Part shown: piece by piece, positions 1-64,000 of the stretch | Layout: the number at the start of each line of letters is the position of its first letter | How positions within the stretch are numbered: the first letter of the stretch is position 1 | Source: Persephonella marina EX-H1 | Lineage (GTDB): Bacteria > Aquificota > Aquificia > Aquificales > Hydrogenothermaceae | Assembly: GCF_000021565.1 (NCBI RefSeq) | Contig: NC_012440.1 | Span: forward strand, 186,001-250,000 | Direction: 5' to 3' | Length of the DNA: 64,000 nt | Translations under genes and position numbers: made by a program | Notes under the pieces: model-generated | The model's database searches: none | The model's input: only the letters and a program-made list of their open reading frames with translations | What the model was told of the DNA's origin: nothing

Positions 1-1203
1 TTTGAGCATGAAGAGGATATAACAGAGAAAAGCTCTCCTATAATCATGCTCGCCCACAGAATAATTGAGGATGCATACAAGAAAAACGCATCTGATATAC
101 ATATACAGCCTACAGAGGCAAATACAAGGATAAGAATGAGAATAGATGGAGATCTTGTTGATTATCTGAATCTGCCGAAGTTTGCCCACGAGCCATTAAT
201 AACAAGATACAAGATTATGGCTAATATGAAGATTGATGAGAAAAGGGTTCCACAGGATGCGAGGATAAATTTCGCAAGATTTAATCCGGCTATTGATATT
301 GACCTTAGGGTTTCAACAGTTCCAACAGTTTATGGTGAGGATCTTGTTATGAGACTTTTAGATAAAAGCAGTGTTATACTTGACCTTGATAAACTTGGCT
401 TTTCAGAGAACCATCTGAAGCTTTACAGGGAAACAATCAGGAAACCTTACGGGATAATACTCCATGTTGGACCAACAGGTTCAGGTAAAACAACAACACT
501 TTACTCAGCATTAAAGGAGATAGACACACCTGAGAAAAAGATAATAACAGTTGAAGATCCTGTTGAGTACACACTTGGTGGATCAATCGTCCAGACTAAC
601 ATAAATCCTGCCGCAGGTTACACATTTGCAAAGGCTATTAAATCATTTTTAAGACACGATCCTGATGTTATGCTTGTTGGTGAGATAAGGGATATTGAGA
701 CTGCAAAGATAGCTGTTGAGGCATCACTTACAGGACATCTTGTTTTCTCAACACTCCATACAAATGATGCTGTAAGCACAATAACAAGACTTGAGGAGAT
801 GGGAATAGAGAGTTATCTTCTTGCAGATTCACTGCTTTTAATCTGTGCCCAGAGACTTGTAAAAAAGATATGTAACAGCTGTAAAACAGCCTACATACCA
901 TCTAAAAAAGAAGAGATAGTTATAAAAAATGCAGGTTTTGAGATAAATGATGATTTAAGGCTTTATAAGGGAAGTGGATGTAAGGTGTGCAACTTCACAG
1001 GATACAAAGGAAGAACAGGTATCCACGAGCTTTTAAAGGTAGACTCAGATATTAAGAATATGCTGATAGAGAGAGAATCAACAGAGAAGATAAAAGCTGT
1101 TGCCCTTGAAAAAGGGATGAAAACCCTCCGACAGGATGCGGTAGAAAAAGCCTTAAGGGGAATAACAACAATTGATGAGGTTATAAGAGTTACCTTAGAG
1201 TAG
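1..1203 (+). CDS. Type II secretion / type IV pilus assembly ATPase (GspE/PilB), 5' end outside window
   Basis: The frame is open from base 1, so the N-terminus lies upstream of the window. The visible part is the C-terminal two thirds of a GspE/PilB secretion ATPase. It shows Walker A GPTGSGKTTT (near base 470), an Asp box, Walker B with LVGEIRD, a His box around STLHTND, and two Cys pairs (CNSC near 871, CKVC near 979) that form the zinc-binding tetracysteine of this family. The protein is a cytoplasmic hexameric ATPase that powers pilus extension or type II secretion. Without the N-terminal domain PilB and GspE cannot be separated. The stop at 1201-1203 is three bases from the convergent methyltransferase stop. 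Confidence 0.93.
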   Translation, partial: FEHEEDITEKSSPIIMLAHRIIEDAYKKNASDIHIQPTEANTRIRMRIDGDLVDYLNLPKFAHEPLITRYKIMANMKIDEKRVPQDARINFARFNPAIDIDLRVSTVPTVYGEDLVMRLLDKSSVILDLDKLGFSENHLKLYRETIRKPYGIILHVGPTGSGKTTTLYSALKEIDTPEKKIITVEDPVEYTLGGSIVQTNINPAAGYTFAKAIKSFLRHDPDVMLVGEIRDIETAKIAVEASLTGHLVFSTLHTNDAVSTITRLEEMGIESYLLADSLLLICAQRLVKKICNSCKTAYIPSKKEEIVIKNAGFEINDDLRLYKGSGCKVCNFTGYKGRTGIHELLKVDSDIKNMLIERESTEKIKAVALEKGMKTLRQDAVEKALRGITTIDEVIRVTLE

Positions 1204-1205
1204 GT

Positions 1206-2090
1206 TTATTTGTCTTCCACTTTTTCTAATATATCAAAAAGAGAAGGATTTTTTTGTTGAGTTTTTTTTCTGTATTTCCCTACAAATTCTCCTTTTTCTT
1301 TTCTTTCTTTGAATGTTTTTTTAACTACATGTTTAGATATTTCTTCTTGAGCTTTAGGAATCTCAAACTGATAATTTTCCAATCTTTTTAAAGCATAATC
1401 TGTATATTCTTGAGATATATCTATTCCTAAATAATGATGTCCTAATATTTTAGCTGCTACTAAAGTTGTCCCACTACCACAGTATGGATCTATAACTAAT
1501 TTCCCACGCTCTTCATCAAATATGGAATATATTATTCTTACAGGTAGTGCTATAGGAAACGGTGCAGGGTGAGGATTATTATTTTCAGGCAATAACCTCC
1601 AAATTGATGTTAACAAAGCATGTCTGGATTTAAGTTCTTTACCTATTTTATTATTCCCTATTGGTTTATATAACCAGTAAATTCTCTCTTCTACTTGCCA
1701 AAATCTCCATCCCCTTAAATTAGCTGCTATCATCCTATCCCATATAATTTCCTGTCTTATAATCCATTTTGTTTTTCTTAACCAGTCCATAGGATGAAAC
1801 ATTATGCCTTTTTCCCATCTTATTTTATGATTGTAAAAAAAAGAACCACCCGGTTTTATAATTCTATAAAGCTCGTTTAATACTTTTATTTGAGTTTCTT
1901 GATATACTTCTTCAGGTAGGTTGTCTGTAGCTCCTTTATATGTTATTTTGTCTACTAACCAACCTTTTTTATCTTCTCTCTTATTGTAAGGAGGTGAAGT
2001 AATACCTAAATCTATTGAATTGTCAGGGATTTTTTTTAAAGTTTCTAAAGTGTCTCCACAAATTACTTTATCTATAAACTCACTAACCAT
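1206..2090 (-). CDS. Type II DNA methyltransferase (beta-class, N4-cytosine or N6-adenine)
   Basis: A 294-residue SAM-dependent DNA methyltransferase. The catalytic motif IV, TSPPYN, is at residues 31-36 and the SAM-binding motif I, DPYCGSGTT, lies near the C-terminal third. This order, catalytic before SAM-binding, defines the beta group. SPPY is commonest in N4-cytosine enzymes, though some SPPY enzymes methylate adenine N6. The start overlaps the end of the preceding PD-(D/E)XK-like ORF by 8 nt, so the two form one transcription unit. The pair looks like a restriction-modification system in which this enzyme protects the host sites. The recognition sequence cannot be read from the protein. 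The region is visibly more AT-rich than its neighbours, which suggests transfer. Confidence 0.88.
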   Translation of the reverse strand: MVSEFIDKVICGDTLETLKKIPDNSIDLGITSPPYNKREDKKGWLVDKITYKGATDNLPEEVYQETQIKVLNELYRIIKPGGSFFYNHKIRWEKGIMFHPMDWLRKTKWIIRQEIIWDRMIAANLRGWRFWQVEERIYWLYKPIGNNKIGKELKSRHALLTSIWRLLPENNNPHPAPFPIALPVRIIYSIFDEERGKLVIDPYCGSGTTLVAAKILGHHYLGIDISQEYTDYALKRLENYQFEIPKAQEEISKHVVKKTFKERKEKGEFVGKYRKKTQQKNPSLFDILEKVEDK

Positions 2091-2742
2091 CTTGAGCGTT
2101 CTCCCATAAAAATTTATAAAATTTCTTTACAATATAATTTTCGTATTTCCTGAGTTCCTTTTTTGGAAGGCAGAAAACAAGTTTTAAATTTTTGCAGTTT
2201 ATATAGTCTTCATATGTAAAGGAAGCACTTCTCAAATACTGTCCAGGAATATCACCATCAGGAAAGCGTTTATTAAGTTGATCTTCTAATTTTTTTACAA
2301 ACTTTTCACAACGAAAAGGAAACTCTATAATATATATCAATTTTCCATCAATAAATCCACTTACTAACATATTTATATTTTCATTTAAATCTCTTTCTAA
2401 CCTCTCGTGAGTATAATCAGTAAAGTTACCACCACCGTTTAGTTTTCCTCTCCCTGAGCTTTTTATATTTTTTGGTTTTGCTTCACATCTTATAGGTTTT
2501 CCATAGGCACTTAGTTTATAACCGTTATATCCTATTTTCCCTTTTGTATGCTGATATCCCGCCAATGTTACAGTGAGAAATTCTCTTAAAGTAGATGAGT
2601 TAGAATCGTTCATATAAATTGTAAGCAAATCTGTTAGAATAGCAATTAGGTTGTTTTTAGAACAGTCCAATAAATATGAGTTTAACTCTTTGTGAGTTTT
2701 GGTTGCATATATTCTTATTATTTCAGCTAATTCTCTGTTCAT
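2083..2742 (-). CDS. Probable type II restriction endonuclease partner of the adjacent methyltransferase
   Basis: I do not recognise a named family with certainty. The 219-residue protein has an E87-A-K89 motif in a beta-strand context following GYNGYK, matching the E-x-K half of a PD-(D/E)XK nuclease core, with a conserved-looking Arg/Gly-rich segment after it. It precedes and overlaps the methyltransferase gene by 8 nt on the same strand, the standard arrangement of a type II endonuclease and its methylase. A GGAG ribosome-binding site sits 3 nt before the ATG. The inferred role is cleavage of unmethylated target DNA. A methylation-associated protein of another kind remains possible. Confidence 0.62.
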   Translation of the reverse strand: MNRELAEIIRIYATKTHKELNSYLLDCSKNNLIAILTDLLTIYMNDSNSSTLREFLTVTLAGYQHTKGKIGYNGYKLSAYGKPIRCEAKPKNIKSSGRGKLNGGGNFTDYTHERLERDLNENINMLVSGFIDGKLIYIIEFPFRCEKFVKKLEDQLNKRFPDGDIPGQYLRSASFTYEDYINCKNLKLVFCLPKKELRKYENYIVKKFYKFLWENAQDG

Positions 2743-2786
2743 AGCTCCAACCGATATTACAGTTATATCATAACATTGTATTAGAA

Positions 2787-3899
2787 TTATACATTAAATC
2801 TGAAATGTATCACATCTCCATCCTGGACTATGTAGTCCTTACCTTCTATTCTTAGAAGTCCCTGTTCTTTTGCTTTCTGTAAGGAACCTGCCTTTATAAG
2901 ATCCTCATAGTTTATAACCTCGGCAGCTATAAAACCTCTTTCAAAGTCTGAGTGTATCTCACCTGCTGCCTGTGGTGCTTTTGTTCCTCTCTTTATAGTC
3001 CATGCTCTTGCTTCCTTCTCTCCTGCTGTAAAGTATGTGATAAGATCAAGAAGTCTGAATCCTGTTCTTATCATCTTATTTAATCCCGGTTCTGACAGAC
3101 CGTAAGCCTCAAGGAGTTCTCCCCTTTCTTCCTTAGGTATCTCTATAAGCTCCTGTTCAACCTTACCACACAGGACAACAACAGGAGCGTTCTCTTTTTC
3201 AGCTTTTTCTTTTATAGCCTTAACATACTCGTTATCTTCACCTTCTGGAAGATATTCCTCATCTATGTTTGCAACATACATAACAGGCTTTAATGTTAGT
3301 GGAAATATAGTTTTTCTCATATAATCTATCTCTTCTTCCTCAAACTGATCTGTAAATGATCTTAAAGGCTTCAGATCCTCAAGTATCTTTTTTGCCTTTT
3401 CTAACACCTGAACCTCAAATTTAGCCTCTTTGTTACCTGTTTTTGCAGGTTTTATAACCTTATCAAGCCTTTTCTCAACAGTCTGGAGATCTGCAAGAAT
3501 AAGCTCAGTTTCTATGATCTCAGCATCCCTCACAGGATTAACAGATCCTTCAACGTGTACAACATCACTATCCTCAAAACATCTTACAACATGTGCAATA
3601 GCTGAAACATTCCTTATATTTGATAAAAACTGATTTCCAAGACCTTCCCCTTTACTTGCTCCTTTAACAAGTCCTGCTATATCAACAAACTCAATTGTTG
3701 CAGGTACTATTCTCTTGGATCTTTCTATCTGTGCAAGTTTTTCAAGTCTCGCATCTGGAAGATCTACAATCCCTACATTTGGATCTATCGTACAGAATGG
3801 ATAGTTTGCAACTCCGGCTTTTGCAGTCTCTGTTAATGCATTAAATATTGTGGATTTCCCAACATTTGGAAGTCCAACTATACCAACATTTAACTTCAT
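2787..3899 (-). CDS. ychF: Redox-regulated ATPase/GTPase YchF (OLA1 family)
   Basis: A full-length 370-residue YchF. The P-loop GLPNVGKST is at residues 9-17, switch II is DIAGLVKGASKGEGLGN near residue 73, NIDEEYLPEG occupies the G4 region, and the C-terminal TGS domain ends in DYIVQDGDVIHFRFNV as in this family. YchF is a universally conserved P-loop NTPase that associates with ribosomes and is linked to oxidative-stress control. AGGAAAG precedes the ATG. The gene follows the small unknown gene at 3963-4232 on the same strand with a gap of about 60 nt. Confidence 0.95.
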   Translation of the reverse strand: MKLNVGIVGLPNVGKSTIFNALTETAKAGVANYPFCTIDPNVGIVDLPDARLEKLAQIERSKRIVPATIEFVDIAGLVKGASKGEGLGNQFLSNIRNVSAIAHVVRCFEDSDVVHVEGSVNPVRDAEIIETELILADLQTVEKRLDKVIKPAKTGNKEAKFEVQVLEKAKKILEDLKPLRSFTDQFEEEEIDYMRKTIFPLTLKPVMYVANIDEEYLPEGEDNEYVKAIKEKAEKENAPVVVLCGKVEQELIEIPKEERGELLEAYGLSEPGLNKMIRTGFRLLDLITYFTAGEKEARAWTIKRGTKAPQAAGEIHSDFERGFIAAEVINYEDLIKAGSLQKAKEQGLLRIEGKDYIVQDGDVIHFRFNV

Positions 3900-3962
3900 C
3901 TTTCCTCCATTTTTAGAAAATTCTTAAGAAATTTATGGGTTTAAGGAGATTTTTCAACAGAT

Positions 3963-4232
3963 TCATACAGTCTCAACAGTTTCCTCTGGGGAGAATATCT
4001 TTTTCAGTCTGTTCAGTGCATCCTTTTCAGATAGAAAGAGGATGACCTTCCTCTCATCAGGTGTTTCATAAACAACCTTTATATACCTTCTTTTTACAGG
4101 TCTTACCAGAAGATCAAACCTGACTCCCTTATTATATCCGCTAATCCATACTTCCCTTGTCTCATCATGGTAAAAATAGCTGAACCCTTCTTTCTGTGAG
4201 ATCTCGTTTAGATACTCAGGTATCTTTTTCAT
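3963..4232 (-). CDS. Conserved hypothetical small protein (89 aa)
   Basis: Not recognised. I place the start at the internal Met (base 4232) because GAGGTG lies just upstream of it; the frame also has an ATG at 4250 without a good ribosome-binding site. The protein is basic and soluble, with predicted beta strands (FSYFYHDETREVWISGY, RFDLLVRPVKRRYIKVVYE) and no membrane segment. It lies upstream of ychF on the same strand and may be co-transcribed with it. Confidence 0.6.
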   Translation of the reverse strand: MKKIPEYLNEISQKEGFSYFYHDETREVWISGYNKGVRFDLLVRPVKRRYIKVVYETPDERKVILFLSEKDALNRLKKIFSPEETVETV

Positions 4233-4271
4233 CTCCACCTCTCTTTTCATTAAGGAATAGATATTATAGCA

Positions 4272-4370
4272 TTATTCCCTTTTATCAACCTCCTTTTTGA
4301 TCCTCAGATAAACAAATGCAGCCATAGTTAAAACAAAAAACAGAAACATAAGTACAATAATCCCGCTCAT
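4272..4370 (-). CDS. Small single-pass membrane protein (32 aa)
   Basis: A short ORF, ATG at 4370 and TAA at 4272, preceded by GGGAGG 7 nt upstream of the ATG. The product starts MSGIIVLMFLFFVLTM, a single hydrophobic helix of about 20 residues, and ends with the basic-acidic tail RIKKEVDKRE. Its size and layout recall small oxidase-associated or assembly peptides such as CcoS, but there is no decisive motif and no oxidase gene nearby. The ribosome-binding site and clear membrane topology argue that it is real. Confidence 0.5.
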   Translation of the reverse strand: MSGIIVLMFLFFVLTMAAFVYLRIKKEVDKRE

Positions 4371-4430
4371 AAGACAGCCTCCCTAATTCATTTATAATAA
4401 CTTATTACAAAAAGATAAAAGGAGGTAGCT

Positions 4431-5618
4431 TTGAGGAGACTTTTTTCAATAGAGAATCTCACATTTATAGCCATAATACTTGGTATTCTGTCCGGTGTTT
4501 ATCTAAAAGATATCGTTATAAATCTCAAGCTTGTGGGAAATGCATTTTTAAATCTTCTGAAGATGATAACTATACCCCTCATATTTGCCTCTATCTTTGT
4601 GAGCATAGCCTCACTTGCCTCAATAAAGGATATAAAGGATATGGGGATTAAGGCTATAGTTTATTACTTTTCAACAACGGCGCTTGCCGTTTTTACAGGT
4701 ATCGTTGTTGTTAACTTTATAAATTTCAGTCCTGTTGATGGGATGAATCTTTCATCAGATGGTTTTGAACATAAAAAGTTCACAGTTGAAGCACTTATTC
4801 AGAGTTTTATCCCGTCAAATATTTTTCAGAGTCTTGTTGAGGGTAAAGTTCTTCACGTTATAATTTTTTCAATTCTTTTTGCTATTGCTGTCTTGAAACT
4901 CCAACAGAGCAAGAAAGAAGTTATTACGAGATTCTTTGAAGGTGTTAATGACTCTATGCTGACTGTGGCAAAATGGATTATTAATCTTTCCCCTTTAGGT
5001 GTTTTTGCCCTTGTTTCATACATCGTTGCTGATAAAGGCCTTGGGTCTATACTCTCTCTATGGCAGTATGTTCTTGCTGTTGTTGTTGGTCTTCTTATAC
5101 ATGCTGTTTTTAATCTCGGTCTTATAGGATTTTTATTTGGGAAGTTCAATCCCCTCAGTTACTTCACAAAGGTTAAAGAGGCTCTGCTTATCGCCTTCTC
5201 AACATCCTCAAGTTCAGCAACACTTCCTGTTACACTTGAGGTTGCCGAGGAAAGGGCAAAGATAGATAAAAAAACTGCAGGCTTTGTTCTTCCACTTGGA
5301 GCAACCATAAATATGGATGGGACGGCTCTTTATGAAGCTGTTGCTGCAATGTTTATAGCCTCACTTTACGGGATAGAGCTCTCTATAGGAGAGCAGATAA
5401 TTATATTCTTTACAGCTTCACTTGCTGCTGTTGGTGCTGCCGGTATTCCAAGTGCTGGACTTGTTACAATGACACTTGTTTTCACGGCTGTAGGTATTCC
5501 ACTTGAAGGTATTGCGATAATACTTGCTGTTGACAGATTCCTTGATATGCTCAGAACTGCAACAAATGTTTGGGGTGATCTTATAGGGGCAAAAATAATA
5601 AGCAGGTTTGTAAGATAG
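4431..5618 (+). CDS. Sodium/proton:dicarboxylate (DAACS) symporter
   Basis: A 395-residue integral membrane protein with TTG start and GGAGG directly upstream. It carries the family signatures: the serine-rich hairpin STSSSSATLPVTLEV, the GATINMDGTALYEAV motif of TM7, and a hydrophobic second hairpin GAAGIPSAGLV. DAACS transporters bring in glutamate, aspartate or C4-dicarboxylates by cation symport. The exact substrate cannot be told. The next gene (AEC transporter) starts on the base after this stop, so the two are an operon, both for carboxylate-type solutes. Confidence 0.92.
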   Translation: MRRLFSIENLTFIAIILGILSGVYLKDIVINLKLVGNAFLNLLKMITIPLIFASIFVSIASLASIKDIKDMGIKAIVYYFSTTALAVFTGIVVVNFINFSPVDGMNLSSDGFEHKKFTVEALIQSFIPSNIFQSLVEGKVLHVIIFSILFAIAVLKLQQSKKEVITRFFEGVNDSMLTVAKWIINLSPLGVFALVSYIVADKGLGSILSLWQYVLAVVVGLLIHAVFNLGLIGFLFGKFNPLSYFTKVKEALLIAFSTSSSSATLPVTLEVAEERAKIDKKTAGFVLPLGATINMDGTALYEAVAAMFIASLYGIELSIGEQIIIFFTASLAAVGAAGIPSAGLVTMTLVFTAVGIPLEGIAIILAVDRFLDMLRTATNVWGDLIGAKIISRFVR

Positions 5619-6527
5619 ATGCTTGAGAATCTCTTTTCAGTACTGCTTTTTTTTATATCAGGTTATCTCTCAAGGAAGCTTCGGATATTTGATGAGAGAT
5701 CTGCTGATACTCTTATAAAGTTCATAATATACATTGCATTTCCTGCACTTGTTATATACAACGTTTACTATCTTGATATAAAGAGATCATTTATCCTTGT
5801 TATACTTGGCGGATGGCTTGTAATAATCTTTTCAATAGCTGTCTCGTATATTGCAGGGAAGTTAATGAGGTTAAACCGTGTAACACTTGCATCATTTGTT
5901 ATGATGGCATCATTTGGTAACACATCATTCTTAGGTTTTCCTTTCCAGATAGCTCTACTTAGGGAAGAGGGACTTAGATATGCTGTAGTTTTTGATCAGC
6001 TTGCATCATTCCTTCCTGTTTCCCTTATCTCACCTTTTATACTTTCATTTGGACAGTCATCGGAAAAGATAGGCATTGATATAAAAAAGGTTTTAACATT
6101 TCCGCCATTTATAGCCCTTTTAGGTGCTTTTTTGATAAAAAATATCTATATTCCTGAGTTTGTTCTCGGCAGTTTAAAGATGCTCGGTATGACTGTTATA
6201 CCCCTTGCTCTTTTCTCAGTTGGTATAAATCTCAGATTTTCTAAGGTTAGGGGAAGGCTGAAGGATATAATTGCTGTCATATCAATAAAGATGCTTATGA
6301 TACCTGTTTTAACAGTTCTTGTTCTTTATATACTTTCTGTAAATCCTGATACTGAGTGGCTCTCATTTATTATTGAGATATCAATGCCCCCTATGGTTTT
6401 AGCCTCTATACTTGTAATAGGTGCAGGTCTTGACAGGGATCTTGCTGTTTCATCTGTTGGAATTGGTATTATAATTAGTTTTATAACAGTTCCATTGATA
6501 TTTTATATAACCAAAGCTTTCCTTTAA
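5619..6527 (+). CDS. AEC family transporter (auxin efflux carrier / malate permease type)
   Basis: A 302-residue membrane protein of about ten hydrophobic helices, with the AEC-family pattern NTSFLGFPF in the middle and IPLALFSVGINL followed by PPMVLASILVIGAGLD in the C-terminal repeat. Bacterial members move malate, malonate or other organic anions. It follows the DAACS symporter with no gap, and its start relies on translational coupling since no clear separate ribosome-binding site is visible. Substrate is inferred only from family and neighbour. Confidence 0.88.
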   Translation: MLENLFSVLLFFISGYLSRKLRIFDERSADTLIKFIIYIAFPALVIYNVYYLDIKRSFILVILGGWLVIIFSIAVSYIAGKLMRLNRVTLASFVMMASFGNTSFLGFPFQIALLREEGLRYAVVFDQLASFLPVSLISPFILSFGQSSEKIGIDIKKVLTFPPFIALLGAFLIKNIYIPEFVLGSLKMLGMTVIPLALFSVGINLRFSKVRGRLKDIIAVISIKMLMIPVLTVLVLYILSVNPDTEWLSFIIEISMPPMVLASILVIGAGLDRDLAVSSVGIGIIISFITVPLIFYITKAFL

Positions 6528-6528
6528 G

Positions 6529-6843
6529 ATGAGGGAGATAGAGAAGGTTCTTTTTAGAGGAGAGCTTAAAAGGTTAGACGGTCTTATAAGGGACTGTCTG
6601 AATAGAGCTGGGAAGCTTAATTACGGGGATATATTCTCTGAGCATTTCAGTATGATGAAAGGTCTTCAGGAATGTATGAGACCTGAGGAGTACATAAATT
6701 TACTTCGTATAGCTGAGGCATCATTAACAGTAACGCTAAAAAAGGCTTACAGAGAGAGGGATCTGGAAGCTGTTAAGGAGATAAAGGAGATTCTCCAGAT
6801 AGTTAAGGATTTTAATACAGGGGATAGTGATGATATATTTTGA
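6529..6843 (+). CDS. Hypothetical protein (104 aa), operon member
   Basis: Not recognised. It starts one base after the AEC gene stop and overlaps the cysteine desulfurase start, so it is inside a four-gene operon. The protein is soluble, predicted almost wholly alpha-helical, and rich in Arg/Glu/Leu, with no cysteine pair or catalytic motif beyond scattered Cys (DCLNRAG, QECMRPEE). A link to iron-sulfur or sulfur metabolism through its neighbour is possible but not shown. Confidence 0.7.
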   Translation: MREIEKVLFRGELKRLDGLIRDCLNRAGKLNYGDIFSEHFSMMKGLQECMRPEEYINLLRIAEASLTVTLKKAYRERDLEAVKEIKEILQIVKDFNTGDSDDIF

Positions 6844-7960
6844 TAACGCTGCTACAACAAAGGTTTTTCCAGAGGTTTTAGATAAGATAAAGATCTGGTC
6901 ACAGGATTTTTATGCAAACCCTAACTCTATTCATTCAGATGGACAGAGATCAAGGATGGCTGTTGAGGAATCAAGAAGGTATATAGCTTCCTTTCTTGGT
7001 GTTCCTGAGGATGAGATAATTTTTACATCATGTGCAACAGAGAGTAACAACACAATAATAAGAGGTCTTGCTGAGGGTTACCCTGAGAAAGATGAGATAC
7101 TGATCTCACCTATAGAGCATAAATCAGTTCTAAACCCTGTGAGATATCTTTCAAAAAGGGGATATAAGATCAGATTTTTAAAGGTAGACAGTCAGGGGAT
7201 AGTTGATTTAGATGACCTTAACAAAAAGATAACGCCAAAAACGCTTTTTGTTTCCATTATACATGTTAACAATGAGACGGGTGTTGTTCAGGATCTGGAA
7301 AGTATAGGAAAGGTATGTAAGGAAAGAGATGTGTTATTTTTCTCAGATACGGTCCAGTCATTCTGTAAGATTGATATAAATTCAGATTCTGTTGATTTTT
7401 TCTCTGTCTCAGGACATAAGATAAATGCTCCAAAGGGGATCGGCTTTTTCAGAAGAAAAAAAGATATACAGTTAACACCTCTTCTTTTCGGTGGAGGGCA
7501 GGAGTTTGGTTTAAGGTCAGGGACGGAGAATGTTGTTTATATAAAGGCTCTTTCTGAAACGGTAAGGATATGGAATGAAAACAGAGCTTATTTTATAAAA
7601 AAATTAAAAGATCTTAGCGGTAAATTTATTAATGGGCTGAAAACAATAATTCCTGATGTTGAGATAGTGAGTGAAAATGCTGAAAGATCCCCAAATATAA
7701 TTACAGTTATATTCCCGAAGATTGATGCACAGACATTTATAATGGCACTTAATACGGAAGGTATCGCTGTATCCTCAGGTTCTGCCTGTTCCTCAGGCAC
7801 TCCCTCACCTTCCCATGTTTTACTTTCCTATGGTTATTCTGAGGAAAAGGCATTGAGAGCTGTCAGATTTTCCTTTGGTGTTGATAATACTGAGGAAGAG
7901 GTAGATATTCTTTTGGAAAAAATCAAGGATATTTTTGGAAAACTCTCTGTTTTTTACTGA
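6830..7960 (+). CDS. Cysteine desulfurase (NifS/IscS family)
   Basis: A class V PLP aminotransferase-fold enzyme that removes sulfur from cysteine for Fe-S clusters and thiolated cofactors. Seen: N-terminal YFDNAATT, the HxNNETG segment (VNNETGVVQD), the PLP lysine in SVSGHKINAPKG, and the active-site cysteine loop SSGSACSSG near the C-terminus. I choose ATG at 6830 because GGGGA lies 5 nt upstream; a GTG at 6827 is in frame. It overlaps the preceding gene. No iscU or iscR is adjacent. It may supply sulfur to the MoaD-like carrier encoded at 10.0-10.3 kb, which is inference. Confidence 0.93.
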   Translation: MIYFDNAATTKVFPEVLDKIKIWSQDFYANPNSIHSDGQRSRMAVEESRRYIASFLGVPEDEIIFTSCATESNNTIIRGLAEGYPEKDEILISPIEHKSVLNPVRYLSKRGYKIRFLKVDSQGIVDLDDLNKKITPKTLFVSIIHVNNETGVVQDLESIGKVCKERDVLFFSDTVQSFCKIDINSDSVDFFSVSGHKINAPKGIGFFRRKKDIQLTPLLFGGGQEFGLRSGTENVVYIKALSETVRIWNENRAYFIKKLKDLSGKFINGLKTIIPDVEIVSENAERSPNIITVIFPKIDAQTFIMALNTEGIAVSSGSACSSGTPSPSHVLLSYGYSEEKALRAVRFSFGVDNTEEEVDILLEKIKDIFGKLSVFY

Positions 7961-8160
7961 TTTTTTTTGAAAAACTCAATAATCTTTTCTGCCACTTCAT
8001 CTGCTGGTATGTCGTACTCTCCTCTTTCTATCAGTTCTTTTATCTTTCTTATCTTTTCCATACGCAACAGCTTCTCCTCCGTTAAATATGCTTCTAACTT
8101 TTCCAAATCTTCCTCAGATAATTTTTGCTCTAAAAGCTTACGAAGTTTTTTCTCATCCAA
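7954..8160 (-). CDS. flgM: Anti-sigma-28 factor FlgM (short form)
   Basis: A 68-residue helical protein whose C-terminal half, RKIKELIERGEYDIPADEV followed by AEKIIEFF, matches the FlgM signature (I..L...G.Y.V....A.KI). FlgM binds the flagellar sigma factor FliA and holds it until the hook is complete. The start is TTG at 8160 with GAGGAAAG upstream. It is convergent with and overlaps by 7 nt the cysteine desulfurase end, and is divergent from tsaB. No flagellar gene is nearby. The N-terminal half is shorter than in most FlgM proteins. Confidence 0.75.
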   Translation of the reverse strand: MDEKKLRKLLEQKLSEEDLEKLEAYLTEEKLLRMEKIRKIKELIERGEYDIPADEVAEKIIEFFKKNQ

Positions 8161-8224
8161 TGCCCTTTCCTCAGTTATTCATTTTTCGGTATAATCCTTT
8201 TGTTACTTTAAAAAAGGAGAGGTC

Positions 8225-8842
8225 ATGTTTCTTTCAATAGATACTTATTCTGAAAATATGGGAATAGCCCTTATAAATGGACATCATATTGCTGCAAGAC
8301 TTTCTTTATCCAAAACAAAACCATTCTCTGAATTAATTGTCGGAAAGTTGGATGATATTTTCAATGATCTCGGTTTGTCTGCTGATCTTATATCTGGTGT
8401 TGTTGTAAATAAAGGTCCCGGAAGTTATACAGCTTTAAGGGTAGGACTTTCTGTGGCTAAAACTGTATCTTTCTCCCTCTCTGTTCCGATATACGCTTAT
8501 GAGAGTCTTGATGTTATAGCTTACAGGTACAGACTCTATAGAGGTAAGATACTTGTTGCTATAAACGGTGGTCAGAAGGAAGCATTCCTGAGGGAGTATA
8601 TATCAGATGGGAAAGAGACAGAACCTTTAACAGATTACAGTATAGAGAAGATTAGCAGATTGAGGGAAGATATAGAAAAATATAAGGACTATCTGATTAT
8701 TGAGAAAAATCTGGATACTTTCGGGAAAAATGTTATAAAGGATATTGATGATCTTTCTGTTGATGGGTTCTTTTATGCTTTAAAGTATGATCTTAAAGAA
8801 GACCCTCTGTTTTTACAGCCTGTATATCTAAGACCTGTTTGA
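8225..8842 (+). CDS. tsaB: tRNA threonylcarbamoyladenosine biosynthesis protein TsaB
   Basis: A 205-residue ASKHA-fold protein. The start is ATG with AAGGAGAGG upstream. N-terminal FLSIDTYSENMGIAL and the signature VVVNKGPGSYTALRVGLSVAK (read in two halves: KGPGSYTALRVG) identify TsaB, the non-catalytic partner of TsaD and TsaE in making t6A37 of ANN-decoding tRNAs. Length is usual. The 3' end overlaps the convergent ppx gene by 15 nt. A TATAAT at 8190-8195 is a possible -10 box. Confidence 0.9.
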   Translation: MFLSIDTYSENMGIALINGHHIAARLSLSKTKPFSELIVGKLDDIFNDLGLSADLISGVVVNKGPGSYTALRVGLSVAKTVSFSLSVPIYAYESLDVIAYRYRLYRGKILVAINGGQKEAFLREYISDGKETEPLTDYSIEKISRLREDIEKYKDYLIIEKNLDTFGKNVIKDIDDLSVDGFFYALKYDLKEDPLFLQPVYLRPV

Positions 8843-9796
8843 TGAAAACCTTTCCATTATGTATTTTATAACAGCTCCGTGTCTCAATCCCCAGTCGCTT
8901 ACCCTTATATTATCTTTTTCGAAAACCTCCATAGCCGTATCAAATATGACTATCCCAGATATGATAGCTTCAGCTCTTTTATCCTCAATCTGGGGTATCC
9001 TTTTCCTTTCAGTAAGAGTCATTGATGAGAGCTTATCAAGCCATTTTTTGACTGCTTCTCTTGTTAATCTCTTACCGTGAACCTTCTGAGATGAGTAAGG
9101 GAATATATGGTACTCAAGAGCAACAAGTGTTGTTATTGTTCCGCCAAGACCTATTATCTCCCTGCACTCCTTCATCTTTCCGTAGGCTTCTTCTATGTAA
9201 GGAGTTATAAACCTCCTCATATCCTCTATCTCTTTTTTTTCAGGAGGATCTGATTTTATAAACTTTTCTGTGAGATTTACTATACCGAAGGGAAATGAAA
9301 CTGAACTTTCAAGCTTATATCCGCCGTTTTCTTTTATGCCGTATGCAAACTCAGTACTTCCCCCACCCTGATCAACTACAACAAAACTACCTTCAGGTGA
9401 TAGTCCGTAAGCTGTTGCAAGAAAAGAGAGATAAGCCTCTTCATCTCCTGTGATAAGATTTATCTCAATACCGAGCTGTTTTGCCTTTTCAAGGAATTCA
9501 TTTCCGTTTTCAGCCTCTCTGCATGCGGCTGTTGCATAACCTATTATTCTTTCTACTTTATACTCTTTTGCTATAAGAACATACTCTCTCAGTGTTGCAA
9601 GTGTCTCATCAATAGCTTCCCTCTGGAGATACCCTGTTTCCTTCAGGTTTCTCCCTAAGGATGTTATTCTCCCAACTGATAGGATATCATCAACACTACG
9701 GAGTGTTTCCTCTAATGAGTCTTTCTCATGAATGCCAGATATTAAAAGTCTTGTGGAGTAGGTTCCAATATCAATTACAGCTACTTTATAGCTCAA
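8828..9796 (-). CDS. ppx: Exopolyphosphatase / pppGpp phosphatase (Ppx/GppA family)
   Basis: A 322-residue ASKHA phosphatase with phosphate-binding VIDIGTYSTRLLI at the N-terminus, VVDQGGGSTEFAYG in the middle and IIGLGGTITTL later. It is of the short form, with only the Ppx/GppA catalytic domain and no HD domain. It hydrolyses polyphosphate and/or pppGpp. The start is TTG at 9796 with its ribosome-binding site GGAGTAG overlapping the stop of the NIL gene, so it is the last gene of the thrC-moaD-NIL-ppx operon. Confidence 0.9.
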   Translation of the reverse strand: MSYKVAVIDIGTYSTRLLISGIHEKDSLEETLRSVDDILSVGRITSLGRNLKETGYLQREAIDETLATLREYVLIAKEYKVERIIGYATAACREAENGNEFLEKAKQLGIEINLITGDEEAYLSFLATAYGLSPEGSFVVVDQGGGSTEFAYGIKENGGYKLESSVSFPFGIVNLTEKFIKSDPPEKKEIEDMRRFITPYIEEAYGKMKECREIIGLGGTITTLVALEYHIFPYSSQKVHGKRLTREAVKKWLDKLSSMTLTERKRIPQIEDKRAEAIISGIVIFDTAMEVFEKDNIRVSDWGLRHGAVIKYIMERFSSNRS

Positions 9797-9800
9797 AACT

Positions 9801-10043
9801 CTACTCCATAAAGACCTGTCCTTCTAAAGGGGAAACATCTATCCCCTGACTTACAAGGTACTGTATAGCCTTTTCAATCTCCTCTTCTTTTCCTGTAAGC
9901 TCAAGCTCAAGCCAGCCTATATTTTCCTGAACATTAGCCTTTCTTATGTTTATCTCAACATCAAAATTCTTACAGACCCTGCTTAAGATAGGCTCTTTTA
10001 TCTTTTCTTCAGGGTATATAAGTTTTAGCTTTATAGATTCCAT
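9801..10043 (-). CDS. NIL domain protein
   Basis: An 80-residue protein with the beta-alpha-beta-beta-alpha-beta layout of the NIL domain: KLKLIYPEE at the start, a helix EPILSRVCKNF, strands VEINIRKANVQ and GWLELELTG, and a last helix EEIEKAIQYLVSQG. NIL domains occur at the C-terminus of methionine transporter ATPase MetN and in ferredoxin fusions used for homocysteine synthesis. Its GGAGG ribosome-binding site lies within the last codons of the MoaD-like gene. The context points to sulfur amino acid metabolism. Confidence 0.88.
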   Translation of the reverse strand: MESIKLKLIYPEEKIKEPILSRVCKNFDVEINIRKANVQENIGWLELELTGKEEEIEKAIQYLVSQGIDVSPLEGQVFME

Positions 10044-10046
10044 AAC

Positions 10047-10331
10047 TCAGGCCTCCAAACCCCCGGCTATTGCAGGTATTATGGCTACAATATCTCCATC
10101 TTTTAGCTCTGTATCTTTCCCTTTTAAAAATCTTATATCCTCATCATTAACAAAGAAGTTAACAAACTTTCTTATCTCACCGTTAGGTTCAACAAGTCTC
10201 TCTTTTATTCCAGGAAATTCAGCCTCAAGCTTATCAATAAGCTCTGCTATTGTTGATGCCTCAACCTGAACCTCGCCCTGACCCTGTGTTACTCTTCTTA
10301 ATGCTGTTGGTATTCTAACTGTTACCGCCAT
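10047..10331 (-). CDS. MoaD/ThiS family sulfur carrier with a masked C-terminal Gly-Gly
   Basis: A 94-residue ubiquitin-like beta-grasp protein: MAVTVRIPTALR at the start, a central helix ELIDKLEAEFPGIK, NFFVNDEDIRFL, and DGDIVAIIPAIAGG near the end. The Gly-Gly that would be thiocarboxylated is at residues 90-91 and is followed by three more residues, Leu-Glu-Ala. Carriers of this group give sulfur as a thiocarboxylate. In CysO and HcyS systems a JAMM-type protease trims or releases the tail. It lies between thrC and the NIL gene, 10 nt after thrC, so a role in sulfur amino acid synthesis is more likely than in molybdopterin. Confidence 0.9.
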   Translation of the reverse strand: MAVTVRIPTALRRVTQGQGEVQVEASTIAELIDKLEAEFPGIKERLVEPNGEIRKFVNFFVNDEDIRFLKGKDTELKDGDIVAIIPAIAGGLEA

Positions 10332-10341
10332 TTTTACCTCC

Positions 10342-11589
10342 TTATTTTTCTTCAGCTTTTACTGTCTGACCAATAACTTTTTCCTTAAACTCAGTAAGTG
10401 AAGGTTTTATATGAACAGGTTTTTTGAGCTGTCCTTCAAGAACTTCCATTGTTTTATAACCGTTACCTGTTATGTAAACAACTACGGTCTCTTCAGGATC
10501 AAAAGCCCCTTTCTCAGCTAACTTTTTGAGAACAGCTATCGTTGTTCCACCAGCTGTCTCTGTGAATATACCTTCTGTTCTAGCAAGAAGTTTTATACCC
10601 TCTATTATTTCCTGATCTGAGGCTATCTCCATATCACCACTACTTTCCTTCCCTACTTTAACAGCATAAGGACCATCAGCAGGGTTTCCTATAGCTATTG
10701 ATTTTGCTATTGTGTCGGGTTTTTCTGGAACGATCCAGTCCCTGTTTTCCTTAAAGGCCTTGTATATAGGACTGCATCCTTCTGCCTGAGCCCCGTACAT
10801 TCTTGGAGGATTATCAGATATAAGTCCTACCTCTTTAAGCTCATTAAACCCTTTCCATATTTTTGTGTACAGAGAACCTGAAGCTAAAGGAGCTACAACA
10901 GCGTCAGGAGCTTTCCATCCAAGCTGTTCAGCAACCTCAAATGCAAGAGTTTTTGATCCTTCTGAGTAAAATGGTCTCACATTTATATTAACAAAAGCCC
11001 ATCCAAACTCATTGGCTATCTCTGAAGAGAGTCTGTTAACATCATCATAATTTCCATCAACAGCAACAACTGTAGGATTGAATACGAGTGAGCCTATGAT
11101 CTTGTTAGTCTCAAGGTTTGATGGGATAAAGACATAACATTTCATTCCTGAGGCTGCAGCATTTGCGGCAACAGAGTTTGCAAGATTACCTGTTGATGCA
11201 CAGGCTGCTGTATCAAATCCAAACTCCTTAGCCTTGGAAAGTGCAACAGCAACAACCCTGTCTTTAAACGAGAGCGTTGGATGATTTACAGAGTCATCTT
11301 TTATGTACAGATTTTTAAGTCCAAGCTCCTTTCCTAACTTTTCAGCTTTTATAAGAGGTGTAAATCCTGCAGAAAGCCCCACCTTAGGGTTATCTACAGG
11401 AAGGAGATCAACATATCTCCATAGACTTTTAGGACCGTTTTCTATCTTTTCCTTAGATATATTCTTCTTTATCTCATCATAATCGTACTCTATTTCAAGT
11501 GGTCCAAAACAGAACTCACACACATGTATAGGTTCGACAGGATACTCTTTACCACACTCTTTACATTTTAATGCTTTGACTTTTGGCAT
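10342..11589 (-). CDS. thrC: Threonine synthase with N-terminal zinc ribbon (first of two ThrC paralogs)
   Basis: A 415-residue fold-type II PLP enzyme. Residues 9-31 hold two Cys pairs (CKEC, CEFC), a rubredoxin-like zinc ribbon. The PLP lysine is in HPTLSFKDRVVAVA and the phosphate loop is in ASTGNLANSVAANAA. Threonine synthase turns O-phosphohomoserine into threonine. The gene heads an operon with a MoaD-like sulfur carrier and a NIL protein, so this paralog might instead use the carrier thiocarboxylate to form a sulfur amino acid. That is inference; the sequence itself looks like ordinary ThrC. A second paralog lacking the zinc ribbon is at 45364-46434. Confidence 0.9.
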   Translation of the reverse strand: MPKVKALKCKECGKEYPVEPIHVCEFCFGPLEIEYDYDEIKKNISKEKIENGPKSLWRYVDLLPVDNPKVGLSAGFTPLIKAEKLGKELGLKNLYIKDDSVNHPTLSFKDRVVAVALSKAKEFGFDTAACASTGNLANSVAANAAASGMKCYVFIPSNLETNKIIGSLVFNPTVVAVDGNYDDVNRLSSEIANEFGWAFVNINVRPFYSEGSKTLAFEVAEQLGWKAPDAVVAPLASGSLYTKIWKGFNELKEVGLISDNPPRMYGAQAEGCSPIYKAFKENRDWIVPEKPDTIAKSIAIGNPADGPYAVKVGKESSGDMEIASDQEIIEGIKLLARTEGIFTETAGGTTIAVLKKLAEKGAFDPEETVVVYITGNGYKTMEVLEGQLKKPVHIKPSLTEFKEKVIGQTVKAEEK

Positions 11590-11643
11590 TTATTCATAAA
11601 CCTCCGACGTATATAGATAAGGATTAATTATTATAATATAAAA

Positions 11644-11672
11644 TTTACAGGTATGGAAAATAATGATAAAAT
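11644..11672 (+). promoter_or_regulatory. Promoter of guaB (extended -10)
   Basis: TTTACA at 11644-11649, a 17-nt spacer, then TAAAAT at 11667-11672 with TG at 11664-11665 making an extended -10. It lies 56 nt before the guaB ATG in a divergent intergenic region. Confidence 0.65.
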
Positions 11673-11685
11673 GAATAAAATCTAA

Positions 11686-13197
<1,512 letters not shown>

Positions 13198-13210
13198 AGG
13201 GGGGATAAAG

Positions 13211-13327
13211 ATGGAGCATCCAATAACAGCTTATATAGCAGCTGCAGGTTTTACAGTTGTTTCAGTTATTATTATCGCTTTTCTTGTAAAAGAGGCAAAA
13301 AAGTATATGAGCAGTAAGGAAGATTAA
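13211..13327 (+). CDS. Small single-pass membrane protein (38 aa)
   Basis: ATG at 13211 is preceded by GGGGATAAAG, a usable ribosome-binding site, 13 nt after guaB. The product starts MEHPITAYIAAAGFTVV, continues as a hydrophobic helix of about 22 residues and ends in the charged tail KEAKKYMSSKED. No family is recognised. The N-out, C-in layout with a positively charged cytoplasmic tail fits a membrane micropeptide. It is followed 22 nt later by another unknown gene. Confidence 0.5.
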   Translation: MEHPITAYIAAAGFTVVSVIIIAFLVKEAKKYMSSKED

Positions 13328-13349
13328 GAATTCTAAATAGAGGTCTAAT

Positions 13350-13715
13350 ATGGATAAGAAATCATTTTCACAGTTTGATATGCTGCTTGCACAGGAGCTT
13401 ACTAACCTTGAGAGATTTATAATAAAAAATCCTCTCGGAACTAATGAGTTCTGGAGCGAATGGCAGGAAAAAACAGGTGAGATCATTGTAACAAAAGCTG
13501 CAATAAAGAAGGCCCTGAGAAATCATAAAGGATCCCTTGATGAATCACAGATACTGAAGCTCTCTTCAATGCTTGAGGCTTATAAGGAGATAGCAGCATA
13601 TCTTGAGCTTTTAAGACAGACAGCTTTGAAAATAAGAGGAATTGAGGTCTCTAACTGGGATATATTTGACGGTATTGAAGGTGAGAATGAAGGCGAAGAC
13701 GATCTGCCGTTCTAA
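13350..13715 (+). CDS. Hypothetical protein (121 aa)
   Basis: Not recognised. The start is ATG with GAGGT upstream. The protein is soluble and mostly alpha-helical (FDMLLAQELTNLERFII, ALRNHKGSLDESQILKL, LEAYKEIAAYLELLRQTAL), with an acidic C-terminal tail ending EGENEGEDDLPF. It sits between guaB and pgk on the same strand with short gaps, so it is probably co-transcribed. No catalytic motif is visible. Confidence 0.7.
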   Translation: MDKKSFSQFDMLLAQELTNLERFIIKNPLGTNEFWSEWQEKTGEIIVTKAAIKKALRNHKGSLDESQILKLSSMLEAYKEIAAYLELLRQTALKIRGIEVSNWDIFDGIEGENEGEDDLPF

Positions 13716-13736
13716 ATAAGGAATAGGGAGGTATAG

Positions 13737-14933
13737 ATGTTCAACAGCTATATGACTCTTGAAGATGTTGATGTTACTGGAAAAAGGGTTTTTGTCAGGG
13801 TTGACTACAACGTTCCTCTTGACGAACACGGTCATATAGTTGATGACACAAGGATAAGGGAGACAATCCCAACTATAAACTACCTTTTAGATAAAAATGC
13901 GAAGGTTATACTTGCCTCACACCTTGGAAGACCAAAAGGTGAGAGAAATCCAAAATACTCACTATTCCCTGTCGCAAGGAGACTTGAGAGACTTTTAAAC
14001 AAAGAGGTTAAGTTTGCTCCTGACTGTGTTGGAAAGGAAGTTGAGGAGCTTGTATTTAACATGAAAGATGGGGATGTTGTTCTCCTTGAGAATTTAAGGT
14101 TCCATCCTGGAGAGGAAGGAAACGATCCTGAGTTTGCAAAGTCTCTTGCAAAACTTGCAGAGATCTATGTTATAGATGCCTTTGGTACATGCCATAGAAA
14201 ACATGCTTCAATGTACGGCATAAAGGATTTTGTACAGCCTGTTGTTATGGGATTTCTCCTTGAGAGGGAGCTGAAATACTTTGAAAAAGCTCTTGTTAAT
14301 CCACAGAGACCTGTTGTTGCATTTATAGGTGGATCAAAGGTCTCATCTAAACTTGGTGTTATAAAACATCTGCTTGATAAGGCTGACAAGATATTTATAG
14401 GGGGAGCGATGGCCTTCACATTTATAAAAGCTATGGGTTATGAGGTTGGAAGCTCCCTTGTTGAGGATGATATGTTTGATGAGGCCCTTTATGTTATAGA
14501 TGAGGCTAAAAAGAGAGGTGTAAAGTTCTACCTTCCTGTAGATTTTGTCTGCGGACAGGCTATATCAGAACAGACACCTGTTATTGAGGTTGCATGGCAG
14601 GAGATACCAAAAGGCTGGATGGGTCTTGATATAGGACATGCATCTATAACCCTTATAAAAGAGATACTTAAAGATGCACAGACAATAATATGGAACGGGC
14701 CTATGGGTGTTTTTGAGATAGATAAATTCAAAGGTGGAACATTTGGGCTTGCCCATGCTATAGCAGAATCACCTGCTCTATCCATTGCAGGTGGAGGAGA
14801 CACAGATTATGCCATTCATAAAGCCGGTGTTATAGATGAGATAAGCTATATATCAACAGGTGGAGGAGCATTCCTTAAACTCCTTGAAGGTAAAGTTCTT
14901 CCCTGTCTTGAGGCTATAACCAAAAATGAATAA
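13737..14933 (+). CDS. pgk: Phosphoglycerate kinase
   Basis: A 398-residue monofunctional PGK. Seen: GKRVFVRVDYNVPLD at the N-terminus, the ASHLGRPKG phosphoglycerate site, FIGGSKVSSKLGVI, GPMGVFE and the nucleotide-site GGGDTDYAI. It interconverts 1,3-bisphosphoglycerate + ADP and 3-phosphoglycerate + ATP. GGGAGGT precedes the ATG. In this organism it would serve gluconeogenesis along with fba and fbp (53-56 kb). It is followed after 12 nt by the inositol monophosphatase gene. Confidence 0.97.
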   Translation: MFNSYMTLEDVDVTGKRVFVRVDYNVPLDEHGHIVDDTRIRETIPTINYLLDKNAKVILASHLGRPKGERNPKYSLFPVARRLERLLNKEVKFAPDCVGKEVEELVFNMKDGDVVLLENLRFHPGEEGNDPEFAKSLAKLAEIYVIDAFGTCHRKHASMYGIKDFVQPVVMGFLLERELKYFEKALVNPQRPVVAFIGGSKVSSKLGVIKHLLDKADKIFIGGAMAFTFIKAMGYEVGSSLVEDDMFDEALYVIDEAKKRGVKFYLPVDFVCGQAISEQTPVIEVAWQEIPKGWMGLDIGHASITLIKEILKDAQTIIWNGPMGVFEIDKFKGGTFGLAHAIAESPALSIAGGGDTDYAIHKAGVIDEISYISTGGGAFLKLLEGKVLPCLEAITKNE

Positions 14934-14945
14934 GGGGTTTACAGC

Positions 14946-15725
14946 TTGGAGGAGTATATAAAAACCGCTAAAGAGGCTGCTGTTTTAGGCGGTCACATAC
15001 TGAAGGAGTATTTCAAAAAGATTAAAAAAGAGGATATAGAGAGCAAATCTGTTAAAGATTTTGTTACGTACGTTGACAAGCTCTCAGAGGAAAGGATAAG
15101 GAATTTTATACTTTCTGTCCATCCTGACCATGCATTTTTAGGTGAGGAAGAGGGCGTTGTAGGAAATACAGAAAGTGAGTACCTCTGGATAGTTGATCCT
15201 CTGGACGGAACAAAGAACTATATAAACGGTTTTGAGATATTTGCTGTCTCGGTGGCCCTCCAGAAAGGGGATCAGATTGTAGCAGGTGCTATATATGTTC
15301 CCATGCTTGATAAGCTCTACTGGGCAGGAAAAGGAGAAGGTGCATATCTAAATGGTGAGAGAATAAGAATATCAAACAGGCCTGTTGAGATGGCTCTTGT
15401 TTCTACAGGATTTCCATTCAGGTATATAGAGGAGCTGGACAGCTATCTGAAAGCTTTTAGAGAGGCTATGATAACATTCTCAGCTATTAGAAGACCTGGG
15501 GCGGCTGCTGTTGATCTTGCGATGACAGCTGAAGGTGTTTTTGATGGATTTTTTGAGATGAAGCTCTCAATATGGGATATTGCAGCAGGAGTCCTTCTTA
15601 TAAAGGAGTCAGGCGGTATCTTTACAAATTTTGAAGGTGAGGAAAAGTTAGACGGAAATGTTATAGCGGGAAGTCCCCACATTCATGAGGAACTTTATAA
15701 AATAGTAAAAAGAACACTTGTGTGA
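14946..15725 (+). CDS. suhB: Inositol-1-monophosphatase family phosphatase (SuhB-like)
   Basis: A 259-residue Mg2+-dependent phosphatase. The metal-binding motifs are GEEEG, DPLDGTKNYINGF and WDIAAGVLLIKESGG. Family members hydrolyse inositol monophosphate or, in some thermophiles, also fructose-1,6-bisphosphate. The start is TTG at 14946 behind a weak GGGG site. The stop overlaps the pheA start (TGATG), so translation is probably coupled. Confidence 0.9.
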   Translation: MEEYIKTAKEAAVLGGHILKEYFKKIKKEDIESKSVKDFVTYVDKLSEERIRNFILSVHPDHAFLGEEEGVVGNTESEYLWIVDPLDGTKNYINGFEIFAVSVALQKGDQIVAGAIYVPMLDKLYWAGKGEGAYLNGERIRISNRPVEMALVSTGFPFRYIEELDSYLKAFREAMITFSAIRRPGAAAVDLAMTAEGVFDGFFEMKLSIWDIAAGVLLIKESGGIFTNFEGEEKLDGNVIAGSPHIHEELYKIVKRTLV

Positions 15726-16810
15726 TGGATTATAAAAAAAAGTTAGAAGAGCTTAGGAATAAGATAGACCAGATAGATGAGCAGATTCTCAGACTTCTGA
15801 ATGAGAGGGCTAAATTAGCCCAGGAAGTTGGGCATATAAAAAAGGAGCATAATCTCCCTATATACGTTCCAAGCAGGGAAAAGGCTATTTTTGAGAGACT
15901 TGAAAAGCTGAATGCTGAGCTTGGTGAAATATTCCCTACAGATGCTGTAAAGCCTGTATTCAGAGAGATAATATCAGCCTGTAGATCAACAGAGGAGAGT
16001 ATTAAGGTTGCATACCTTGGACCAAGGGCAACATTTACACACCAGGCAGCTATAAAACATTTTGGTCAGGCTGTTGAGCATATACCTGTATCAACAATAA
16101 AGGATGTTTTTGAGGAGATTGTAAAGGAGAAGGCTGATTTTGGCGTTGTTCCTGTTGAAAACACAATAGAAGGTATAGTTAATTACACACTGGATCTTCT
16201 TGTTGATTACCCTCTTAAGATAACGGGTGAAGTTATACTTGAGATATCACTTCATCTTATGGGAATAAATCCTGATGTCAGGGAGATAGTCAGAGTTTAC
16301 TCCCACAGACATGCACTTGCTGAGTGTAGGGACTGGCTCAGGGAAAATCTGCCAAATGCACAGCTTATAGAGGTTGAAAGTACAGCAAAAGCCGCAGAGA
16401 TGGCAAAGGATGATTATGAGTCTGCCGCTGTGGCAAGTGAGGCAGCTGCTGATATTTATGGACTTCATATAATTGAGAGAAAGATAGACAGACATATACA
16501 TAACTTCACAAGATTCCTTGTGATAGGAACACAGATACCAAACAGAACTGGAAATGATAAGACAACATTCATATTCTCCGTAAAAAATGAGGTGGGAGCT
16601 CTATATAAGACACTTGAGCCTTTATACAGACACGGGATAAATATGACAAAGATAGAATCAAGACCTTCTAAAAAGGAGGCATGGGATTATATTTTCTTCA
16701 CAGATATTGAAGGTCATATACAGGATGAGAGGGTAGAAAAAGCTTTAAAAGAGCTTGAGGAGATATCACCTTTCTTCAAGATCCTTGGCTCATACCCTAA
16801 AGCTCACTGA
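15725..16810 (+). CDS. pheA: Bifunctional chorismate mutase / prephenate dehydratase
   Basis: About 361 residues in three parts: an AroQ-type chorismate mutase helix bundle (1-90, LRNKIDQIDEQILRLLNERA), prephenate dehydratase (95-270, VAYLGPRATFTHQAA and FGVVPVENTIEGIV), and a C-terminal ACT domain (280-355, TTFIFSVKNEVGALYKTL; ESRPSKKEAWDYIFF). It makes phenylpyruvate from chorismate, and the ACT domain with its ESRP motif gives phenylalanine feedback inhibition in this family. I choose ATG 15725 over GTG 15722. The stop converges on and overlaps the LptF/G gene by 14 nt. Confidence 0.95.
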   Translation: MDYKKKLEELRNKIDQIDEQILRLLNERAKLAQEVGHIKKEHNLPIYVPSREKAIFERLEKLNAELGEIFPTDAVKPVFREIISACRSTEESIKVAYLGPRATFTHQAAIKHFGQAVEHIPVSTIKDVFEEIVKEKADFGVVPVENTIEGIVNYTLDLLVDYPLKITGEVILEISLHLMGINPDVREIVRVYSHRHALAECRDWLRENLPNAQLIEVESTAKAAEMAKDDYESAAVASEAAADIYGLHIIERKIDRHIHNFTRFLVIGTQIPNRTGNDKTTFIFSVKNEVGALYKTLEPLYRHGINMTKIESRPSKKEAWDYIFFTDIEGHIQDERVEKALKELEEISPFFKILGSYPKAH

Positions 16811-17867
16811 ACCTGAGTTTAGAAAGGAAAAACAGACCTACCATCAGATACACAAGATCCACAAAAAGAACGGTTATATAAGGGACAGCTCCACTTTCAG
16901 CCATTGATGCTATAAATGCTGTACCGTACCAGTAAACGATTATAGATGCAAAAGCTATAAAAAGCTTATCTTTCTTTCTGCTCCACAGGAATGGGAAGAC
17001 AACGATTGAGAGGATAAGGGCTGAAAATACAGTGGCAAGCTTTGAATAAAACTTACTCCAGTAGTATCCTGCAGGATAACCGAACTTTTCTGCTATAACA
17101 GCTGATCTGTAAAGCTGTAGTATTGATACAGGTTTTTTAACCTTTACAAGTTTTTTTAGATTTTTAATGTCTACAGCTACAGGAAAGTCAAATGTCTTAA
17201 ACCTTCTGTAATTAAAAGAGAAAATGTCAGATAGATCTATGATCTTGCCGTTTTGAATAAGTATGCTTCTGCCCTTTATCTTGAATCTATTACCTTCTAT
17301 TCTTAAAACAGGATTGTAGTTCTCATCAAACTGTATGAATATAAGATCCTTACCTTCCCTTTTGTTAAAATCAAGAAATCTGAAATACATATAGCTTTTA
17401 CTGTCAAGTGTAATCCATCTGTTATAAGCGAAAAGGTATTTTTCCTCTTCAGGAGGTCTGTTCTTTAATATAGAGTAAACCTTTTCCACCTCTTTCTTAG
17501 CGGTCGGCATAATGAGCTCAAGATTGATTATCTGCAGGAATGATAGGAATAACGGAAATATAAAAAGTTTTGTGGCCAGAGATTTAAGTGAGATTCCGTT
17601 GAGAAGTATCGGGTATATCTCTTTACTCTCTATCAGATCCTTTGCAAGAAGTATAAAAGCTATAACAGCAGATATTGGCAGAATGTAGTATACCTTTTCC
17701 GGAAGCTGATAGAGTATGTACAGCGAAAGATAGTAAATATCAAGCTGTTTCGCCTTTCTTAAAACCTCTATAAGTTCGGCGAGAACCGCAACAAATGAGA
17801 AAGAAGGTAGAACAACAAGCAGGTAAACAGTCAGTTTTTTATATAAATATCTATCTAGTATCCTCAT
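16797..17867 (-). CDS. LPS export permease, LptF/LptG (YjgP/YjgQ) family
   Basis: A 356-residue membrane protein with the family plan of three N-terminal helices, a large periplasmic beta-jellyroll region (about residues 130-265) and three C-terminal helices. It starts MRILDRYLYKKLTVYLL, typical of the family, and has a Glu-Pro-rich GQLPEKVYYILPIS-like segment (YQLPEKVYYILPIS). LptF and LptG form the inner-membrane part of the LptB2FG ABC transporter that extracts lipopolysaccharide. LptF versus LptG is not resolved. It is a single gene, divergent from rpsB. Confidence 0.85.
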   Translation of the reverse strand: MRILDRYLYKKLTVYLLVVLPSFSFVAVLAELIEVLRKAKQLDIYYLSLYILYQLPEKVYYILPISAVIAFILLAKDLIESKEIYPILLNGISLKSLATKLFIFPLFLSFLQIINLELIMPTAKKEVEKVYSILKNRPPEEEKYLFAYNRWITLDSKSYMYFRFLDFNKREGKDLIFIQFDENYNPVLRIEGNRFKIKGRSILIQNGKIIDLSDIFSFNYRRFKTFDFPVAVDIKNLKKLVKVKKPVSILQLYRSAVIAEKFGYPAGYYWSKFYSKLATVFSALILSIVVFPFLWSRKKDKLFIAFASIIVYWYGTAFIASMAESGAVPYITVLFVDLVYLMVGLFFLSKLRFSEL

Positions 17868-17882
17868 TTAAAACCTTTATTT

Positions 17883-17911
17883 TTGATAAATGTAGTTAAA
17901 TATGATATATT
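17883..17911 (+). promoter_or_regulatory. Promoter of the rpsB operon
   Basis: TTGATA at 17883-17888, exactly 17 nt, then TATATT at 17906-17911. Transcription from about 17918 would give a leader of about 98 nt before rpsB. It is close to the consensus of housekeeping sigma. Confidence 0.75.
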
Positions 17912-17937
17912 ATTTCGGTTAATTATTCACAAAAAAG

Positions 17938-18007
17938 CACGCTTCCCGCTGCAAAAGGGTTGCCCTTTGTGGTCCTTGGGAGGCGGAAGAATAAACCCTT
18001 AGGAGGT
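17938..18007 (+). promoter_or_regulatory. Structured 5' leader of rpsB, possible S2 autoregulatory or attenuation element
   Basis: Two nested stems are visible: 17941-17947 with 17978-17984 (7 pairs, one G-U), enclosing 17954-17959 with 17963-17968 (6 pairs, TTG loop). Bases 17955-17961 (AAGGGTT) can instead pair perfectly with 17994-18000 (AACCCTT), directly before the Shine-Dalgarno AGGAGGT at 18001-18007. The two folds exclude each other. Autogenous control by ribosomal protein S2 is known in other bacteria; a link here is inference. Confidence 0.5.
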
Positions 18008-18015
18008 ATGTTTTT

Positions 18016-18917
18016 ATGGCTTTTGAAATCACTATGAGAGAACTTCTTGAAGCTGGGGTTCATTTCGGTCACCAGACAAGAAGATGGAACCCCAAGATGG
18101 CACCTTACATCTTCACAAAGAGAAACGGGATCCATATCATTGACCTTGCCAAAACGATCCCGCTTTTCAAAGTTGCCTGGGAGTTTGTGAGAGACGAGGT
18201 TGCAAAAGGATCTGACATTCTCTTTGTAGGAACTAAGAAACAGGCACAGCAGATCATTGAAGAACAGGCAACAAGATGTGGAGCTTACTACATCAATGAG
18301 AGATGGTTAGGAGGTCTTTTAACCAACTTTACAACAGTCAGAAAGAGTGTTGCCAAGCTCAAAAAGCTTGAGACTATGGAAGCTGAAGGGGCTTTTGAGA
18401 TACTTCCAAAAAAGGAAGTTGTAAAGCTCAAAAAGAAAAAGGAAAAGCTTGAGAAGTACCTGAAAGGTATAAAGGATATGGAAAAGATCCCTGACATCAT
18501 ATTCATAGTTGATACAGTCAGGGAGGAGCTTGCAGTTAAGGAGGCAAAGAAACTTGGTATACCTGTTGTTGCTATAGCGGACACAAACTGTGATCCTGAC
18601 ATGATAGATTACCCTATACCAGGTAATGATGATGCTATAAAGGCTATAAATCTTATAACAACGAAGATAGCTGATGCTGTTATTGAAGGAAAGTCTTTAA
18701 GGGAAAGCGTTGGTGAAGCTGTTGAGACTGAAAGTATAGAAGCTGAGCTTATGAAAAAGGCTGAGGAAGAAGGTGTTGCTGAAGTTGGGATAGTTGAGTC
18801 AGGAATACATGGAGCAAACGCACCTGAAAAAGAGGAAAAACTAGAAGAGGAAGTAGATAAGGAAGTTAAGGAGCATCTTCCTGAAGAAATAGAAGAAGCA
18901 AAGGAGGAGTTAAAGTA

Positions 18918-18918
<1 letters not shown>
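18016..18918 (+). CDS. rpsB: 30S ribosomal protein S2, with acidic C-terminal extension
   Basis: A 300-residue S2. Core motifs: [20 protein letters not shown] at the start, [25 protein letters not shown], and [25 protein letters not shown]. The last 65 or so residues are a Glu/Lys-rich low-complexity tail beyond the usual S2 end. I choose ATG 18016 (AGGAGGT 8 nt upstream). The ATG at 18008 is out of frame. It overlaps tsf by one base, heading rpsB-tsf-pyrH. Confidence 0.97.
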
Positions 18919-20223
<1,305 letters not shown>

Positions 20224-20272
20224 CTTCTTTTCCTATCAAAATTCTTTTAATTCCATAACTTAAACTCTATCG

Positions 20273-20281
20273 TGATATAAT
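20273..20281 (+). promoter_or_regulatory. Extended -10 promoter of frr
   Basis: TGA-TATAAT at 20273-20281, 38 nt before the frr ATG, in the gap after pyrH. No good -35 is visible 16-18 nt upstream, as expected for an extended -10 promoter. Confidence 0.5.
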
Positions 20282-20319
20282 AAAATATTAGTCTTCACAA
20301 GTGGATAAAGGAGGTCGGG

Positions 20320-20874
20320 ATGATACAGGAATACCTGAAAGATGCTGAAAAAAGAATGAAAAAGGCTGTAGAGAAATTCAAAGAGGAACTGGCAAGTATA
20401 AGAACAGGAAGAGCATCAGTTGGTCTTGTTGAAAATATAAAGGTTGACTACTACGGGGCTGAGATGCCTTTAAAACAGATAGCATCAATAACAACACCAG
20501 AACCAAGTCAGATACTTATACAGGCGTGGGATCAGAATGCTGTTCCTGCCATAGAAAAAGCACTTCAGGAAGCAAATCTCGGAGCAAACCCGCAGACAGA
20601 AGGAAACCTTATAAGACTTATTCTTCCTCCCATGACAGAGGAGAGAAGAAGAGAGATAGTAAAGATGTTAGGGAAGATGGCAGAGGAAGCAAGGATAGCT
20701 ATAAGAAATATAAGAAGAGATGATAAAGAGAGAATTGAGGATCTGAAAAAGGAAGGATTTTCTGAAGACGAAGTGAAAAAAGCCCTAGAACAGCTACAGA
20801 AGATTACAGATAAATATATAAAACAGATCAACGATTTAGCCACTGCCAAGGAGGAAGAGATCCTCTCTATCTAA
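20320..20874 (+). CDS. frr: Ribosome recycling factor
   Basis: A 184-residue RRF. Seen: the N-terminal helix AEKRMKKAVEKFKEELASIRTGRAS, LKQIASITTPEPSQILIQAWD, LPPMTEERRREIVKM and the long C-terminal coiled coil. With EF-G it splits the post-termination ribosome. GGAGG is 11 nt before the ATG. A stretch in the +1 frame (20526-20723) is only a shadow. Confidence 0.97.
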   Translation: MIQEYLKDAEKRMKKAVEKFKEELASIRTGRASVGLVENIKVDYYGAEMPLKQIASITTPEPSQILIQAWDQNAVPAIEKALQEANLGANPQTEGNLIRLILPPMTEERRREIVKMLGKMAEEARIAIRNIRRDDKERIEDLKKEGFSEDEVKKALEQLQKITDKYIKQINDLATAKEEEILSI

Positions 20875-20878
20875 CTCT

Positions 20879-20906
20879 TTGACAATCTTTGAAAAATCCT
20901 TATATT
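20879..20906 (+). promoter_or_regulatory. Promoter of the rimP-nusA-ylxR-infB operon
   Basis: Consensus TTGACA at 20879-20884, 16-nt spacer, TATATT at 20901-20906, lying 36 nt before the rimP start and just after the frr stop. Confidence 0.7.
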
Positions 20907-20941
20907 AATCCTTAGTAAAATTTGAGTGGGGTATTGTAAAG

Positions 20942-21397
20942 TTGAAACAGGAGATAATTGAGAAAGTAAAGGAGATGCTTCAGCCTCTTTTAGAGGAGAG
21001 AGGCTTAAAACTTGTTGATATAGAGTATGTGACTGAAGGTAAACCTGTTTTAAGAATCTATATTTACAATCCTGAGGGAACAACAATAGAAGACTGTGAA
21101 TGGATAAGCAGAAGGATAGGAGCTTTACTTGATATAGAGGATCTTATACCTGTTTCCTATACACTTGAGGTGTCTTCCCCTGGACTTGAAAGAAAATTAA
21201 AAAATGTTGAAGAGTATGATATTTTTAAAGGAAGGGATATAAAGATAGTTTTAAAAGAGCCTGTTGACAAAAAGAATGTTATAAAAGGTGTTTTAAAAGG
21301 TAGAGAGGACAATAATATTATCGTTGAAGAGGAAGGAGAGGAGGTAAGGATACCTTTAGAGAATATAGCAAGGGCAAATTTAGAATTTAAACATTAA
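20942..21397 (+). CDS. rimP: Ribosome maturation factor RimP
   Basis: A 151-residue RimP: N-terminal KVKEMLQPLLEERGLKLVDIEY, GTTIEDCEWISRRIGALLD and YTLEVSSPGLERKL, then the C-terminal SH3-like domain (IKGVLKGREDNNIIVE). It is needed for 30S maturation. TTG start at 20942. It begins the conserved rimP-nusA-ylxR-infB order and is followed by nusA after 12 nt. Confidence 0.95.
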   Translation: MKQEIIEKVKEMLQPLLEERGLKLVDIEYVTEGKPVLRIYIYNPEGTTIEDCEWISRRIGALLDIEDLIPVSYTLEVSSPGLERKLKNVEEYDIFKGRDIKIVLKEPVDKKNVIKGVLKGREDNNIIVEEEGEEVRIPLENIARANLEFKH

Positions 21398-21409
21398 AGG
21401 GGAAGTGTA

Positions 21410-22534
21410 ATGGCAGTTAAACTAAAAAATGTGATAGAAGCGGTTGCAAAGGAAAAGAATGTTCCTGAGGAGATAATAGAGAAGGCACTTATAGATGGTA
21501 TCACAGCTGCTGTGAAAAAGGAGTACGGATATAAGGATAACGTTCAGGTTATATTTGATAAAGAGGCGGATGAGCTTAAGGTTCTTTTGAAAAAGAGGGT
21601 AACACCTTTTGTTGAAAACCCAAAAAGGGATATATCACTTGAAGAAGCGAAAAAGATAGATCCAAAAGCTGAGGTTGGAAGTTATGTGTTTGTTCCTCTC
21701 AATCTTGAGGAGCTTGGGAGGATAGCACTGAACGCAGCCAAGGAAGTTATAACACATAAAGTTGCGAGGGTTGAAAAAAATATACTTTTCAAAGAGTTTA
21801 AAGAGCTTGAAGGAAAGATAGTAACAGGAACGGTTAGAAGGTTTGAAGATGGGGATATTATAGTAGATTTAGGAAGAATAGAGGCTGTTCTACCGGAGGA
21901 AGAGCAGATAAAAAAGGAAAAGTACAGAGTTGGAGACAGGATAAGGGCTCTTATACTGAAGGTTATAAAAGATGGTTCCTATCCTGTTTATGAGAGAGGT
22001 AAGGTAAAAAGGGTTATAAAACCTATAGACAGGGACAAACCCCTCGTTATACTATCAAGAACACATCCAAACTTTTTAAGAAAGCTTATAGAGATAGAGG
22101 TTCCTGAGATACAGGAAGGTGAGATAGAGATAAAGGCTATAGCAAGAGAACCTGGTGAGAGAGCAAAGGTTGCTGTATGGACAGAGGATAAAAATATAGA
22201 TCCTGTTGGTGTTGTTGTAGGACTGAAAGGTAGCAGAATACAGAATGTATCTGCAGAGCTTTCAGGTGAGAAGATAGATGTTATAGAGTGGGATCCTGAT
22301 CCTGCACAGTTTATACTCAGAGCACTTTCTCCTTCACATCCAAAGAAATGGAGACTTCTTGAGGATGAGAAAAGAATAGAGGTTGCTGTCCCAAAAAATG
22401 AGCTCTCGCTTGCTATAGGAAAAGGTGGTATAAACGCAAAACTTGCACACAAACTTACAGGATGGCATATAGATATACTCAGCGAGGAAGATTTTGAAAG
22501 AATACAACAGCTTCCGAGAAAAACAGCAGGCTAA
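21410..22534 (+). CDS. nusA: Transcription termination/antitermination factor NusA
   Basis: A 374-residue NusA with N-terminal RNAP-binding domain (1-130), S1 domain (about 135-200, GKIVTGTVRRFEDGDIIVDLGRIEAV read in parts), KH1 (PGERAKVAVWTEDKNIDPVG, GLKGSRIQNVSAEL) and KH2 (ELSLAIGKGGINAKLAHKLTGW). It lacks the acidic repeats of E. coli NusA, as usual outside proteobacteria. It controls pausing, termination and antitermination. The following ylxR start lies inside its 3' end. Confidence 0.96.
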   Translation: MAVKLKNVIEAVAKEKNVPEEIIEKALIDGITAAVKKEYGYKDNVQVIFDKEADELKVLLKKRVTPFVENPKRDISLEEAKKIDPKAEVGSYVFVPLNLEELGRIALNAAKEVITHKVARVEKNILFKEFKELEGKIVTGTVRRFEDGDIIVDLGRIEAVLPEEEQIKKEKYRVGDRIRALILKVIKDGSYPVYERGKVKRVIKPIDRDKPLVILSRTHPNFLRKLIEIEVPEIQEGEIEIKAIAREPGERAKVAVWTEDKNIDPVGVVVGLKGSRIQNVSAELSGEKIDVIEWDPDPAQFILRALSPSHPKKWRLLEDEKRIEVAVPKNELSLAIGKGGINAKLAHKLTGWHIDILSEEDFERIQQLPRKTAG

Positions 22535-23056
22535 ACCTTTAAGAACCTGTATTTTATGTAAAAAAAAAGACCTAAGGAAGAGCTTATAAGATTTATTGCA
22601 GGTACAGATGAGGTTGATTTATTAAAGAAGAAAGGTGGAAGAGGTTATTACATCTGTCCGGAATGTGTTTTGAGGGTGAAAAGAAAGGGTATGAAGATAG
22701 ATCCTGAAAGACTGAGAGATCAGCTGAGAAAACAGATAGTAAATCTTATTCAGATAGGATGGAGAGGAAGAATTATAAGTATAGGTTACGATCAGGCTGA
22801 GAAGGAGATAAATAAAGGCAGAAAAGGTTTTCTTATATTGGCCACAGATGTGGCAGAAAGAACAAAAAGGAATATCTTAAGGCTGTTCAAAGGCGATTAT
22901 TTTGAGATTTTTACCAAGGAAGAGCTTGGCAGTTTTATAGGCAAAAAAAATGTGGGACTAATATTTGTCCCTGAAACCAAATTTGGTTTAAAATTAAAAA
23001 GTTTGATTAAACAATTTTTAGACCTTGAAGGAGGTAGTGTTAATTGTCAAAGATAA
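22494..23056 (+). CDS. ylxR: YlxR-L7Ae fusion RNA-binding protein, broken by an apparent frameshift at a nine-A run
   Basis: Reading from TTG at 22494 (GAGGAAG just upstream, 41 nt overlap with nusA) gives a YlxR (DUF448) start, [12 protein letters not shown], then the nine A's at 22560-22568, after which this frame stops at 22587-22589. One base back, the frame continues as [26 protein letters not shown], and then an L7Ae-like domain ([20 protein letters not shown]) to the stop at 23056. A tenth A, or a -1 slip, would give one 187-residue YlxR-L7Ae protein with normal motif spacing. YlxR proteins bind RNA and modulate RNase P; L7Ae-type YlxQ is often its neighbour. It overlaps infB by 13 nt. 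Confidence 0.8.
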
Positions 23057-25671
23057 AGATTTCCGATCTTGCTAAAGAGTTCGGAATGACTTGGAAAGAG
23101 CTTGCTGGAGAGATAGAGGAACTTACAGGAAAAACTGTGAAATCACCATCTACTAAGATAGATGAGGAGATAGTATCCCTTTTAAGGGATGTTTTACAGC
23201 CTGCTGAGGAAGTGGAAGAGGCTGTAGAGAAAAAGGTAGAAAAGGAGAAAGGTTACAGAATTTTTGAGCTATCCCACGACTGGAATATACCTTTTGAAGA
23301 ACTTGCAGAGGATCTTAAAGCGATAGGATACACAAAGAGCATAGACAATTTTACGATACTTGATGAGGAAACTGTAAACAGACTAAAAGATTACATAAAA
23401 GAGAAGAAAGAAAAGGAAAAAGAGAAAAAGAAAGAGGAAAAAGAAGAGAAGAAGGTAAAAGTAGAGAAAAAAGTTGAGGAAAAACCTGTAGAGGTTAAAA
23501 AGGAAGAGAAAAAAGAGGAAAAAGTTGAAAAAGTTGAGAAAAAAGAAGAAAAAGTACAGAAAAAGCCTGAGAAAAAAGAGGTAAAAAGAAAAGAAAAAAT
23601 AGTTGCGAAAGAAGAAAAACCGGAAAGGAAAAAAGCTGTAGAAGAAAAACCTAAGAAAAAGGAAGTTAAAGAAGTTAAAAAAGTAGAAAAGCCAAAGGTT
23701 GAGGTTGTAGAGGAAAAAGAGGAGACTAAGATAAAGATACCTGAAGCTGAGATAAGAAAAGAGACAAAGGAAGAGAAGGCAGAACTTGAAGCACTTAGAA
23801 AACTTATGGGGCCTCAGCCAAAGAAGAAGAAAAAGAAAAAGAAGAAAAAAGAGGAAGAAAAAGCACCTGTTGAAACAAAGGAAAAAGAGGAAGAGCTTAA
23901 GATAGCTATAATTCCGGAGGTTGTTACTGTAAGGGAGCTTTCAGACATACTTGATATGCCTGTTAATGAGATTATGGCAGAACTTCTTAAAAGGGGCATT
24001 TTGGCAACTGTTAACCAGACTATAGATCCTGAGATAGCTCTCCAGATAGCTGAAGAACATGGTTATTTAGCAGAGATACAGAAAGAAGGAGAGGAGGTTA
24101 AGATTGTTGAGGAGCTTCCTCAGGAAGAGAAGAAAAAACTCTTAGGTGAAGAGGAAGAAGAGGAAGAAAATCTTGTTGAAAGACCTCCTGTTGTTACCGT
24201 TATGGGTCACGTTGACCACGGAAAAACAACACTTCTTGATACTATCAGAAAGACAGATGTTGCTGCAAAGGAGAAAGGTGGAATAACACAGCATATAGGT
24301 GCTTATAAGATAAAACTGAGCAATGGTAAGGAGATAACATTCCTTGATACACCTGGACATGAAGCTTTCACAACACTCAGGGCAAGAGGTTCTAAGGTTG
24401 CTGATATAGCTGTCCTTGTTGTTGCTGCAGATGATGGTGTAAAGCCGCAGACAGTTGAGGCAATAAACCACGCAAAAAGTGCTGGTGTTCCTATAATAGT
24501 TGCTATAAACAAGATAGATAAGCCAGGTGCTGATCCTGAAAGGGTAAAAAGAGAGCTCGCCCAGTATGAACTTATACCTGAAGAGTGGGGTGGAGACACA
24601 ATAATGGTTCCTGTTTCTGCAAAAACAGGACAGAATGTTGAGGAGCTCCTTGAGAATATACTTCTTGTTTCTGAGATACTTGAACTCAAGGCAAATCCAA
24701 ATAGACCTGCAATTGGAACTATCATAGAATCAAAACTTGATCCAAAAAGAGGACCTGTTGCGACAGTTCTCATAGAAAATGGAACGCTTCACCAGGGAGA
24801 TTACTTTGTTGCCGGTTTTACATGGGGTAAAGTTAGGGCTATGTTTGATGAGAGAGGAAGACAGGTAAAAGAGGCTACACCTGGAACACCTGTTGAAGTG
24901 CTTGGATTTAACGAGGTTCCACAGGCAGGGGATAAATTTGTTGTTAAACCTTCTGAAAGGGAAGCAAGACTCCTCGCTGAGCAGAGAAAGCAGAAATACG
25001 AAGAGGAGCTTCAGGCTAAGAGAACAAGAATCCATCTTGAGAACCTGAAAGATGTTAAAGAGATAAATATTATTCTTAAGGCTGATGTTCAGGGATCACT
25101 TGAGGCTATCACGAAATCTATAGAAGAGCTTTCAGAGAAGTTTGAGGATGTAACGATAAATATTATTCACAGCGGAATAGGAGCTATAACGGAAAGTGAT
25201 GTTATGCTGGCTGCAGCATCAAATGCTCTGATAATAGGCTTTAATGTAAGACCTGACGCTTCAGCAAGAAAGGCAGCTGAGGAAGAGGATGTTGATATCA
25301 AAATATACGGAATAATCTATGATCTTATAGATGATCTTGAGAAAGCTCTTAAAGGTATGCTTACACCTAAGGAAAGAGAGGTTCTTCTCGGTATATGTGA
25401 GGTAAAACAGATATTCAGAATAAAAGGTGTTGGAACTGTTGCAGGATGTATGGTGACAGAGGGTGTTATAAGGAGAAATGCTAAAGCGAGACTCGTAAGG
25501 GATGGTGTTGTTATCTACGATGGTGAGATAACATCCCTGAAAAGATTTAAAGAGGATGTTAAGGAAGTAGCGAAAGGCTACGAGTGTGGACTTATGCTTA
25601 AGGACTTTAATGATATAAAGCCTGGAGACCAGATAGAGGCATACGAGATAGTACAGGAAAAGGCAGAGTGA
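23044..25671 (+). CDS. infB: Translation initiation factor IF-2
   Basis: An 875-residue IF-2. Two IF2_N domains: the N-terminal one and a second at about residues 290-350 ([26 protein letters not shown]). Between them is a Lys/Glu-rich linker (about 115-285). The GTPase has G1 [10 protein letters not shown]3 [16 protein letters not shown]4 NKID and G5 SAKTG, followed by beta-barrel and C-terminal fMet-tRNA-binding domains. TTG start at 23044, overlapping the ylxR/L7Ae end. The linker is low-complexity and gives antisense ORFs that should be ignored. Confidence 0.97.
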
Positions 25672-25672
25672 C

Positions 25673-26308
25673 CTAAAACATAGTTATCTTCTTTGCTATG
25701 TCTCTCTGCCTTTCAAAAACATACTTTACTATCTGGTTTCTTACCCTGTTTGGGATATCTAAAAGCTTTATACCCACTCTAATGAGATTATTTCCCTGGT
25801 CTTTTATGTAGACTATCTTTCCCTTAATATCAAAAACAGTTCCCTTCAGTTCAAGTTCCATCTCCTTCTCTTCACCTTCCTTTAAGCCTATATCAGAAGG
25901 AAGTATTATTCCTATACCAGCTTCACTTATATCCTCAATAGGGTATTTTTTTCCGTCAATTATCAGGAATGCTGGGTTTTCAGGAGATGTTGTAACCCTT
26001 ACATACCTTCTGTTGAGTTTTGGCTCAAGGGCAAGAGTAGGAAATGAAGTTACCATCTCTTTATCATCATGTATTATTACCGTAGCGATAAATATATCAT
26101 TTCTGTACTTGAAATAGATAACCCTGTTATCAAGAAGAGGTATTCTCAGTTTTTCATTAAAACTCCATATTATCTGTTTCCTCTCATAATCTATATCAAG
26201 GACTTTAAGTTTCGCCTTTACAGGAACTTCATTAAAAAATACAGCAACCTCAATGCTGTCCTGTTCTTTCATCCAGTTAAGTACTTCCCTTAAAAAACTT
26301 TTTTCCAT
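25673..26308 (-). CDS. PilZ domain c-di-GMP receptor (YcgR-like)
   Basis: A 211-residue protein with an N-terminal YcgR-N-like beta domain (about 1-95) and a PilZ domain (about 100-205). The c-di-GMP motifs are visible: the Arg-rich NRRYVRV switch and EDISEAGIGI, matching RxxxR and (D/N)xSxxG. It would sense c-di-GMP and change motility or surface behaviour. Two GGDEF/EAL proteins in this window (43.1 and 56.2 kb) could control its ligand. It is convergent with infB, one base apart. Confidence 0.88.
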   Translation of the reverse strand: MEKSFLREVLNWMKEQDSIEVAVFFNEVPVKAKLKVLDIDYERKQIIWSFNEKLRIPLLDNRVIYFKYRNDIFIATVIIHDDKEMVTSFPTLALEPKLNRRYVRVTTSPENPAFLIIDGKKYPIEDISEAGIGIILPSDIGLKEGEEKEMELELKGTVFDIKGKIVYIKDQGNNLIRVGIKLLDIPNRVRNQIVKYVFERQRDIAKKITMF

Positions 26309-26348
26309 CCTCTCTCCTTTTACTATATAATTTTCCAGGGGGTAATAA

Positions 26349-27407
26349 ATGTCTGCTATAGATTATATACAACTTTCCTATATAAAAGGCATAGGAAATA
26401 AAACGTTAAAGCTATTAATAAATACTTTCGGCAGTCCGGAGAATATTTTTCAACTTTCTTTCAGTGAGCTATCGTCTGTTGTAGGAAGTTCTGTAGCTGA
26501 GCTTATACTGAAAAGGGATAAAAGCCTTAAGAAGAAGGCTGAAGAAGAGTTTTTGAGGGCTGAGAAATCAGGCGTGAAGATCATTCACTTTAATGACCAT
26601 TCCTATCCGGAACTTCTTAGAGAGATACCTGATCCCCCTTTATACCTTTACTGTAAAGGAAGGCTTGATCTGGCCAGAGCTGTTTCCGTTGTTGGAAGTA
26701 GAAGATTTACCTCTTATGGAAAAACTGTTACAAAACAGATTGTTTCTTATCTTTCTGATCAGAATGTAAATATAGTATCAGGTATGGCCCTTGGGATAGA
26801 TTCTATAGCCCATGAGACAGCATTAGAGAGAAGCTGTCTGACTACAGCAGTTTTAGGTTGTGGTATTGATATTGCTTATCCTCCTGAGAACAAAAAGCTT
26901 TATGAGAGAATTATTGAAAATGGTGCTGTAATATCAGAGTTTCCTATGGGAACTCCCCCTTATAAGTATAATTTTCCAGTCAGGAATAGAACTGTTGCAG
27001 GGATTTCATATGCAACAATAGTGACAGAGGCCTCAGAAAAATCAGGAGCTTTAATAACGGCAAGACTTGCGAATGATTATGGGAGAGTAGTTTTTTCAGT
27101 CCCTGCAAATATAAACAACCCTCTTGCAAAGGGAAATAACATTCTTATAAAGGATGGGGCCATTCCTGTAGTTGATATGGAGAGTATAGATGAAAATCTG
27201 CCTTACATAAAAAGATCAGATAAAGAAGAGATTAATCTTTCAGAGATTGAGAAAAAGATACTTTTTATTCTTTCATCCCCTGAGCATATAGATATAATCT
27301 CTGAGAAAATGAACATATCTGTTTCCGATCTTATGGTAATCCTGTTTGATATGGAATTAAAGGGACTGATAACATCAGAAAATGGTATTTATATGAGATC
27401 TGTTTAG
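26349..27407 (+). CDS. dprA: DNA processing protein DprA/Smf
   Basis: A 352-residue DprA: N-terminal helix-hairpin-helix region (IDYIQLSYIKGIGNKTLKLL), the Rossmann core with VVGSRRFTSYGK, SGMALGIDSIAHETAL, AVLGCGIDIAYPPEN and SGALITARLANDYGR, and a C-terminal winged-helix-like domain. It loads RecA on incoming single-stranded DNA in natural transformation, which fits a genome with acquired islands and a type IV pilus-type ATPase. GGGGG precedes the ATG. The 3' end overlaps the convergent permease by 33 nt. Confidence 0.95.
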   Translation: MSAIDYIQLSYIKGIGNKTLKLLINTFGSPENIFQLSFSELSSVVGSSVAELILKRDKSLKKKAEEEFLRAEKSGVKIIHFNDHSYPELLREIPDPPLYLYCKGRLDLARAVSVVGSRRFTSYGKTVTKQIVSYLSDQNVNIVSGMALGIDSIAHETALERSCLTTAVLGCGIDIAYPPENKKLYERIIENGAVISEFPMGTPPYKYNFPVRNRTVAGISYATIVTEASEKSGALITARLANDYGRVVFSVPANINNPLAKGNNILIKDGAIPVVDMESIDENLPYIKRSDKEEINLSEIEKKILFILSSPEHIDIISEKMNISVSDLMVILFDMELKGLITSENGIYMRSV

Positions 27408-28694
27408 CTTTCTTTTTATAAATATCCTTCCTGTGATCTGTCTGTAGACAATTTCAAATAAAAATGCGAAGGATAGAATGAAAAATCCTGTTATAAAGCT
27501 GTCCCTCTGATTGTTCCACTGGTATATCAGAAGAATTATAAACACAGATAAGATAACAATCAGATTCAGTATGATAAATACCTTTTTTCCACCGGCTATA
27601 TTGGAAAGCCTGTAATGGGAGACTATAACAAAGATGTATATTATAAGGAATACATAACTGATAAGGGCTGATATCCCGTTTAGATCAAAAAACAGAGCAA
27701 AGATATAGCTGAGAACAGCTGTTATGAAAAGGCCTTCAGGTTCGTTAAACCATACCTTCCTTTCAAAAACCTTCGGTAGATGTCCTTTCTTTGATAAAAC
27801 GTATGCAATATTTGCTCCACCGTATAACGTTGCGTTAATAGCTGATGATGTTGAGAATAAAGCACCTATAGCAACAAGTGTAAAACCTATATCACCTAAA
27901 AATGGCTTTGCAGCTTCAGCGAGAGCATACTCTTTTGATCTTATAAGACCTTCAACACCTAAGTTTCCAAGTGCCACCACTGAAACGGAGATATAAATAA
28001 AAGCAACAATGAAGATACTTATGTATATAGCCCTTGGAACGTTTTTCTCTGGATTTTCTATGTTCTCAGATGCGTTTGTTATAAGACCAAAACCCATATA
28101 TGTCAAGAAAAGAACTGAGGATGCAAAAAAAGTGTTAACTATACTGCTGTTATTGAATACGGGTTTTATAAAATCTGGATTTATACTCCAGATCCCAAGG
28201 ACAACAAATGATAGGAGAACAGAAATCTTTATTAAGACTATCCAGAACTCAGCCTTTCCAACAGCTTTTGATCCAAAAAAGTTTAAAGCTGTAAATAATA
28301 CTATTATTGCACCTTCAACAGATGCCACAAAAACAGGCTTATCTGGAAGATGAAAAAGAGCGAGGAAATAACCTGAAAAAGCCTTGGCAAAAAGTGATAT
28401 AGATATCACATAACTGAACCACATCAGTATACTTAGAGTACCTGTTACAGGATTATCCCCTATACCTCTAATAATAAACTCTATCGGTCCTGCATTTGAT
28501 ATGAACTTTGATCCTAAAAATGAGTAAGAGTAAGCAACTGAGAATGATATAACAGCAGCTATAAAGAATGCTAAAGGGAGATTGTTCTCACATATCTGGG
28601 CACCAACACCGAGAATAGAGAATATACCGGCACCTATCATGGTGCCTACAGCTAAGGAGACAGCCTCCCACAGCCCTATCTTTGATTTTTTCAT
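27375..28694 (-). CDS. APC superfamily amino acid permease
   Basis: A 439-residue membrane protein of about twelve helices with the APC hallmark AVGTMIGAGIFSILG in TM1 and the TM6 region YMGFGLITNASENIENPEKNVPRAI (read in parts: GFGLITNASENIENP). It would import or exchange amino acids. The ATG begins on the base after the pnp stop, so it is the third gene of rpsO-pnp-permease. The substrate is not predictable. Confidence 0.88.
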   Translation of the reverse strand: MKKSKIGLWEAVSLAVGTMIGAGIFSILGVGAQICENNLPLAFFIAAVISFSVAYSYSFLGSKFISNAGPIEFIIRGIGDNPVTGTLSILMWFSYVISISLFAKAFSGYFLALFHLPDKPVFVASVEGAIIVLFTALNFFGSKAVGKAEFWIVLIKISVLLSFVVLGIWSINPDFIKPVFNNSSIVNTFFASSVLFLTYMGFGLITNASENIENPEKNVPRAIYISIFIVAFIYISVSVVALGNLGVEGLIRSKEYALAEAAKPFLGDIGFTLVAIGALFSTSSAINATLYGGANIAYVLSKKGHLPKVFERKVWFNEPEGLFITAVLSYIFALFFDLNGISALISYVFLIIYIFVIVSHYRLSNIAGGKKVFIILNLIVILSVFIILLIYQWNNQRDSFITGFFILSFAFLFEIVYRQITGRIFIKRKLNRSHINTIF

Positions 28695-30824
28695 CTACTC
28701 AAAGAGGAATTTATTTTTAGGCTCTTCTCCTTCTCTAACTTCCTTTAAAGAGACTTTTGCCCTTCCCATCTCGTCTATATCTATGACCTTAACTGTGAGT
28801 ATATCTCCAACCTTTATCTTTTCTTTTGCGGATCTTATTCTCTCAGGAGATATCTGTGAAACATGTAGCAGTGATAGTTTTCCAGGCATCAGTTCAACAA
28901 AGGCACCGTAATCCTCAACCCTTGTTACTTTACCCATATAAACCTCACCAAGCTCAATATCCATTATCAGTCTTTCTATCATTTCTTTTGCCTTGTCTGC
29001 GCTTTCACCATCGACAGCATATATTCTTACAAGACCTTCCTGATCCAGGTCTATCTTAACCCCTGTTTCATCAATGATCTTTTTGATATTCTTTCCTGAA
29101 GGACCGATAATAACAGGTATCTTCTCAGGTAGAACTCTCATTGTTATAACTTTTGGTGCGTGAGGTGAGAGTTCAGGTCTTGGCTGAGGCATAGCCTTAT
29201 ACATAAGATCTAGTATATGCATTCTTGCTTTTTTGGCCTGTTCAAGAGCCTCCTGGAGAATCTCTTTAGATAGACCTTTTATCTTTATATCCATCTGGAT
29301 GGATGTTACACCATCCCTCGTTCCTGCAACCTTAAAGTCCATATCCCCAAGATGATCCTCATCGCCTAAAATGTCTGTCAATATAACATAATCGTCATCT
29401 TCTTTTAGAAGACCCATAGCTATTCCGGCAACATGCTTCTTCATAGGGACGCCAGCATCAAAAAGTGAGAGAGAAGCACCACAAACAGTTGCCATTGATG
29501 TTGATCCGTTAGATTCCAGAATCTCAGAAACAACTCTTATAACGTATGGGAACTCTTCTTCATCAGGTATGAGAGGCTCAATGGCTCTCTCAGCAAGGTT
29601 TCCATGACCTATTTCCCTTCTTGAAGGAGCCCTAGGAGGTCTGGCCTCTCCAGTTGAGAATGGTGGGAAGTTGTAGTGGAGCATAAATCTCTTCTTCTCT
29701 TCACCTTCCTCAATACTTTCCTCTATCTGTTCCTCACCTGGAGCACCTAAGGTTGTTGCTACAAATGCCTGAGTCTGGCCTCTTGTAAAGATAGCTGAAC
29801 CGTGTATTCTTGGGAAAAGTCCTGTTCTTATCCAGATAGGCCTTATCTCGTCAGGTCTTCTACCATCTATACGAACCTTCTCTTTCAGTACCTTTTCTCT
29901 CATTATGTTGGAAACTATCTCTTTGTAAATAACCTCAGCCTTTTTCTCTTTCTCTTCAGGTATCTCTATCTTCTGGATTGCCTCTTCGTATATCTCTTTA
30001 ATTCTTTTGTTTCTTTCTTTTTTATCAAGTATATTGAACGCCTCTTTTACACTTTCTCTTACAATACTTTCAAGCTCTGCCTTTATTCTTTCATCCTCTT
30101 CATCTATCTCTACAGTTATCTTCTCTTTTCCAACCTTTGATCTGAGTTCTTCCTGAAGATCACACAGTTTTTTGATCTCTTCATGGGCAAAAAGGATTGC
30201 ATCAAGTATGACCTCTTCAGATACCTCCTCAGATCCACCTTCAACCATAACGATAGCATCCTTTGTTCCAGCTACAACTATGTCTATGTCAGATCTGTTT
30301 CTCTGCTCGTATGTGGGGTTTACGATAAACTCACCATCAAGCCTGCATACTCTCACACCTGCAACTGGTCCCTCAAATGGAGCTTCTGTTATATGTAAAG
30401 CAGCTGATGCTCCCACTATTGCAAGAACATCAGGATCGTATTTGTCATCAGCTGAGAGTGTCATAGCTGTGATGATAACATCATTAAAGAAGCCTTTAGG
30501 GAACATAGGCCTTATAGGCCTGTCTATAAGTCTTGATACGAGAATTTCCCTAACTGTAGGTTTTCCTTCTCTTTTTACAAATCCTCCAGGGATCTTACCG
30601 TAGGCGTAAGTTTTTTCCCTGTAGTCAACTGTAAGGGGAAGGAAGTCTATATCAGCCTGTGCTTCTTCTGATATTACAGCTGCAACAAATACAGCTGTTT
30701 CACCCTGTCTTACTATTACAGCACCGTTGGACTGCTTTGCAAAATAACCTGTTTCTATTGAAATAGGTGTTTCTTGAATTTTTGTTTCAACCTTCTCAAC
30801 AGTAATATCACCTATTCCTTCCAT
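28695..30824 (-). CDS. pnp: Polyribonucleotide nucleotidyltransferase (PNPase)
   Basis: A 709-residue PNPase: two RNase PH-like domains joined by a helical domain, with FLPLTVDYREKTYAYGKIPGG and the active second core HYNFPPFSTGEARPPRAPSR (20 residues), then KH (VIIGPSGKNIKKIIDETG) and S1 (GKVTRVEDYGAFVEL) domains at the C-terminus. It degrades RNA 3' to 5' with phosphate. Its start overlaps the rpsO stop by one base (TAATG), the classic rpsO-pnp order. Confidence 0.97.
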   Translation of the reverse strand: MEGIGDITVEKVETKIQETPISIETGYFAKQSNGAVIVRQGETAVFVAAVISEEAQADIDFLPLTVDYREKTYAYGKIPGGFVKREGKPTVREILVSRLIDRPIRPMFPKGFFNDVIITAMTLSADDKYDPDVLAIVGASAALHITEAPFEGPVAGVRVCRLDGEFIVNPTYEQRNRSDIDIVVAGTKDAIVMVEGGSEEVSEEVILDAILFAHEEIKKLCDLQEELRSKVGKEKITVEIDEEDERIKAELESIVRESVKEAFNILDKKERNKRIKEIYEEAIQKIEIPEEKEKKAEVIYKEIVSNIMREKVLKEKVRIDGRRPDEIRPIWIRTGLFPRIHGSAIFTRGQTQAFVATTLGAPGEEQIEESIEEGEEKKRFMLHYNFPPFSTGEARPPRAPSRREIGHGNLAERAIEPLIPDEEEFPYVIRVVSEILESNGSTSMATVCGASLSLFDAGVPMKKHVAGIAMGLLKEDDDYVILTDILGDEDHLGDMDFKVAGTRDGVTSIQMDIKIKGLSKEILQEALEQAKKARMHILDLMYKAMPQPRPELSPHAPKVITMRVLPEKIPVIIGPSGKNIKKIIDETGVKIDLDQEGLVRIYAVDGESADKAKEMIERLIMDIELGEVYMGKVTRVEDYGAFVELMPGKLSLLHVSQISPERIRSAKEKIKVGDILTVKVIDIDEMGRAKVSLKEVREGEEPKNKFLFE

Positions 30825-31108
30825 TACCTACTCCCGGTAGCTTCTCTGATATTTAACTCCTGAATAATCTTCTGATATCTCTCAAAATCTGTTCTTTTCA
30901 GGTAGTTTAAAAGCTTTCTTCTTTTATTAACCATTCCTATAAGACCTCTCCTTGAGTGGAGATCCTTTTTGTTCTTTTTGATGTGTTCTGTCAGATTTTT
31001 GATTCTTTCTGTAAGGATCGCAATCTGAACCTCTGGAGATCCTGTATCTCCTTCATGTCTTGCGAACCTTTTTATGATCTCTGCCTTCTTCTCTGGAGTG
31101 ATTGACAT
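30824..31108 (-). CDS. rpsO: 30S ribosomal protein S15
   Basis: A 94-residue S15 with [19 protein letters not shown], the [19 protein letters not shown] helix-loop and [10 protein letters not shown]. It binds 16S rRNA h22. GGAGG precedes the ATG. First gene of rpsO-pnp-permease on the reverse strand. It is slightly longer at the C-terminus (NIREATGSR) than the usual 88-89 residues. Confidence 0.97.
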
Positions 31109-31149
31109 TAATTAACCTCCTGTTATTTTTAAATAATTTTGAACATTAT

Positions 31150-31158
31150 ATTATAACA
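31150..31158 (-). promoter_or_regulatory. Extended -10 promoter of rpsO
   Basis: On the reverse strand TGT-TATAAT occupies 31158-31150, 42 nt upstream of the rpsO start codon. The -35 region is poor. Confidence 0.5.
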
Positions 31159-31271
31159 TATATATGGATTTTTTCATCAGTTTGCCTGTAAGACTGTTGG
31201 GGTGCATTCTTGCAAGCAAATATTAAATTTATATTTTACACGACTTTTATTAGATATAGGAGTTGAAACTT

Positions 31272-31790
31272 ATGTATCTTGAGGATATTCATGGAAAACC
31301 TCGTGTTATGGTAGACCCTTACTTTTATCACATAGAAAAATTCACTGATGGTTTTCATATAGTTTATTACAGATTTCAGATATGCGATATGTTTATAAAA
31401 ATCGGTGATATTGGTGATCAGTATAAAGATTTTTTTAAGGAGATTCTAGATCTTATCGATGGTAACAAACCATCTGGGACAAAAGAATTTAGCATGTATG
31501 ATTGGGATACGGGAGATATTTCTGAGTTTTATATGACAATAACGCGACTTCAAAATATTTATTATGTCGAAGCGAAAATAAGATATCTTGAGATTTTTGA
31601 TCGTGACGGTGAAAAGAACGAAAAAATTTACGGTTTAGTGGATGAAAACCTATTTGATGATTTTTTATACAAGAATCACGAACCTGGATATATAGTAAAG
31701 TTTTATACCTCAGCAGAACAGCTAAGAAAATTTGCAAATGGTATCTTAGATAAGCTGGATAAACTGTACAAAAATCCTTTTATCTGGTAA
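31272..31790 (+). CDS. Hypothetical protein (172 aa)
   Basis: Not recognised. ATG at 31272 is chosen because GGAG ends 9 nt upstream; a TTG at 31263 is in frame but sits on the ribosome-binding site. The protein is acidic and rich in Tyr/Phe/Asp (DPYFYHIEKFTDGFHIVYYRF, read in halves), with alternating strands in the N-terminal half and a helical C-terminus (AEQLRKFANGILDKLDKLYK). No membrane segment. It lies alone between rpsO and the vapBC pair beside the tRNA-associated island, so it may be acquired. Confidence 0.7.
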   Translation: MYLEDIHGKPRVMVDPYFYHIEKFTDGFHIVYYRFQICDMFIKIGDIGDQYKDFFKEILDLIDGNKPSGTKEFSMYDWDTGDISEFYMTITRLQNIYYVEAKIRYLEIFDRDGEKNEKIYGLVDENLFDDFLYKNHEPGYIVKFYTSAEQLRKFANGILDKLDKLYKNPFIW

Positions 31791-31814
31791 GTGGTAAAGC
31801 TTTTATTATTAATT

Positions 31815-32243
31815 TCACATCAATTTTTCTACAAAATCTTTTGTATTTATCTTCTTTATATCTGGTGAATAAAAATCATCATCGTTGGATAAGATTAAAT
31901 CACATTCATTTTCTTTTGCTAAAACATATTGGAGTGTATCTTCTAAGTCTTTAAAGTTTTTATCTTCTTGCATTAAATCTATAGCTTTTTGGGTTTCTTC
32001 ATTTGAAAATGGTATTAAGTATAGCAAATCCAAAGTATATGAAAGATTTTCTAAGGCTTTTTGTTTGTTATATTTTCTCAATACATAATACACAGTGGTT
32101 ATCAAATCACAACTTGTCAAAAGCTCTACATTATTTTTTTGTAAATAGAAAAAGGATTCCTTAGAATATTCGCTGTAAGGACGGTCTTTTAAAAACAGGT
32201 CTAAAATAATATTGGCGTCTACAAATACCTTTTTATAGTTCAC
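31815..32243 (-). CDS. vapC: PIN domain ribonuclease toxin (VapC type)
   Basis: A 142-residue PIN domain protein. The N-terminal acidic residue is D9 in KVFVDANIILDLFLKDRP; the central KDLEDTLQYVLAKE and the C-terminal LILSNDDDFY hold the other metal-binding acids. VapC toxins cleave tRNA or rRNA. The start overlaps the end of the antitoxin-like gene upstream by 11 nt, the usual toxin-antitoxin arrangement. The four acids are seen by motif only; activity is inferred. Confidence 0.88.
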   Translation of the reverse strand: MNYKKVFVDANIILDLFLKDRPYSEYSKESFFYLQKNNVELLTSCDLITTVYYVLRKYNKQKALENLSYTLDLLYLIPFSNEETQKAIDLMQEDKNFKDLEDTLQYVLAKENECDLILSNDDDFYSPDIKKINTKDFVEKLM

Positions 32244-32496
32244 TCCCCATCTGCTCCTTGATTTTTTGTATGGTGATATTTGGATCTATTCCTTCAAAGT
32301 ATTTCCTATTTTCAATAATCCTTTTTAGAGCTTCTAACTTCTTCTTTTTTTCTATTTCTTTATATACTTCGTTTATCAGTTCTTCTATTAGCTCACTTTG
32401 AGATTTTTTCTCTATTTTTGCAAGCTCTTTTAGTTTTTCTTCTGCTTCTTTGGAAAGGGTAATATTCTTTCTAACTTTTCTGCTTTTAACATTCAT
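32233..32496 (-). CDS. vapB: Ribbon-helix-helix antitoxin (VapB type)
   Basis: An 87-residue protein. The N-terminus, KVRKNITLSKEAEEKLKELA then KSQSELIEELI, is a ribbon-helix-helix (CopG/MetJ-like) DNA-binding domain; the rest is a charged helix that would wrap the toxin. It lies directly upstream of, and overlaps, the PIN toxin gene. Autoregulation is likely: a perfect 7-bp inverted repeat lies 25 nt before its start (32521-32537). Confidence 0.85.
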   Translation of the reverse strand: MNVKSRKVRKNITLSKEAEEKLKELAKIEKKSQSELIEELINEVYKEIEKKKKLEALKRIIENRKYFEGIDPNITIQKIKEQMGSEL

Positions 32497-32520
32497 AACT
32501 GATCACCTTTTTATTTAGAT

Positions 32521-32537
32521 TTTAATTATTAATTAAA
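32521..32537. promoter_or_regulatory. Inverted repeat, candidate operator of vapBC
   Basis: TTTAATT-ATT-AATTAAA, a perfect 7-bp inverted repeat with a 3-bp centre, between the vapB start (32496) and the promoter. It is AT-only, so chance is a concern. Confidence 0.4.
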
Positions 32538-32547
32538 TATACAGATA

Positions 32548-32575
32548 AATTTATACATAAAGTTTTTTGTGTCAA
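32548..32575 (-). promoter_or_regulatory. Candidate promoter of vapBC
   Basis: On the reverse strand a perfect TTGACA (32575-32570) is followed after 16 nt by TAAATT (32553-32548). The -10 is weak, but the -35 is consensus and the spacing acceptable. Confidence 0.45.
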
Positions 32576-32647
32576 TTTAAGTTGAAGCCTGATAATCCTT
32601 TGGGAACAAAAAAAGTTTTTATGTGTTTTTGAAAATCGCACTTAAGA

Positions 32648-32661
32648 GGGTTTGAAAACCC
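32648..32661 (-). terminator. Hairpin downstream of the tRNA-Leu 3' remnant
   Basis: GGGTTT-GA-AAACCC forms a 6-bp stem. It takes the same place relative to the 69-bp repeat as the hairpin after the intact tRNA (41695-41713) but differs in sequence with paired changes. It is the probable original terminator of the tRNA before the island inserted. Confidence 0.5.
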
Positions 32662-32728
32662 TTTTATAAGTGGTGCGAGAGGCGGGAATCGAACCCGCAC
32701 GGCCTTTCGGCCAAGGGATTTTAAGTCC
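32660..32728 (-). repeat. Attachment-site copy: 3' part of tRNA-Leu (remnant)
   Basis: These 69 bases are identical to 41711-41779. They contain the 3' part of tRNA-Leu(TAA) from the anticodon stem through variable arm, T arm and acceptor with CCA, plus a short downstream stretch. Beyond 32728 the match to the tRNA ends abruptly in the anticodon stem, the usual crossover place of tyrosine recombinases. There is no 5' tRNA half, so it is a displaced remnant and not a gene. Confidence 0.9.
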
Positions 32729-32799
32729 TCTTATTCCTGTCTGTAAAATCCTTAAATGATAAGGGCTTTCTATTTTTACCATCTCGAAGTCCGCCCATT

Positions 32800-32814
32800 G
32801 TCCCCTTTACCTGT
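32800..32814 (+). repeat. Island-end inverted repeat, left copy
   Basis: GTCCCCTTTACCTGT is the reverse complement of 41544-41559 except for one extra C there. It lies 72 nt inside the left 69-bp repeat. A CCTGTCT motif at 32736-32742 also recurs at the right end. It may be a recombinase arm site. Confidence 0.5.
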
Positions 32815-32870
32815 ATACATTGATTTGTTTACGATTATATAAATTGTATCATTGTTTTATAAATATCTGC

Positions 32871-33371
32871 TTATAAATTACTTAAGTTGTTTTCATTTGA
32901 TAGCATTCTTATAAGCCTTTTGGCCAATTTCTTTAATGTCCAAGCTTTTTCTCCCTCTATATATACAGCAATTTCATGATTCTGAACAAGTCCTCCTCCG
33001 CTTATATTTGCTGAGCCAAGAATAGCTCTTTTCCCATCAGAAACTATTAATTTAGCATGTAATGGATTTCTGTCAGAATAAAAATAAAGATTAAAATTTT
33101 CATATTTTTGCAATCTGTTGAGGATATCTGTTGTTTTTGTGCTGTGTTGGATAGATCCTTCTATAACAAAATTTACTTGAACACTATTTTTAAGTAGATT
33201 CTCAAGTTTATTCCAGAAATTTTCCGGTTTTGCCGATATTGTATACATGATAATAAAAAGCTCATGTGCAGTATTGTCTAGCATTTCAAGTAACTTACTT
33301 TCAACACTTACAACACCTTCTTCGATAAAAACATAACCTGAAGAAAGTATCTGGATCTTATCTTTAGGCAT
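32871..33371 (-). CDS. drmC: DISARM protein DrmC (phospholipase D-like domain)
   Basis: A 166-residue PLD-fold protein with one HKD-type motif: H105-x-K107 followed by GSAN at residues 119-122. Single-motif PLD proteins act as dimers, for example as nucleases. It is the last gene of the operon, 5 nt after drmB, the position DrmC takes in DISARM loci. DrmC was reported as dispensable in some systems. It is shorter than many DrmC proteins, and the N-terminal region is reduced. Recognition rests on motif plus order. Confidence 0.82.
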   Translation of the reverse strand: MPKDKIQILSSGYVFIEEGVVSVESKLLEMLDNTAHELFIIMYTISAKPENFWNKLENLLKNSVQVNFVIEGSIQHSTKTTDILNRLQKYENFNLYFYSDRNPLHAKLIVSDGKRAILGSANISGGGLVQNHEIAVYIEGEKAWTLKKLAKRLIRMLSNENNLSNL

Positions 33372-33376
33372 ATCCT

Positions 33377-35233
33377 TTATAGCCAGTCTTTCAATAAATT
33401 TATGTTTTCATTAAATAAATTCCTGTCTAACCATAGATTTCTGTGATCACAAGATGTCTCTGAAATAGCCGTACAGGAATAACAGGAAGCTCCAGCATAT
33501 TTACCAATATTAAATTTGTTTTCAGTGCATACAGGATCATTAGAACAGGAATGAGAAATATTTATAACATTATTAAAGATTTTTTTCATTCTTTTTTCCT
33601 CCACAAGAGAAACCAGCCCTCCTAATGCCCCTCCTTCATCCTCTGTTGCGGTATAAAGAACTACACCTCCCGAAGGATTATCTGTGTTTATATCAGTTAT
33701 ATAAATTTTTTCTCTTATGGATGTGGCTGGATATCCGGAATATAGAGAAAGAACTTTTATTAAAAGATGAGCAAATGTATGAAGGAATACGAAGGTGGGA
33801 TGTAATTCATACTTTTCTTCTTTTATTTTAAACAAAAATTCCTGATTATACATATTTCTATTTTTAAAAGCTTTTAACCATGATTGGAAAGTATCGGTTT
33901 CTTCATTCAATTTGATTTTATGAAAATCCAAAAATATACCTTCCCCATTTATCATTATTGAAGGAAAGTAATAAGTACCATCTTCTCCTGTTTTATGGAT
34001 AAGTACAGGTTTTCCTTTACTTATATCAAGTCTTCTATAAGCCACCTGTGTCTCCACAACTGTGAGTATATCTATGGGTGTTACTGATAAGAACTTTTTA
34101 GAAATTGTTTTTGTCGAATTTATCTCCAGATATTTTCTTCCTGTCTCTGGTAAATCTTCCAGCTTACCTGTAATAGCACCTTCATGTAAATTTCTATATT
34201 CCATATCAATTATATCTCTATAGGAGTATTCTTTTTTTTCTAATTTTTTTACTTCTTCAAGATACTTTTTTAAAGCAAGAATATCACTTTCATTTTTCTT
34301 AAGCTTATTATATTCTTCTTCTGATATATTTTTTGCTTCCCTAGCATTTTTAAGGATATTACGGAATTTTGCTTTGAGATTATCATAGGATAATAGCCCC
34401 TCTTCATAAAATTCTATTGTTGTCAAGATTTCAACTGACATAGCAATGTTTGAAGCCAGAATACTTCCTATTTCATTTGAACGAGGCCATACCATAAATA
34501 TGGATTCAATTTCGGGAATCCTGAGATTAGAAGCCATACGAAGAGATACAGTTGCATTTTCTGAACAGTCTTCTTCAAACCTCTCAGAAGACCTTGGTCT
34601 TTCTTTTTCTGGAAATCGACCAGTACATTTTAATTTTCTATTATATAAATCACTGAGTTTAATATACCTTTTGCATTCTTCACATATTATTTTGGTTTCT
34701 GAGGTGCCTGTTCCGGGACCCTCCCATCTAAAGTATGTCCTACTACATCTGGTAGGTTTATTATTTTTATATATTGTATGAACTTCCATATCCCACTGAA
34801 TATCATCAAGATGCCCATTTTCACATACCTGAATAAATCTTACTGGAGAGGATTTTGTTGGATAATCCCCCCTGCAACGGGGACAATCTTTCTGACTTCT
34901 GTAATCATATTTCCATAAAATTCTGTGCTCAGGACATAAATACCATTTCTGGAAGTTTTTTGCAGAAAATTTTATGTTTTTTTCTTCACTGGAAAAAGGC
35001 AACTCAAAAATTCTAACCCTCAAATCTTTTAAATCCATTCTGTTCTCATATTTTTTTATTATGGATTTGAGATAGCTTTCTAAAATAGGATCTTTAATAA
35101 GATAACCTCTCTGTAAAAAATCACGAGGTTCACTTCCTGTATCAAATGATAAAATAATTGCAGGTGTTCTTGGGGTTTCTATTATTGCTCCCGGTCCATA
35201 TGTTCTTATAAACTGAGACCTTCTAATTTCCAT
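33377..35233 (-). CDS. drmB: DISARM protein DrmB (DUF1998 domain)
   Basis: A 618-residue protein. The N-terminal third has Cys pairs of zinc-ribbon type (CPRCRGDYP near residue 119, CENGHLDD near 137, CEECKRY near 184). The C-terminal part is a DUF1998 domain: FAHLLIKVLSLYSGYP, then TATEDEGGALGGLVSLVEE, and the terminal cluster CSNDPVC and CYSCTAISETSCDHRNLWLD. DrmB forms the core complex with the DrmA helicase, which loads on DNA with unmethylated or free ends. It lies 17 nt after drmA. DUF1998 proteins also occur in MrfAB repair helicase pairs. Confidence 0.9.
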   Translation of the reverse strand: MEIRRSQFIRTYGPGAIIETPRTPAIILSFDTGSEPRDFLQRGYLIKDPILESYLKSIIKKYENRMDLKDLRVRIFELPFSSEEKNIKFSAKNFQKWYLCPEHRILWKYDYRSQKDCPRCRGDYPTKSSPVRFIQVCENGHLDDIQWDMEVHTIYKNNKPTRCSRTYFRWEGPGTGTSETKIICEECKRYIKLSDLYNRKLKCTGRFPEKERPRSSERFEEDCSENATVSLRMASNLRIPEIESIFMVWPRSNEIGSILASNIAMSVEILTTIEFYEEGLLSYDNLKAKFRNILKNAREAKNISEEEYNKLKKNESDILALKKYLEEVKKLEKKEYSYRDIIDMEYRNLHEGAITGKLEDLPETGRKYLEINSTKTISKKFLSVTPIDILTVVETQVAYRRLDISKGKPVLIHKTGEDGTYYFPSIMINGEGIFLDFHKIKLNEETDTFQSWLKAFKNRNMYNQEFLFKIKEEKYELHPTFVFLHTFAHLLIKVLSLYSGYPATSIREKIYITDINTDNPSGGVVLYTATEDEGGALGGLVSLVEEKRMKKIFNNVINISHSCSNDPVCTENKFNIGKYAGASCYSCTAISETSCDHRNLWLDRNLFNENINLLKDWL

Positions 35234-35250
35234 TATTTTAATTCCTCCAT

Positions 35251-38200
35251 TTAATATGGATGTATTTCAATATTAACTGTATCTTCAATGTTTCTTAGGG
35301 AGTTTGGAACACGACGATAAACTACAAAATCTTCCGATAATTTTTCGTGTTCCAGATCTCCAAGAACAACTGGATTTTTAACTTTGAAGTATTCTGTAAA
35401 AAGTAGATTTCTGTTAATTCTTGCAACTCTTTTCCATTTATCAAGCCCCTGATATCTATCCTTTATTATGGATTCTAACTCGGAACTATCTATTTTTCGT
35501 ATTTCTGCTTTTTGGCATTCATTTCTTTTCTGCAAAATGTTCGCTGCTCTGTTAAAATCACTTTGAATTTCCGGATTATGATGCCAGTTTTTCATTTGTA
35601 TGGGAGATTCATTAGATATCCAGTTTATTTTCATATTTCGCGAGTTTCTCATTATACCGACTATTACTGGCCCATTTCCACGGTAAACTGCACCTTTGGA
35701 GAATGGAAACACAGAAACCTCTTCTACATATCTATACAATGCTAAATGATACCCTGCAAAAAATTCATAATGACTTATATCACGTGGTCTGGTTGATCTA
35801 TAAAATGTAATTACAAGAGCTGTATTTTTCCTTCCAACACGTCCAGTGGCCTGAATATATGTTGCAGTTGTTTTAGGTTGCCCATTCATTATCATAAACC
35901 TTAAATGTGGAATATCTACACCTGTACCAAATACTGATGTAGTAATTATAAAATGTGGGTTTATTTTTTCTTTTTCTAGCTGTTCTATTAATAGGGATAT
36001 TTCATCTGAATCCATGCGGGACGACAATTCAAGTATATCTGTCTTTTCTGGAAGTTTACCTTTAAAACCAAGATCTTTTGTAAGTCTTTCACTTATATCC
36101 TGTTCAAGAATTCTTCTACCACCTGCGAGTTCTCTTACTGCGTTGTAATACCCAACCATAGGATTATTTCCCTGGGTTAATTGATCTGTCATCCACAATC
36201 TTGCATACAGCCTTACCTGTGGAGTTAAAGGACCTTTTCCTGGAGACATAACGCCAATATAAATTTTTCCAGGAACATACTCATTAGAAAGTATATTATC
36301 CAGAGAAGGAGTTTCTATTCTGGAGAAAAAGTTATCTTCTATATTCAATCCAACAGGTGGAAACTGAAATGCTTCTCTTAAGAACAATGCATCTGTCTGA
36401 TATCCTGCATGTTTTATCGTTGCTGTAGATGCTATATACTTTAATTTTTTTCCTTCACTATTTTCTTTACATAATTCTTCTATTATTGTTTCATAAAGTC
36501 CGACCAGAGATCCCAAAGGTCCTTCTATAAGATGTAATTCATCCTGAATTACAAGTTCTGGTGGTTCTGGTTTATTAACTGGTATACCATACTTGGTAAT
36601 ATCTTTCAGATCTCTTCTTGCAGAATATATAGCATCTTCTCTAAAAAAACCATATAAAGAGCTGTAAAAATCAATATTCCCAAATATAGAGGCAGTGGCA
36701 GGTTCAAATGGTAATCTCGCAAACTTATCTACAGTGGATATTATTATGGATGGAAGTTTTGAATATATTTGTTCATCCACAAAATACGCAGGAACTGGTA
36801 TAAAATTCTTCATCCAAGAAAATTCTTCAAATTCAGAAGTATCAAATATGCTTATAAAATTATCTTTTGAAGGAACAAGTTCATGCCATTCATAATTATG
36901 ATTATTAAGTGGACAATCTATATTTGGACAAAGTATTGTAAAATCTATATAGATTGAACCAGTTTTACCCCATGGAAAATACCCCGGTTTATCTGGAGAT
37001 AATGATAAAAGTTCCATCTCATATCCAAGTGTATTTATGTTTGACTGTAAATCTTCCCATATTTCTATAACATCATCTGGTTTAAGCTCCCCTGTTAATA
37101 TATATATTTTCATAAAGTAAATTTCATCCTCTGTATCAACTTTTCTTATTTCTAATGGTTCAAAATCGTAACTTTCATTTTCTGCTATGAGAGTTTTCAG
37201 CGGTTCAAGAACATCTTCGTTTATATTATTTCCTGAAAAACTGTGTAATCTCACAATAAAATTCAACTCAATTCCGTTATCTTCAGTTAAAATACCCTCT
37301 TCCGGTATAGAAAGATATTCTCCACACACAGGACATCTAGAAATAAGAGCTACATTTTGAGATCTCTTCAGGTTATAAACTTCATTCTTATCTCTTTTAT
37401 CATCACTGCCTGATAGTTTATAAATAGTATCATTTTTTTTAAGTAAATCAATGGCTCCATAAAACTTTTTTCCACCTCTTCCTGTAGTTGTATGTAACTT
37501 ATTTGGAGTTATTGCTCCTCCAACCCATAAACCTGCAGAAAATCTATACTTCTCCCACACATAATCATCTTTTACTTTTTCTTCAGCCCATCCAGGTAAC
37601 CATCCTTTATTGCCAGATTTATTAGGAAAAATTCTGAGATATTCGCAGGCAAGTATAGTTTTTAGAGTCCTAGTGAATTGCTGAACAGTTAACAGTCTCA
37701 ATGTATACCTCGATATTATTGCTGTCCCATATCCTGTGTCCTTTTTAGTTCTTCTTCTATAGGCGAGTAGAAAAGCAGATATGGCAAGATAAGATTCTGT
37801 TTTTCCTCCACCTGTAGGTACCCACAGAATATCAATATAATTTCTGTCAGGAGAATCTGGATTAACAATAGACTCCATAGTCATGAGGAAAAAAGCAAGC
37901 TGAAAAGGTCTCCACTTAAATTCCTTTTTTCCTGCCCAGTCTTTCTGGACAACAGAAATTACTTTGTTTGCGAAATTAAAACATAGAAGAACTTCTTCTT
38001 TTTCTTTTAGCAGATTAATTCCCTTTTCTATTCGGTCATATACGATCTCATGCTTATTTATAATTTTCTCAGCAAGTGATGGATTTGATGTATGAGAAAT
38101 TTCTTCTTTCTTTCGTAATATCCAATTCTTATATTTATTCAAAAATGTACTGAAATAGTTATCTATCTCATCAGGTTGGATTTCTGATAAAACTTCCGGA

Positions 38201-39210
38201 TCAAAATTTATGCCTTTAATATCAAAGTCCGGTATACCCTGTGGTATAACAGGTAAAAATTCTGTCCTTAAATCACATTCAAGAAATTTTTTGTATTTTT
38301 TCTCATCTTTATTTTTTATTGTCTTACCATCCACCCACATAAAATCAAATTTATCTGGATTTTCCTGTAATGGATCTATTTCTTTCCATATAGCAGCGCA
38401 CATACTGCCTTTTGCAGGGAAAAGAGTATTACTTTCCAAATATGGAAATTCATATAACTTTTCTTCTTCATCTATTCCAGTTTCCACTGCCCTTGAGTAT
38501 GAACCTGACAGTTTTCCTTTCTTAATCTTTACTCTTATTTGAGGCTGAAAAATAAGATATTCTGTTGGAGGATTTATAAGATCTTCATATTCCCGTGGTA
38601 CTTCTGTTTCGTTTATAAGATAAACTGAAATGAAGTATTTATTCTTACTTTTTAATCTTTTTTCTATTTTTAATCTTAACTTATTTTCATATTTTTTTTC
38701 ACCAATGATAATCTCTTCTTCGGGAATTTCAAATTCTTCTTCGTCTTTTTCAAGTTTTATATCTTCTTGTACATAAGAGAAACTCTTCCTTATCCATTTT
38801 TTTCTTTCTTCTTCGTTTTCATCAGATTTATTACTTTCTTCAATTTTAAAATATTTGCCCCATGTAACGCATAAGTCAAGTTCTATTGTTTCTTTTGATT
38901 CTACCGAAAAGTTTATTCCTATACTGACAGGAAGTTTTCGTGGATTAAGAACAGGATTAAGGAGTTCTGAAGATACAGGTTCTATATCAGGAGAAACCTC
39001 TACATCTTCTTCATCAAGTTTATCCAATATAATTTCATCTTCTATAAATGCGCTTTTACCGTCAATTTTTACTGCATGCTTTGAAGAAGAAAGAATTCCT
39101 GTAATGAATTCATTTGCTGGATTTTGCGTTTCCAGAATCTCTTCCGGGTCAAAATTTCGTGGTCCCAGTGCATCTCTGTAAATATCCTTTATATAGTCAA
39201 GCAATGCCAT
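35251..39210 (-). CDS. drmA: DISARM helicase DrmA
   Basis: A 1319-residue SF2 helicase. Walker A is WVPTGGGKTESYL near residue 465; the Walker B/DEAH-like box is QDELHLIEGPLGS near 889; the C-terminal helicase motifs VFGTGVDIPHLRFMI and IQATGRVGRK lie near 1100-1125. A Cys pair (CPVCGEYLS, near 622) and CPNIDCP (near 765) suggest a zinc site between the motor domains. The first 330 residues are a charged, beta-rich domain with no clear match. It lies 2 nt after the glycosylase gene. Size, motif order and the drmA-drmB-drmC order fit DISARM. Confidence 0.9.
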   Translation of the reverse strand: MALLDYIKDIYRDALGPRNFDPEEILETQNPANEFITGILSSSKHAVKIDGKSAFIEDEIILDKLDEEDVEVSPDIEPVSSELLNPVLNPRKLPVSIGINFSVESKETIELDLCVTWGKYFKIEESNKSDENEEERKKWIRKSFSYVQEDIKLEKDEEEFEIPEEEIIIGEKKYENKLRLKIEKRLKSKNKYFISVYLINETEVPREYEDLINPPTEYLIFQPQIRVKIKKGKLSGSYSRAVETGIDEEEKLYEFPYLESNTLFPAKGSMCAAIWKEIDPLQENPDKFDFMWVDGKTIKNKDEKKYKKFLECDLRTEFLPVIPQGIPDFDIKGINFDPEVLSEIQPDEIDNYFSTFLNKYKNWILRKKEEISHTSNPSLAEKIINKHEIVYDRIEKGINLLKEKEEVLLCFNFANKVISVVQKDWAGKKEFKWRPFQLAFFLMTMESIVNPDSPDRNYIDILWVPTGGGKTESYLAISAFLLAYRRRTKKDTGYGTAIISRYTLRLLTVQQFTRTLKTILACEYLRIFPNKSGNKGWLPGWAEEKVKDDYVWEKYRFSAGLWVGGAITPNKLHTTTGRGGKKFYGAIDLLKKNDTIYKLSGSDDKRDKNEVYNLKRSQNVALISRCPVCGEYLSIPEEGILTEDNGIELNFIVRLHSFSGNNINEDVLEPLKTLIAENESYDFEPLEIRKVDTEDEIYFMKIYILTGELKPDDVIEIWEDLQSNINTLGYEMELLSLSPDKPGYFPWGKTGSIYIDFTILCPNIDCPLNNHNYEWHELVPSKDNFISIFDTSEFEEFSWMKNFIPVPAYFVDEQIYSKLPSIIISTVDKFARLPFEPATASIFGNIDFYSSLYGFFREDAIYSARRDLKDITKYGIPVNKPEPPELVIQDELHLIEGPLGSLVGLYETIIEELCKENSEGKKLKYIASTATIKHAGYQTDALFLREAFQFPPVGLNIEDNFFSRIETPSLDNILSNEYVPGKIYIGVMSPGKGPLTPQVRLYARLWMTDQLTQGNNPMVGYYNAVRELAGGRRILEQDISERLTKDLGFKGKLPEKTDILELSSRMDSDEISLLIEQLEKEKINPHFIITTSVFGTGVDIPHLRFMIMNGQPKTTATYIQATGRVGRKNTALVITFYRSTRPRDISHYEFFAGYHLALYRYVEEVSVFPFSKGAVYRGNGPVIVGIMRNSRNMKINWISNESPIQMKNWHHNPEIQSDFNRAANILQKRNECQKAEIRKIDSSELESIIKDRYQGLDKWKRVARINRNLLFTEYFKVKNPVVLGDLEHEKLSEDFVVYRRVPNSLRNIEDTVNIEIHPY

Positions 39211-39212
39211 GG

Positions 39213-39899
39213 CTACCTCCCCTGATTTTTATAAATACAACAAAAATTCCTTAATGGGCACTTATCGCAGTCTGGATCTTTGGGTTTACATACAAGTGCC
39301 GCGAAATCAATAAGAGCATAGTAAAAAACTCTTGGGTCGTTCTTATATATCAAGCAGTAAATATAATTACGAAACAATCTGCTTCTCCTTGAAGAATCAG
39401 TTATTTTCAGACAGAACAATCTTCCGGTCACGCGAACAATATTTGAGTCAAGAAGAGGTAATGGATTGTTCAGTGTAAAAATAATAACTGCTGCTGCTAT
39501 ATAGTCTCCTATTCCTGGTAAGGATTTTAATTCTTTATGATTGAGTGGAATATTACCTCCATATTTTTCTCTCAGTATTAAAATCATCTTATTGAATAAT
39601 TCCTGCCTCCATTTTAGTCCAAGTGATTGCAGTAAGGGTGAAATCTCTTCTTTTTTCGCTTTTAGAAGGCTTCTTATATCTGGAAATTTATCAATAAAAT
39701 CTTTATAGACTTTTTCAACCTGTGAAGAATTAGTTCTGTGCAAGAAAATCTCAGCTATTAATACTTTGTATGGATCCTTTTCAAATCTCCAGGGATAAAT
39801 TCTTTTATGATCTTCCCACCATGAAAATAGTTTTTCATGAAAATGTTTAACATCAAAGTCATCTAACAAAGCTTTACAATTTACACTTGTTTTTTTCAT
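39213..39899 (-). CDS. HhH-GPD DNA glycosylase of MIG/MutY type with 4Fe-4S cluster
   Basis: A 228-residue glycosylase. The helix-hairpin-helix is LKSLPGIGDYIAAAV, with Tyr133 where endonuclease III has its catalytic Lys. The catalytic Asp is D151 in LLDSNIVRV, and Glu50 sits at the MutY catalytic Glu position (AEIFLHRT). Cys204, 211, 214 and 220 give the C-x6-C-x2-C-x5-C iron-sulfur site. The protein ends right after the cluster, so the MutY C-terminal 8-oxoG domain is missing. This matches Mig.MthI-type thymine glycosylases that act on T:G from deaminated 5-methylcytosine. The 4-nt overlap with the cytosine methylase gene supports this. A short MutY is the alternative. Confidence 0.8.
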   Translation of the reverse strand: MKKTSVNCKALLDDFDVKHFHEKLFSWWEDHKRIYPWRFEKDPYKVLIAEIFLHRTNSSQVEKVYKDFIDKFPDIRSLLKAKKEEISPLLQSLGLKWRQELFNKMILILREKYGGNIPLNHKELKSLPGIGDYIAAAVIIFTLNNPLPLLDSNIVRVTGRLFCLKITDSSRRSRLFRNYIYCLIYKNDPRVFYYALIDFAALVCKPKDPDCDKCPLRNFCCIYKNQGR

Positions 39900-40819
39900 C
39901 TCAACAATATTGTTTTTAATAGTCCCCCGATAAGGTAAGAAAAATCCGGACTTACTGCATCAGCAATCATCTGATATCTCATACCTTTTCCCATTCCTTC
40001 AGGAAATGCAAAATCATCCTTAAATCCGAAAATTGCTTCTGCCTCTCTTATGGATATTGTTCTTTTAGGTCCCCCATTATTAAATCCGGGATGCAGAATA
40101 TAAGTTTTCATGATATTTCCAAAAGATGGAGAAGGCTTATTCCAGTCGAGAATATACCAGCCGAATTTCCCGGTTTCATATTTATCCAGATATTTATCTA
40201 TTGTTTTGAGATTAGGCCATTCATGATCTGGAACTTCTTTTTCTTCTTTGTTTCTGTATTTTTCTATAACATGTTTTACAGTTTTTGGAGAATTTTTTGA
40301 TCCAATAAGAAGTTTTTCAAATTGCTTCCGTGCACTTTTATCTTTATAAAACCCAAAAGCAAAATATCTTTCCCTTGCTATTGCAGCTCCAAAGTCTGAA
40401 TACTTGATTTTAGTTTCATATATACTGTAGCCATGAGCTCTGAGTTTCCTGATAAATTTTCTTAAAGTTTTATCTTTTCCTACAGGGACAACATTCTCAA
40501 ACACAAAAACTGCCGGTTTGATTTCTAGGACATGTAAAAAATATTTTTCCATTAGAACAAAATCCTCATGAGAGGATCCTCGCTTCTTTAAATTGAGCGT
40601 GGACCAGGGTTTACAGGGGGAACCTCCGACTATAATATCTGGATTTTCATCAAAAATAAAGTCATTTTTCAAATCTTTTATGATAGCTTTACCAATGCAA
40701 TTTTTCTCAAAAATTTTTTCTACCCATTTATTTATGTCAACACCAGTAATTTCATAGCCAGCTTTAGATAATCCATAGGAAAATCCACCCATCCCACAAA
40801 AAAGATCAAGTACTTTCAT
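39896..40819 (-). CDS. drmMII: DNA 5-cytosine methyltransferase (DrmMII type)
   Basis: A 307-residue C5-methyltransferase. Motif I is VLDLFCGMGGFSYGL at residues 3-17, motif IV is GGSPCKPWS with catalytic Cys69, motif VI is FENV (E108-N109-V110), motif VIII is near FAFGF, and the C-terminal SYLIGGLL region closes the fold. It marks host DNA; class 2 DISARM uses such an enzyme. It is the first gene of the five-gene operon and overlaps the glycosylase gene by 4 nt. The target site is not readable. A weak AAGG precedes the ATG. Confidence 0.9.
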   Translation of the reverse strand: MKVLDLFCGMGGFSYGLSKAGYEITGVDINKWVEKIFEKNCIGKAIIKDLKNDFIFDENPDIIVGGSPCKPWSTLNLKKRGSSHEDFVLMEKYFLHVLEIKPAVFVFENVVPVGKDKTLRKFIRKLRAHGYSIYETKIKYSDFGAAIARERYFAFGFYKDKSARKQFEKLLIGSKNSPKTVKHVIEKYRNKEEKEVPDHEWPNLKTIDKYLDKYETGKFGWYILDWNKPSPSFGNIMKTYILHPGFNNGGPKRTISIREAEAIFGFKDDFAFPEGMGKGMRYQMIADAVSPDFSYLIGGLLKTILLR

Positions 40820-40880
40820 CAGTATAGACCTTTTATCCCTTATGTATTATTTTATTTATCGGCTTAAATTTTATAACAAA

Positions 40881-40908
40881 AACAGGTTCCTCGTGAAGGG
40901 AACCTGTT
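40881..40908 (-). terminator. Hairpin terminator between the 29-aa ORF and drmMII
   Basis: AACAGGTTCC at 40881-40890 pairs perfectly with GGAACCTGTT at 40899-40908, with an 8-nt loop. On the reverse strand the stem runs into TTTTTG, as in a Rho-independent terminator. It lies 8 nt after the 29-codon ORF stop and separates it from the DISARM operon, which must have its own promoter; none is clear at 40820-40880. Confidence 0.7.
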
Positions 40909-40915
40909 AAGAGTT

Positions 40916-41005
40916 TTACTTTCTCTCACAAACTGCAGTCCTTATCACTTCAGCAACAATTAATACGGCTACTTCAAGAGCTATAAGCAGAGTTTTCGTG
41001 TTCAA
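40916..41005 (-). CDS. Membrane micropeptide (29 aa)
   Basis: TTG at 41005 is preceded by a near-perfect AAAGGAGGTG about 5 nt upstream. The product, starting MNTKTLLIALEVAVLIVAE, is one hydrophobic helix followed by a short tail with Arg, Cys and Lys (VIRTAVCERK). It ends just before a strong terminator and overlaps the 3' end of the Cas4-like remnant in another frame. Size and topology resemble type I toxins, but no antisense RNA can be shown from sequence alone. Confidence 0.5.
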   Translation of the reverse strand: MNTKTLLIALEVAVLIVAEVIRTAVCERK

Positions 41006-41459
41006 TGCTTACACCTCCTTTGTTATTTACTGGACAGCAGTGTTTGTAAAAGCAGTATTTGCACTGCCATTCTTTTACATCCAGAGTTTCTTTGTCCAGA
41101 AGGTTTAGTGTTTCCATATCTTGCTGTGATAATGTATAAATGAGGTTTACTTTGGCTTTAAGGATTTTGATATCCTCATCAGTTAGCTGGACGGGATATT
41201 CGTAAATCTCTCCTGTTGATTTTTCTATGTAAACTATCAAACCTTTTTCTTTTCTAAGCAAATACATATATCCTGTTAGCTGAAATATATGATGGGGATA
41301 CGGCAGAACTTCAGCTTTCTTTAATGTCCACGGTGATATTGTTTTAAATTCACTTACGGTATTATCAATAACTCCGTCAGGATGTCCAACAATTTTAAGT
41401 TCGTGGTCGTATATTTCCTGCTCTACATATTCGAGCTTATCTCTCAGTATACCTGCATA
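40974..41459 (-). pseudogene. Cas4-like PD-(D/E)XK nuclease, 5'-truncated
   Basis: The frame is open from just after a TAA at 41460-41462 to TGA at 40974, about 161 codons with no good start codon before the conserved core. The core is recognisable: GHPDGVIDN (Asp), SEFKT (Glu-x-Lys), then the helix motif QLTGYMYLL (Q-xxx-Y), as in RecB/Cas4 nucleases. The C-terminus has WQCKYCFYKHCCP, like the C-terminal Cys cluster of Cas4. The N-terminal part with the first cysteine is missing, so it is probably a remnant. No CRISPR array or cas1/cas2 is in the window. An internal Met at 41267 lies after the active site. Confidence 0.65.
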
Positions 41460-41512
41460 TTAAGATAAATTCTGTTTCCAAATTTTAAAAACAAAGCTAA
41501 ACATTTGAAATG

Positions 41513-41548
41513 CCTGTCTTTTTCACGGCTTACCTCATTCAAGACAGG
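41513..41548. repeat. Inverted repeat near the right end of the island
   Basis: CCTGTCTT at 41513-41520 and AAGACAGG at 41541-41548 are perfect inverted 8-mers, 20 nt apart. The right arm runs into the island-end repeat at 41544-41559. Confidence 0.5.
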
Positions 41549-41559
41549 TAAAGGGGGAC
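41544..41559 (-). repeat. Island-end inverted repeat, right copy
   Basis: ACAGGTAAAGGGGGAC is the inverted counterpart of 32800-32814 (15 of 16 bases, one C inserted). It lies 152 nt inside the right 69-bp repeat. Confidence 0.5.
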
Positions 41560-41565
41560 TTTAAA

Positions 41566-41654
41566 ATGTCCACCAGAAATACATACCGAATTCCAGAGAA
41601 CCTGATTTTATGAGGTTTTGCCGAAGTGGATTTGTCCCCCGTATGTCCACCAGA
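41566..41654 (+). repeat. 12-bp direct repeat pair ATGTCCACCAGA
   Basis: ATGTCCACCAGA occurs at 41566-41577 and again at 41643-41654, start to start 77 nt. Both are between the island-end repeat and the tRNA, the zone where integrase arm sites would lie. Confidence 0.5.
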
Positions 41655-41691
41655 TTGAGAGGTTTTTGATGAATTTTGAAAAATTGTCTTT

Positions 41692-41716
41692 AAGAGGATT
41701 TTCTGAAAATCCTTTT
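41692..41716 (-). terminator. Hairpin downstream of tRNA-Leu
   Basis: AGGATTTT (41695-41702) pairs with AAAATCCT (41706-41713) around a 3-nt loop, extendable by weak pairs to 41692 and 41716. It lies 9 nt past the tRNA 3' end on the reverse strand. The following bases are only moderately U-rich. Confidence 0.5.
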
Positions 41717-41779
41717 ATAAGTGGTGCGAGAGGCGGGAATCGAACCCGCACGGCCTTTCGGCCAAGGGATTTTAAGTCC
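41711..41779 (-). repeat. Attachment-site copy inside the intact tRNA-Leu
   Basis: The second copy of the 69-bp direct repeat (identical to 32660-32728). It covers the tRNA 3' half and 11 bases downstream. The island therefore brought its own copy of the tRNA 3' end, keeping the gene functional after insertion. Confidence 0.9.
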
Positions 41780-41808
41780 CTCGCGTCTGCCAGTTCCGCC
41801 ACTCTCGC
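41722..41808 (-). tRNA. tRNA-Leu (anticodon TAA)
   Basis: Reverse strand, 87 nt with an encoded CCA (41724-41722). The acceptor stem GCGAGAG (41808-41802) pairs with CTCTCGC (41732-41726). The anticodon stem AGGGA/TCCCT encloses loop CTTAAAA, with anticodon TAA at 41774-41772. A long variable arm (TTGGCCGAAAGGCCGT) marks a class II tRNA, and GGTTCGATTCC is the T loop. It reads UUA codons. It is the integration site of the island. Confidence 0.95.
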
Positions 41809-41832
41809 AGAAATGAAATCCTGAGGATAAAT

Positions 41833-41861
41833 ATTATATGTAAATTATCCCTAGATGACAA
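41833..41861 (-). promoter_or_regulatory. Promoter of tRNA-Leu
   Basis: On the reverse strand TTGTCA (41861-41856), exactly 17 nt, then consensus TATAAT (41838-41833), 24 nt before the tRNA 5' end. One of the best promoters in the window. Confidence 0.8.
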
Positions 41862-41961
41862 CTATGACAAAATGTAGTTAATACATTAAATTAATTAAGG
41901 TGATCTTTTTTCCGAATAGTTCAGGAAAAATTATAAAAACTAAAAACAAAGGATAAACAGT

Positions 41962-43119
41962 TTGAAGGTTAAAGTCTTTTTGGAAAAAGATATCAAAAAA
42001 GCGAAGGAGATAGTATCAAAAACAGCCAGTGAGATGAATCCTGACCTTTTTATATTTTTTGCCCCTTACAGATTTTTTGAATCAGGATCTTTGTTTAATC
42101 TGTCTGAAGATACGAACTGTATAGGTATATCAACAGTTGCTGTTGTTAAAGATGATCAGATAGAGTATAACGCCTTTGGTGGGATTTTTATAAGTTTTGA
42201 AAAAACTGGAAGATGTAATCTCAGGCAGATAGACAGTATATCAGCCGATCTTGAAGGATCTATTAATTTTTTAGAAAAAAATCTGATTCCGGAGGAAAGA
42301 GGAACAAATCTCATATTCTCAACCTCTTCTAATCTTCAGGTTAATAAGGTTCTAAACAGGGTTTTCAAAAACAGAAATAGAGATATAAGGCTATATGGCG
42401 GTATAGCATCTTCAGATGCACCGGATTTCAGAACATATATATCTGTGAACGGGCAACTTTTGAAGGATGGTTTTGTGATACTGAATCTTGAAAATGTGAT
42501 ATCTTTCAACACAATATCACTTGGTTTTATCCCTGTTGGAACTACCTATACTGTAACAAAGGCAAGAGATAATAAGATATACTCGCTTGATGATATGCCT
42601 GTTGTTTATTTTTTAAACAACATACTTAAAAATACAGGTATAAAGCCACAGGATCTTGATCCTGTAAAAACATCTGAGGTTCTGTGGGAGTTTCCATTTC
42701 TCTTTATTGAAGACTCAGGTTATATAAGTCATCTTCTTGTTCCTATGTGTTTTGATAATGAGGATGAGTCATTTATGTTTTACGGCGAAGTTTTAGAAGG
42801 CAGTAAGATAAAGCTTTCAACTGGAGACAGTGAAGATATACTTATGGATGTTAAGATTCGTTCTGAAGAGTTTGGAAATATCATAAATGTCAGAAGTTTA
42901 AAACCTGATTTTGTACTTAATATAACATGCACAGCAAGAAACTATATTCTTCTTGGTGATAACATGGAGAGTAAAGAACAGGAGATATATTACGAAAAAA
43001 TAAAAGAGATACCTTTCGCAGGTTTCCTCACATTTGGTGAGATCGGTCCTGACAGAATGGGAAAGGCAGGAAAGTTTTATAATGAAACATCCATACTGGT
43101 AGGGTTTGTTGAGAGATGA
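41962..43119 (+). CDS. FIST domain sensory protein (FIST-N and FIST-C)
   Basis: A 385-residue protein with the FIST plan: an N-terminal FIST domain (about 20-200, FIFFAPYRFF, ISTVAVVKDDQIEYNAFGG, LYGGIASSDAP) and a C-terminal FIST-C domain (about 215-365) ending GFLTFGEIGP. FIST proteins are thought to bind small ligands and are linked to signalling enzymes. TTG start at 41962. The end overlaps the GGDEF/EAL gene by 4 nt, so this sensor probably feeds c-di-GMP turnover. Confidence 0.87.
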   Translation: MKVKVFLEKDIKKAKEIVSKTASEMNPDLFIFFAPYRFFESGSLFNLSEDTNCIGISTVAVVKDDQIEYNAFGGIFISFEKTGRCNLRQIDSISADLEGSINFLEKNLIPEERGTNLIFSTSSNLQVNKVLNRVFKNRNRDIRLYGGIASSDAPDFRTYISVNGQLLKDGFVILNLENVISFNTISLGFIPVGTTYTVTKARDNKIYSLDDMPVVYFLNNILKNTGIKPQDLDPVKTSEVLWEFPFLFIEDSGYISHLLVPMCFDNEDESFMFYGEVLEGSKIKLSTGDSEDILMDVKIRSEEFGNIINVRSLKPDFVLNITCTARNYILLGDNMESKEQEIYYEKIKEIPFAGFLTFGEIGPDRMGKAGKFYNETSILVGFVER

Positions 43120-44498
43120 ATTATAAGATAAAGGAGAGAATACTAAAGAATCTACTTGTTGAGATAACAAAAAAATACGATTATATGATCAATGAGTATA
43201 AGGCAAAGGACAGTCAGTCTGAAGAAAAACTGCTTACAGATTACCTGACATCACTCTTAAACAGAGACGGTTTTAAAAAAACACTTTTAGAGCTTTCAAA
43301 ACTTTCCTCTCTTGAAGAAAAAAGTATAGCTGTGATAACACTTGATCTTGATAACTTTAAGATAATAAATACCTCATACGGTTATGAGATAGGAGATCTC
43401 TTTCTTAAAGAAATTGGAAAACTTTTAAAAAGTATAAGCAGATCTAACTGGACTGTTGCAAGGATAGGTGGAGATGAGTTCGGTATAGCTATATACGGGA
43501 TAAAGTTTAATGAGATACTGTTTGAGGTTGAGAGAATAAAAAGCAGAATTGAAAATTTTAGATTTAAGGTTGGAGACAGTTACTTAAGCACTACAGTATC
43601 TGTAGGTGTCTCTATATACTCTCCGGATTCTGATACTGACATACTTTCGGTTTTGAATAAGGCTGAGGTCAGTACATACCAGTCAAAAACAAAGGGAAAA
43701 AATATAGCAACATTCTCATCAGAGGATATACAGGAAAAGCTTAAAGATCTTGAAGAGAAGAAAAATATAATAGTACATGCGATTAATAATAAAGATGCTA
43801 TAAAGGTTTATGTTCAGCCAATCGTTTCTCTTAAGAAAAACGAGATTATAGGTGGGGAGCTTCTTCTCAGGATTGAGTACAGGGGAAAGATAATTCCTGC
43901 CGTTGATTTTATAGAGTCGTCTATATTCTTTGGTCTACTTCCAAAACTTGAAAAGATACAGCTTGATAAATTCCTTACATCTGGGAGTATAAAAAAATTA
44001 AGAGGAAGGTATATTTTCATAAACAGACACATTAAAGCAGGACAGCTGAAAAATATTAAATCTCTGATAGATGAGCTCTCCTATCATAAGAAGGAGATAT
44101 CGGGTATAAACTTTGTTATTGAGATCACTGAAAACTCATTTGTTGAGAACTTCTCCTATCTTAAAGATATAGTTCATTATGCTAAAAAGAGGGATATACT
44201 CTTTGCTGTTGATGATTTTGGTGCAGGATTTGCCTCTTTTGGTTATGTTTCAAAGGTTCCTATAGACATTATAAAGATTGATGGATCTATTATAAATGAG
44301 TGCATAAGCGATAAAAAGCATCAGGCTATAGTAAAAGCGATATCAATACTTTCTAGAGAGCTTGATATGAAAACTGTTGCAGAGTTTATTGACAGTATTG
44401 ACAAACTTAAAAAATGCACTGTTTTTGATATTGATTACGGTCAGGGATTTTATTTCAACAGGCCTTTAGAGTTAGAAGATTTCTTAAAACTCCTGTAA
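43116..44498 (+). CDS. GGDEF-EAL c-di-GMP protein (intact GGDEF)
   Basis: A 460-residue cytoplasmic protein. The GGDEF domain (about 40-200) has an intact ARIGGDEFGIA motif near residue 118, so cyclase activity is likely. The EAL domain (about 215-455) has ELL in place of EAL (GGELLLRIE), while other catalytic positions look kept: IFINRH (Asn), FVIEITEN (Glu), DDFGAGFASF, IIKIDGS and the AEFIDS and YGQGF segments. Its output could be synthesis, hydrolysis or both. It is coupled to the FIST sensor gene upstream and followed 11 nt later by mlaF. Confidence 0.9.
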   Translation: MNYKIKERILKNLLVEITKKYDYMINEYKAKDSQSEEKLLTDYLTSLLNRDGFKKTLLELSKLSSLEEKSIAVITLDLDNFKIINTSYGYEIGDLFLKEIGKLLKSISRSNWTVARIGGDEFGIAIYGIKFNEILFEVERIKSRIENFRFKVGDSYLSTTVSVGVSIYSPDSDTDILSVLNKAEVSTYQSKTKGKNIATFSSEDIQEKLKDLEEKKNIIVHAINNKDAIKVYVQPIVSLKKNEIIGGELLLRIEYRGKIIPAVDFIESSIFFGLLPKLEKIQLDKFLTSGSIKKLRGRYIFINRHIKAGQLKNIKSLIDELSYHKKEISGINFVIEITENSFVENFSYLKDIVHYAKKRDILFAVDDFGAGFASFGYVSKVPIDIIKIDGSIINECISDKKHQAIVKAISILSRELDMKTVAEFIDSIDKLKKCTVFDIDYGQGFYFNRPLELEDFLKLL

Positions 44499-44509
44499 AA
44501 TAAGTCTTT

Positions 44510-45295
44510 ATGAAAAGAAAGATAATCGTCCAGAATCTTACAAAAAAATTTGGAGAAAGAGAGGTTTTAAAAAATATCTCCTTTGATGTTAAAGAGGGGG
44601 AGATATTTGTTATTATGGGGGGAAGTGGGAGCGGTAAAAGTACTACTATAAAACATATAATAGGGCTTTTAAAACCAACATCTGGAAAGATAATCGTTGA
44701 TGATACAGATATAACAGCTCTTTCTGATAGAGAGTTAATAGAGTTCAGAAAGAGAATGGGTTATCTGTTTCAGGAAGGGGCATTGTTTGACAGTCTTACA
44801 GTGTGGGAAAATGTAGGATTTTACTTCCTTGAGAACACAAAGATGCCTGTAAAAGATATAAGAAAGATAGCTGTAGAAAAACTGTCACTTGTTGGTCTTA
44901 AAGGTATAGAGGATCTTTATCCTTCACAGCTTTCAGGTGGTATGAGGAAAAGGGTTTCACTTGCAAGGGCGATATCAACTGATCCTGAGATAATCCTTTA
45001 TGACGAGCCCACATCAGGACTTGATCCTGTAACAAGTGCTATGATAGATAATCTTATAGTTCACCTAAGAGATAAGATAGGAGTTACATCAATAGTTGTT
45101 ACACACGATCTTGACAGCGCTTTCAGTATTGCGGACAGGATAGCTATGATTCATAAAGGTGTTATATATGCTGTGGGAACACCTGATGAGATAAAAAATC
45201 ATCCTGATCCTGTTGTTCAGCAGTTTATAAATAGAAAAGCTGAAGGACCTATAACAGAGGAACTTTTCAAGGAACTAAAACTCTCAAAATCATAA
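44510..45295 (+). CDS. mlaF: ABC transporter ATPase, MlaF type (phospholipid trafficking)
   Basis: A 261-residue ABC ATPase: Walker A GGSGSGKSTT, Q-loop YLFQEGALFDSLTVWENVGF, signature LSGGMRKRVSLARA, Walker B EIILYDEPTSGLDPVTS and switch His in VVTHD. The EGALFDSLTV-ENV stretch is typical of MlaF/Ttg2A, the ATPase of the system that moves phospholipids between inner and outer membranes. No MlaE permease or MlaD gene is next to it, so partners must be elsewhere. Confidence 0.88.
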   Translation: MKRKIIVQNLTKKFGEREVLKNISFDVKEGEIFVIMGGSGSGKSTTIKHIIGLLKPTSGKIIVDDTDITALSDRELIEFRKRMGYLFQEGALFDSLTVWENVGFYFLENTKMPVKDIRKIAVEKLSLVGLKGIEDLYPSQLSGGMRKRVSLARAISTDPEIILYDEPTSGLDPVTSAMIDNLIVHLRDKIGVTSIVVTHDLDSAFSIADRIAMIHKGVIYAVGTPDEIKNHPDPVVQQFINRKAEGPITEELFKELKLSKS

Positions 45296-45321
45296 TATAT
45301 TCTGATCTATATCAATGAGAA

Positions 45322-45330
45322 TGATATAAT
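45322..45330 (+). promoter_or_regulatory. Extended -10 promoter of thrC-panE
   Basis: TGA-TATAAT at 45322-45330, 34 nt before the TTG start of the second thrC. No consensus -35. Confidence 0.5.
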
Positions 45331-45363
45331 ATTCTGTCAAACACATACAGGAGGAATTTTCTT

Positions 45364-46434
45364 TTGGACAACTGTAAATGGAGAGGGATAATCACCGCAT
45401 ACAGAGAATTTTTACCTGTAACCGATAAAACCCCTGTTGTAACACTGTACGAAGGAAACACACCACTCATAGATGCTCCAAACCTCTCAAAAAAGATAGC
45501 TCCTGACAAGGATCTTAAGATATATCTGAAGTATGAAGGACTTAACCCAACAGGATCATTTAAAGATCGTGGAATGACGATGGCCATATCAAAGGCTAAA
45601 GAGTCTGGAAAGACAGCCGTTATATGTGCATCAACAGGAAACACATCTGCATCTGCAGCTGCCTATGCTGCAAGGGCTGGTATGGATGCTTATGTAATAC
45701 TTCCTAAGGGTGCCGTTGCCCTTGGAAAACTCTCTCAGGCTATGGTTTACGGTGCAAAGATTATAGCCCTGATGGGAAATTTTGACGATGCTCTGAGTAT
45801 AGTGAGAGAGATTGGGGAAAAGTATCCTGTAGAGGTTGTTAACTCTGTAAATCCTTACAGGATTGAAGGACAGAAAACAGCAAGTTTTGAGATTATAGAT
45901 GCTCTTGGTGATGCTCCAGACTACCACTTTATACCTGTGGGAAATGCAGGAAATATAACAGCTTACTGGAAAGGTTACAAAGAGTATAAAGAGGCAGGCA
46001 GATCAACAAAACTTCCAAGAATGATAGGATGGCAGGCTGAAGGTGCTGCTCCTATAGTGAAAGGTTTTCCCATAAAGAATCCACAGACGATTGCAACAGC
46101 GATAAAGATAGGAAATCCTTACAGCTGGCAGCCTGCACTTCAGGCGGCAAAGGAGAGCAACGGCTTTATTGATGCTGTTTCTGATGAGGAGATACTTGAG
46201 GCTTACAGACTTGTTGCCTCAACTGAAGGTGTTTTCTGTGAACCTGCATCTGCAGCATCGGTTGCAGGTGTTATAAAGGCATACAGAAAAGGTCTTTTTA
46301 AAGGTGGAGAAACTGTAGTGTGTACACTTACGGGTAACGGTCTTAAAGATCCTGACACAGTTATAAAGGCAAGTGAAAAGCCTGTAGAGATGCCACCGGA
46401 CATAAATGAGATAGCAAGATATTTAGGACTATGA
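45364..46434 (+). CDS. thrC: Threonine synthase (second paralog, no zinc ribbon)
   Basis: A 356-residue ThrC with PLP lysine in [16 protein letters not shown], phosphate loop [19 protein letters not shown] and C-terminal [12 protein letters not shown]. Length and motifs match the short bacterial threonine synthases of the B. subtilis/Thermus type. TTG start with AGGAGG 9 nt upstream. It overlaps panE by 4 nt. With the paralog at 10342-11589 the genome has two; this one looks the better candidate for ordinary threonine synthesis. Confidence 0.93.
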
Positions 46435-47375
46435 ATATAGTAGTATTTGGTCTTGGAGCTGTAGGAACTGTATTTGCAACATTCCTGAAAGAAGCAGGGT
46501 ATAAAGTTTACGGCATAACAAAGGATAAATATCTGAATGATCTAAAATCATCTGAACTTAGGGTAAAAGGTATATGGGGAGATCATAGAGTAAAGCTTGA
46601 TGGTATTTTCAGCTCAGTCTCCCCTCTGAAGGATAAAAAGATAGATCTTATAATACTCTCAGTTAAGTCTTACGATACTCAGAATGCTGTAAAAAGCCTT
46701 AAGGATATGGTATCGGAGAAAACAAAGGTTATAGTTGCACAGAACGGATACGGTAATTACGAGATCGTCTCAGAAGAGATAGGTAAAGAACATACATTAC
46801 TTGCAAGGGTTATTTTTGGTTCAAAGATCATAAAACCGGGTTTTGCAGAAGTTACAGTAAATGCGGATGATGTAAGAATAGGAGATCCTTCAGGAACAAT
46901 ACCTGAAGAGGAGATAATAAAGATCGCCTGCATAATAAAAAATGCTGGTATACCAGCATCATACGATCCAGATGTTTATAAGACATTATGGTATAAGATA
47001 CTTTACAACTGTGCATTAAACCCTCTTGGAGCTCTTTTAAGCTGTAGTTATGGTGATCTTGCAGAGAATGAGGAGACAAGAAAGATTATGAACAGAGTTA
47101 TAAAAGAGATATTTGAGGTTACAGAGGCACACGGTATAGAACTTAACTACGAAAGCCCTGAGGAGTATATAGAACATTTCTACAAAAATCTTATACCACC
47201 TACAAGGAATCATTACCCTTCTATGTACTACGATCTGAAAGCGGGAAAGAAAACTGAGATAGACGCTCTGAATGGGGCTATTGTCAGACTTGCAAGAGAG
47301 AAGGATATTTATGTTCCTGTGAATGAGACCATTACAGGTATGATAAAGTTTATTGAGGGAAGATTGAGAGGGTGA
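46431..47375 (+). CDS. panE: 2-dehydropantoate 2-reductase
   Basis: A 314-residue ketopantoate reductase: N-terminal Rossmann motif [40 protein letters not shown], the substrate lysine in [16 protein letters not shown] and [21 protein letters not shown] (read in parts) near the C-terminus. It reduces ketopantoate to pantoate with NADPH for coenzyme A. It starts inside the thrC stop (ATGA). Confidence 0.92.
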
Positions 47376-47390
47376 TTTAAGACCAATTTA

Positions 47391-47399
47391 TGCTAAAAT
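47391..47399 (+). promoter_or_regulatory. Extended -10 promoter of rph operon
   Basis: TGC-TAAAAT at 47391-47399, 32 nt before the rph ATG, in the short gap after panE. The -35 is not clear. Confidence 0.4.
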
Positions 47400-47430
47400 T
47401 AAATGTTTGTGAAAATCTTTTTGGAGGAGT

Positions 47431-48219
47431 ATGTTGCGTCCAGATGGAAGGAAACCAACACAGCTCAGACCAGTAAAGATAATCAGAGATTTTAATATAT
47501 ACGCTGAAGGCTCTGTTCTTATTGAGATGGGAAATACTAAGGTTATCATAACAGCATCAATTGAAGAGAAGGTTCCACCATTTTTAAGGGGAACAGGTCA
47601 GGGATGGATAACAGCTGAGTATGCGATGCTTCCAAGATCAACAGAAAGCAGAAGTATAAGAGAGGTTGTTAGAGGAGCACCATCAGGAAGAACACAGGAG
47701 ATACAGAGGCTTATAGGAAGATCTCTCAGAGGTGTTGTTGATCTTAAAAAGCTTGGTGAGAGAACGTTATGGGTTGACTGTGACGTTATACAGGCTGATG
47801 GTGGAACAAGGGTTGCATCAATAACTGGAGCTTTTATAGCTGTTGCTGATGCAATGATAAAACTTACAGAATCTGGGAAGGTGAGACAGAATCCATTAAA
47901 AGATTATGTTGCAGCAATAAGCACAGGAATAGTTGGAAATGAGGTTGTTCTTGATCTTAACTTTAAAGAGGACTCATCTGCCAAGGTTGATATGAATCTT
48001 GTTATGACTGGAAGTGGTAATTTTGTTGAGGTTCAGGCAACAGGCGAGGAGTACTCCTTCACACAGCAGGAGTTTGATAAGATGCTTGAGTATGGAAAGT
48101 TAGGTATAAACAAGCTTATACATATACAGAAGAAGTTTATAGAAGGGATGCCTTCTATAGGCCACTGGAAAAGGCTGAGTATTAAAGAGTTCAGTTATAC
48201 AGATACAGGAGGTAATTAA
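47431..48219 (+). CDS. rph: Ribonuclease PH
   Basis: A 262-residue RNase PH: N-terminal [60 protein letters not shown] and [16 protein letters not shown]. It trims tRNA 3' ends phosphorolytically. GGAGGAG precedes the ATG. The stop shares one base with the purA start. The C-terminus has about 15 residues beyond the usual end. Confidence 0.96.
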
Positions 48220-49517
48220 TGAATAAAAGCCTTGTTATACTTGGTTCACAATGGGGCGATGAAGGAAAGGGAAAGATAGTTGATCTATTAGCCCCAGATT
48301 ATGATTATGTTGTAAGGTATCAGGGGGGAAGTAATGCAGGACATACAGTTATAGTTGGAAACAAAAAGTATGCTCTTCACCTTATACCATCGGGTATTTT
48401 ACATGAAGGAAAGAAAAATCTGATAACAAACGGTGTTGTTATAGCTCTTGAAGAGCTTATAAATGAGATGGAAAAGGTAAGAGAGGTTGCTGGAGATTTT
48501 GAAGGAAAGCTGTACATAAGTGATAGGGCACATATAGTTTTTCCACATCACAAGATACTTGATGGTCTTGCTGAGAGATCAAAAGGTAAAGATAAAGTTG
48601 GGACAACACTTAAAGGTATAGGTCCTGCGTATATGTCAAAGTATGCAAGAACAGGAATAAGAATAGCCGATCTTTACGATCCAGCCTACTTCAGACATAG
48701 ACTTGAAAGCTCTATGAATGAGGCTAAGGAGATAGCTGAAAAGATATACGGTGTATCCTTTGATCTCAGTATAAACAAGATATACTTTGAGACATTAAGG
48801 ATGTTTGAGAAGATAGAGTATCTTGTTGCGGATACAGCTCTTATGCTTGATAAGGCATTGAGAGAAGGAAAAAGAGTTCTCTTTGAAGGTGCACAGGGAA
48901 CTATGCTTGATATAGATATGGGAACATACCCTTATGTAACATCTTCAAACTCTTCAGCTTTAGGTCTGAGCAACGGGACAGGTGTTTCACCTAAGCTTAT
49001 AGGTCAGGCTAAGGTTTACGGTGTTAGTAAGGCTTATGTAACAAGGGTTGGTGCAGGTCCTTTTCCAACAGAGCTCAATGATGGATTTGGTCAGAAGCTG
49101 AGGGATGAAGGTCATGAGTATGGAACAACAACAGGAAGACCAAGAAGATGTGGATGGCTTGATCTTGTAGCTCTGAGATTTGCCGCAAGAATAAACGGTA
49201 TGGACGGAATAATAATAACAAAACTTGATGTTCTTGACCATTTTGAGGAGATAAAGGTTGCTGTTGCCTATGAGTACGAAGGCAAAGAGATAAGGGATTT
49301 TCCCGCTTCATTGAAGGTTCTTGAAAAATGCAGACCTGTTTATAAAACACTGAAAGGCTGGCACACAAGTACAAAAGGACTGAAGGATAAAGAGAAACTT
49401 CCTGATGAGGCATGGGAGTTTATAAGATTTGTTGAAAAGGAGACAGGAACACCTGTTGTTATGCTTTCAACAGGACCTGAAAGATCTGAGTATATATGGA
49501 TAAAACAGGAGGGGTAG
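48219..49517 (+). CDS. purA: Adenylosuccinate synthetase
   Basis: A 432-residue PurA: GSQWGDEGKGKIVDLLAP with the GTP P-loop, GGSNAGHTV, GTTLKGIGPAYMSKYARTG, GAQGTMLDIDMGTYPYVTSS and TTTGRPRRCGWLDLVALR. It joins IMP and aspartate, the first step to AMP, opposite guaB at 11.7 kb. It is coupled to rph by a one-base overlap. Confidence 0.97.
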   Translation: MNKSLVILGSQWGDEGKGKIVDLLAPDYDYVVRYQGGSNAGHTVIVGNKKYALHLIPSGILHEGKKNLITNGVVIALEELINEMEKVREVAGDFEGKLYISDRAHIVFPHHKILDGLAERSKGKDKVGTTLKGIGPAYMSKYARTGIRIADLYDPAYFRHRLESSMNEAKEIAEKIYGVSFDLSINKIYFETLRMFEKIEYLVADTALMLDKALREGKRVLFEGAQGTMLDIDMGTYPYVTSSNSSALGLSNGTGVSPKLIGQAKVYGVSKAYVTRVGAGPFPTELNDGFGQKLRDEGHEYGTTTGRPRRCGWLDLVALRFAARINGMDGIIITKLDVLDHFEEIKVAVAYEYEGKEIRDFPASLKVLEKCRPVYKTLKGWHTSTKGLKDKEKLPDEAWEFIRFVEKETGTPVVMLSTGPERSEYIWIKQEG

Positions 49518-49519
49518 AT

Positions 49520-49783
49520 GTGAATACTCCTAACGATATTCTGGCAGAAGTTGGGAATATGCATGCCTCTGATATACTTCTGCTTATAATACTTATAATA
49601 GGGGCTGGTTTTCTAACATACTTTATACTTCTGAAGATAAATGCAAAAAGGCCACCTGAAAAAAGAAGGTCAAGTATAGCCCTCTTCCTGATATCCCTTA
49701 ATGTCAGCTTTTTTGTCGTTGTAACATTTTTTGTTTACAAGGTTCTTTTAGCAGGATTAAAATACCTTATGAGTAACGGATGA
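49520..49783 (+). CDS. Small membrane protein, two helices (87 aa)
   Basis: Not recognised. I choose GTG at 49520 because GGAGGGG lies about 7 nt upstream, although the frame is open from an ATG at 49496 inside purA. Two membrane helices: ILLLIILIIGAGFLTYFIL and ALFLISLNVSFFVVVTFFVY, joined by a basic loop (KINAKRPPEKRRSS), so both ends face out. It ends overlapping the next gene by 4 nt. Confidence 0.65.
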   Translation: MNTPNDILAEVGNMHASDILLLIILIIGAGFLTYFILLKINAKRPPEKRRSSIALFLISLNVSFFVVVTFFVYKVLLAGLKYLMSNG

Positions 49784-51363
49784 TGGAGATTCTGGATAAA
49801 CATCTAGAGGATACCTCTAAAGTAGATAAGGTTGTAGAAAGGTCTGTTGATTTCTTAAAAAAAGAGATACAGAGTTTTAGAGATCTTGAAAGCTTTTTAA
49901 AGGACAGTGGGAACTTCCTCGTTATAAGAAGAAGCTGTGTTGAGTTTGTAAGAAGAGAGTTCAAAGATCTGAATAAATGGGAGACAAGAAAGGCTGTATC
50001 AGAGATATTCAAAAAACTTGATTTTAAGATAGATCAGCAGAACCTTGATAAACTTGTTTTTCTCTTTTTTACAGATGCTGTCTGTGAAACATCGCCTACA
50101 CCATCCCCTTTAGTTTTTGATTATAACGGAAATATATTTGTAAAGAGGCATTCTATAGCTATTGATTTTGATCTTGTTCCTTTTCTTATGGAAAGTATTG
50201 AAAATCTGAACTCTGTTAAAAAACATCAGGCTGTATTCAAGATATATCCGGAGGATCAGCTTGTTACAAAAGGTATATCAAAACATGTCTCAGATCTTAA
50301 CTTTTTGATACTGGATCTTCTCGAAAAGGTTCTTTATGAGGAGGTTATACCTTTTGATACCGTTGTTATCCATAAAGGTAAAGAGTTAAAACCTGATCTT
50401 GATATATTAAAGTTAGGGATTGAGTCTGTTTTTTCTGGTATAACGGAGTATTTCCTTGGGGAAAAGGAGATACTGAAAACAGGAATTTTAAATAAAAAAC
50501 AGTCCAGTATATTTGTTAAGGTTAAAAATTATGTTATAGACCAGCTTAAAGATAAGGATGAGCTTGAGTATCTTCTTTTCACTTCTGATGCTGATGAGGA
50601 AAGCACAGAGGGGAGAATTTTTACAGTTCTTGACTACACAAATCAGAAAAATGTTTTTGAAGAGTCACTGAAAAGGGAGGATGCTACAGTAAATGACAGG
50701 ATAGAAAGTATTTTCTGGCTTCTTGGTATAGATAATATAAATATCACACTTCTTGTGATGTATTTTGATACAGATGATATTGTTTACTATATACTGGAGC
50801 TTTTAAGACAGGCTCAGGATGAGGGATTTCTGACAGAAAGGTTTAAAAGATCAGTAAAGAGTTTCTTAGAAAATCTCTTCCAGTATCCTTACATCTCAAA
50901 AGGTTTTATGAACCAGAAAACCCTTGATAAAGCTATGAGGATACTTTTTGAGGATGATAAAAAGCTTATGGCAGACTACAGCTATTACACAAAAAGGTAC
51001 GACCAGTTTTTAGAGATAACAAAGGATATACAGGATAAAGATCCTTACACACAGCTCAGACAGCTTACAGCGAGATACCTGAAAGGTGATATATCTAAGG
51101 AGGATTACAAAAACTGGCTTATACTTATCCCGTCAGGTGAGGCTCACTTTCTTTACAATCTCTTTTCAGACAGTCTTGACAGCCTACCTTACGATAATGA
51201 ATATAGAATATTAGTTGATATATACAAAAAAGGTGAGTTTGTTGAAGAGGGGAAAGATCCTTCAGAGGAAGAGAAGATCTACACAATGATTTTAAGAGTC
51301 CTCGGTGTTTATCCTGAAGAAGAGAGGCTAAAAAAATTATTAAACCTGAGGTATGAGGCATGA
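49780..51363 (+). CDS. Hypothetical protein (527 aa)
   Basis: No family recognised. A soluble, largely helical protein with Glu/Lys/Asp-rich helices and no membrane segment, zinc site or P-loop. The middle (about 300-430) may form helical repeats (NDRIESIFWLLGID, MYFDTDDIVYYILELLRQA). It overlaps its neighbours on both sides (ATGATG start in the previous stop, ATGA end), so its place in the rph-purA-nnrDE operon is firm. Confidence 0.75.
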   Translation: MMEILDKHLEDTSKVDKVVERSVDFLKKEIQSFRDLESFLKDSGNFLVIRRSCVEFVRREFKDLNKWETRKAVSEIFKKLDFKIDQQNLDKLVFLFFTDAVCETSPTPSPLVFDYNGNIFVKRHSIAIDFDLVPFLMESIENLNSVKKHQAVFKIYPEDQLVTKGISKHVSDLNFLILDLLEKVLYEEVIPFDTVVIHKGKELKPDLDILKLGIESVFSGITEYFLGEKEILKTGILNKKQSSIFVKVKNYVIDQLKDKDELEYLLFTSDADEESTEGRIFTVLDYTNQKNVFEESLKREDATVNDRIESIFWLLGIDNINITLLVMYFDTDDIVYYILELLRQAQDEGFLTERFKRSVKSFLENLFQYPYISKGFMNQKTLDKAMRILFEDDKKLMADYSYYTKRYDQFLEITKDIQDKDPYTQLRQLTARYLKGDISKEDYKNWLILIPSGEAHFLYNLFSDSLDSLPYDNEYRILVDIYKKGEFVEEGKDPSEEEKIYTMILRVLGVYPEEERLKKLLNLRYEA

Positions 51364-51737
51364 GGGAGGATCTTATAACACTTGCTGAAAGGGAGCTGAA
51401 TGAGGTTGCAACACTTTTAAACGAGTCTTTCTGTGATGACGGTCTTGTTTTTCACCATCTAAGGAATGGGGTTCTTTATCTTTTGAAAGCACTCGCCGAA
51501 GAGTACAACCTTGATTATGAAGGTATAGAAAGTATATCCGATCTTGTTGCACTTATTGAGAGAAAAACCACAGTAAAGTTCCCGGAGTATATGCAGTCTA
51601 TAATTGATCTTGAGGATATAATGGTACCTGATGACTGTACAACTTCAATATGCTACGATCCTGAGATGTATGGAGATATACTTGATGCTGTTGAAAACCT
51701 TAAGGAGTTTGTTGAGAAGGAAATAGAAAGCCTATGA
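51360..51737 (+). CDS. Hypothetical protein (125 aa), possibly HEPN-like
   Basis: A small helical acidic protein. The pattern of a helix with a pair of histidines (FHHLRNGVLYLLKALAEEY) followed by a second long helix pair resembles HEPN-type nucleotide-interacting helical bundles, but the full Rx4-6H motif is not seen, so this is only a suggestion. It overlaps both neighbours by 4 nt and so is co-translated with the 527-aa protein and nnrDE. Confidence 0.65.
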   Translation: MREDLITLAERELNEVATLLNESFCDDGLVFHHLRNGVLYLLKALAEEYNLDYEGIESISDLVALIERKTTVKFPEYMQSIIDLEDIMVPDDCTTSICYDPEMYGDILDAVENLKEFVEKEIESL

Positions 51738-53320
51738 AGATACTTAAAGCCTCTGAGATGGCTTATGCAGATGAGAACACGATAAAGCTGACAGGTATCC
51801 CCTCACTTGTTCTTATGGAGAATGCTGGAAGAACAGCATCACAGATAATCCTTGAAAGGTATCCTGATAAAAAATATTTTGTTGTTGTTGCAGGAAGTGG
51901 GAATAATGGTGGTGATGGTCTTGTAATAGCAAGGTATCTTCTAAGATATAACAGAGATGTTAAGGTTTTTATACTTTCTGACAGCAGGCAGAAGCTCTCA
52001 CAGGACAATCTAAAAAATTTAGAGATATTTGAGTCCTTTGGTGGTGAGGTATTATTTATAAACAAGGAGAACACAGGTAAGATAAGAAACCCTGTAAAAG
52101 AGGCTGATGTAGTCATAGATGCTATATTTGGGACAGGATTCAAACCACCTGTTAAAGGTTTCAGAGAGAAGGTTATACAGATAATAAATAGATATGCTAA
52201 AAATGTTGTTGCTGTAGATATACCCTCAGGTCTCTCAACAGATACAGGGAGGATAGAGGGTGTTCATACAAGAGCTGATTTAACAGTAACATTCGCATAT
52301 CCAAAGCCTGCACACATACTTTATCCTGCCTGTGAGCTGTGTGGTGAGGTTTTTGTTGTTGATATATCTATAGATGATAGCTATCTGAAGGAGATACACA
52401 GATATCTGCTTACTTATGAGAGCATAAAGCTTCCAGAGAGGAAGAAAAACAGCCATAAATACACATACGGTCATCTTCTTGTTGTTGGAGGTTCTGTCGG
52501 GAAGACAGGAGCTGTTATAATGGCTTCAAGATCAGCTACAGCCTCAGGATCTGGACTTGTTACTGCTGTGGTTCCAGGATCTCTTGATCAGGTGTTTGAG
52601 AACGCATTAACTGAGGAGATGACAATACCTGTTGATGATATTGACGGCTATTTTGGAAAAAAGGCTTACAGACAGATAAAAGAGATCATAAAAAATGGTA
52701 AGTTTACATCTGTTGTTGCTGGAATGGGAATGTCAGTAACTGAAAACTGTATCTCTGTGATAGATCAGCTTTTAAAGGGGAAGATGCCTCTTGTTATAGA
52801 TGCTGATGGTATAAACAATCTTGTTCTTGTTGATAACTTTAAGGAAAAACTCAAAAAGAGAAAACATCCCACAGTTTTAACACCCCATATAGGTGAGATG
52901 TCAAGGCTTACAGGTCTTAAAACAAAAGAGATACTGGACAGCATGGAAGAAACAGCATTATCCTTCAGTAAGGAGACAGGATCATTTGTTATCCTGAAAG
53001 GATCAAGAACTGTAATATCAACACCTGATGGGAAGGTTTATTACTCAATAAAAGGTAATGAAGGGATGGCAACAGCTGGAACGGGGGACATACTTTCTGG
53101 CATAACAGGGACTCTTGTTTTCAGGCTTGGAGCAGAGGAAGGGGTAAAAACAGCTGTTTATCTTCACGGTCTTTCAGGGGATCTTGCTGTTAAAGAGACA
53201 GGTGTTGAAAGTATGAAAGCAACAGATCTTATAAGATTTATCCCTGAGGCCTACAGAGAGATAAAAAGAATGAAAGAGAGGAAAGATACAGGATTTTACA
53301 GAACTCTTTCATCTGTCTGA
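51734..53320 (+). CDS. nnrD: Bifunctional NAD(P)H-hydrate epimerase / ADP-dependent dehydratase
   Basis: A 528-residue fusion. The N-terminal YjeF-N epimerase (1-210) shows LMENAGRTAS, VAGSGNNGGDGLVIARYL and VDIPSGLSTDTG. The C-terminal ribokinase-like dehydratase (about 225-510) shows VVGGSVGKTGAVIMASRSA, LVIDADGINNL, TPHIGEMSRLTG and GMATAGTGDILSGI. It repairs NADHX and NADPHX, which form faster at high temperature. It overlaps the preceding gene by 4 nt and ends its operon before the fba promoter. Confidence 0.95.
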   Translation: MKILKASEMAYADENTIKLTGIPSLVLMENAGRTASQIILERYPDKKYFVVVAGSGNNGGDGLVIARYLLRYNRDVKVFILSDSRQKLSQDNLKNLEIFESFGGEVLFINKENTGKIRNPVKEADVVIDAIFGTGFKPPVKGFREKVIQIINRYAKNVVAVDIPSGLSTDTGRIEGVHTRADLTVTFAYPKPAHILYPACELCGEVFVVDISIDDSYLKEIHRYLLTYESIKLPERKKNSHKYTYGHLLVVGGSVGKTGAVIMASRSATASGSGLVTAVVPGSLDQVFENALTEEMTIPVDDIDGYFGKKAYRQIKEIIKNGKFTSVVAGMGMSVTENCISVIDQLLKGKMPLVIDADGINNLVLVDNFKEKLKKRKHPTVLTPHIGEMSRLTGLKTKEILDSMEETALSFSKETGSFVILKGSRTVISTPDGKVYYSIKGNEGMATAGTGDILSGITGTLVFRLGAEEGVKTAVYLHGLSGDLAVKETGVESMKATDLIRFIPEAYREIKRMKERKDTGFYRTLSSV

Positions 53321-53326
53321 TATAAT
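53318..53326 (+). promoter_or_regulatory. Extended -10 promoter of fba
   Basis: TGA-TATAAT at 53318-53326, overlapping the nnrD stop codon and 32 nt before the fba ATG. A TTTACA at 53295-53300 is too far (20 nt) to be an ideal -35. Confidence 0.5.
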
Positions 53327-53357
53327 TTAATATAAATAAAAACAGGAGGGTTGTTTT

Positions 53358-54734
53358 ATGCCGGTTATAGCAAAATCAAAAGAGGAGCTTATAAACATTA
53401 TTTCTGAAAGTGTATCAGTTGAAGGAGATCTCGTTAATATAAAGGATGAGAAGAAACTTAGAGATAAGACTATAGATGATCTTATCTATACTGCTGTATT
53501 CTCAGAGGATGAAGGAACAAAGGAAGAGGCAAAAAGGATAATAAGGGAGACAGCAAACCAGTTTGGAGCTGTGGCAGCATCAATACATGATTTTTATATG
53601 GCTATAGGAAGAGGAGAGGTTGATAATCTTACAACACCTGCTGTTAATATAAGGGGGATGACATACGATGTTGCAAGACAGATATTCAGGGTTGCAAATA
53701 AACATAATGTTGGTGCGTTTATATTTGAGATAGCAAAGTCAGAGATAGGTTACACATTCCAGAGACCTTCTGAGTATGCTTCTTGTGTTCTCGCAGCAGC
53801 TATAAAGGAAGGTTATAAAGGACCTGTTTTTATACAGGGAGATCATTTCCAGTTTAATGCAAAAAAGTATGCAGAAGATCCTGAAAAGGAACTTCAGGCT
53901 ATAAAAGATCTCACTGAGGAGGCTATTAAGGCAGGCTTTTACAATATAGATATTGATCCTTCAACACTCGTTGATTACTCAAAACCATCACTTAAAGAAC
54001 AGCAGTACCATAACTATATAAACACAGCAAAGATGACACAGTTTATAAGAGATATAGAACCTGAAGGTGTGACAGTTTCAATAGGAGCTGAGATAGGACA
54101 TATAGGAGGTAAAAACTCAACTGTTGAGGAGTTTGAGGCTTTTATGGAAGGGTATCTAAGTGAGATACCTGAAGGTATGGCAGGTATATCAAAGATGTCT
54201 GTCCAGACAGGAACAGAGCATGGAGGTATCCCTCTCCCTGATGGAACTGTTGCAGAAGTAAAGCTTGATTTTAATGTTCTAAAAGATATAGGAAAGGTTG
54301 CAAGGGAGAAGTACGGTCTTGGTGGAACTGTTCAGCATGGTGCATCAACACTCCCTGATGAGCTTTTTGATAAATTCCCTGAGAGTAACTGCTGTGAGAT
54401 ACACCTTGCAACAGGATTTCAGAATATTATGTACGATCTTATCCCTGAAGATTTCAGAAATGAGATATACGAGTATATAAAAGAGAACTTTAAGAATGAG
54501 TGGAAGGAAGGACAGACAGAACAGCAGTTTATATACAAAACAAGGAAAAAAGGTTTCGGTCCATTTAAATACCAGTGGTGGACATTAGAAGATCAGTACA
54601 AAAATAGAATACTTGAAGCCCTCTATAATAAGTTTGAGTTCCTCTTTGATAAGCTGAATGTGTTTAACACAAAGGAAAGTGTAGAGAAGTATGTAAAACC
54701 TGTAAAGATAAGTTATGGATCAGTTAAAGGATAG
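53358..54734 (+). CDS. fba: Class II fructose-bisphosphate aldolase, long form
   Basis: A 458-residue zinc aldolase-type TIM barrel. Candidate metal and substrate motifs: FIQGDHFQFN, GAEIGHIGG, TGTEHGGIPLPDG and TVQHGASTLPD. The usual class II enzymes have about 280-360 residues; here there are long N-terminal (about 80 residues) and C-terminal (KTRKKGFGPFKYQWW onward) additions. It would join triose phosphates to fructose-1,6-bisphosphate. The following fbp supports a gluconeogenic role. AGGAGGG precedes the ATG. Confidence 0.85.
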   Translation: MPVIAKSKEELINIISESVSVEGDLVNIKDEKKLRDKTIDDLIYTAVFSEDEGTKEEAKRIIRETANQFGAVAASIHDFYMAIGRGEVDNLTTPAVNIRGMTYDVARQIFRVANKHNVGAFIFEIAKSEIGYTFQRPSEYASCVLAAAIKEGYKGPVFIQGDHFQFNAKKYAEDPEKELQAIKDLTEEAIKAGFYNIDIDPSTLVDYSKPSLKEQQYHNYINTAKMTQFIRDIEPEGVTVSIGAEIGHIGGKNSTVEEFEAFMEGYLSEIPEGMAGISKMSVQTGTEHGGIPLPDGTVAEVKLDFNVLKDIGKVAREKYGLGGTVQHGASTLPDELFDKFPESNCCEIHLATGFQNIMYDLIPEDFRNEIYEYIKENFKNEWKEGQTEQQFIYKTRKKGFGPFKYQWWTLEDQYKNRILEALYNKFEFLFDKLNVFNTKESVEKYVKPVKISYGSVKG

Positions 54735-54739
54735 ATAAT

Positions 54740-55249
54740 ATGTCGCAGCTTGACAGTCAGATAAATGCTATAAAGGAGATATACAGGGAGATAAAAAAGG
54801 CAGGTTCAAGGATACAGCCTGTTGTTGTAGGTAAGTTTGCCCTTACAGTTTACACACAGGGTATGTATCCGGCAGGTAATATCTCCCTTCTCTTCCCTGA
54901 TCTGAATCTGCTTAAAAAAGTATTAAAGGAGCTCGGATACCAGTCTATGGGAGATTTCTGGGTGAGGGGAGATATAGCTGTTGAGGTGAGCAGAAAGTTT
55001 GAGATAATCCCATTTGGAACATTTAACAGGATAGAGGTTGATGGTGAGATCATAAATGTTATCTCAGTTGAGGATCTCCTTATAGATATGATGAATGAGT
55101 GTATAGCCGGTGATGAGAATGTGTGTAATCTTATAAAGATGCTTGTAAGATCCTACGGAAAAGCTATAGATTTTCATTATATATTCCAGCATATAAAAAA
55201 CAAGAAAGCCCTGATAAAGTTCAAAGAGTTTAAAAAGGATCTTAACTGA
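54740..55249 (+). CDS. Nucleotidyltransferase-fold protein, probably inactive
   Basis: A 169-residue protein whose start resembles the small nucleotidyltransferases (helix, then VVVGKFALTVY, like the VGG.A...YG signature) followed by LKELGYQSMGDFW and a domain VISVEDLLIDMM typical of that group. The catalytic Asp pair expected after the first strand is not visible (ISLLFPDLN instead), so it may be a degenerate member. It sits between fba (5 nt) and fbp (overlap or 11 nt), so it may act with them. Confidence 0.6.
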   Translation: MSQLDSQINAIKEIYREIKKAGSRIQPVVVGKFALTVYTQGMYPAGNISLLFPDLNLLKKVLKELGYQSMGDFWVRGDIAVEVSRKFEIIPFGTFNRIEVDGEIINVISVEDLLIDMMNECIAGDENVCNLIKMLVRSYGKAIDFHYIFQHIKNKKALIKFKEFKKDLN

Positions 55250-55260
55250 TGGAGGTGAGA

Positions 55261-56226
55261 ATGGCTGAGAAAGGTATGGATCTAAATAGATTTATTCTTG
55301 AGGAGGAGAGAAAGCATCCTTCAGCCTCAGGATCTCTATCACTTGCCCTTATGGCTATAGAGTCAGCTGCCAAGATAATAGCTTCACATGTAAGGATGGC
55401 AGGTCTTGCTGATGTACTAGGACAGGCGGGGAAAGTAAATGTTCAGGGAGAGGAAGTCCAGAAACTTGATGAGCTTTCAAACACAGTTATGCTCCAGCAT
55501 CTTCTTGACAGTGGACAGTTTTACGCTCTTGCTTCTGAGGAGCTGAATGAACCTGTTTACTCACACAAGGGAAAGGATGCAAGGTATGTTATAGCTTTTG
55601 ATCCACTTGATGGATCATCAAATATAGACGTTAATGTTAGTATAGGAACGATATTTTCCATACACAGAAGGATAGGGGATGGTATTGAAAACTTCCTTCA
55701 GGAAGGGTACAAACAGGTTGCCGCAGGTTATATAATATACGGCTCATCCGTTATGTTTGTTCTAACAACAGGAAACGGTGTTAACGGCTTTACTTACGAT
55801 CCTGCTGTTGGTATGTTCCTCCTTTCACATCCTGATATAAAAATACCTGAAAAAGGAAAAATCTACTCTATAAATGAGGCAAACGCACATAAATGGACTG
55901 ATGAGGGTCTAGTAAGATATATAGATAAGCTTAAAGAGGAAGGTTACACATCAAGGTATATAGGATCAATGGTTGCGGATGTCCACAGAACACTTATAAA
56001 AGGTGGCATGTTCGGTTATCCTGCAGACAGGAAAAATAAGTCAGGAAAGTTAAGACTTTTATACGAAGCTGCTCCTATGGCTTACATAATAAAACAGGCA
56101 GGTGGAAAATCTACAACCGGGAAGATGGATATACTTGATGTTAAGCCTGAGGATATACACCAGAGAGTGCCTGTCTTTATAGGAAGCAGGAAGGAGATAG
56201 ACCAGCTTCTTGAGTTTATATCTTAA
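55261..56226 (+). CDS. fbp: Fructose-1,6-bisphosphatase class I
   Basis: About 321 residues. Motifs: the metal site ALASEELNEP, FDPLDGSSNIDVNVSIGTIFS (read in parts: FDPLDGSSNIDVN), YIIYGSSVMFVLTTG, YIGSMVADVHR and RLLYEAAPMAYIIKQAGG. It removes the 1-phosphate of fructose-1,6-bisphosphate in gluconeogenesis. I choose ATG 55261 with GGAGGTG just upstream; an in-frame ATG at 55249 overlaps the previous stop. The stop nearly meets the convergent EAL gene. Confidence 0.95.
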   Translation: MAEKGMDLNRFILEEERKHPSASGSLSLALMAIESAAKIIASHVRMAGLADVLGQAGKVNVQGEEVQKLDELSNTVMLQHLLDSGQFYALASEELNEPVYSHKGKDARYVIAFDPLDGSSNIDVNVSIGTIFSIHRRIGDGIENFLQEGYKQVAAGYIIYGSSVMFVLTTGNGVNGFTYDPAVGMFLLSHPDIKIPEKGKIYSINEANAHKWTDEGLVRYIDKLKEEGYTSRYIGSMVADVHRTLIKGGMFGYPADRKNKSGKLRLLYEAAPMAYIIKQAGGKSTTGKMDILDVKPEDIHQRVPVFIGSRKEIDQLLEFIS

Positions 56227-58015
56227 ATTTAGGTTTGTCTATATAAAAACCCTGAACATAGTCTACACCTAAATTCTCAACGATCTGGTATATCTCTCTT
56301 GAGTTAACAAACTCTGCTACAGTTTCTATACCGAGCAGTTTTGACATACTTATGATTGATTTGACTATAAGGAGATTTTTACGGCTTTTCTCTAAATTTT
56401 TTATAAGACTTCCGTCTATCTTTATAATATCAACAGGTAGTTTGGTCAGATATGAGAAGTTTGAGTATCCAGAACCAAAATCATCTATTGATATATAAAA
56501 TCCTTCCCTTTTCAGAGTCTGGAGTATGTCCTGTGCATATCTTATCATTCTGCTCATATCCTCAGTTTCTGTAAGCTCAAGTATTATCTTGTCCGGTGAG
56601 ACGCCGGATCTTTTGATCTTTTTTATTGTGTAATCTATAAAGTTCTTTCTCAGGATATCTGTTATCTCTATATTTATTGATATCTTATATCCTGTATTTT
56701 TTATTGCTTCCACAACCTTGTCAAACATTATATTTGACAGTTTTGGATAAAGACCTGTTTCTTTTGCAGGTGTGAGAAAGTCTCCGGGAAGGTAAACCTT
56801 CCTACCTGATTTTATTCTCATCAGGGCTTCGTAGTACTCAGATCCTGTATTCAGGTTTACTATCTTCTGGAATGCTGGTATCACCTTGTCATTTTCAATA
56901 GCCTTCTGTATGACCTCAATACTTTTAAGCTCTTTTTCCATCTGGGGCAGAATTGTGTCCTCATATATGATCAGATCCTTTTCCTGGTAGGCTGTTTTTT
57001 TGAATGCTATCATAGCCCTTTCAAGGAAGTTTGAGTCTATCTTTTTTATTATGATAAATTTTACCTGGACGTTTACAGTAACATACTCATTTAGAACTTC
57101 GTGAAAAACCTTTATTCCTGACTGGAGAAATTTGACTATATTTCTGTAAAAGTTTATTGACTGGTCTTCATTATTGAAAACTATAGCGAATTTGTCTCCG
57201 AAAATCCTGTAAACATTCTCAGATAGAGATTTTTTCTTTAAAAGAATTGCAAACTCCTGAAGAACTTTATCCCCAACCTGAGGACTGTATATCTCATTAA
57301 TAAATCTGAAGTTTTTAAGGTTTATAAGCAGACATGATCTGTTCTTAAATTTTGGCAGATCATTAAGAAACTTTTTCCTTGTGAAAAGACCTGTAAGCTC
57401 GTCTACCGAGTACTGGTATTTCTCGTAATATATCTTGTTAAGCCAAAGAAGTCTGCTTTTCAGCACCTTCTTTAAAAATGGATCAAGAGGTTCCTTTTCA
57501 CTCTGGACAATAATCTGGTACATTCCTGTTTTTAGAGCGTATGTCTCTCCCTTGCCAAAAGATGTGCTGAACTCATCTACTTTTTTGAGTTTTCCAAGTG
57601 ATGTTGTAATGCTGAACTTATCAATCCCTGTATTCAGGATTACCTTATTATTCTCTACGACGGCGTACTTTTTGTTTTTAAGGAAAAGAAAGAAATCTTC
57701 TAAGCTTCCTTCCCCTGAGAAGAATATCTCATTTGCCCTGAGTATAGTCTCCAGTTCCTTTTCTAAGATACTTAATTTTTTTACCTTATGGGATGAGTTC
57801 TGGAGTGATTTTAGAATATCCTCAAGTGATTTTTTTATCAGATGCTGTTTTTTGTATGAGATATCGCCCTTTATAAGTAGAAAATACTGGTTCAGAACAG
57901 GTATCTTTTTGTAGTCAGAGTATTTATTCAGAATATCCCCTTTTCCTCTTGATACAACCTTTACATCCTCAAGCTCAAATCCCTCTTTTATACATTCTGA
58001 TATGGCCTTTAACAT
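56216..58015 (-). CDS. GGDEF-EAL c-di-GMP protein (intact EAL, degenerate GGDEF)
   Basis: A 599-residue protein with no obvious membrane helix. The N-terminal about 200 residues are unassigned. The GGDEF domain (about 205-370) has FGDKF in place of GGDEF (near residue 271), so cyclase activity is unlikely. The EAL domain (about 380-598) is intact: YYEALMRIKSG near 395, SINIEITD, ILELTETED, ISIDDFGSGYSNF, IIKIDGS, VAEFVNS and YVQGFYIDKP. It is probably a phosphodiesterase. The start overlaps the end of the dehydrogenase gene upstream by 7 nt. Confidence 0.9.
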   Translation of the reverse strand: MLKAISECIKEGFELEDVKVVSRGKGDILNKYSDYKKIPVLNQYFLLIKGDISYKKQHLIKKSLEDILKSLQNSSHKVKKLSILEKELETILRANEIFFSGEGSLEDFFLFLKNKKYAVVENNKVILNTGIDKFSITTSLGKLKKVDEFSTSFGKGETYALKTGMYQIIVQSEKEPLDPFLKKVLKSRLLWLNKIYYEKYQYSVDELTGLFTRKKFLNDLPKFKNRSCLLINLKNFRFINEIYSPQVGDKVLQEFAILLKKKSLSENVYRIFGDKFAIVFNNEDQSINFYRNIVKFLQSGIKVFHEVLNEYVTVNVQVKFIIIKKIDSNFLERAMIAFKKTAYQEKDLIIYEDTILPQMEKELKSIEVIQKAIENDKVIPAFQKIVNLNTGSEYYEALMRIKSGRKVYLPGDFLTPAKETGLYPKLSNIMFDKVVEAIKNTGYKISINIEITDILRKNFIDYTIKKIKRSGVSPDKIILELTETEDMSRMIRYAQDILQTLKREGFYISIDDFGSGYSNFSYLTKLPVDIIKIDGSLIKNLEKSRKNLLIVKSIISMSKLLGIETVAEFVNSREIYQIVENLGVDYVQGFYIDKPKFKI

Positions 58016-59052
58016 CTTACAACTATCCTCACAAAACTTTCCTTTTCAACCTCAGCTCTGTAATAACCTTCTTCTATGATCTTTTCAAGGGTTATCTCCT
58101 GAATAAGAGTTTTAAAATTTATCCTGAGACTTTTTAATACCTCAGGCAGTTCATCTATCAGCTTTAATGAGTATGCCATAGAGGATATTATATTCTTTTC
58201 ATTAAATGTAAGTTCCGAAGGTATAAACTCAACAGGATGGAAGTAGCTTCCCACACTTATTAGAAAACCCCCTTTTTTGATGTAATCAATTCCCTCAACT
58301 ATAGCAGACTGTGTTGAAAGAGGATCCATCCCTGCAGCATCTATAACAATATCAAAACTGTTTTTTTTAAGCTCCTTTTTTTCTACAGTTCTGAAGCCTA
58401 CCTCTTTTGCCTTTTTCATTCTGTACGAGAGTATATCATTGATAACAACATCAGCCTTAACATAATCTCTCCATACAGCTCCTACAGAGATACCTACTGG
58501 TCCAGCACCTAAGATAAGTATCTTTTTTTCCTTGAAATCCTCTTTTCCGTTGTAATGTCTGTAGATATCAAATGTGTTCATACCAACAAGTATAGGTTCT
58601 ATAAATGTGAGCAGTTCCTCTTTTTCCACAGGAAATATATTCTTAACATTAACGACAGAGTACTCAGCAAATCCACCATCAAGTCCTAAAAGGCCGTGAT
58701 ATGCCATCTTTTCACACAGATTCTCCTTTCCTTTTAAGCAGTGTTCACACTTCCCACAGCTTATTAATGGCAGAACTGCTACCTGCTTTCCTATTAAAGA
58801 TCTATCAACCCCCTTTCCAACATCCTCAATTATCCCTCCGTACTCCTGACAGGGGATTAAAGGGATCGCTTTTCCTGTAAGTGGATGTGGTTCTTTGTTT
58901 ATAAAAAATGGTCCTTCAATAAACTCGTTTATCTGGGTCTGGCTTATCCCAGCCTGTGTTACCTTTATAAGTACCTCTTCTTTTTTAGGTTTTGGTTTTG
59001 GTAATTTTTCTAATCTAATGTCCCTCTGATTATAAAACCTTAAGGCTAACAA
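58009..59052 (-). CDS. Zinc-dependent alcohol dehydrogenase (MDR family)
   Basis: A 347-residue medium-chain dehydrogenase/reductase. It has the GroES-like N-terminal domain with PCQEYGGIIEDVGKGVD, the structural-zinc Cys series (CGKCEHCLKGKENLC), and the Rossmann domain with LILGAGPVGISVGAVW. The catalytic-zinc Cys is C93-like in VLPLISCGK or the QEYGG position, so its exact metal set is not certain. It is of the threonine/sorbitol/butanediol dehydrogenase type; the substrate is unknown. TTG start with GAGGT upstream. It precedes and overlaps the EAL gene. Confidence 0.87.
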   Translation of the reverse strand: MLALRFYNQRDIRLEKLPKPKPKKEEVLIKVTQAGISQTQINEFIEGPFFINKEPHPLTGKAIPLIPCQEYGGIIEDVGKGVDRSLIGKQVAVLPLISCGKCEHCLKGKENLCEKMAYHGLLGLDGGFAEYSVVNVKNIFPVEKEELLTFIEPILVGMNTFDIYRHYNGKEDFKEKKILILGAGPVGISVGAVWRDYVKADVVINDILSYRMKKAKEVGFRTVEKKELKKNSFDIVIDAAGMDPLSTQSAIVEGIDYIKKGGFLISVGSYFHPVEFIPSELTFNEKNIISSMAYSLKLIDELPEVLKSLRINFKTLIQEITLEKIIEEGYYRAEVEKESFVRIVVRC

Positions 59053-59153
59053 GTTATACCTCTATCATATATAATGATTGTATAAATATATAATTCGGTA
59101 TAAAAGGAGTAAAAGTTTAAACTGGATTTTTATATTTACGAAAAGGTGTTGTT

Positions 59154-59528
59154 ATGGAGTATATTTACGTTATGATAGGCGGTAGTCTTGGTGCTGTCTC
59201 AAGATTTTTTATATCTAACTATGTGAACAGAAATCTTCCCCTGGACTTTCCTGCAGGGACGCTTGTTGTTAACTCATTAGGTTCTTTTATTCTTGTCTTT
59301 TTCCTTATTCTCAGTATAGAGAAACTCAGTATTGATCCTGTATGGAGGCTTTTCTTTGCTGTTGGTTTTCTTGGAGCATTCACAACTTTCTCAACATTCT
59401 CATACGAAACTATAGCTTTATTTCAGGACGGGGAGTATACAAAGGCTATGCTTAACATTATATTGAATAATGTGGTCTCAATTACAGCAGGAATATCAGG
59501 ACTATTTCTCGCAAGGGTGATTGGTTAG
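59154..59528 (+). CDS. crcB: Fluoride ion channel CrcB (Fluc)
   Basis: A 124-residue four-helix membrane protein: MIGGSLGAVSRFFISNYVN, DFPAGTLVVNSLGSFIL and GFLGAFTTFSTFSYET are the Fluc signatures. Dual-topology dimers export fluoride. AAGGTG precedes the ATG. I searched the 100 nt upstream for a fluoride riboswitch and saw none. It is followed after 9 nt by a DUF190 gene, a common partnership. Confidence 0.95.
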   Translation: MEYIYVMIGGSLGAVSRFFISNYVNRNLPLDFPAGTLVVNSLGSFILVFFLILSIEKLSIDPVWRLFFAVGFLGAFTTFSTFSYETIALFQDGEYTKAMLNIILNNVVSITAGISGLFLARVIG

Positions 59529-59537
59529 AGGTGAACT

Positions 59538-59864
59538 ATGAAGATAGAAGGAGAGGCTCTTCTTTTGAGAATATTTATAGGTGAGAGCGACAGGGTGGAA
59601 GGTAAGCTTCTGTACAGAAAGATAGTTGAGATACTCAGGGAAAATGATATTGCAGGTGCTACCGTTATAAGGGGAATAATGGGTTACGGTGCTTCAAGCA
59701 GAATTCATACAGCCTCTATACTCACACTCTCTGGTGATCTACCTGTTGTTATTGAGGCTGTTGATAAGGAAGAGAAGATAAAAAGGGTTATACCGATTAT
59801 TGAGAAGTTCATAACAAAAGGACTTATCACCCTTGAAAAGGTGAATGTTATAAAGTACATATAG
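59538..59864 (+). CDS. DUF190 (PII-like) protein
   Basis: A 108-residue protein with a ferredoxin-like PII fold: LLRIFIGESDRVEGKLLYRKIVE, then GATVIRGIMGYGASSRIHTA, and LPVVIEAVDKEEKI. These are the marks of DUF190, which often adjoins crcB and may respond to an ion or nucleotide. It is translated from an ATG 9 nt after crcB, so both are one operon. Confidence 0.9.
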   Translation: MKIEGEALLLRIFIGESDRVEGKLLYRKIVEILRENDIAGATVIRGIMGYGASSRIHTASILTLSGDLPVVIEAVDKEEKIKRVIPIIEKFITKGLITLEKVNVIKYI

Positions 59865-59933
59865 CCTTATATAGATCATAAAAATATTCTCTCCTTAGTT
59901 TTATCATTTATAAAATCTTTCTTGGGGAAGATA

Positions 59934-60512
59934 ATGTATATCGGTATAAATATAAGCGGCAGAAATCTTTTTACTGTAGCTGTTATAGAGGAAGACGGGA
60001 AGATTTCCAGTATAAACCATTTCTGGAAAGAGGGCCTTTACTGGTTCCTGGAGCATTCAAAGGTGAAGGTTGCTGTTTTAAATCTTAACTTCAGGGAAAG
60101 AGGTTCAGATCTGAAGTTCAGATATCTTACAGATCTTATGAATGTCCTTCTTGAGAGTTTTGAGTTTGAACAGATGGAAGTAAAAAAGGTTTATGAAAAT
60201 GGCAGGTTTGTTGGGGTTACAGATACTGATCTATTTTTTGAACAGGCTGTTAGCAGAGATCTTCTTCCGGTTGAGACGAGGGAAGGTGTTGAGCAGAGGA
60301 TATATACCCTGTCAAAAGCTGGAATCTATGTAGATGAGAATCTTTTCTCAACGGATATGGAAAGACTCAGATCAGAGGTGAATGCTGTTGTATCTTCGTA
60401 CACGGCTCTTTCGGTAGAGATGGGAAATTATTCATTTAAAGAGATTGAAGGGATAGAGGTCTTGGTTCCTGAGTACAGGTATGTTCCAAAAGCTGAAAGG
60501 AAGTATTTATAG
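59934..60512 (+). CDS. Hypothetical protein, possible RNase H-like fold (192 aa)
   Basis: I choose ATG at 59934 with GGGGAAG upstream; a TTG at 59922 is in frame. The start (MYIGINISGRNLFTVAVIEEDG) has the strand-turn-strand pattern of DUF429-like RNase H-fold nucleases, with KVAVLNLNFRERG as a possible third strand. The usual first acidic residue is replaced by Asn (GINISG), so activity is doubtful. Function unknown. Confidence 0.6.
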   Translation: MYIGINISGRNLFTVAVIEEDGKISSINHFWKEGLYWFLEHSKVKVAVLNLNFRERGSDLKFRYLTDLMNVLLESFEFEQMEVKKVYENGRFVGVTDTDLFFEQAVSRDLLPVETREGVEQRIYTLSKAGIYVDENLFSTDMERLRSEVNAVVSSYTALSVEMGNYSFKEIEGIEVLVPEYRYVPKAERKYL

Positions 60513-60604
60513 AGATCTTTTAACTTCAAAAATTTAAAGATCCTGAAATTTAGTCCGGTCTGATTTATATTCAATCTTAAAGAATCTTTCAAAAGGAGTT
60601 AGCT

Positions 60605-60862
60605 GTGAGACAGATTATCCTCTTTCTTTTTCTTATTCCCTCATTCTTATATGCTGATGATTTGTGTGACTTTGTCGGTAAGTTAGTAGTTGAATGCTAT
60701 CATAAAAGAGAAAAAGGAGAGTTAAAAAGCTGTAATGTTAAGATATACGAGATTCCTGCTTTAAATAGAGCTTGTCAGGTTGGATGTCTGTCAGAATCTC
60801 TTTATGAAGCAAATCTTAGTAGCGAGTTGCTGAAGAGTGAATGTGAAAGCGGCTATTTTTAA
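60605..60862 (+). CDS. Small secreted protein with six cysteines (85 aa)
   Basis: GTG start with AAAGGAG 7 nt upstream. A signal peptide is evident: basic MRQ, hydrophobic IILFLFLIPSF, and a likely cleavage after LYA (residue 17). The mature part is about 68 residues with Cys at 21, 31, 43, 57, 61 and 80, enough for three disulfides or a metal/heme site, though no CxxCH is present. No family recognised. It would act in the periplasm or outside. Confidence 0.65.
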   Translation: MRQIILFLFLIPSFLYADDLCDFVGKLVVECYHKREKGELKSCNVKIYEIPALNRACQVGCLSESLYEANLSSELLKSECESGYF

Positions 60863-60921
60863 CAGGTGTAAATTTTTTCCTAATCATTAGATTTATTAGT
60901 GAAAGTATTGTAAATATACCC

Positions 60922-60950
60922 TTGAAAAGATTTGAGTATGATATTATTAT
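60922..60950 (+). promoter_or_regulatory. Candidate promoter of hsp20
   Basis: TTGAAA at 60922-60927, 17-nt spacer, TATTAT at 60945-60950, 42 nt before the hsp20 ATG. The -35 is in the CTTGAAA form used by heat-shock sigma, but no CCCCAT-type -10 follows, so I call it a housekeeping-type promoter. Confidence 0.45.
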
Positions 60951-60991
60951 ATTATATATAAAAATGATTATAAAAATCGGAGGTGAGGAAG

Positions 60992-61450
60992 ATGGAAAGA
61001 AGAAATATCCCAGCAACATTTACATGGAATCCATTCAGAGAGCTTGCAAGAATTGAGCATGAGCTGAACAAGATATTTAATGAGCTTGTTCCATCAACAG
61101 TTAAAGGAGAGGTTGTAGAAGTAAGAACATGGAATCCCAGAGTTGATATCTACGAAAAGGATGATAAGCTTGTGATTGAGGCTGAAATACCTGGAGCTAA
61201 AAAAGAGGATATAGAGGTTAAGATCAAAGACAATAGCGTAATTATTAGAGGTGAGGTTAAGAAAGAAGAAGAGAAGAAAGAGGAGAACTACTACAGAAGT
61301 GAGAGATTCTACGGTAAATTTGAAAGGGTTATACCTCTCCCAGTTGAGATAAAAGCTGAAGATGCTAAAGCAACAATAGAGGATGGTATCTTAAAGTTAG
61401 AGATACCTAAAGCAACAACAGAAAAAGAGGTAAAAATAGAAGTAAAATAA
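60992..61450 (+). CDS. Small heat shock protein (Hsp20/alpha-crystallin)
   Basis: About 152 residues: an N-terminal arm (WNPFRELARIEHELNKIFNE), the alpha-crystallin domain (about 45-140; WNPRVDIYEKDDKLVIEAEI, PGAKKEDIEVKI, RSERFYGKFERVIPLP), the terminal DGILKLEIPK, and VKIEVK resembling the IxI/V tail. It holds unfolding proteins. I choose ATG 60992 behind GGAGGTGAGG; a GTG at 60983 overlaps this site. A terminator follows directly. Confidence 0.95.
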   Translation: MERRNIPATFTWNPFRELARIEHELNKIFNELVPSTVKGEVVEVRTWNPRVDIYEKDDKLVIEAEIPGAKKEDIEVKIKDNSVIIRGEVKKEEEKKEENYYRSERFYGKFERVIPLPVEIKAEDAKATIEDGILKLEIPKATTEKEVKIEVK

Positions 61451-61477
61451 GGGAGTTTCTCCCTTCCCCTTTTTTTA
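61449..61477 (+). terminator. Rho-independent terminator of hsp20
   Basis: AAGGGAG-TTT-CTCCCTT at 61449-61465, a perfect 7-bp stem starting in the hsp20 stop codon, followed by CCCC and a run of T (61470-61476). Confidence 0.75.
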
Positions 61478-61498
61478 AATCTGTATTAAAATTTTTTT

Positions 61499-61774
61499 AT
61501 GCTGAAAATATATTCCTATGATGAAACAGAATCTTCTATAGTTATTGAGGTGGGGAGTAGAGAGGGTATCAGGTTAGCCTCATCTATTCTTTCAAAGATC
61601 AATGAAGATCTTTTTGTTGATTGGGAGTATGTTTTGGAAGAGATAAATGAAAGGGTTAACGGCGGAATAGCTGATAAAAAGATCCATATATCAATAATTC
61701 CGAGAAAAGATAAGGACAGTCTTGTTATAGTTTCCCTTCAGCATGAAGAGGTTATGGCTATCATCCCTTCCTGA
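61499..61774 (+). CDS. Hypothetical protein (91 aa)
   Basis: Not recognised. ATG at 61499 lies behind a T-rich stretch with no clear ribosome-binding site. The protein is soluble with alternating strands (SSIVIEVGSREG, KKIHISIIPRKDKD, LVIVSLQHEEVMAII) and one helix (GIRLASSILSKINEDL). It lies between the hsp20 terminator and the trpE promoter, so it may be a single transcript. Confidence 0.6.
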   Translation: MLKIYSYDETESSIVIEVGSREGIRLASSILSKINEDLFVDWEYVLEEINERVNGGIADKKIHISIIPRKDKDSLVIVSLQHEEVMAIIPS

Positions 61775-61776
61775 TC

Positions 61777-61785
61777 TGTTATAAT
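61777..61785 (+). promoter_or_regulatory. Extended -10 promoter of trpE
   Basis: TGT-TATAAT at 61777-61785, 26 nt before the trpE ATG. The leader is too short for a Trp attenuator, and no leader peptide or T-box is seen. Confidence 0.5.
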
Positions 61786-61811
61786 AATTCAAAAAGACGG
61801 CAGGTAATATA

Positions 61812-63302
61812 ATGTCTGTAAATCTTACATTTCCTGAGTTTGAAAAGTTATCTGAGAAATACAATGTTATCCCTCTGTATAAAGAGATACTTTTTGATCT
61901 TGATACGCCATTATCTGTCTTTGCAAAACTTAAATCTGAGGACAGGTTTAACTTCTTACTTGAGAGTGTTGAAAAGGGAGAAAATGTAGGCAGATACTCA
62001 TTTATAGGCTCTTCCCTGCCTGTTTATATAAGAACAAAGAAAAATTATGTTGAGTATTACGATAACGGGAGAATAAGCTACAGTTATACTGAGGACCCTA
62101 TAGATGAGCTTAAAAGATTCCTCGCTAAATTCAAGCCTGCAGACCTTCCAGACCTTCCACCTTTCTGGGGAGGGCTTGTAGGTTATTTAGCATATGATGT
62201 TATCCATTTTTATGAGCCCGTTCCTGATGAGAAGCCTGATACATTAAATCTTCCGGATCTTTTTTTCTTCCTGAGTGATGAGATTATAGCCTTTGATAAT
62301 GTTAACAACAGTATAAAGATAATAGTCTCTGCGATCATTGATGGGGATAGATCTTTAAGGGAAGTTTATGATGAGAGTATAAGGAAGATAGAGGAGATTG
62401 AGGATAGACTTTCCTCAGAGGTAAAGATAAAGAGGATATCCCTTAAGGAAAAGAAGGATGTTGATATAAAAAGATGGAGATCAAACTTTAAAAAGGAAGA
62501 TTTCTTAAAGGCTGTTGAGAAATGTAAGTTTTATATAAAGGAAGGGGACATAATACAGGTAGTAATATCACAGAGATTTCATAAAAAGCTCAGGACAGAT
62601 CCTATTAATGTTTACAGGGCTGTGAGGGCTATAAATCCTTCCCCGTACCTTTTTTATCTTGATTTTAGAGATATAAAGCTTATAGGATCATCACCTGAGA
62701 TACTTGTTTCTGTGAAGGACGGGAAGATACTGACAAAGCCTATTGCAGGTACAAGACCAAGGGGGAAAACGGCAGAGGAGGATAAGAAGCTTTCTGAGGA
62801 ACTTCTGAATGATGAGAAGGAAAGGGCAGAACATCTCATGCTTGTTGATCTTGCGAGAAATGATGTAGGTAAGGTATCAAAATCAGGAACTGTGAAGGTT
62901 GATAGATTTATGTATATAGAGTACTACTCACACGTTATGCATATAGTTTCTGATGTTTCTGGACAGTTGAGGGAGGATCTTCATCCTTTAGATGTTTTAA
63001 AGTCTGTTTTCCCTGTTGGAACTGTAAGTGGAGCACCTAAGGTAAGAGCTATGCAGATCATTGAAGAGATAGAGCCTGAGAAGAGAGGTCCTTACGCAGG
63101 AGCTGTAGGCTACATATCCTTCAATGGAAATCTTGATACTGCTATAGCTATAAGAACAGCTGTTGTCAGGAAAGATGATGTTTATATCCAGGCAGGTGCT
63201 GGGATTGTTGCTGATTCAGTTCCTGAAAGGGAGTATGAGGAGACTGTAAACAAGGCGAAAGCTATGATGAAGGCTGTTGAGCTTGCTGAGGAAGAGGATT
63301 AA
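61812..63302 (+). CDS. trpE: Anthranilate synthase component I
   Basis: A 496-residue TrpE. The N-terminal part holds the tryptophan feedback motif FLLESVEKGENVGRYSF. The catalytic domain shows QVVISQRFHKKL, PIAGTRPRGKTAEED, HLMLVDLARNDVGKVS, HVMHIVSDVSGQL and VFPVGTVSGAPKVRAMQII. With TrpG it makes anthranilate from chorismate. The LLES motif suggests enzyme-level feedback control, consistent with the lack of an attenuator. The stop overlaps the convergent DapE gene by 4 nt. Confidence 0.96.
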   Translation: MSVNLTFPEFEKLSEKYNVIPLYKEILFDLDTPLSVFAKLKSEDRFNFLLESVEKGENVGRYSFIGSSLPVYIRTKKNYVEYYDNGRISYSYTEDPIDELKRFLAKFKPADLPDLPPFWGGLVGYLAYDVIHFYEPVPDEKPDTLNLPDLFFFLSDEIIAFDNVNNSIKIIVSAIIDGDRSLREVYDESIRKIEEIEDRLSSEVKIKRISLKEKKDVDIKRWRSNFKKEDFLKAVEKCKFYIKEGDIIQVVISQRFHKKLRTDPINVYRAVRAINPSPYLFYLDFRDIKLIGSSPEILVSVKDGKILTKPIAGTRPRGKTAEEDKKLSEELLNDEKERAEHLMLVDLARNDVGKVSKSGTVKVDRFMYIEYYSHVMHIVSDVSGQLREDLHPLDVLKSVFPVGTVSGAPKVRAMQIIEEIEPEKRGPYAGAVGYISFNGNLDTAIAIRTAVVRKDDVYIQAGAGIVADSVPEREYEETVNKAKAMMKAVELAEEED

Positions 63303-64000
63303 CCCTCTAAAAAATCCCTCAGTATATCAAAGTTCTCATAAAGATTTTTTAAAGGAATATACTCATTCTTCTGGTGAGCCTGAGCTGGATCTCCAGGACC
63401 AAAATTTACAGCGTCTACACCATAAAGTGAAAGTCTCGCAACATCTGTCCATGCCTGTTTTGCCTCAACCTTAAGAGAAAATCTGTTTATAAGCTCCTGC
63501 AGAACAGGGTTATCAAGGCATACCTTTCCTGAGGGACAGAGATCTGTAAACTGAACCTCAGCCTCGCCTTTTACAAGATCTAATACATCCTTTTTTGCTT
63601 CCTCTATACTTTTTCCAGGTGCAAACCTGTAGTTAACATTTATAACAAACCTGTCAGGGATTATATTTCTCCCACCTGAGTAATCAACCATTGTTGCATT
63701 CATAACCTCAACAAACTTAAGTCCGCCAAATGTATACTCCTTCCATTTAAGTTCAGAAAGCCTTTTAAGAAAGTCTGCAGATCTGTGTATAGCATTCTCA
63801 CCCTGCCACGGTCTTGCTGAGTGGGCTCTTTTTCCTTTGAATATTACAGATGCATGCATAGTTCCAAGACATCCAACCTGTATATTGTTGTTTGTTGGTT
63901 CAAGAACGACAGCAAGATCTGATCTCTGGATGATACTGAAATTTCTGAGCAGTGGTTCAAGACCGTTCTCATCGTAAGGTCCTTCTTCCCTCTCATAAAA
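63299..64000 (-). CDS. dapE: M20 family peptidase, succinyl-diaminopimelate desuccinylase type (5' end outside window)
   Basis: The frame is open on the reverse strand to the window edge, so the N-terminal metal-site part is missing. About 233 residues are visible. They include LEPTNNNIQVGCLGT (the catalytic-metal Glu region), SARPWQGENAIHRSADFL, the dimerisation segment with VVDYSG-like MVDYSGGRNIIPDRFVINVN, and the C-terminal VNFGPGDPAQAHQKNEYI with the last metal His. The pattern matches the DapE subgroup in the lysine/diaminopimelate pathway. Other M20 deacylases are not excluded. Met codons inside (for example at 63859) are not the real start. Confidence 0.85.
   Translation of the reverse strand, partial: FYEREEGPYDENGLEPLLRNFSIIQRSDLAVVLEPTNNNIQVGCLGTMHASVIFKGKRAHSARPWQGENAIHRSADFLKRLSELKWKEYTFGGLKFVEVMNATMVDYSGGRNIIPDRFVINVNYRFAPGKSIEEAKKDVLDLVKGEAEVQFTDLCPSGKVCLDNPVLQELINRFSLKVEAKQAWTDVARLSLYGVDAVNFGPGDPAQAHQKNEYIPLKNLYENFDILRDFLEG

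Follow-up and report, generated by a model that had tools for sequence, protein, structure and literature searches.

DISARM systems of class 2 are built from drmMII, drmA, drmB, drmC and drmE, and the type II DISARM rule of PADLOC demands DrmE (PMC9252829). The ATPase activity of DrmAB is stimulated by unmethylated DNA and is lower on 5-methylcytosine DNA (PMC9142583). Among the DNA glycosylases of the HhH-GPD fold, V45 and Q182 are the adenine-specificity residues of MutY; their counterparts in Mig.MthI are A50 and L187, and F27 and R47 of Mig.MthI contribute to the thymine methyl pocket (PMC2714593). The self-mark known for class 2 DISARM is set by a cytosine methylase. Pairs of a methylase with Mig or with Vsr have long been known from restriction systems.

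The DISARM-type operon of Persephonella marina

We analysed a window of 64,000 nucleotides (positions 186,001-250,000 of NC_012440.1) from Persephonella marina EX-H1, a thermophile of the Aquificota with a chromosome of 1,930,284 bases and a genome of 1,983,966 bases. Five genes follow one another on the minus strand from window position 40819 to 32871, with overlaps or gaps of no more than 17 nt:

40881..40908, minus strand: terminator-like hairpin with a T-rich tail (consensus scan only)
39896..40819, minus strand: DrmMII, 5-cytosine DNA methylase, 307 aa (PADLOC PDLC02655, 615.6 bits; Pfam DNA_methylase, 136.8 bits)
39213..39899, minus strand: predicted HhH-GPD mismatch glycosylase, 228 aa (Pfam, PDB, alignment, AlphaFold model)
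35251..39210, minus strand: DrmA helicase, 1319 aa (PADLOC PDLC02571, 1585 bits; NCBIfam DISARM_DrmAL, 1659 bits)
33377..35233, minus strand: DrmB (MZB/DUF1998), 618 aa (PADLOC PDLC02583, 716 bits; NCBIfam DrmB_fam)
32871..33371, minus strand: DrmC, PLD-type nuclease, 166 aa (PADLOC PDLC02614, 175 bits; Pfam PLDc_2)

The methylase and glycosylase genes overlap by 4 nt, and gaps of 2, 17 and 5 nt precede the genes of DrmA, DrmB and DrmC, respectively. The hairpin is located just 5' of the methylase gene and sets the operon apart from a preceding 97-aa ORF. Open reading frames, spacing and the PADLOC, NCBIfam and Pfam matches confirmed the tight reverse-strand operon with DISARM genes described in the first-pass annotation. 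Both the catalytic PC motif (SPCKPWS) and the ENV motif were found in DrmMII. The score of DrmA against the NCBIfam model compares with a cut-off of 999, and the protein matches the solved DrmA structure (PDB 7s9v) with E=8e-101. DrmC contains an HxK...GSxN motif. Locus L013, from another species of this family, has the identical five genes in identical order.

According to Pfam, the operon has PIN and ribbon-helix-helix genes as neighbors on one side; the opposite side holds the 97-aa ORF and genes of the FIST and GGDEF-EAL types. The PIN-domain and ribbon-helix-helix genes (31815-32496, minus strand), 3' of DrmC, resemble a toxin-antitoxin pair. The 97-aa ORF (40974-41267, minus strand) had no match in a Pfam scan and carries a WxCxYCxxxxCC motif like the iron-sulphur tail of Cas4/RecB-type nucleases.

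The locus has DrmA, DrmB and DrmC as contiguous genes of a single operon, as is characteristic of DISARM, and its DrmMII is the 5-cytosine methylase typical of class 2. No DrmE was found among the flanking genes (Pfam). Since no DrmE adjoins the operon, we call it class 2-like and not type II by the PADLOC rule (PMC9252829). The earlier assignment to class 2 therefore holds for drmMII together with drmABC and is qualified by the missing DrmE. The operon is best explained as a predicted anti-phage DISARM of the cytosine-methylating kind.

Companions of the methylase across DISARM loci

Scanning genomes with an alignment of DrmA proteins yielded 80 DISARM loci. Family searches added further loci from Aquificota, Methanosarcinia, Anaerolineae, Archaeoglobi and Methanobacteria; searches in two further classes returned solely loci that were already known. 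Class names are those of named seed loci, and all loci were annotated with one profile set. DrmA proteins of the window type form a clade of 30 loci (SH-aLRT 100). Twenty members of this clade have an intact methylase-bearing region, the truncated loci L063, L066, L070, L186, L187, L192 and L196 being excluded.

The first-pass annotation had considered that the glycosylase might be a single accidental insertion which relatives of the operon routinely lack. Instead, a mismatch-type repair gene is found in 20/20 clade loci with an intact 5-cytosine methylase region: a Mig-like glycosylase in 14, a Vsr endonuclease in 4 and a lysine-type HhH protein in 2. The suggested search for drmA loci with an adjacent HhH-GPD gene thus revealed a recurrent arrangement. 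The order methylase-glycosylase-DrmA on one strand occurs in 13 of the 14 Mig-like loci, which span Aquificota, three archaeal classes and Anaerolineae; the remaining one (L065) is a composite island. The Vsr genes were identified by Pfam PF03852 above its cut-off. They are adjacent in G159 and G412 and lie 1.9 and 3.4 kb off, beyond HATPase genes, in G263 and G288; the latter two may belong to another system. The lysine-type, EndoIII-like HhH domain is fused to the methylase in L068 and separate in L071.

None of the five clade loci without a DISARM cytosine methylase has a repair companion. Here L064/L214 and L213 (Methanobrevibacter-type, with a methylase and no companion) are counted as lacking a DISARM methylase because the methylase of L064 adjoins an Eco47II restriction enzyme. 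A companion within 1 kb was observed in 18/20 loci of the clade, compared to 4/25 DISARM loci outside it that have a cytosine methylase in range (Fisher p=6.6e-7, a value that overstates independence since the loci are related). The recurrence counts in general are not phylogenetically independent.

Sister branches of the DrmA tree differ in whether they carry Mig or Vsr, and this alternation is seen both in Methanosarcinia and in Anaerolineae. That two unrelated T:G-mismatch enzymes occupy one position speaks most strongly for a role in repairing deaminated 5-methylcytosine. Four of the loci with the methylase-glycosylase-DrmA arrangement belong to Methanosarcinia, one of them to a named Methanosarcina, a genus whose members mostly live at moderate temperatures. 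The proposed link to thermophily was not borne out by these loci and by Vsr serving sister loci, and a thermophile-specific role was ruled out on the same grounds. The DrmA of the window itself forms a long branch within a mainly archaeal group of the tree, which suggests a transfer from archaea.

A comparison of the window with L013 resulted in dS values of 0.30 for the methylase and 0.33 for the glycosylase, as against 1.32-1.46 for DrmA, DrmB and DrmC. Nucleotide identity falls near position 39,300, at the 3' end of the glycosylase gene. The low dS of methylase and glycosylase and the position of this break indicate that the two genes were exchanged together, as a single cassette. The dN/dS of 0.20 corresponds to purifying selection, which we count in favor of a repair partner. 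Methylases of the Mig-type loci fall into several subfamilies with identities down to ~20%, and the glycosylases are 30-50% identical between lineages. Co-divergence of glycosylase and DrmA was significant with all loci and was not upheld once near-copies were removed (r=0.33, p=0.14). Members of the same glycosylase clade are also located at sites that lack DISARM, next to methylases and HATPase-type genes (L248-L250); together with a further such methylase neighbor (G133) they rule out a DISARM-exclusive glycosylase family.

Exchange limited to methylase and glycosylase, the pairings outside DISARM and the lack of a clear correlation between glycosylase and DrmA distances would also fit a separate mobile modification module, parked beside DrmABC with no functional tie to DISARM. 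We consider such a module improbable, because the 13 loci keep methylase, glycosylase and DrmA together on one strand across distant lineages, the order stays constant though the methylases diverge strongly, and class 2 is known to mark self-DNA by a cytosine methylase. Cassette exchange and non-DISARM pairings rather point to a glycosylase that is primarily a methylase partner and has been stably adopted by one DISARM clade. As cassette exchange, Vsr replacement and non-DISARM pairings indicate, its earlier description as an integral DISARM part has to be amended: it is integral to the methylase module.

Further arrangements were observed at individual loci. In Desulfallas sp. Bu1-1 a 678-aa ORF directly 3' of DrmC (L068:16346-18379) combines an N-terminal EndoIII-like HhH domain with a C-terminal 5-cytosine methylase; the best PDB match of the HhH domain is Deinococcus EndoIII-1, with a weaker match to plant ROS1. 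A fusion in reverse order (L109:10559-12574) adjoins a different DISARM kind; here a degenerate HhH and iron-sulphur domain, without the usual catalytic Tyr/Lys, comes after the 5-cytosine methylase. On plasmid p96k of Deinococcus sp. AJ005 (L052:11636-13327), Vsr and a 5-cytosine methylase directly adjoin a class 1 DISARM operon. At L253:5767-8041 and L252:7525-9475, DrmA/DrmB from another DISARM clade are accompanied by methylase-glycosylase pairs whose glycosylases form a branch of their own. Proteins of ~970-1030 aa are encoded directly 3' of archaeal DISARM genes (L060:8060-11083, L061:16001-19099, L177:10599-13643, L195:14487-17531, L209:12078-14993) and are absent from the window operon. 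They had no match in Pfam (L060, L061) or PADLOC (L061, L209) and are possibly an unrecognised DISARM component.

Active site and phylogeny of the glycosylase

The HhH-GPD domain of the glycosylase is barely over the Pfam cut-off. The best PDB match is Mig.MthI (1kea, E=5.7e-38), with MutY nearly level (E=1.3e-36), and the AlphaFold model (pLDDT 90.6) yields TM scores of 0.84-0.87 to both. As these scores are equally near to Mig.MthI and to the MutY core, structure comparison was uninformative for telling the two apart, and the active site is more informative.

In PADLOC the glycosylase matches a single model, whose label is type II nicking endonuclease. This label and the position within a defence operon could indicate a defence effector that removes bases from phage DNA that is unmarked or modified, DrmC or host enzymes then cutting the abasic sites. 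Such PabI-type base-excision restriction is a real mechanism (PMC10273834). For this protein, however, we judge it quite unlikely. The PADLOC model is also matched by three other loci, its label covering Mig-like proteins generally, and there is no sequence-recognition domain outside the HhH-GPD core (Pfam, AlphaFold model). Furthermore, the glycosylase interchanges with Vsr, a mismatch endonuclease, and it does not replace the nuclease, because DrmC stays beside it in most loci. It is possible that the glycosylase additionally attacks phage DNA.

Tyr133 and Asp151 align with Y126 and D144 of Mig.MthI. The 4Fe-4S cysteines C204, C211, C214 and C220 are arranged as C-x6-C-x2-C-x5-C, and at 228 aa the protein is too short to include the C-terminal domain of MutY. 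Alignment and length thereby bear out what had been read from the sequence at first, and the protein shows the general features of the Mig type (HhH-GPD core, catalytic Tyr and Asp, 4Fe-4S, no MutY C-terminal domain). Because EndoIII has a lysine where this protein has the tyrosine, a monofunctional glycosylase is predicted. Further active-site residues are E50, R55, S58 and a Tyr at the Q182/L187 position.

All 14 glycosylases of the DISARM clade keep E42, R47, Y126, D144 and N146 of Mig.MthI and have F or Y at position 27. A50 is kept in most of them, and at L187 the majority have Y or F; the MutY glutamine at this position (Q182) occurs in 0/14, with Y, F or L found instead. The MutYs in the alignment have L27, Q47, V50 and mostly Q187 (Mig.MthI numbering). 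With S58 for A50 and Tyr for L187 the window protein differs from Mig.MthI, yet it has neither the V45/Q182 pocket nor the C-terminal 8-oxoG domain of MutY. These residues are in line with the predicted thymine-type, rather than MutY-type, active site.

In both phylogenetic trees 13 of the 14 DISARM-clade glycosylases form one clade (99/97; larger tree 99/99). MutY forms a clade of its own without DISARM-linked glycosylases (100/99; 100/98), and Mig.MthI falls among restriction-linked proteins (96/94; 94/87), apart from the DISARM-linked clade. The latter joins MutY in one tree (97/95), and the branching is weakly resolved in the larger one (93/88). The tree proposed in the first-pass annotation thus places the glycosylase not beside Mig.MthI and also not inside the MutY clade (100%), so that the grouping with MutY named there as counter-evidence was not found as stated. 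An ordinary MutY-type A:8-oxoG glycosylase that is in the operon by chance, which near-equal PDB and fold scores, an NCBIfam MutY score of 167 bits (under the 286 cut-off) and the joining with MutY in one tree might suggest, is highly improbable and was ruled out by residues and tree, as the C-terminal domain and the MutY residues L22, Q42, V45 and Q182 are missing and the MutY clade excludes the protein.

Proposed mechanism and comparison with known systems

Based on gene order, homology, active-site residues, recurrence, Vsr replacement and co-exchange with the methylase we propose that the glycosylase is a putative, Vsr-like partner for T:G repair that serves the self-marking methylase in the same operon (probability roughly three in four). 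The substitutions of A50 and L187, the placement outside the Mig.MthI clade and the non-discriminating fold were counted against this reading.

The methylase would put 5-methylcytosine on host DNA as a self-mark, and DrmA/DrmB, with the DrmC nuclease, would act on unmarked DNA. Deamination of 5-methylcytosine would yield thymine and hence a T:G mismatch. In the next step the HhH-GPD protein, acting as a monofunctional glycosylase, would take out the T (or U) of the mismatch. AP endonuclease and polymerase of the host would then put C back, whereby self-mark and sequence are retained. We infer the T:G activity from the sequence, and likewise that repair protects the self-mark. More doubtful is the idea that cytosine-methylating DISARM depends for its function on the repair of deaminated self-marks, and that this repair prevents autoimmunity besides mutation. 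In that case, host DNA that had lost 5-methylcytosine marks would be open to DrmAB if neither glycosylase nor Vsr were present.

Full-text searches, which included MutY and very short patch repair and covered few subscription papers, returned no description of a glycosylase in DISARM. The locus extends the described DISARM parts by a predicted repair enzyme, and two unrelated T:G-mismatch enzymes trade places next to the self-marking methylase. This yields a concrete, testable claim about a hidden cost to immune systems of bacteria and archaea that mark their own DNA with 5-methylcytosine.

Compared to class 2 DISARM, DrmMII, DrmA, DrmB and DrmC of the window match their dedicated models strongly, whereas DrmE is missing and an extra glycosylase is located between methylase and DrmA. 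Mig.MthI, from Methanothermobacter plasmid pFV1, is likewise a short HhH-GPD protein with 4Fe-4S, Tyr/Asp and thymine-pocket residues near a 5-cytosine methylase. It accompanies an NgoPII-type restriction system, however, and the window protein is only ~31% identical to it and belongs to a different clade. With MutY the glycosylase has fold and catalytic-core homology in common, but not the C-terminal 8-oxoG domain and the adenine-specificity residues. Vsr, a known partner of 5-cytosine methylases, has the same predicted role, and some sister DISARM loci have it where the glycosylase is otherwise found. The two differ in fold and chemistry: Vsr nicks DNA, whereas a glycosylase of this type excises the base.
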